Positions 1 to 23,609 of a stretch of 23,609 nucleotides of DNA are shown piece by piece. Each line of letters begins with the position of its first letter. The first letter of the stretch is position 1. The notes beneath the pieces were generated by a model. That model searched no databases. It was given only the letters and a program-made list of their open reading frames with translations, and had not been told where the DNA came from. A program made the translations under genes and the position numbers. Source of the DNA: a virus; the IMG/VR virus record IMGVR_UViG_3300000930_000256, positions 1-23,609 of that record. One strand, given 5' to 3'.

Positions 1-1228
1 TCTTAATCATATCTGAGAATGAGAAGGACGCCAACATTTCTTTTGCGTTTTCCATTCCGAACTTACCTAGAATCCATCCTATAATACCTTTGAGTAGGTC
101 AAGAGGCATACCAATAAGACCGACTAGGATACCACTGACTGCACCAAGAACACCACCAATTATACTACCACCACTAGATGCGAACCCTTCTTTGAATCCT
201 TTGAATGCATCTACGATTGTCATTATGATAGTAAGTGGGAAGAATATTGTACGACCAATAGTTCTGAAGAGAGGGAACATCTTACTGAATCCACTACCCA
301 TAGAACCGATAACCTTCTTTATCGACTTAACTGCTTTGGTTATTTTCTCCATAACCTTGCCCGTTCGACCAACACCCTTGGTTGCGTCTTTCGCTGAATC
401 CGCTCCCTTTGCAAGTGGGCCCAAGACTTTATCAAATAGTTTTATAGGTGCAAAGAGAGACTTAACACCATTTTGTACTGCACGGAAACCTCTACCAATT
501 CTAGCTATTCCAGCACCCAAACCTTTTGCCATCTTTTCGACAAAGTTCAGTTTACGGAAACTACCACGAATACTTCGGACTCCACCATTGAGTCCAGTCA
601 TACCCATTCTAAATGAGGCACCAATTCCTGATACAAGAAGTGAAATACGTTTAGGAATAGAACCGATATATTTTAATGCTGCCGTTATACGTTTAGCGTT
701 CTTACCTCGGAAACCTTTAAATGCATCTTTTACATTATCAACGAGTCGAGTCATTTGTGCGGTAAAATTAGGGAATATTTTTGCAAATCCCTTACCAATG
801 CCACGGAATAATGCTACGTAGAGTTTTATGATTCCTCGTACAACTGCGAGAGAACCTTTAACAAGAGGTTTAAAAAGAAAACGGAATCCCTTTCCAATTA
901 GTAATGCAGCTTTGGCGAATCCTTCAACGATACCTACTGCAAGACCAGCGACCATACCAAGGATTGCACCAACAATCCATAACCAAGACTTCTTCTCTTT
1001 TCCGTCACCCTTTACCTTACCTGCCTTACCACCTTTACCACCTTTACCCTTTTCTCTATCCTTTTCTAAATTATCAAGTCTCGCCTGTCTCTGTAGGTCA
1101 TAGAAATCCCCAAAGATATTGACTAATTTGTCAACACCCTTTTTGACCTTTATGGTCTTGTCCTGTTCCTCTAGAGAGGACTCACGGACTTCTTCGATTA
1201 CTTCTAAAAAACCTACTTCATTTGCCAT
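1..1228 (-). CDS. Probable tail tape-measure protein (N-terminal 409 residues; runs off the window)
   Basis: This reading frame is open from an ATG at 1228 to the window edge and carries no stop. The first ~60 residues are charged and helical (MANEVGFLEVIEEV...). A Gly/Lys-rich linker (GKGGKGGKAGK) follows, then a long series of hydrophobic and amphipathic segments (WLWIVGAILGMVAGLAVGIV; later SGGSIIGGVLGAVSGILVGL) separated by basic stretches. That pattern is common in tape-measure proteins, which set tail length inside the tube and are thought to help DNA cross the membrane. The context agrees: it lies directly downstream of the gp26 chaperone and its frameshift extension, the usual place of a tape measure in long-tailed phages. 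The ATG comes 4 bases after the extension's stop (TAA at 1235-1233), so translation may be coupled. No family motif settles the identity; another hub protein (gp28 or gp29 position) is possible. Confidence 0.6.
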   Translation of the reverse strand, partial: MANEVGFLEVIEEVRESSLEEQDKTIKVKKGVDKLVNIFGDFYDLQRQARLDNLEKDREKGKGGKGGKAGKVKGDGKEKKSWLWIVGAILGMVAGLAVGIVEGFAKAALLIGKGFRFLFKPLVKGSLAVVRGIIKLYVALFRGIGKGFAKIFPNFTAQMTRLVDNVKDAFKGFRGKNAKRITAALKYIGSIPKRISLLVSGIGASFRMGMTGLNGGVRSIRGSFRKLNFVEKMAKGLGAGIARIGRGFRAVQNGVKSLFAPIKLFDKVLGPLAKGADSAKDATKGVGRTGKVMEKITKAVKSIKKVIGSMGSGFSKMFPLFRTIGRTIFFPLTIIMTIVDAFKGFKEGFASSGGSIIGGVLGAVSGILVGLIGMPLDLLKGIIGWILGKFGMENAKEMLASFSFSDMIK

Positions 1229-1232
1229 CTTC

Positions 1233-1430
1233 TTAATACCTTAGTTTGCGTTCTTCTTCTTTTTGTCTTTCGTTCTCTTCCTCAATCCACTGCATGAGGA
1301 GAGATACGTATATGTCCCTTTCCCACGGTATCATTCCATCTAACTCTGTCAAACTATAATGATGATGTTGCATCATTGCAAAGTTTGTCTTATAATGGTT
1401 CGCTAACGAATCATGAGAAAGGGCGACTAA
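1233..1430 (-). CDS. Tail assembly chaperone extension (gp51-like), probably reached by -1 frameshift from gp26
   Basis: This open frame has no good start of its own. It begins in the -1 frame exactly at the T-run that ends gp26 and gives 65 residues to a TAA at 1235-1233, making a predicted 302-residue gp26 fusion. The peptide reads LVALSHDSLANHYKTNFAMM, then a HHHYSLTELDGMIPWERDIY core and a very acidic, Gln-rich end (EEENERQKEEER). An SLTELDGMIPWERDIY-type helix is the kind of sequence found in the C-terminal part of frameshifted tail chaperones (lambda G/GT type) and in T4-like hub assembly proteins. The only internal ATGs (the MM pair, about 20 codons in) lack a convincing ribosome site and would give a product of only about 45 residues. 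Frameshifting is inferred; separate translation or a homopolymer sequencing error are the alternatives. Confidence 0.65.
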   Translation of the reverse strand, partial: LVALSHDSLANHYKTNFAMMQHHHYSLTELDGMIPWERDIYVSLLMQWIEEENERQKEEERKLRY

Positions 1431-2140
1431 AAAAAACTTTGCATCCCCTCTAATGTGTGATTATTATCAGTTCCACATTTTTTACATTTAAATTTTACGT
1501 CTTCCTTCACTTTGGGCATATGTTCCAACCATTCTGCAAGTTTAATAAACTGTGAGGAAGTTAACTGTTCAAGAAATTCTTTCATCTCAGATTCAGATAC
1601 GTCTGACGCATCGTAACGTTCTTCATTACCCTGAACACCAGCGATACAGTTCTGAATCGTTTCATATGCAAATTCTGTTTCTGTCCTTGAAGTATCAGTA
1701 ATACCTTCAACCATATCTTTGAAATAAGGATATCTCATCTCAACAGAAATAGTATCTGTAAGTTCAATCACATTATCAATAGTCGATTCAGAACATTTTA
1801 GTTCTGATAGATTTACCTGAACTTCATTAGGAGTTTCACACCCCTCGGTCTCACAGTTGATAGTAATGTCTGCGGTTTCACCTACAGATTTACTTCTGAT
1901 TTGAAGGAAACAGTATTCCACATCAAATGTTGTAAATGTGTTAATATCGATGTCTTCTTTGATACATGCTTCAATACACTTGACCATTGCGTTCATCGCT
2001 TGTTTTTCATCATTCGTTTCGAATGCCATCAACAATATCTTTTCTTCCTTAACTAAGTAAGGTCTATATGATACTTTTTTACCCGTTGATGGGATAACCA
2101 TAGTATGGTTGGGTGTGTCATTCAGTCTTGGTAGTGCCAT
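1427..2140 (-). CDS. gp26: Baseplate hub assembly / tail assembly chaperone, gp26-like
   Basis: This 237-residue protein resembles the T4 gp26 family (T4 baseplate protein; T4 gp26 is about 208 residues), which helps assemble the central hub and tail. It begins MALPRLNDTPNHTMVIPSTG followed by KKVSYRPYLVKEEKILLMAF, the typical family opening. Two cysteine pairs stand out: C96/C101 in the middle and C219/C222 (CKKC) near the end, which could bind a zinc ion together. The start is an ATG at 2140 with a strong AGGAG ribosome site about 8 bases upstream. The gene ends on an eight-T run followed by TAG, where a -1 shift would extend it by 65 residues. It sits between the tube-fold gene and the probable tape measure, as expected of a tail chaperone. 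Confidence 0.8.
   Translation of the reverse strand: MALPRLNDTPNHTMVIPSTGKKVSYRPYLVKEEKILLMAFETNDEKQAMNAMVKCIEACIKEDIDINTFTTFDVEYCFLQIRSKSVGETADITINCETEGCETPNEVQVNLSELKCSESTIDNVIELTDTISVEMRYPYFKDMVEGITDTSRTETEFAYETIQNCIAGVQGNEERYDASDVSESEMKEFLEQLTSSQFIKLAEWLEHMPKVKEDVKFKCKKCGTDNNHTLEGMQSFF
1430..1436 (-). promoter_or_regulatory. Putative -1 ribosomal frameshift slippery site (T TTT TTT)
   Basis: On the minus strand the end of gp26 reads AGT TTT TTT TAG. The seven Ts at 1436-1430 fit the X XXY YYZ pattern for tandem -1 slippage, and the zero-frame stop lies in the next codon, which could pause the ribosome. After slippage translation continues TTA GTC GCC into the 65-residue extension. A weak 4-bp stem with a TTAG loop lies downstream (1410-1399); I see no strong pseudoknot. 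Confidence 0.6.
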
Positions 2141-2156
2141 TATAATATTCTCCTAA

Positions 2157-2873
2157 TTATAAAAATTTACTAATAAGGTTTCCAGCAAGTCCTTCTGCGA
2201 AACCGTCATTTTGGGTGACTTGGTCACCCTCTTTACTAAACCAATCCCTGTACGATAATTGTACCGATACTTCAAGGATTGATGCTTCATCATTACTTAA
2301 TTCCATTGATTGTAGTGATGTTGGGAACGCTTTATCTAACATACAGGTGTAAGTGATTTTATCTCCAGTTATGAAGTCCAAATCAATTTCACCTTGTGCA
2401 AGGTCAATTGGCCCCAATTTAGGTAACCTATTCGCAATAGACGAAGGTAGTTTACCTGAATCAAAAATTTTCTTTTTCTTAATAGGGAAAGAAACACCCT
2501 TCTTGATATGTTGAATAACGACAGGATGAGTATACTCATTGTAATACCCTATCTCATATGCACCTTGTCTTTTTACACAAAGGTCTTGCCATTTTTCAAA
2601 ATATGTTCTAATCTTAAAATCATTCATACAGTAGAATGTGATTGATACATCATCAAACAAATAACCATTTGCAATCTTTGTATTATTGATACCTATAATA
2701 TGTTCGTTCGTTTGTATCTGTCTGCCAGGAATTCCTACTCCTTTACACAAGAAGTTAAGACTTCTCGATTCACCTAAGATAGGTGGTAGAAATACTTTAA
2801 ATAGGTTGTTAACTGCAAATCCGCCGGACTTACCTACCTGAGATTTAAAATCATCTATTGTTTGTACTGCCAC
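2157..2873 (-). CDS. Tail-tube-fold protein, probably gp54 baseplate tail-tube initiator
   Basis: This 238-residue protein has the tail-tube (gp19-type) signature: an N-terminal VNNLFKVFLPPI strand, LNFLCKGVGIPGRQIQTNEH, and then a strand-rich core with VSITFYCMNDFKIRTYFEKW. The GIPGRQ loop and the 'F.. ND...R..FE.W' helix are typical of gp19-like tube proteins. At 238 residues it is longer than T4 gp19 (163) and shorter than T4 gp54 (320). Its position among gp26, tape measure and gp48 is that of gp54, which primes tube growth on the baseplate, rather than of the main tube gene, which normally follows the sheath gene. Translation starts with GTG at 2873 (GTG GCA GTA), one base after the stop of the preceding gene, with AGGT about 9 bases upstream. 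The fold is well supported; the gp54 role is inference. Confidence 0.65.
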   Translation of the reverse strand: MAVQTIDDFKSQVGKSGGFAVNNLFKVFLPPILGESRSLNFLCKGVGIPGRQIQTNEHIIGINNTKIANGYLFDDVSITFYCMNDFKIRTYFEKWQDLCVKRQGAYEIGYYNEYTHPVVIQHIKKGVSFPIKKKKIFDSGKLPSSIANRLPKLGPIDLAQGEIDLDFITGDKITYTCMLDKAFPTSLQSMELSNDEASILEVSVQLSYRDWFSKEGDQVTQNDGFAEGLAGNLISKFL

Positions 2874-2874
2874 T

Positions 2875-3474
2875 TTATTTACCTATTTGTTTTCTAGAGT
2901 CTGCGAAGACTTTCTGTGAATTAGATTTTCTCCATGATGCAGTCGGTAGGAATGTTGCAATCTCCCATTCAGGAGCACTCACTTCTGCGAACCTACTTTC
3001 AACTTGAGTATTTAGATAGTGTTTAAAACAGGGTTTATACCATTTTAATTTAGATGATGCCTTCAACGTTTTATATCTTAGGTTGAACTTTGCATCACCA
3101 CTCTTAGGACTGGACTGGATATCCATCAATGCATCTAACATCTTCGCACGTAATATCGGGGGAAGATAGTGTAGATTCAATCCATAGAATCCGCCAGGTG
3201 CAGGCCCAACCACAACTACTAAAGGGAATGTATCGTAATACGGTAATTTCTCTTTTGTCTTTGGGTCATACATAAACATCTGCATTGAACCAATTAATGC
3301 ACGTGCATTTTTGGTTGAGTGTTGTCGAATGGGTTCTTCCTTCATCAATGCTCTACGATTGATAGAACGAAGGTTCTTCGCCTTCTTACGAAACCATTCC
3401 CGTGACTCTTCGGTACGGGGAGTGATTCCCGCACGGAATGCCTGTAATCCTAGTTTACTAAATATATTTGACAT
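2875..3474 (-). CDS. Putative gp2-type DNA end protector / head completion protein
   Basis: This is a 199-residue basic protein. It has a helical Arg/Lys-rich N-terminus (EESREWFRKKAKNLRSINRR), a central hydrophobic block (YYDTFPLVVVVGPAPGGFYG) followed by LNLHYLPPILRAKMLDALMD, and a C-terminal SRFAEVSAPEWEIATFLPTA segment. The 'YDTFPLVVVV...GLNLHYLPP' block looks like a family common in marine T4-like phages that I associate with gp2, the protein that caps packaged DNA ends and protects them from host RecBCD. I rely on recalled similarity and on its place beside gp4, since genes 2 and 4 are also neighbours in T4. The ATG at 3474 is the only possible start: an in-frame stop lies at 3498-3496 with no start codon between. 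A perfect TATAAATA sits just upstream. Confidence 0.5.
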   Translation of the reverse strand: MSNIFSKLGLQAFRAGITPRTEESREWFRKKAKNLRSINRRALMKEEPIRQHSTKNARALIGSMQMFMYDPKTKEKLPYYDTFPLVVVVGPAPGGFYGLNLHYLPPILRAKMLDALMDIQSSPKSGDAKFNLRYKTLKASSKLKWYKPCFKHYLNTQVESRFAEVSAPEWEIATFLPTASWRKSNSQKVFADSRKQIGK

Positions 3475-3479
3475 ACTTC

Positions 3480-3487
3480 TATTTATA
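3480..3487 (-). promoter_or_regulatory. T4-type late promoter (TATAAATA) abutting the gp2-like gene
   Basis: Plus-strand tatttata reads TATAAATA on the minus strand, with only GAAGT between it and the ATG at 3474. In T4 late promoters this octamer spans about -13 to -6, so the predicted transcript would start at or next to the A of the ATG, giving a leaderless mRNA. It overlaps the last bases of gp4 (stop TAA at 3491-3489), so it could be chance. Confidence 0.5.
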
Positions 3488-3488
3488 C

Positions 3489-3965
3489 TTATTTTTTACG
3501 TCTTTTGAATGGTTTTAAAGGTTTTGTTGATTTAGGTATAAGACCCTTTAAAGGTTGTGTTTTCTCAGTCCATATTTGAAATGTCCACCCACGGTCTTTT
3601 GCATATGTATCTGCAGCTTCCCACTTATTCATGTTCTTCACATAAGTCGCTGCTTCGGTCATAAACTTTCGAGTTCGTGCTTGTCTCTTGGGGGGTGTAG
3701 TCTCTTTCTCAGGTTTAATTTCTACAAGTGTTGTCTTACCATTTGTATAGACTATCTTCAAGTCCATAAAGTATCTATGGTACTTCTTATCAACCGCATA
3801 TAGATAAGGTATGACAACTTCTTCAGAAGACCATAATTTTACCGATGGATTATCATCACACCACTTGAATGCGTGTCGTTCCCATAACGAGCGATATACC
3901 ACCTTGGTATGGTCACCCTCGTACTTGGATTTGTTTTTTACTGTATATCTACCTGAATATGCCAT
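3489..3965 (-). CDS. gp4: Head completion protein gp4 (restriction-nuclease-like)
   Basis: This 158-residue protein closely matches T4 gp4 (150 residues), which completes DNA-filled heads before tail joining. Recognisable features are the MAYSGRY start, KYEGDHTKVVYRSLWERHAF, SSEEVVIPY and YHRYFMDLKI. The layout E29 ... D68 ... E82-I-K84 (MDLKI, then LVEIKP) matches a PD-(D/E)XK-like active site, consistent with the nuclease fold proposed for this family. The C-terminus is strongly basic (KPLKPFKRRKK), suiting DNA contact. I chose the ATG at 3965 because the family begins MAYSG and an AAGG ribosome site lies 5-6 bases upstream. The same frame stays open to 4124, but that stretch runs through the late promoters and into gp48. 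It is the first gene of the leftward operon. Confidence 0.93.
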   Translation of the reverse strand: MAYSGRYTVKNKSKYEGDHTKVVYRSLWERHAFKWCDDNPSVKLWSSEEVVIPYLYAVDKKYHRYFMDLKIVYTNGKTTLVEIKPEKETTPPKRQARTRKFMTEAATYVKNMNKWEAADTYAKDRGWTFQIWTEKTQPLKGLIPKSTKPLKPFKRRKK

Positions 3966-3973
3966 AAAAACCT

Positions 3974-3981
3974 TATAAATA
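3974..3981 (+). promoter_or_regulatory. T4-type late promoter (TATAAATA) for the gp48 operon
   Basis: A perfect TATAAATA octamer lies 39 bases before the gp48 ATG at 4021. The predicted start near 3987 leaves a ~34-base leader with a GGAAG ribosome site (4010-4014). It would drive gp48 through the unknown gene ending at 12096. Confidence 0.75.
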
Positions 3982-4000
3982 AAGACAAAGACTTTTAAAC

Positions 4001-4008
4001 TATTTAGT
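4001..4008 (-). promoter_or_regulatory. Late-promoter-like element (ACTAAATA) for the leftward gp4 operon
   Basis: The minus strand reads ACTAAATA here, six of eight matches to TATAAATA. Its predicted start near 3995 gives a ~30-base leader with an AAGG ribosome site before the gp4 ATG at 3965. It faces away from the perfect plus-strand promoter 20 bases away, and the two predicted transcripts would overlap at their 5' ends. Confidence 0.4.
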
Positions 4009-4020
4009 CGGAAGATAACT

Positions 4021-5022
4021 ATGGCAAATGTAACCCAAGCAGAAAAAGTAACAAGAAAACGACAAACTTTCGAATATCCACTTAATAATCCCGAAGAATT
4101 TGCGGGTAGGATAAAATTCACCATATTGAACGAAGCAGGTGTGGATACAGGTAATCTGTTAAATGCGGTTGCGGGTGCAGTTTCAACTGCTGGGAAAACA
4201 GCAGGAGATGTCGTTGATGGAACAAAATCAGTTGATGACGTTAAAGACGATACTCGTGAAGGTGTTCAAAAGAAACTACAAGCATTAAGAGGGGAAACCA
4301 ACGAGACCGTAAAAGGTAAATCCCCTAGAGCAAAGAAAAGTGAAAAGAGTGTAAAACTATATTTACCAGCAGGTCTTGCATATCGTGACACTGTTAATTA
4401 TGATAATATGGATATTGGTGGACTAGGTGCTGCAGCAGAACAGGCAGTCATGAAAGGTGGGTCAGTTGTTAAGTCACTATTCGAAGGTGGTAAACAAACT
4501 ATCGGTGCTGCAATGAAGGGTGCTGCGGGTGGTGATACTGCAAAACTTGCTATGATTAAATTAAGTGCGGGACTTCCTGATGAGATTGGTGGTGCGTTGC
4601 GTAGTGCGGGACAGGTAACTACTAACCCCAATACTCGTGTGTTATTCAAGAGTGTTAACCTTCGTGAATTCTCGTTTGCATTTAAGTTCATCTCAACCTC
4701 TCCAAAGGAAGCAGAGGAAGTTAAATCTATTATCAACTTCTTCCGTGAAGAATTATATCCGACAACTATTAATGCGGGTATAGCGGGTGCAAGTGTTTCT
4801 ATAGGTTATAGGTTCCCACTCAAGTTTAAGATTGAACCGATGTATAAGAACAAACCTATTGCAACAAAGATTAAACCATGTTACCTTCGTGATGTAAGTG
4901 TTACATATAACCCGACACAAGCATCTATGTTTAGAGACGGTAACTTTCAAGAGATTGATATGACCTTATCATTCCAAGAAACAAGAACACTACAACGTAG
5001 TGATATTAAGGCAGGATTCTAA
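4021..5022 (+). CDS. gp48: Baseplate tail-tube cap protein gp48
   Basis: This 333-residue protein (T4 gp48 is 364) belongs to the T4 tail-cap family, which sits on the hub and starts tail-tube polymerisation with gp54. The N-terminal QTFEYPLNNPEEFAGRIKFT gives the first tube strand. Residues ~45-120 form an Ala/Gly- and charge-rich insertion. SVKLYLPAGLAYRDTVNYDN follows, and the C-terminal half carries VLFKSVNLREFSFAFKFIST, then EAEEVKSIINFFREELYP and a final DMTLSFQETRTL strand. The 'VNLREFSFAFKF ... II.FFR..LYP' block is diagnostic. It starts with ATG at 4021 after a GGAAG ribosome site, is the first gene of the rightward operon, and is followed 2 bases after its stop by gp53. Confidence 0.9.
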   Translation: MANVTQAEKVTRKRQTFEYPLNNPEEFAGRIKFTILNEAGVDTGNLLNAVAGAVSTAGKTAGDVVDGTKSVDDVKDDTREGVQKKLQALRGETNETVKGKSPRAKKSEKSVKLYLPAGLAYRDTVNYDNMDIGGLGAAAEQAVMKGGSVVKSLFEGGKQTIGAAMKGAAGGDTAKLAMIKLSAGLPDEIGGALRSAGQVTTNPNTRVLFKSVNLREFSFAFKFISTSPKEAEEVKSIINFFREELYPTTINAGIAGASVSIGYRFPLKFKIEPMYKNKPIATKIKPCYLRDVSVTYNPTQASMFRDGNFQEIDMTLSFQETRTLQRSDIKAGF

Positions 5023-5024
5023 TT

Positions 5025-5774
5025 ATGACTTCTAAATATTTTCGTGGATTTGATGTTGTAAATTATAATTTTGGTGATAATGAGGCACGGGTCTTTACAC
5101 AAGATTTAAGTCAATATGTTGACCTCATTGACCAAATTAAAGATTCCACTTCTTTTTATAACAAGTATACTGTCGTATCAGGGGAAAGACCCGATACATT
5201 ATCATACGAACTCTATGAAACAGTTGACCATTACTGGACATTCTTCTTACTAAATGACCACATAAGGGAGTCAGGATGGCCTATTGCGGACAATGAACTC
5301 CTTGATTATGCAAAACTAAGATGGCCTAATCGTGTAACTGTTACAGAGATTGACTTTGCAAAGACCTTTCCTGTAGGTTCGGTTGTCACGGGTCAGACTT
5401 CAGGTACAGTAGGAACAATCGTAAAACGTAATCTTGATTTGGGTCAACTTGTAATTGATACTGTAGACGGGAATAACTATGGTGATAACGAGATTATATC
5501 CTATATGGAAGAGGATGGTAGTAACATTACTATGAGACTTGTAAAAGAATCCACCCAATATAATTCAGTTCATCATTACGAAGATGCTAATGGTGTATGG
5601 ACGGATATAAACCCACACGATGATGCAACTCCAAGTGGTCTTATTCCGATAACAAATCTTAACAGACTTGAAAACAGAAATGAAGAACTAAAAGAAATTA
5701 TCGTATTGAAACCCGAAGCACTTGCAACCGTTACAGGTGAATTCAATAAACTCATGAAACAGAGACGTAGATAG
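5025..5774 (+). CDS. gp53: Baseplate wedge subunit gp53, with an inserted beta-module
   Basis: This 249-residue protein matches T4 gp53 (196 residues), a wedge protein that clamps wedges to one another around the hub. Family features are RVFTQDLSQYVDLIDQIKDS, the GERPDTLSYELYETVDHYWT segment and FFLLNDHIRESGWPI (compare T4 'PEELANAIYGNPQLYWVLLMCN'), plus a final helix NRNEELKEIIVLKPE and a basic tail. The extra ~50 residues come from an insertion at ~113-170 with the motif VTGQTSGTVGTIV followed by LGQLVIDTVDG, a small beta-module of a kind seen repeatedly in marine phage structural proteins. Its TAG stop overlaps the next GTG start by one base. Confidence 0.92.
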   Translation: MTSKYFRGFDVVNYNFGDNEARVFTQDLSQYVDLIDQIKDSTSFYNKYTVVSGERPDTLSYELYETVDHYWTFFLLNDHIRESGWPIADNELLDYAKLRWPNRVTVTEIDFAKTFPVGSVVTGQTSGTVGTIVKRNLDLGQLVIDTVDGNNYGDNEIISYMEEDGSNITMRLVKESTQYNSVHHYEDANGVWTDINPHDDATPSGLIPITNLNRLENRNEELKEIIVLKPEALATVTGEFNKLMKQRRR

Positions 5775-7138
5775 TGGCAGAACAAAATCAATCCCAACAG
5801 TTTAAGATAACTGAGGCGTCGATATCCGCAGATAGACTAGGTGGGTTTGATGCAGTGTCTTATGATATCAGAACTTCGATATCAGAATTTACTGTGTTTG
5901 AAAATATCGATAGACCATACTTAACAGGTAACGTATCAATCCTAGATGATAAAGGGTTGTTCGATAAGATGAATTTTAATGGAACAGAAATACTTAGGAT
6001 TGCAATCGCTTCCGTAAGTAATGAACTTGACCCTATTATTACTAGAGACTTTAGACTTGTACAGATTGACATACAGAAAAAGGCGAATGATAATGGTAAG
6101 TCAAGTATGTACTTATTCAAATTTGTTGATGAACTTGTATTCAGTAGTAGATTAAATAAAATCAGAACATCCTTTAAGGGTACATTATCTGATGTTATCA
6201 TAAGAACTGCTGCAAAGTATCTTAAGAAAAATGTTGATATATCTTATATGACCACAAGTCAAGGGGTCACAAAGAATACTGTACAAACTAATATAAAGGG
6301 TATCATTCCTAATATGACTCCCTTACAAGCGATTGGTTGGATGATAAAACGTGCAACGACCCCAACAGGTTCACCGTTTTATTGTTGGGCATCTATTCAT
6401 GATGACAACTTACGTTTAGGTAATTTTGATGTGATGATGGCACAAAAACCTTTCAATAGTAAAATTCCATATTCATACAACCCATCTAATGTATCCGAAG
6501 CAGAAGATAATGGTGAACTAGAAAAGGCATCTATTGTAAAAGAATTAAAAGTAAAAAACCAAGGGGACACTTTAGGTCTCATTGCACACGGTTCATATTC
6601 TGCAAATCTAGGTAATACCAATCTTAACACAGGACAGATATCAGACACACACTTCTCTATAAGGAATACTATTAAGTCACTTGAAAAAGAAGGAATATTA
6701 ACTGAGGAACGTTCTCAAACATTTGACCCTTATGCAAAAATACAAGATGCATTCTTAGATGACTATGATGCATTGAACTATCATATGGTTACATCGACAG
6801 GTACATATGGGCCTCACAAAAGTTATCATGATGAATTTAATCCCAACCTATTAATTAAAAAATTAGAAGGACGTGCAATTAGAAACCATCTCATGAAAAA
6901 TGAGTTTGAATGTCTTGTTGCGGGTCAAGCATTCTTTATGGCAAAAGCATCTGTAGGTGACATTGTTAGATTGAATGTTACTAATGATAATACCGAGATT
7001 GGGGATGGTGACAACGAAGATACACTACTAGATAAAGGTAAGAGTGGAGATTTCTTGATTAGAGCGGTAAGACATAGTTTTGCAGAAACAAATCATAACG
7101 TTAGTATGAGTATTGTTAAACTCATGAAGGAACTGTAA
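5774..7138 (+). CDS. gp27: Baseplate hub subunit gp27-like
   Basis: This is a 454-residue hub protein (T4 gp27 is 391). In T4 a gp27 trimer forms the cylinder joining the tail tube to gp5. The N-terminal part reads like a hub tube-domain: a YDIRTSISEFTVFENIDRPY strand pair, LTGNVSILDDKGLFDKMNF, and GTEILRIAIAS. A central TPLQAIGWMIKRATTPTGSP and a C-terminal FECLVAGQAFFMAKASVGDI VRL barrel complete the gp27/gpD-like layout. It starts with GTG at 5774, sharing one base with the gp53 stop, and its TAA overlaps the ATG of the gp5-like gene by one base. That tight order (53-27-5) supports a gp27-gp5 hub complex. The identification rests on motif pattern and position rather than strong residue identity. 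Confidence 0.82.
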   Translation: MAEQNQSQQFKITEASISADRLGGFDAVSYDIRTSISEFTVFENIDRPYLTGNVSILDDKGLFDKMNFNGTEILRIAIASVSNELDPIITRDFRLVQIDIQKKANDNGKSSMYLFKFVDELVFSSRLNKIRTSFKGTLSDVIIRTAAKYLKKNVDISYMTTSQGVTKNTVQTNIKGIIPNMTPLQAIGWMIKRATTPTGSPFYCWASIHDDNLRLGNFDVMMAQKPFNSKIPYSYNPSNVSEAEDNGELEKASIVKELKVKNQGDTLGLIAHGSYSANLGNTNLNTGQISDTHFSIRNTIKSLEKEGILTEERSQTFDPYAKIQDAFLDDYDALNYHMVTSTGTYGPHKSYHDEFNPNLLIKKLEGRAIRNHLMKNEFECLVAGQAFFMAKASVGDIVRLNVTNDNTEIGDGDNEDTLLDKGKSGDFLIRAVRHSFAETNHNVSMSIVKLMKEL

Positions 7139-8013
7139 TGGAAAAGATTGAGTTCAAACCAATCCCTAGTGAATACTATGGGGATAATACTCGTTGGTTT
7201 ATTGCGACAGTAATCGATGCATCACCACCTTATGGATTTGAGGGACGTGTAAAGATTAGAGTACATGGTATTCATAGTCAATCAACTAAAGATATTCCGC
7301 AGACAGACCTTCCTTGGGCACAATGTGTTGTACCAACAACAGAAGGTGGTGTATCAGGAATAGGACGCATCCCACAATTACAACCAAGTGCTTTAGTCTT
7401 TGGTTTCTTTGTTGATGGTGTAAACTCTCAGACACCTATTATTATAGGAAGTCTTCCCCATATAGAATTACCCAACCTCTTACAATCAGAACAAGCGAAT
7501 GAGGATATTGGAGATGATACAAAACCAAATGGGGTATGGGAAAATGTTGTTAAGGTATTTCAACCAAAAGATGTTGATGTTCAAAACGAAGTAAGTGGTA
7601 ATATCAATAATCGAATTAAACAATCAAGAGAAAAAGCGACTGTTAGGTTCTTCCTAAATATAGGTTACACACTAAGACAGAGTATTGCAATTGCAAGTGG
7701 TTTGAGTATCGCAAGTGGTATGAGGACAGGGACGAATGTGCAGTCGAATGGATTGGGTAGGTTCTCAGAACAAAGATATTCTTTATTGAAACAGTTCTCC
7801 CCTAACTTTCCACACTTTTATACACAACTTGCTTTTATTGCATATGAACTTCGTGGAACTAAGAATGGTGCAAACATAAGACTTCTACGTTCAGATAAGA
7901 TAAAGGGTAAAGAGGGTACATGTGAAATATTTTGTAGATACTATCTCCAACACCCGTCATTATCAAAACAAACACAGTTCAAAGCACAAAGACTTTTGGA
8001 TAGGATTGGATAA
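7138..8013 (+). CDS. gp5: Baseplate hub protein: gp5-type OB-fold plus degenerate lysozyme-like domain
   Basis: Residues ~17-110 are a gp5/VgrG-type OB-fold: RWFIATVIDASPPYGFEGRV, VKIRVHG, DLPWAQCVVPTTEGG and FVDGVNSQTPIIIGSLP. In T4 gp5 this domain binds the gp27 trimer. Residues ~165-290 look like the phage tail lysozyme family (FLNIGYTLRQSIAIASGLSI ... YTQLAFIAYELRG ... FCRYYLQHP). However, the usual catalytic 'ESG' reads I-A-S-G with Ala192 in place of Glu, and the usual 'FGIAQW' block reads GLGRFSEQR (205-213). The domain is therefore probably inactive and structural. At 291 residues it lacks the T4 beta-helix, which is a separate gene further on. Its start and stop each overlap the neighbouring gene by one base. 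Confidence 0.85.
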   Translation: MEKIEFKPIPSEYYGDNTRWFIATVIDASPPYGFEGRVKIRVHGIHSQSTKDIPQTDLPWAQCVVPTTEGGVSGIGRIPQLQPSALVFGFFVDGVNSQTPIIIGSLPHIELPNLLQSEQANEDIGDDTKPNGVWENVVKVFQPKDVDVQNEVSGNINNRIKQSREKATVRFFLNIGYTLRQSIAIASGLSIASGMRTGTNVQSNGLGRFSEQRYSLLKQFSPNFPHFYTQLAFIAYELRGTKNGANIRLLRSDKIKGKEGTCEIFCRYYLQHPSLSKQTQFKAQRLLDRIG

Positions 8014-10001
8014 TGAGTACTAAAGACGATGTAAACATAAAACTCAGACAACAGGGTCAGTCTGCGGGTAAAACTAAACAAGAATATAAAGTTATAACGA
8101 TAAGAGGTGTCGATGAAGACGGGTTCTCTTATACTGAAAAGAAGCGTGTCCCTGTTGAATCTTCTGAAGGTGCGGGATATCAAGATAAAGCGGTTACTGC
8201 ACAAGAAGGTAACTATGCAAAACAAGCGACCAAGGTAGGACAAACTGCGGGTGAAGTCAATGGTGGAGTACTATCAGTTGACGAACCAAACGAAGAAGGT
8301 GAAGTAATCCTTAATGAAAGTATTGGTGAAATCACCGATGATGTTGGTCTTGATGGTCTTATAGACCCAACGACTAATTTGAATTATGGGCCAGGTATAC
8401 CATCCTTTAACTATTTTGAGATTGATTCAAACGGAGTTCAACAATTCAGTAATCTAGATTCCGCAGATTCTATTACCGCAGAAAAGGTCGGTGGTGATTC
8501 TGCACAACCTCTAAGTGATATTCTTAATTCATTGACAGGAATGGGAACTGCACTCACTAATCTGAACTCAGGACTTGCAGTAGTTGGTGCGGGTGGTATC
8601 AGTGGTGTCCAAGCAGGAATCGATGCTGGTGTTGCGGGTGCGAACCAACTCGTATCTGACGTAAAAGATGCAGTTGCAAATGTAGGTAGTGTTGCTGATG
8701 TGGGACAAATGGCGAATGTAGCACAAGATGCTGCTATGAATGCAATCAATGATGTTGCAAGTAATATCACATCTATTCCAACCTTTGCACCTGGCGCTAG
8801 TCTTAATAGTGTTACCCCCGACTCAGTATTAGAACAAGTAAATAATATATCAGGGTTTGGTGCTTTGAGTGCGTTAAAGACCGCTGCAAAGAATACCTTG
8901 AGTAAATTCCCTAGTGTTGCAAGTTTTATGGATAAGGCAAAAGACCTTGTCTCCGATGTACAATCTCTTTCAGATAGTATCACAAATTTCAATACAAATA
9001 TTACAACCCAAATCAACGAGGGACTTAGTGATGCGGGTGGTATTCTTCAAGATATTGGAGAAGGTATTACAGGTAAGGCAAAAGGAACTATTTCAGGTTT
9101 GGCAGGAAGTGCCGCTCCATTTAATAAAGAGAAGACTAAAGAACTCGTGGGTAAGACAAAAGGAAGTGTTTCTGAACAAGCAAGTGTGGTACAAGAGACA
9201 GTTGCAGTAAATCCTACAGTAACACCAAGAATGCAAGAGGTGGTTAGTGAAGTAGAGACTACAGAAACCACCCAAGAATTATCAAATCAAGTCCAAGACA
9301 AAGCTGCGGAAAAAGGTATTCCACCCGAAGAGGTTAGTGCAACTGTTGAAGTTATCGAACGTGCAGACGAAGAAGTACAATCCCTTGATACTACTATATC
9401 AGGGACTAATGTTGTGGACGCATCTTTCTTTGAAGAGAGTAAACCAATTGATGCAAGTACACAGAAATGGAGTGGTAGAGACACCAAGGATGATGCATTT
9501 ACATACGTATCATCTGTAGAAGAACTTGAAGCGGAAATACGTTCTATAGAAAGAACTCTACAATCTGTAGTTATTCATGCAACCGAAACAACCACGGATA
9601 AGAATATTGGTGCAATTGAAATAAACAATATACAAAAAGATTTAGGTCTTGATGGTATTGGATATCACTATGTGATTAGAAGAGATGGTAGATTACAACG
9701 TGGTAGACCCATCAATAAAAAGGGTGAACATCTCGCATCTCTAGATGCAACATCGATTGGTGTTGTATTGGTTGGTGGTTTAAACTGTTCTTCAGGGGAA
9801 GCAAACCCTACAATGTATAGGTCTTCTCAATCATTTACCATGATACAGTATAACACACTTGAAAAGATATTGCAAGCGTTTTATAGAAGATATCCTGGCG
9901 GGTTAGTCTTTGGTCACAATGACCTTGATGAAGATGAGTTCGACCCATACTTTGATGTTGAAGATTATATCGAAGCGACATTTAGGAAAACAAACGGATG
10001 A
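8013..10001 (+). CDS. Hub-associated protein with C-terminal N-acetylmuramoyl-L-alanine amidase domain
   Basis: This is a 662-residue protein. Residues 1-~500 are low-complexity, Ala/Ser/Gly/Asp-rich and probably largely helical (for example ANVAQDAAMNAINDVASNIT, and repeated 'DVQSLSDSITNFNTNITTQI'-type stretches). Residues ~515-660 are an amidase_2/PGRP domain: VVIHATE, GIGYHYVIRRDGRLQRGRPI, SIGVVLVGG, GHNDLDEDEFDPYFDV. The likely zinc ligands are His522, His635 and Asp644, an AmpD-like His-His-Asp set. The AmpD/T7-type catalytic Lys two residues before the third ligand is replaced by Glu642. The expected activity is cleavage of the amide bond between MurNAc and L-Ala in peptidoglycan during infection. 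It lies between the gp5-like and needle genes, where the lysozyme domain sits in T4 gp5, and overlaps the needle gene by ATGA. Confidence 0.85.
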   Translation: MSTKDDVNIKLRQQGQSAGKTKQEYKVITIRGVDEDGFSYTEKKRVPVESSEGAGYQDKAVTAQEGNYAKQATKVGQTAGEVNGGVLSVDEPNEEGEVILNESIGEITDDVGLDGLIDPTTNLNYGPGIPSFNYFEIDSNGVQQFSNLDSADSITAEKVGGDSAQPLSDILNSLTGMGTALTNLNSGLAVVGAGGISGVQAGIDAGVAGANQLVSDVKDAVANVGSVADVGQMANVAQDAAMNAINDVASNITSIPTFAPGASLNSVTPDSVLEQVNNISGFGALSALKTAAKNTLSKFPSVASFMDKAKDLVSDVQSLSDSITNFNTNITTQINEGLSDAGGILQDIGEGITGKAKGTISGLAGSAAPFNKEKTKELVGKTKGSVSEQASVVQETVAVNPTVTPRMQEVVSEVETTETTQELSNQVQDKAAEKGIPPEEVSATVEVIERADEEVQSLDTTISGTNVVDASFFEESKPIDASTQKWSGRDTKDDAFTYVSSVEELEAEIRSIERTLQSVVIHATETTTDKNIGAIEINNIQKDLGLDGIGYHYVIRRDGRLQRGRPINKKGEHLASLDATSIGVVLVGGLNCSSGEANPTMYRSSQSFTMIQYNTLEKILQAFYRRYPGGLVFGHNDLDEDEFDPYFDVEDYIEATFRKTNG

Positions 10002-11503
10002 CAACTAAGAACGACAATTTCGAAGGAAGAGTTGATAAACTAGGTGAAGGTCTAGAATTAACTCTTGGTGTTCCACAGGATGGTGGAGTTGACCCAACAG
10101 GTGAGTATCCTAAGAGGGATTATAACTTTGGGTCTTCACTAAACCAAGCAGCACGTGGTACAAAGATTAATGAACTCTATATCGGGGGTGGTGATATAGG
10201 ACTATCTCTTGATATTGCACCTCAACGACCATCCGAATATCCATTTAACCAAGTACAAGAAACTCCGAGTGGTCATGTTATTGAGATGGATGACACTGCG
10301 GGTGGTGAACGTGTTCTTATTAAACACCGTAAAGGTGCGGGAGTAGAACTTCGTGCGGACGGTTCTGTTATTATATCTTCTGTTAATAACAAGGTTGAAG
10401 TAACAGGTGGTGACCAAACTACTATTGTAGAGGGTCATGGTAATCTTATCTACAAAGGTAATTTAAATCTTGTGGTCACTGGAGATTACAACGTGGATGT
10501 GGGTGGTAACTACAATGTTCAAGTTGCGGGAACTCGTGTAACAAGTATCGGAAGAAATAGTAGTGAACATATCGAAGGTAATAATACTCAAATCATTAAA
10601 AAGAATAGGTCTACTCGTATTGTAGGAAAAGATACTAAGATGACTTATGGAACTCAATCCGATTATATTCGTGGTGATGCCAAGAAATGGGTACAGGGTG
10701 CATTCGAGACTGCGGTTGAAACTAATATGTTTACCTCTGCAAAGAACTCATATGCAGTAACATCCAAAACCTCTTCTCTAGTGGGTAATGATTTTGTATC
10801 TGTCATGGGTAATGATGGTACAATTGGTGGAACTAACGTTGACTTCACGGGTAAAGCATATATGGGTAAAGAAGGCCCGACTGCATACACAAGTGGTGCA
10901 TCATTCTATGGTACATTCCTAGGACAAGCAACTGAATCAATTTTCTCACAATTTGCATGGCAGGCAGACCGTTCCAAACATGCAGAATGGTCAGATATAT
11001 CTGCTGACCTCAATGGAACATTTACTGTTGCTGCTGGGGTTCATACTGGATACGTTAAAGGTGCAGAACACGGTCATGAAGCAAAAGGTTATGACATTAA
11101 AATGAATCAAGAAATATTACAACCTGATGGGCCACCTCCTGTTGCACCCCTTATTGGTGCATACACAAGTATGGGTGACTTTTCAATTCGTACAGTAGTA
11201 ATTGATGCGGATGATAGGTTGTTGAACAAGATGATATTCACAGATGACTATCAGAACTACTTTAATAAACCACCTACAACTCAAGAGATACGTAGTGCGT
11301 TCCGTGACCCATCTATTAAAGATGCGTTGGGTGGACAAATGGTAACTGAACAAAGACTGTCATCAAACTATTCAAGAACAACCCCACCTAAAATTGGTAG
11401 GACATCTTCTTCTAAACCAACTCCAAGATTTGGATTTACTGCAATCGGAAACTCTACCGAAAATAGAGGAAAAAGATTTACACCGAAGGTATCAAGACGA
11501 TGA
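9998..11503 (+). CDS. gp5-type beta-helix needle (cell-puncturing spike) protein
   Basis: This 501-residue protein corresponds to the C-terminal part of T4 gp5. Residues ~88-130 (TPSGHVIEMDDTAGGERVLI, KHRKGAGVELRADGSVII) are the VgrG/gp5 spike entry motif. From residue 138 to 234 a glycine falls on every eighth position (138, 146, 154, 162, 170, 178, 194, 210, 218, 226, 234), broken only at 186 (Arg) and 202 (Lys). This is the VxGxxxxx octad pattern of the T4 gp5 triple-stranded beta-helix. The remaining ~265 residues, with a Gly/Ser/Thr-rich region and a basic Ser/Pro-rich tail, have no clear counterpart. It overlaps the upstream amidase gene and the downstream gene by ATGA, so all three are probably made in coupled fashion. 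I found no PAAR tip gene in the window. Confidence 0.9.
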   Translation: MTTKNDNFEGRVDKLGEGLELTLGVPQDGGVDPTGEYPKRDYNFGSSLNQAARGTKINELYIGGGDIGLSLDIAPQRPSEYPFNQVQETPSGHVIEMDDTAGGERVLIKHRKGAGVELRADGSVIISSVNNKVEVTGGDQTTIVEGHGNLIYKGNLNLVVTGDYNVDVGGNYNVQVAGTRVTSIGRNSSEHIEGNNTQIIKKNRSTRIVGKDTKMTYGTQSDYIRGDAKKWVQGAFETAVETNMFTSAKNSYAVTSKTSSLVGNDFVSVMGNDGTIGGTNVDFTGKAYMGKEGPTAYTSGASFYGTFLGQATESIFSQFAWQADRSKHAEWSDISADLNGTFTVAAGVHTGYVKGAEHGHEAKGYDIKMNQEILQPDGPPPVAPLIGAYTSMGDFSIRTVVIDADDRLLNKMIFTDDYQNYFNKPPTTQEIRSAFRDPSIKDALGGQMVTEQRLSSNYSRTTPPKIGRTSSSKPTPRFGFTAIGNSTENRGKRFTPKVSRR

Positions 11504-12096
11504 GTGCTATATTAGTAGACCCCTTATACAACCCCAATCTTGCATCAAGTATTACATCTGCAACCAAGTTAGCTCCTGGCGTTACTATTGCAAAGTTTCT
11601 TGGTGCATATGGTGATAGAACATCACTTAATTTTATTATCAAAAATGACGAGAGACAACAACTTGCACGTAATTTATACTTGCATGGTATCGCAATTGAT
11701 AGTATCAATGGTAACACGACACACTTTAATGACGTTCGTCTGATTGTATCAGAAGGTATATTCAATGGTCGTAATGTTCCTGCTGCAGCAGATAATAAGA
11801 AAAAGAAAGATGGTGAGTTAGTTTACTATCAAGTAATAGATAGAGAAGGTAATATTGATTATGAAAAGACCTTTGATGTTGCGGTATACTGGAAAGACTT
11901 TATAAGGTTCAAGGAAATTAGACTTGATTATGATACATACAATCCCGATGGAACTTTATGTGCATCTATAGGATTGTTAATGCCAAGTGTTCCTGAATCC
12001 TTTGAGGTCACCTTCGACCAAAAGGTTACCACTTATTTCAATAACAAGTTACAGTCTAAAAACGAATTAGTAGAAATACTTGAAATCGTTGAATAA
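11500..12096 (+). CDS. Unrecognised virion-associated protein between needle and gp25
   Basis: This is a 198-residue protein that I do not recognise. It begins MSAILVDPLYNPNLASSITS, has a mixed alpha/beta look with SLNFIIKNDERQQLARNLYL and FDVAVYWKDFIRFKEIRLDY, a Lys-rich loop (DNKKKKDGE) at ~98-106, and an acidic end. No signal peptide, membrane segment or catalytic motif is evident. Its ATG overlaps the needle stop by four bases (ATGA), and it is the last gene before the gp25 promoter, so it should be made with the hub proteins. A minor hub, needle-associated or assembly role is possible; T4 has small genes (5.1-5.4) in the same interval, but I see no specific match. Confidence 0.8.
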   Translation: MSAILVDPLYNPNLASSITSATKLAPGVTIAKFLGAYGDRTSLNFIIKNDERQQLARNLYLHGIAIDSINGNTTHFNDVRLIVSEGIFNGRNVPAAADNKKKKDGELVYYQVIDREGNIDYEKTFDVAVYWKDFIRFKEIRLDYDTYNPDGTLCASIGLLMPSVPESFEVTFDQKVTTYFNNKLQSKNELVEILEIVE

Positions 12097-12101
12097 AAAC
12101 G

Positions 12102-12109
12102 TATAAATA
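12102..12109 (+). promoter_or_regulatory. T4-type late promoter (TATAAATA) for gp25-gp6
   Basis: A perfect TATAAATA lies in the 37-base gap between the unknown gene and gp25. The predicted start near 12115 gives a ~19-base leader with an AGGA ribosome site before the ATG at 12134. Confidence 0.75.
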
Positions 12110-12133
12110 GTAGTTTAGACTTAGGATAAAACG

Positions 12134-12583
12134 ATGGCAATCAAAAGGGCATTCGCACAAGAGGATACCAACTTACAGACTAATACTGTAAAGGGTTCTA
12201 GGGCGAGAGTATATAAAGATATCGACTTGTCATTTACTAAGAAACCCGTAAGTGGGGAAATATACAAGAAAGAAGATTCTGCCGCAGTCAAACAAGCGGT
12301 TAAGACTTTACTTATGACAAATTTCTTAGAGAAACCTTTTCAACCTCAGTATGGTGGAGATATCATAGGTCAATTGTTTGAACTTGCAGACGATGACATA
12401 GATGAAGAAATAGATTATAATATAAGACACCAAATTGAAACATACGAACCTAGAGCAGAAGTACTTGATGTAATTTCAACATCAATACCCGATAGAAATT
12501 CTCTTGAGGTAACTGTTAAATTTAAGGTAATAAATTCCAACGAAGTCGTTGAAGTAACTACGACATTATCAAGGTTAAGATAA
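12134..12583 (+). CDS. gp25: Baseplate wedge protein gp25
   Basis: This 149-residue protein matches the gp25/W family (T4 gp25 is 132 residues), a wedge component that starts sheath assembly and is conserved across contractile injection systems. It has an N-terminal strand (VYKDIDLSFTKKPVSGEIYK), a helix AVKQAVKTLLMTNFLEKPFQ, then PQYGGDIIGQLFEL, and the hallmark EPR motif (Glu105-Pro106-Arg107 in IETYEPRAEV). A C-terminal beta-hairpin (LEVTVKFKVINSNEVVEVTT) closes the fold. The gene follows its own late promoter, and gp6 begins one base after its stop, so the wedge partners are made together. Confidence 0.97.
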   Translation: MAIKRAFAQEDTNLQTNTVKGSRARVYKDIDLSFTKKPVSGEIYKKEDSAAVKQAVKTLLMTNFLEKPFQPQYGGDIIGQLFELADDDIDEEIDYNIRHQIETYEPRAEVLDVISTSIPDRNSLEVTVKFKVINSNEVVEVTTTLSRLR

Positions 12584-12584
12584 A

Positions 12585-14411
12585 ATGACAACAACAATCA
12601 AATCAACCGCACTAGATTTTGACAATATTAAGAATAACTTAAAAACGTTTCTTGCGAACAAATCAGAATTCAATGATTATAACTTCGAAGCGTCAGGTCT
12701 TTCAAATATTCTAGATGTTCTTGCATATAACACACACTACAATGGTTTGACTGCAAACTTTGCTTTGAATGAGTCCTTTATCAGTACTGCACAATTACGT
12801 TCTTCTGTTGTATCTCTTGCAGAGGGTATTGGTTATGTACCCGATTCTAAAACATCTGCGGTGTCAACAGTAAAATTATCCACATCTCTTGCGGGTGTAT
12901 CGGGTAGACCTTCATTGGTTCAACTTCCTTCGGGATTCAGTTTTACGTCTAATGTTGATGAAACCGATTATACATTCCAAACCACAGAAAACCTTACGGG
13001 TACAGATGATGGTAATGGATATTATGAATTCAAAACTGCGGATGCATCTAATATCATTTCTTTAACAGAAGGTACTGCAAGACAAAAGACTTTCTTGATT
13101 ACACAACAAGAAGAGAATGCGGTCTACATAATTCCTGACCCATCACTAGACACTTCTACTGCGGTCATTCGTGTATATGAGAGTTCAACATCAAATTCTT
13201 TTTCTACATACACAAATATTTTAAATGCAGTAACAATCAACCAACTATCAACACTGTATATTCTCAAAGAAACTCCTAACGGAAACTTTGAACTATCATT
13301 TGGTAATGGTAGTACTTTGGGTAGAGCACCTGAAGCGGGTGCAAAGGTTGTTGTATCTTATCTTGCATCAAGTGGTCAACCTGCCAATACCGCAAAGGTA
13401 TTCGAACCTGTGAATCAAATTACTGTTGGTGGTGTTGGATATCCTATTACTGTTGCAACAGTTGGTAATGCAGTTGGTGGTGGTGAAAGGGAATCACTAG
13501 AATCAATTCGTAAGAATGCACCATTCCAATATGCATCACAAAACAGAATGGTAACTCATCCCGATTACTCAACACTTGTACTACGAAACTTCTCTACATT
13601 GATTAGAGATATTAAGACGTTCGGTGGAGAAGATGCACTAGAACCCGAATTTGGTGTGGTTTTCATGTCAGTATTATTTAACGATGATGTACCTGACTCT
13701 ACAGTCACAGTAACAAAACAAGCAATCACAGACCTTGCAGAACAACTTAGTGTTGCATCATTTGAACTCAAGTTTGCTGACCCTGTCACTACGTTTATTG
13801 AATCTCGTGTATTCTTCCAGTTCAATCCACGATTGACCACACTATCACGTAACACAATTCAAGACAATGCACAGGCGGCAGTCGATAACTACTTCGCTAC
13901 AAACACTGGTGATTTTTCACAATCATTCAGACGTTCTAATATGTTAACATTAGTTGATGATGTGTCTCCCGCAATCCTATCGTCTCGTGCAGATATTTTC
14001 ATGCAGAGGAGATTTACTCCAATCCTATCTAGGGTTCAAGACCACAAAATAAGGTTCCCTGTAGAAATTTCGGGTACTGATGATGAGTTCTATAGAATTA
14101 CATCAACCCCATTTAGTTTTCAAGGACAAACATGTATTATCCGAAACAAGTTAAAAACAAATAAATTAGAAGTATACGACCAAGGTAATAATGTTATTAT
14201 CGTTGATAATGTGGGTGATTATAGTACGGATACTGTTAACATCGTAGGACTCCAAGTCGATGGTGTTGTAGGTGGTGGTTCATTCCTTAAATTGAGTGCC
14301 AAACCCGCAAACGAAAGTGCAATCTCTCCACTAAGACAAGACCTTTTAGAATATGATGCATCACAATCATTTACACGTGTAGTTGATATCGATACAGGAA
14401 TTACTAACTAA
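12585..14411 (+). CDS. gp6: Baseplate wedge protein gp6 (baseplate J-like)
   Basis: This 608-residue protein matches T4 gp6 (660 residues), which dimerises to form the continuous ring of the inner baseplate. The N-terminus is diagnostic: DNIKNNLKTFLANKSEFNDY, ILDVLAYNTHYNGLTANFAL, NESFISTAQLRSSVVSLAEG IGYVPDSKTSA. A GNGSTLGRAPEAGAKVVVSY segment and the central AVGGGERESLESIRKNAPFQ (the 'GGG..E....R...P' signature of J-like proteins) follow, then a C-terminal domain with FFQFNPRLTTLSRNTIQDNA and RRSNMLTLVDDVSPAILSSR. It follows gp25 by one base and overlaps the next gene by one base, so gp25, gp6 and the gene-7-position protein form one unit. Confidence 0.95.
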   Translation: MTTTIKSTALDFDNIKNNLKTFLANKSEFNDYNFEASGLSNILDVLAYNTHYNGLTANFALNESFISTAQLRSSVVSLAEGIGYVPDSKTSAVSTVKLSTSLAGVSGRPSLVQLPSGFSFTSNVDETDYTFQTTENLTGTDDGNGYYEFKTADASNIISLTEGTARQKTFLITQQEENAVYIIPDPSLDTSTAVIRVYESSTSNSFSTYTNILNAVTINQLSTLYILKETPNGNFELSFGNGSTLGRAPEAGAKVVVSYLASSGQPANTAKVFEPVNQITVGGVGYPITVATVGNAVGGGERESLESIRKNAPFQYASQNRMVTHPDYSTLVLRNFSTLIRDIKTFGGEDALEPEFGVVFMSVLFNDDVPDSTVTVTKQAITDLAEQLSVASFELKFADPVTTFIESRVFFQFNPRLTTLSRNTIQDNAQAAVDNYFATNTGDFSQSFRRSNMLTLVDDVSPAILSSRADIFMQRRFTPILSRVQDHKIRFPVEISGTDDEFYRITSTPFSFQGQTCIIRNKLKTNKLEVYDQGNNVIIVDNVGDYSTDTVNIVGLQVDGVVGGGSFLKLSAKPANESAISPLRQDLLEYDASQSFTRVVDIDTGITN

Positions 14412-15478
14412 TGAAATATTTAGATATTACACTTCAGGATATTAACCGAAGAGAACTTGACGTACCCGACTATAAAGTCAAAGAGGTGCTTCCTGAATTC
14501 TTCCGTGCGACCTATCCTAAGTTAATATCATTACTTGATAGTTATTATGAGTTCGAAGATACGGGTACTAATTCTCCCGCAAGATTTCTTAATGACTTAT
14601 TTAAAAGTCGTGATATAACACAGACAGATATTGAATTATTATCCTATATCGAAGATGAGTTGTTATTAGGACAAGCATACTTTGAGGGATTCAAAGATAA
14701 ACGTGCTGCGGCAAAATACTCAAACACTTTATATCGTTCAAAAGGTACTAAGTATTCAATACAACAGTTCTTCAGAACTTTCTTTGGTATAGACCCTGAT
14801 ATCATTTATACCAAAGAAAATGTATTTAAAGTGGGATTATCGGATTCACTCATTGGTTCAGAGTCACAAAGATACTTAACTAATGATAAACTATATCAAA
14901 CCTTTGCGTTATTAATTAAAGCAGAGATACCTTTTGCGAAGTGGAAAGAAACATATAAACTGTTTACTCACCCCGCAGGAATGTTTGTTGGTTCTGAAAT
15001 TCAAATCGTATCTTCAGTTACGGACTTGATGGAAGCGGATTCAAGTAAACCCGCACCAACACCACCTATTGTTATCGAAAATACCGCAGACCTTGGGTTT
15101 GTTCATATGGAAGGTCTCGATGTTATCAATCAGGGTGGATTACCAAGTGTGGATGTTACAAGTATTCTTGATGACCCATATGCAGATGCAACAGGTGTTA
15201 TGAGTCGAATAAATACTTACTTGAACTTAGAGAAGTTTGGTGATGATAGTATTAGAACAATTGATAGACAATATTCTTCACTACGAGAATTACAGATTGC
15301 GACTTCTCCAACGTTCGATGATTCTGACCTTGCAACAGATAGTGCTGGTGGAACATTGAAAGGTATGGATATGTCTAACAACTTCCACTTCGAAACGTTA
15401 GACCAAGAAGAACATCAATGGTGGAGTGGGGATTCGGATTTGTATTATTCTTTATTAGATAGTGCAAGTTGGTTATAA
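14411..15478 (+). CDS. Baseplate wedge protein in the gene-7 position (unassigned family)
   Basis: This is a 355-residue protein. The N-terminal two thirds are helical with strong motifs: VLPEFFRATYPKLISLLDSY, ARFLNDLFKSRDITQ, YIEDELLLGQAYFEGFKDKR, KYSNTLYRSKGTKYSIQQFF and RTFFGIDPDIIY. The last ~120 residues are polar and Asp/Ser-rich, ending in a Trp-rich stretch (HQWWSGDSDLYYS). It looks like a conserved marine T4-like structural family that usually follows gp6. In T4 the gene after 6 is 7, whose 1032-residue product bridges wedge proteins; this one is only a third as long, so equivalence is by position only. It overlaps gp6 by one base and ends just before a late promoter. Confidence 0.75.
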   Translation: MKYLDITLQDINRRELDVPDYKVKEVLPEFFRATYPKLISLLDSYYEFEDTGTNSPARFLNDLFKSRDITQTDIELLSYIEDELLLGQAYFEGFKDKRAAAKYSNTLYRSKGTKYSIQQFFRTFFGIDPDIIYTKENVFKVGLSDSLIGSESQRYLTNDKLYQTFALLIKAEIPFAKWKETYKLFTHPAGMFVGSEIQIVSSVTDLMEADSSKPAPTPPIVIENTADLGFVHMEGLDVINQGGLPSVDVTSILDDPYADATGVMSRINTYLNLEKFGDDSIRTIDRQYSSLRELQIATSPTFDDSDLATDSAGGTLKGMDMSNNFHFETLDQEEHQWWSGDSDLYYSLLDSASWL

Positions 15479-15483
15479 ACTCT

Positions 15484-15491
15484 TATAAATA
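15484..15491 (+). promoter_or_regulatory. T4-type late promoter (TATAAATA) for the fibre-gp8-DUF4815 unit
   Basis: A perfect TATAAATA sits in the 38-base gap after the gene-7-position gene. The predicted start near 15497 gives a ~20-base leader. The leader contains a GAAG ribosome-site-like element and a three-codon frame (ATG GAA CTT TAA, 15503-15514) before the real ATG at 15517. Confidence 0.75.
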
Positions 15492-15516
15492 GATAGAAGA
15501 CAATGGAACTTTAAAG

Positions 15517-16560
15517 ATGGCAAGACAAAATATAAATCGAGGAACAATCGCAAACGATGGTACAGGGGACACTCTCCGTACTGCCGCAAAGAAGATTAAT
15601 GATAACTTCTCCGAAATCTACACCACTATTGGTGGGGATGCGGATGTTATTGGGTCATCTGTTCAGTTTGTTACAGGGGGATTATCCTTCGAAGGTCTAG
15701 TGGACGATAACAATCAAACACTATTAACTTTAGCAGAACCTCAACAAGATAACACTATAACTTTACCCGATGCAACTGGTAATATTGTTCTTGATACATT
15801 GACACAAACTCTTACGAATAAGACTTTAACCAGTCCTGTCCTCACAACACCACAAATAAATGATACAAGTGCAAACCATCAATATGTATTTGTTCCTTCA
15901 GAACTTGCAGCTGATAGAAACGTAACCTTACCTTTATTAGGTTCTAATGATGAATTCACATTTAACGGACATACACAAATACTTACAAATAAAACCATAG
16001 ATGGTGGTATGTTGGTTAATAATATGGTTGGTGGTAAAAACCTTGGTGGTAATCTACTCGATTCTTCGGGTGGTGAATTACTAGAGTTTGACCGTGTTGC
16101 AGCTGCGGTCAACCATGTTAAGATATCTAACACCGCAACGGGTAGTTCACCAAAGATTGAAGCAAGTGGTACAGACACCAATATTTCATTAAACCTTGCC
16201 GCAAAAGGTACAGGTGGGGTTGACATCAACTCTAAATTAGTGTATAATGCACAAACATCCGTTCAATCAGAGGCAGTAAATCTTGCAGTTCCTCTTACTA
16301 TATTCAATGCGGGTTCAGGTACAATCTTACCGACATTGGGTGATGGTGAACAAGTAGGAGAAGAACATAGATTTGTAAACAAAGGTGTGGGTGTTACGAA
16401 CCTTTACGGAACTGCGGGTAATATCGCAAATGGAGATTCCAATGGTTCTTTCTTCCGTTTCGAACAAAATGACACGTTATCTCTATTATGGGATGGTGCA
16501 AACTGGCAAATAATGTCTTCCTTGGATGTCTCGACAGGCAATCCAGTAAGTTTAATATAA
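15517..16560 (+). CDS. Baseplate-attached fibre-like protein with gp9/gp10-type N-terminus
   Basis: This is a 347-residue protein. Residues 5-40 (NINRGTIANDGTGDTLRTAA, KKINDNFSEIYTTIGG) match the attachment motif at the start of T4 gp9 and gp10 ('N.G...DGTGD.LR.GG.KIN.NF...Y'). Two imperfect repeats follow at ~80-105 and ~136-162. Each runs from a 'TLP...G' turn to TQTLTNKT or TQILTNKT, a pattern common in trimeric tail-fibre shafts. The C-terminal third is beta-rich with RFVNKGVGVTNLYG and ends LSLLWDGANWQIMSS, typical of fibre C-termini. It is probably a trimeric fibre or spike docked on the baseplate periphery, doing the job of T4 gp9, gp10 or gp12. Its receptor is unknown. It heads the third rightward unit. 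Confidence 0.78.
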   Translation: MARQNINRGTIANDGTGDTLRTAAKKINDNFSEIYTTIGGDADVIGSSVQFVTGGLSFEGLVDDNNQTLLTLAEPQQDNTITLPDATGNIVLDTLTQTLTNKTLTSPVLTTPQINDTSANHQYVFVPSELAADRNVTLPLLGSNDEFTFNGHTQILTNKTIDGGMLVNNMVGGKNLGGNLLDSSGGELLEFDRVAAAVNHVKISNTATGSSPKIEASGTDTNISLNLAAKGTGGVDINSKLVYNAQTSVQSEAVNLAVPLTIFNAGSGTILPTLGDGEQVGEEHRFVNKGVGVTNLYGTAGNIANGDSNGSFFRFEQNDTLSLLWDGANWQIMSSLDVSTGNPVSLI

Positions 16561-16572
16561 TAGGGTATAATA

Positions 16573-17982
16573 ATGGCTAAGGCAGTAATAACAAACCGAA
16601 TTAAAAAACAAGTAATTAACAGTATCTTATCAGACGTTAATGATGCAAGTAATAATTATTATGCAGCGATAGGTCGTTCCGAAGACTGGAACGATTCAGA
16701 TGTTGCACCACTAGCATATAACACAGGTAGAGAAGAGAGAAACTTCCGTCTAGGGATGCAATCAGTTAAGAACATCACGGATATCCGTATGGTTGTTCCT
16801 CGTTACAACTGGGCATCGGGTGCTATCTATTCTGCATATAATGATGCACAAGCGGGTTATCCGAGTCAACCTTATTATGTGTTGAACGATAACAACCAAG
16901 TTTATATGTGTGTTCAACAGGCAAAGAATGCTGCGGGTTCATCACTAGTATCAAACAATCAACCTTCAGGTAACACTACAGGTGACGCATTTGCAACCGC
17001 AGATGGATATGTATGGAAATTCTTATATTCTATCTCTGCTCTAGATGCAACTAAATTCGTATCTGCAAACTATATGCCTGTCAAATTACAAGGTGCGGTA
17101 GACTCAGATTCACCCGCTGCAGACGTAGAACAACTTGCAGTACAGAATGCAGCAATCAAAGGACAAATTACTGGATTCTCAATCACTACAGGTGGTTCGG
17201 GTTATACATCTAATCCTACTGTTACCGTTATTGGTGATGGTATTGGTGCAAAAGGTGTTGCGTCTATTGATGGTGGTGCAGTAACTAAGGTTGAGATATA
17301 TGACTCAAGTGGTACATATACTCAAGGTAGTGGATACAGTGAAGCATCTCTAGTGTTTACTGGTGGTGGTTCATTCACGACAGAAGCAAAAGGAAGAGTT
17401 ATTCTTGGTCATGACCAATCTCCTTTAGGATTTGGTGCAGACCCAAGAGATGACCTTCGTTCTACTGCAATCATGTTTAATACTAAACCCGATGGTGATG
17501 AGGCAGGAGACTTCATTATCAATCAAGATTTCAGACAAGTCGGTCTATTAAAGAACCCTAGACTTGATGAAGATAGTGCGGGTAGTGCTGAAACGTCCCT
17601 TGATGGACTTGCTGCCCCTTTCACAGAATCTACGGGTAATGCATTAAAGAAACTTAGAGTATCTTCTTTCTCACAAACAATGACCCCCGATAATACCATT
17701 CAGGGTAGTTTATCTCAGGTCAAGGCATTAATCGATAGAGTTGATTCTGCAAATATTTGGTATCATCAAACCGAAGAAACAGGTTTTGGTGACTTTGATT
17801 CAGGTGAATCAGTGAACGAAATCGATGGTAATGGTGCGGGTGTATTAAACGCTAGTTTCGCTCCTTATATTAAAGGGGAACTAAATAACAAGACAGGAGA
17901 CTTGATGTATATTGCAAATCGTGATGCAATCATCCGAGATGCGGGTCAAACTGAAGATATTAAAATCGTAATACAAATTTAA
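16573..17982 (+). CDS. gp8: Baseplate wedge protein gp8, with inserted beta-module
   Basis: This 469-residue protein matches T4 gp8 (334 residues), a dimeric wedge protein. Diagnostic parts are the N-terminal IKKQVINSILSDVNDASNNY then YAAIGRSEDWND (T4 'FITFGRSEPWS'), MVVPRYNWASG (T4 'AVIPRRDWGD'), ADGYVWKFLYSIS (T4 'GDGYVWEYLFEI'), and the C-terminal TGDLMYIANRDAIIRDAGQT EDIKIVIQI (T4 'GEMIYMENRPPIIMAMDQTEEINILFTF'). The extra length is largely an insertion at ~197-270 with two GSGY motifs (GGSGYTSNPTVTV and QGSGYSEASLVFTGGG), a small beta-module. It starts with ATG at 16573, 12 bases after the fibre gene. Confidence 0.94.
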   Translation: MAKAVITNRIKKQVINSILSDVNDASNNYYAAIGRSEDWNDSDVAPLAYNTGREERNFRLGMQSVKNITDIRMVVPRYNWASGAIYSAYNDAQAGYPSQPYYVLNDNNQVYMCVQQAKNAAGSSLVSNNQPSGNTTGDAFATADGYVWKFLYSISALDATKFVSANYMPVKLQGAVDSDSPAADVEQLAVQNAAIKGQITGFSITTGGSGYTSNPTVTVIGDGIGAKGVASIDGGAVTKVEIYDSSGTYTQGSGYSEASLVFTGGGSFTTEAKGRVILGHDQSPLGFGADPRDDLRSTAIMFNTKPDGDEAGDFIINQDFRQVGLLKNPRLDEDSAGSAETSLDGLAAPFTESTGNALKKLRVSSFSQTMTPDNTIQGSLSQVKALIDRVDSANIWYHQTEETGFGDFDSGESVNEIDGNGAGVLNASFAPYIKGELNNKTGDLMYIANRDAIIRDAGQTEDIKIVIQI

Positions 17983-17991
17983 GGTACTGAA

Positions 17992-20900
17992 ATGGCAAAA
18001 GTATATACCGAACAGAGTTTTCCATCTACATATAAAGATGATTTTGCTGATAGTGATAACTATCATAGAATTCTCTTTAATAGTGGACGTGCGTTACAAG
18101 CACGTGAACTCACTCAACTACAAACAATTATCCAATCTGAAGTTGCGAGATTTGGTCGTAATATATTTAAGGAAGGTGCAGCGGTAAATCCTGGCGGCCC
18201 TACATTAAACCCTAACTATGAGTTTATTAAATTAAATACGAGTGTTAATACTCTTCCAACTGATTTCACTACTATTATTGGTAATGAATTTACAGGTTCA
18301 TCTTCAGGTGTAAAAGTTCGAGTATTAGAAGTAGTCGCAGAAGGTGATTCTTCAAACCCAGCAACTTTATATGTTGAATATACAGGTTCGGGTAGTACTG
18401 GTGAAAATGCAACTCCTATTCGTGTTAGTGCGGGAGAAGACCTCTTTGATGGGTCAGAAACATTAACCGTACAAAACACAAACACGGTTGCAGACCCATG
18501 TGTGGGTAAAGGTACTCAGTTCAGTAATGCGGGTGGAGACTTCTTTGTTCGTGGACATTTTGTGTTTGCAAACCCACAGTCTATTATTATTTCTAAGTAC
18601 ACAAGTAACCCTACCACAGTTGTAGGATTTACAGTAACCGAAGATATTGTTACAGTTGATGATGACGATGCACTATATGATAATCAGGGTGCAACTCCAA
18701 ACCGTTCATCGCCTGGTGCAGACAGATATAGAATTAAGTTAAATCTTGTAGAAGAAGCAAACGCTTCTACAGATAACTTTGTGTTCTATTCAAAAGTAAT
18801 TAGTGGTAAGATTGTTGAACAGGTAACAGGTACAGATGGTTTTAATAAAATCAATGACCTATTGGCAACAAGAACTAAAGAAGAAAGTGGTAACTACATT
18901 GTACGTCCATTTGATATAGACTTCGATACAGATAGTGAAAATGCTAAATTAGAATTTAATGTATCTGCTGGTAATGCGTATGTGGAAGGATATCGAAGTA
19001 ATAGAAACTCTTCATATTTCGGGACAATCACCAAACCAAGAGATACATCACTAATCACAAACGAAGTGGTTGGTATCGATTATGGTAACTATATGATACT
19101 CTCATCTCTTAAAGGAGATTTGGGAGTAGGAACATTTGCAAAAGTAAACCTATCTGAGTCTACTACTAACCCTGCTGCAAGTATTATTGGTACTGCGAGA
19201 GTTCGTTATGTTGAAGAAGATGGTGCGAATTTCCGTGCATCTCTATTTAATATAGTAATGAATAGTGGTCAGGTTTTCCGTGATGTGAAAACTATAGGTA
19301 CATCTACTACCAACGTTGGTGTTGCAGACTTATCACAAAATGGTGGTCAGGCAAATCTCCGAGAAACTTTAAAAGAAGGACTTGTTTTTAAATTACCAAA
19401 GTCACGTCCAAGAACTATTACTGATATCGACTTTGAGGTTCAAAGAATAATTTCTGACACTTCAACAGGTACAACATGTACATTAGATGCATTGACTGTG
19501 ACTGGAGAAACTTATGTTAATACAAGTCAATGGATTATAACACGTGCTGATGGTCAAGTAGTAACAGGTGCAACCTTCTCAGGTTCAGGCACAACATCCG
19601 TAACTATCAGTGGTCTACCGTCAAATCAAAATATTAAAATTTATGCGAAAGTTAATAAGGCACAACCTTCTATTCGTACAAAACAATTAATAGAAAATGC
19701 GACTATAACTGGAACATTAAAGAATGTTGCGGGTACAACTTTCCTAAACCTTGGAAAGGCAGATGTCAAATCTATCACAGAAATTAAAGTTACTAACTCA
19801 AGTGGTCGAGATATAACCGATGAGTTCTCTTTCGATAATGGTCAAAGACCAAACTATTATGGGCCAGGTCGTGTTGTAAGAAATAGTTCATCTAGTATTT
19901 CGGGTACAATCTATGTTAAGTTTGATTACTATCAACATAACGTGGGTGATGTATTCGCAGTTAACTCTTATTCAGGACAGGTTCCTTATTCAGAGATACC
20001 TTCTCTTGTTAAACCTAGTAGAGACGTAACACCTTTAAGAGACGCAATTGATTTCCGTCCGTCAACTCCTGACTCAGGATTGGACTTTAGTGTATCGGGT
20101 GCAGTAATTAATGAACTTCCAACTAGTGGTGATATTTTCCAAGGGGATGTTGATTACTACCTACCTCGTGCAGATAAGATTGTTTTAAAACAGTCAGAGG
20201 GTGTTGATGGAGAAGCACAAATCATTCACATTCAAGGTGAATCGGGTTTCACAAGACCGATGCCTGAAACTCCTGAAGGTACACTCCCATTATTTGAATT
20301 GAATCTAAACGCATATGGTACAAATAAAGATGACCTAGGATTGCGTATATTGAAATATAAAAGATTCACTATGCAAGATATCAACAGAATTGAAGAGAAA
20401 CTTGACAACTTAAAAGAACATGTTTCTTTATCATTCCTAGAAGTCGCAACAGATTCAATGATGGTACTTGACTCTTCGGGTATCGCAAGAACTAAATCAG
20501 GTATCTTTGCGGATAACTTTAAGAACTATGACCTAACGGACACTTTAGACCGTAGTACAAGTTCGGGTATTGTTGCCGCAGTAGGTATGATGACATGTCA
20601 GACAAATAAAGAAGGAATTGACTTAGTATATAACAGTTCCAAATCATCTAATGTCGTGAAGAAAGGTGATAACATTTATCTATCATACACTCACGAATTA
20701 GCAGTTAAACAAAACAAAATTAGTGGTACTGAAAATGTTAACCCATTTGCAGTGGTCACGGGTCGTGGTAAAATTACATTGTCTCCTGCCTCCGATTGGT
20801 GGTTGGAAACTAGAATGGCGCCCGACAACATTATTCACGAAACCGCAGAAGCACAAGATGCTGGACTCGGTATCGACCACCTAGGTGAGTTTGAAAGAAA

Positions 20901-23259
20901 CGTTGCACTACAAGGTGGTGGTGGCGGTACTGGTGGTTGGTTCCCGAATGTTGGTGGAGAAGGTGGTGGTGGTAATAACACCTTCCCTGCAGCTCAAGGT
21001 AATATTTGGGACAATAACTGGTTTTTACCTGAGACTGATGTTTTAGAGTTTGGTTGGTTTGGTATACGAATCAACAATCCACAATCGATACGAGACGAAG
21101 ATGCAGTATTTGAATCTCAAACTACTCATCCTGCTTCAGGTAGACGTAAACAAACAACAACTTTCTCCAAGAGAACTGTTGTTGACCATAGAGTAAATAC
21201 TCGTGTGATTGGTAATCGTAGAATTGATTTAAAATTCTTACCATTTATGCGTTCAAGAAAAGTATTCTTCAAAGCAGAAGGTCTTAGACCCGAAACTAGA
21301 TACTTCCCATATTTCTCAGGTAAGAAAGTAGATGATTGGGTTTTTGCCGAAGATTATGCTCCTTCATCTGATAACGCAAATGTCTATGCAAGAAAACATA
21401 AGAAAGCTACTCAACATCCCGAAGGGGCGACTGCATTAGTCTCTAATGCACAAGGTAGAATTGAAGGTTCGTTCTTCATACCATCAAGTAAAGATACTTT
21501 AAGATTTAAAGCGGGAACAAGAGAGTTCAAACTTCTTGATATTAGTATCAACCAAGATGGTGCTGCACTATCTCGTGCAGTTGCAAATTATACATCTCAA
21601 GGACAAATTGAAACTCGTATTAAAGATGTTTTATCAACTAGAACACCTCTTACACAGACACAAAGATGGACAGAAGTTAAGTGGATTGACCCACTTGCAC
21701 AATCATTCAGAGTACCCGAAGGTGATGGTATGTACCTCACTAAAGTGGAAGCATTCTTTAAAACAAAGGATTCAAAAATCCCTGTTGAATGTCAAATCCG
21801 TGAAATGGTAAATGGACATCCTTCATCTGATAGTTATATGGCAAGTAAATTTGTCAATCCTAATGATGTTCTACTTCCTACTGCTCAAAACCAAACGAAA
21901 GTTCTTGAACGTCCAACACCATTTGAATTTGATGAACCAATCTATTTGAAACCTAGTACAGAATACTGTATTGTTCTACTTGCGGACTGTGTTAGTTATA
22001 ATGCATATGTGGGTGAAACTTACGCATTTGAATTAGGTTCAACAGAGAAAAGAATAAATAGACAACCATCTATGGGTTCACTTTTCAAATCTCAAAACGG
22101 TACAACTTGGGAAGCAGACCAAACTAAAGATATGGCATTTAATATCTACTCTGCGGTTTTCTCAACTGCGGGTGGTAAAGTAGTCCTAGAAAATGGTGCG
22201 TTACCAACAGAACCTCTAATAAACAATCCCTTTGTATCAACAGCATCAAGTGATGTATTGTATTGTAAATTTGGTTCTCATGGATTCCATGTTGGTGATA
22301 TAGTTACTATCTCAGGTGCTGTTGGTGGTAATGGTGTCGCTGCAGGTAACATTAATGGTAACCAAACCATTACTGGTGCGGATGGATATGGATTTACTTT
22401 TGAAACTGGTGATAATGCAAGTTCCTCAGGCAACTTAGGTGGGAATGCGGTTGAATCAACTCAACAAATTGAATTTGATGCTGTAATTCCTATGATTACT
22501 ACTGCAACACCACCATCTACAACTATGATACCTCGTGCGAAATTTATCACAGGTAAATCATTTGCTGCTGTAAGTGGTACACAAACAAGGTATAATCAAG
22601 TACCTGATTATAACGAACCATTCAATGGTGACTTTGAACTTGAAACACTCAATAGATTTAATTCACCAAGACTACTTGCAACTAGTGCTAATGAAGTCGC
22701 AAACTTAGAATCAACAGAAAAGTCTATAACTTGGGAAGTTAGTTTAGATACTACTAATAGTAGTGTATCTCCAGTAGTTGATATGCAACGTGTAGGTATG
22801 GGATTAAGTTCTAATAGAATTGATAAACAACCTCTAGACGGTATTGCTGCGAATGGTTACAATGTACCTTACAGTTTTGTTGCAGAAACAAATGCGGGTG
22901 GTGGTAGTTCATTATCCAAACATATCACTAGACCAGTAACTCTTGCAAATGATGCTGTAGGTATGAAGGTGATATTATCATCTCTAAGACCCGCAAGTGC
23001 TTCGTTTGATTTCTATTACAGAACTGCAAACGAAGGGGATGTCATTTTTGATAATGATTGGATTCTTGGAAATGAATATCAACAAGGTTCGGTTGCCCCT
23101 GATGAAAGAAACTTCAGAGAGTACACATACCTTATTGGTGGAGATAATGGTGATATGGATGCGTTCATGCAGTATCAAGTAAAACTTGTTATGAATTCAA
23201 CAAACACCGCAACTCCTCCGTTATTTAAAGACTTAAGGGTTATTGCATTGGCAACATAA
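17992..23259 (+). CDS. Giant DUF4815-type baseplate / tail structural protein
   Basis: This is a 1755-residue protein. The N-terminus (HRILFNSGRALQARELTQLQ, TIIQSEVARFGRNIFKEGA) is characteristic of the DUF4815 family found in many phage baseplate clusters. Residues ~90-160 carry an FTGSSSG-type beta-module like the one in gp53. Beta-rich domains continue to ~820, then a helical stretch (MQDINRIEEKLDNLKEHVSL). A glycine-rich loop follows at ~974-993 (GGGGGTGGWFPNVGGEGGGG). Then come FFKAEGLRPETRYFPYFSGK, a conserved-looking lectin-like block around WIDPLAQSFRVPEGDGMYLT and LKPSTEYCIVLLADC, a short Ig-like insertion at ~1410-1500, and a C-terminal beta domain. It is likely a peripheral wedge or fibre-support protein; a host-binding role is inference only. 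It starts at ATG 17992, 9 bases after gp8. Confidence 0.8.
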   Translation: MAKVYTEQSFPSTYKDDFADSDNYHRILFNSGRALQARELTQLQTIIQSEVARFGRNIFKEGAAVNPGGPTLNPNYEFIKLNTSVNTLPTDFTTIIGNEFTGSSSGVKVRVLEVVAEGDSSNPATLYVEYTGSGSTGENATPIRVSAGEDLFDGSETLTVQNTNTVADPCVGKGTQFSNAGGDFFVRGHFVFANPQSIIISKYTSNPTTVVGFTVTEDIVTVDDDDALYDNQGATPNRSSPGADRYRIKLNLVEEANASTDNFVFYSKVISGKIVEQVTGTDGFNKINDLLATRTKEESGNYIVRPFDIDFDTDSENAKLEFNVSAGNAYVEGYRSNRNSSYFGTITKPRDTSLITNEVVGIDYGNYMILSSLKGDLGVGTFAKVNLSESTTNPAASIIGTARVRYVEEDGANFRASLFNIVMNSGQVFRDVKTIGTSTTNVGVADLSQNGGQANLRETLKEGLVFKLPKSRPRTITDIDFEVQRIISDTSTGTTCTLDALTVTGETYVNTSQWIITRADGQVVTGATFSGSGTTSVTISGLPSNQNIKIYAKVNKAQPSIRTKQLIENATITGTLKNVAGTTFLNLGKADVKSITEIKVTNSSGRDITDEFSFDNGQRPNYYGPGRVVRNSSSSISGTIYVKFDYYQHNVGDVFAVNSYSGQVPYSEIPSLVKPSRDVTPLRDAIDFRPSTPDSGLDFSVSGAVINELPTSGDIFQGDVDYYLPRADKIVLKQSEGVDGEAQIIHIQGESGFTRPMPETPEGTLPLFELNLNAYGTNKDDLGLRILKYKRFTMQDINRIEEKLDNLKEHVSLSFLEVATDSMMVLDSSGIARTKSGIFADNFKNYDLTDTLDRSTSSGIVAAVGMMTCQTNKEGIDLVYNSSKSSNVVKKGDNIYLSYTHELAVKQNKISGTENVNPFAVVTGRGKITLSPASDWWLETRMAPDNIIHETAEAQDAGLGIDHLGEFERNVALQGGGGGTGGWFPNVGGEGGGGNNTFPAAQGNIWDNNWFLPETDVLEFGWFGIRINNPQSIRDEDAVFESQTTHPASGRRKQTTTFSKRTVVDHRVNTRVIGNRRIDLKFLPFMRSRKVFFKAEGLRPETRYFPYFSGKKVDDWVFAEDYAPSSDNANVYARKHKKATQHPEGATALVSNAQGRIEGSFFIPSSKDTLRFKAGTREFKLLDISINQDGAALSRAVANYTSQGQIETRIKDVLSTRTPLTQTQRWTEVKWIDPLAQSFRVPEGDGMYLTKVEAFFKTKDSKIPVECQIREMVNGHPSSDSYMASKFVNPNDVLLPTAQNQTKVLERPTPFEFDEPIYLKPSTEYCIVLLADCVSYNAYVGETYAFELGSTEKRINRQPSMGSLFKSQNGTTWEADQTKDMAFNIYSAVFSTAGGKVVLENGALPTEPLINNPFVSTASSDVLYCKFGSHGFHVGDIVTISGAVGGNGVAAGNINGNQTITGADGYGFTFETGDNASSSGNLGGNAVESTQQIEFDAVIPMITTATPPSTTMIPRAKFITGKSFAAVSGTQTRYNQVPDYNEPFNGDFELETLNRFNSPRLLATSANEVANLESTEKSITWEVSLDTTNSSVSPVVDMQRVGMGLSSNRIDKQPLDGIAANGYNVPYSFVAETNAGGGSSLSKHITRPVTLANDAVGMKVILSSLRPASASFDFYYRTANEGDVIFDNDWILGNEYQQGSVAPDERNFREYTYLIGGDNGDMDAFMQYQVKLVMNSTNTATPPLFKDLRVIALAT

Positions 23260-23444
23260 TGAACAAACATGACTGGAAAAGAGACCCTCAGAGTGGAACT
23301 TTAATTAATGTAAACTCAGACCTTATAAATAAAGCAAGAGAGTCTAAAAAGAAAAGAGAACAGAAGACACAGGAGTTCGAGGAATTAAAGAATGAAGTCG
23401 GTGAAATAAAAGACCTCCTAAATAAACTTATAGAGAAATTGTAA
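23259..23444 (+). CDS. Small coiled-coil protein of unknown function
   Basis: This is a 61-residue protein. A short N-terminal segment (MNKHDWKRDPQSGTLINVNS) with a 'W.RDP.SG.L.N' motif is followed by one continuous charged helix with heptad-like Leu/Ile/Val spacing (EFEELKNEVGEIKDLLNKLI), which predicts a coiled coil. Small proteins with this design recur next to tail genes in T4-like marine phages, but no function is known to me. Its ATG overlaps the stop of the giant gene by one base, and the next gene starts one base after its stop. It could be an assembly chaperone or a small trimerising virion part. Confidence 0.75.
   Translation: MNKHDWKRDPQSGTLINVNSDLINKARESKKKREQKTQEFEELKNEVGEIKDLLNKLIEKL
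23324..23331 (+). promoter_or_regulatory. Internal late promoter (TATAAATA) within the 61-residue gene
   Basis: A perfect TATAAATA lies inside the coding sequence of the small coiled-coil gene. The predicted start near 23337 would give a ~109-base leader for the fibre-like gene at 23446. The octamer overlaps codons for Leu-Ile-Asn-Lys, so chance occurrence is possible. Confidence 0.4.
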
Positions 23445-23445
23445 A

Positions 23446-23609
23446 ATGGCAAATAATCCGACAATCACAACTATTAATGACACGTTCACGGAATTTAAAG
23501 ATAACGTTAATACAATTTCTTTAGATTTAGGTGCGACAGGTAGACTAAACACTAATGAAGATTCTGATGTAGTCTCAGGTATTAACGAACTCGAACTAGG
23601 TATTCGTGG
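23446..23609 (+). CDS. Fibre-like structural protein, N-terminal fragment (cut by window end)
   Basis: The first 54 codons are visible and open to the edge: MANNPTITTINDTFTEFKDN, then VNTISLDLGATGRLNTNEDS and DVVSGINELELGIR. The 'LG..G.L.T...S.VVSGINEL' pattern resembles N-terminal repeats of phage tail fibres and other baseplate-attached proteins. The ATG lies one base after the stop of the coiled-coil gene. Nothing more can be said about the product from this fragment. Confidence 0.65.
   Translation, partial: MANNPTITTINDTFTEFKDNVNTISLDLGATGRLNTNEDSDVVSGINELELGIR

Follow-up and report, generated by a model that had tools for sequence, protein, structure and literature searches.

A probable programmed −1 frameshift joins gp26 to a gp51-like extension in a T4-type tail assembly chaperone gene

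Introduction

In the G/GT system of phage lambda, a short chaperone gene precedes the tape measure gene, and a −1 slip near its 3' end, at G GGA AAG, adds a C-terminal domain whose coding sequence extends almost to the tape measure gene. This frameshift was reportedly described by Levin in 1993 and by Xu in 2004. Frameshifting of the G/GT kind is general in long-tailed phages, among which T4 has been listed as an exception (PMC5009743). Reviews of T4 describe gp26 and gp51 as hub assembly chaperones and give the function of gp51 as unknown (PMC3004832). The gp51 of cyanophages has about 20% of the length of T4 gp51, with the first ~200 amino acids missing, a truncation left unexplained in the passages on this protein in Sullivan et al. 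2010 (PMC3037559).

According to papers that cite it (PMC10885494, PMC12846349), the work of Vladimirov, Gautam & Davidson (2022) identified the chaperone genes of T4-type phages. It is credited with the poly-T slippery sites in T4-like TAC-N genes (PMC12846349) and is cited for some T4-like phages in which a short gene and a long fused gene replace the frameshift (PMC10885494). In Vandenendeviridae and Andersonviridae, which are different phage families from those considered here, a −1 shift is placed at a conserved GTTTTT at the end of the chaperone (TAC) gene, and the downstream open reading frame (ORF) has likewise been mis-annotated as a separate gene; the passages of that paper on these families describe no stimulatory elements (PMC12846349).

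Here we analyse a stretch of 23,609 nucleotides, referred to as the window, which is the complete IMG/VR record IMGVR_UViG_3300000930_000256 (23.6 kb) and probably a fragment of a genome. Sequence comparisons lead us to conclude, with high confidence, that a single tail-assembly-chaperone gene of this T4-type phage encodes two products by programmed −1 frameshifting: a protein of 237 aa and a 302-aa gp26–gp51 fusion.

Results

The gp26 gene of the window (1427..2140, minus strand) encodes a 237-aa zero-frame product, here TAC-N, that matches PF12322 (T4_baseplate, E 6e-56) and phrog_150 (baseplate hub, E 1e-58). Read on the minus strand, the gene ends CAA AGT TTT TTT TAG, in which the zero-frame stop TAG (1429-1427) immediately follows the slippery heptamer T TTT TTT (1430..1436, minus). 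A −1 step on this run opens 65 further codons (1236..1430, minus), the putative C-terminal domain (TAC-C, or 'gp51'), with the sequence LVALSHDSLANHYKTNFAMMQHHHYSLTELDGMIPWERDIYVSLLMQWIEEENERQKEEERKLRY and a TAA stop at 1235-1233; gp26 and the extension together give a predicted fusion of 302 residues. This junction, which the original prediction had described from the same letters, was confirmed at 2140..1427 on the minus strand. The tape-measure candidate that it placed 4 nt downstream was also found there: an ATG at 1228, 4 nt past the extension stop, begins an ORF (2..1228, minus) that runs past the edge of the window and has weak-to-moderate matches to tape measure profiles (phrog_5493, E 1e-7; phrog_305, E 6e-7).

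Upstream of gp26 lies a tail tube or tube-initiator-like gene in the gp54 position (2157..2873, minus; phrog_45, E 1e-35), which places the chaperone locus between a tail tube gene and an ORF recognized as tape-measure-like from moderate matches only. The upstream neighbours are those of a T4-type phage (tube/tube-initiator, end protector and head closure), and gp48-, gp53-, gp5-, gp25- and gp6-like genes are found farther out. Within the 23.6-kb record, itself a fragment, there is a single gp26-family ORF and no separate full-length gp51 gene. In the pelagiphages Mosig and HTVC008M (L022:6186-6588, L114:4403-4735), one or two small ORFs separate the extension from the tape measure gene; the window has none. 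Elsewhere in the window, a 662-aa ORF on the plus strand (8013-9998) ends in an N-acetylmuramoyl-L-alanine amidase domain (PF01510, E 7e-11; phrog_822, E 3e-31) and is flanked by a gp5-N-like ORF (7138-8010) and a gp5-C-trimer-like ORF (9998-11500). The tail lysozyme of this phage thus appears to be split, with its enzyme swapped for an amidase.

Relatives of gp26 were gathered from IMG/VR and from annotated phages. The T8 run at 1436-1429 is the sole T8 in the window, against 4.7 expected by chance; the run alone is therefore unremarkable, and only its conservation counts. Of 162 loci that differ from one another over the junction, 157 carry an in-frame T TTT TTN at the gp26 end, the five ends without it being the two T4 genes and those of RB43, Vibrio phage phiTY18 and Vibrio phage K448. 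Compared over a slightly longer stretch, 160 distinct loci carry the heptamer (TTC in 137, TTT in 21, TTA and TTG in one each), and in all of them the extension lies in the −1 frame, so the recurrence in related phages that had been proposed as a check on the T-run and its frame is found. Where the heptamer ends in TTA or TTG, the second residue has changed from Phe to Leu and the heptamer has been kept. The base before the first TTT is T in 102 of 102 loci that are less than 80% identical, where 0.63 is expected from their own codon use; the corresponding log10 P of −23 assumes independence and is made optimistic by phylogeny, and its direction is clear. The residue before the Phe codons varies (S, D, N, A, T or R) and the wobble T is invariant. 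Divergent relatives of gp26 with 20–24% identity (L017:990-2020, L018:3754-4830) keep AGT TTT TTC and a −1 extension.

Homopolymers are prone to misreading, and the break in frame could mark a sequencing error, or a pseudogene frameshift, in what is truly one continuous gene. The same T8 occurs, however, in independently assembled contigs at 99% identity (L002, L004) and at 82–83% identity (L003, L016), which argues against a read error or an assembly artefact. The same −1 arrangement, moreover, is present at the same codon in isolates from many laboratories, most of which have T6C and not a long homopolymer. Conservation and the independent contigs rule out a chance T-run or a sequencing error, and a broken continuous frame has next to no probability as a reading of this locus.

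Judged from substitution patterns, the extension is under purifying selection solely in the −1 frame. Pooled over 65 independent pairs, its dN/dS is 0.09 in that frame, compared with 0.99 and 2.8 in the other two, and the gp26 end has a dN/dS-type ratio of 0.11 in its own frame; these substitution counts, like the covariation statistics below, ignore phylogeny. By itself the extension matches phrog_634, 'baseplate hub assembly catalyst' (gp51), with an E of 4e-29, and it is present in 610 records. In several loci a stop just 5' of the heptamer shuts the −1 frame, which does not open until −7 or −10, counted from the gp26 stop. In these loci the switch between frames must therefore occur at the T-run.

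Public records, including most cyanophage annotations, present the extension as a separate small gene, gp51, which would be produced either by stop-restart or through a start codon of its own. Some loci offer the means for this: ATG, GTG or TTG occurs at codon indices 1–3 after the slip in 33 of the 102 representatives, and several loci show TGATG or TAATG overlaps. Many representatives, however, the window's clade included, lack an ATG, GTG or TTG among the 12 codons that follow the slip, despite the conservation of this segment. The earliest such codon in the extension frame of the window is codon 19, which leaves about 18 conserved residues ahead of the first conceivable start; most of the window's clade likewise lacks a start in the first 18 codons while conserving the residues. 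T TTT TTN is kept even where restart is possible, the offset is −1 at all loci where independent genes would drift in frame, and in T4 gp51 the gp26 part is fused in frame. A separate gp51 gene with its own start is rejected for the window's clade, where the extension indeed lacks a usable start as originally proposed, and we regard it as very unlikely as an account of the locus. In Vibrio phage K448 (L116:4150-4400), the gp26 relative has no slip site and the extension, still in the −1 frame, begins at a TAATGG overlap; from this sequence, K448 may make the extension by reinitiation as a separate peptide.

We compared an AF2 model of gp26 (pLDDT 88.5) with solved structures. Over residues 1–96 the model gave Z scores of 7.8 to 3fgx, 7.1 to 2ob9 and 4.7 to 5ir0, with the next match at 2.5. 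The superposition on the HK97 tail assembly chaperone 2ob9 lies within residues 1–91 of the model and covers 85 residues at 4.3 A, with a weak Foldseek E of 0.68, and a Z near 7 can reflect a common arrangement. Because the Foldseek E-values are weak, the model makes a chaperone-like fold of the gp26 N-domain likely, short of proof. Used by itself as the query, the modelled extension (AF2 pLDDT 74) gave no useful match among known folds, and a search by sequence for solved homologues of T4 gp51 found none.

The surroundings of the heptamer, with a candidate SD-like element and a predicted stem, resemble the −1 cassette of E. coli dnaX, in which an SD-like element, a slippery heptamer and a downstream stem are combined. 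Averaged over the 102 loci, the energy of the anti-SD duplex drops to a sharp minimum that ends 7–8 nt before the heptamer. The SD-like motif ends 8–10 nt upstream in most loci and is absent in 21 of the 102. The signal exceeds that of synonymous shuffles with a P of 1.7e-8, a value that ignores kinship and is obtained where the Leu-Glu-Gly residues are themselves conserved. The candidate element of the window, GAGGGG (1445..1450, minus), coincides with the energy minimum and lies at 1450-1445, 8 nt 5' of the heptamer, compared with the ~10 nt expected of dnaX-type spacing. The divergent relatives L017 and L018 have no SD-like element.

On the 3' side, the window is predicted to form a 12-bp long-range stem that starts 6 nt past the heptamer (MFE −32.3, z −3.5, equalled in 0 of 200 shuffles), its 5' arm at 1412..1423 and its 3' arm, inside the PWER codons, at 1316..1327 (both minus). 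This predicted start falls within the 5–9 nt of a dnaX-type stem. The window departs from dnaX in that its shift gives the longer product, its heptamer is T-rich and the arms of its stem lie ~85 nt apart. Support for the stem is drawn from ensemble folding, slid controls and covariation. Among the 44 sequences of the window's clade, 80% of stem cells pair, compared with 39–67% in slid controls; codon choice favours pairing above both synonymous and column-preserving shuffles, and the two strongest C/T–G/A associations among 213 third-position pairs are pairs of this stem. RNAalifold returned no consensus structure for the downstream region of the 44-sequence alignment, and we therefore put forward a stimulatory role of the stem, together with that of the SD-like element, as a hypothesis. 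The register of the stem is not common to all clades and fails in cyanophages with other residues at that place. S-PM2 (L021:6712-6771) and its relatives show a local hairpin of 12–14 bp just past T TTT TTC (z −5.5), and the design is accordingly predicted to differ, long-range in the window's clade and local in the relatives of S-PM2.

These elements also bear on whether the slip is made by the ribosome or by the polymerase. Transcriptional slippage on T8 would yield a fusion mRNA; bacteria are known to show such slippage on A/T runs of about 9 (PMC5009743), and T8 is present in the window and in 12 of the 102 representatives. In 85 of the 102, however, there are only six Ts followed by C, too short a run for efficient polymerase slippage. 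What is conserved is a heptamer in the codon phase that suits ribosomes, and an SD-like element and a downstream stem would act on ribosomes. We consider transcriptional slippage highly improbable and favour a ribosomal −1 shift.

Comparison with T4 clarifies the relation between gp26 and gp51. T4 gp51 (249 aa) matches PF12322 (E 4e-52) and phrog_150 over positions 13–280 of 282 (E 2.6e-84), and T4 gp26 matches the same families, its phrog_150 match ending at 235. When the proteins are aligned, the end of T4 gp26 coincides with the slip site and the −1 extension lines up with the C-terminal end of T4 gp51. T4 gp51 is therefore a paralog of gp26 that carries the extension in frame, and it follows that the short 'gp51' ORFs of cyanophages, the same as those of Sullivan et al. 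2010 (PMC3037559), represent the C-terminal portion of a gp26–gp51 frameshift product. The two systems share a protein family, with gp26 as the short form and gp51 as the paralog with the extension, and differ in that T4 has two genes on opposite strands without a slip site whereas the window has one gene with a slip site.

The two-gene state of T4 is also found in RB43, Aeromonas phage 31, Ac42 and phiP4-3. From their sequences, the Straboviridae phi-ST2, AsFcp_4 and EniLVp02 have the frameshift arrangement instead. Vibrio phage phiTY18 (L105:2308-3653) carries tandem gp26-family genes directly before the tape measure gene, a short one and then a long one with the extension in frame. In a tree of the family, the T4-type pairs adjoin the frameshifting Straboviridae and the phiTY18 pair is placed elsewhere. 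This suggests that frameshifting was replaced by duplication twice, once in the T4-type lineage and once in that of phiTY18. An order with the frameshift first and duplication later is only favoured, because the tree has long branches (both phiTY18 copies, and gp26 of RB43 and Aeromonas phage 31) and an arbitrary root. We suggest tentatively, and with somewhat less than even confidence, that the T4-type ancestor used a three-part recoding signal, that the stem was rebuilt in each lineage, as a long-range stem in the window/pelagiphage clade and as a local hairpin in the relatives of S-PM2, and that the T-even and phiTY18 lineages separately switched to duplication, by which one gene became 26 and 51.

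Discussion

The central proposal of the original prediction, a programmed −1 frameshift producing a gp26–gp51-like fusion, is upheld by the conservation of the slip site, the frame-specific selection on the extension, its homology to phrog_634 and the probable resemblance of the modelled N-domain to the HK97 chaperone. We infer that the majority of ribosomes would terminate at TAG to give gp26 (TAC-N, 237 aa), and that a minority would slip −1 on T TTT TTT to give the 302-aa fusion (TAC-NC). Three elements would probably promote slippage: the GAGGGG 8 nt 5' of the heptamer, the stop codon that immediately follows it and the long-range stem that starts 6 nt past it. If the parallel with lambda G/GT holds, TAC-N may coat the tape measure protein, whose gene comes next, and the C-domain of the fusion may recruit tube or hub subunits. 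T4 obtains the same two products from two genes, 26 for the short form and its paralog 51 for the long one.

The locus had also been read as the lambda G/GT layout inside a T4-type phage. The layout is supported, but it is not peculiar to the phage of the window: it is the rule in Kyanoviridae and in many other T4-type phages, in which 'gp51' has been wrongly annotated as a short gene of its own. The slip sites differ from that of lambda, the T4-type loci having T TTT TTN accompanied by an SD-like element and a predicted stem on the 3' side, and no sequence homology to lambda G is claimed for gp26, whose N-domain has a probable likeness to the HK97 chaperone in fold only.

The mechanism itself is already known in kind, and novelty is limited because Vladimirov et al. 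2022, as represented in the papers citing it, identified the T4-type chaperone genes and is credited with their poly-T sites. We found no report of stimulatory RNA elements of the T4-type TAC frameshift in the literature, in which Vladimirov et al. 2022 was represented by those citing papers. Aspects that may be new are the architecture of the stimulatory RNA elements, the way it has changed from lineage to lineage and the assignment of an uncultured marine phage to the frameshifting group.

The truncated look of cyanophage gp51, as described in the passages of Sullivan et al. concerned (PMC3037559), is explained if the missing part is gp26, joined to it by frameshifting. The role of gp26 and gp51, presented in the T4 literature as hub assembly chaperones whose mechanism is unknown, becomes testable where one gene encodes both, and the family offers a natural series of candidate stimulator designs together with two probable replacements by gene duplication. 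The annotation of several hundred genomes of marine phages would be corrected, since these depict a single frameshifted gene either as a pair of genes or as one gene and a gap; none of the annotated phage records examined joins both reading frames. In S-WAM1 (L023:5303-6004), the annotated start of gp26 (5417) falls ~114 nt into the region of homology, and no annotation covers the extension.
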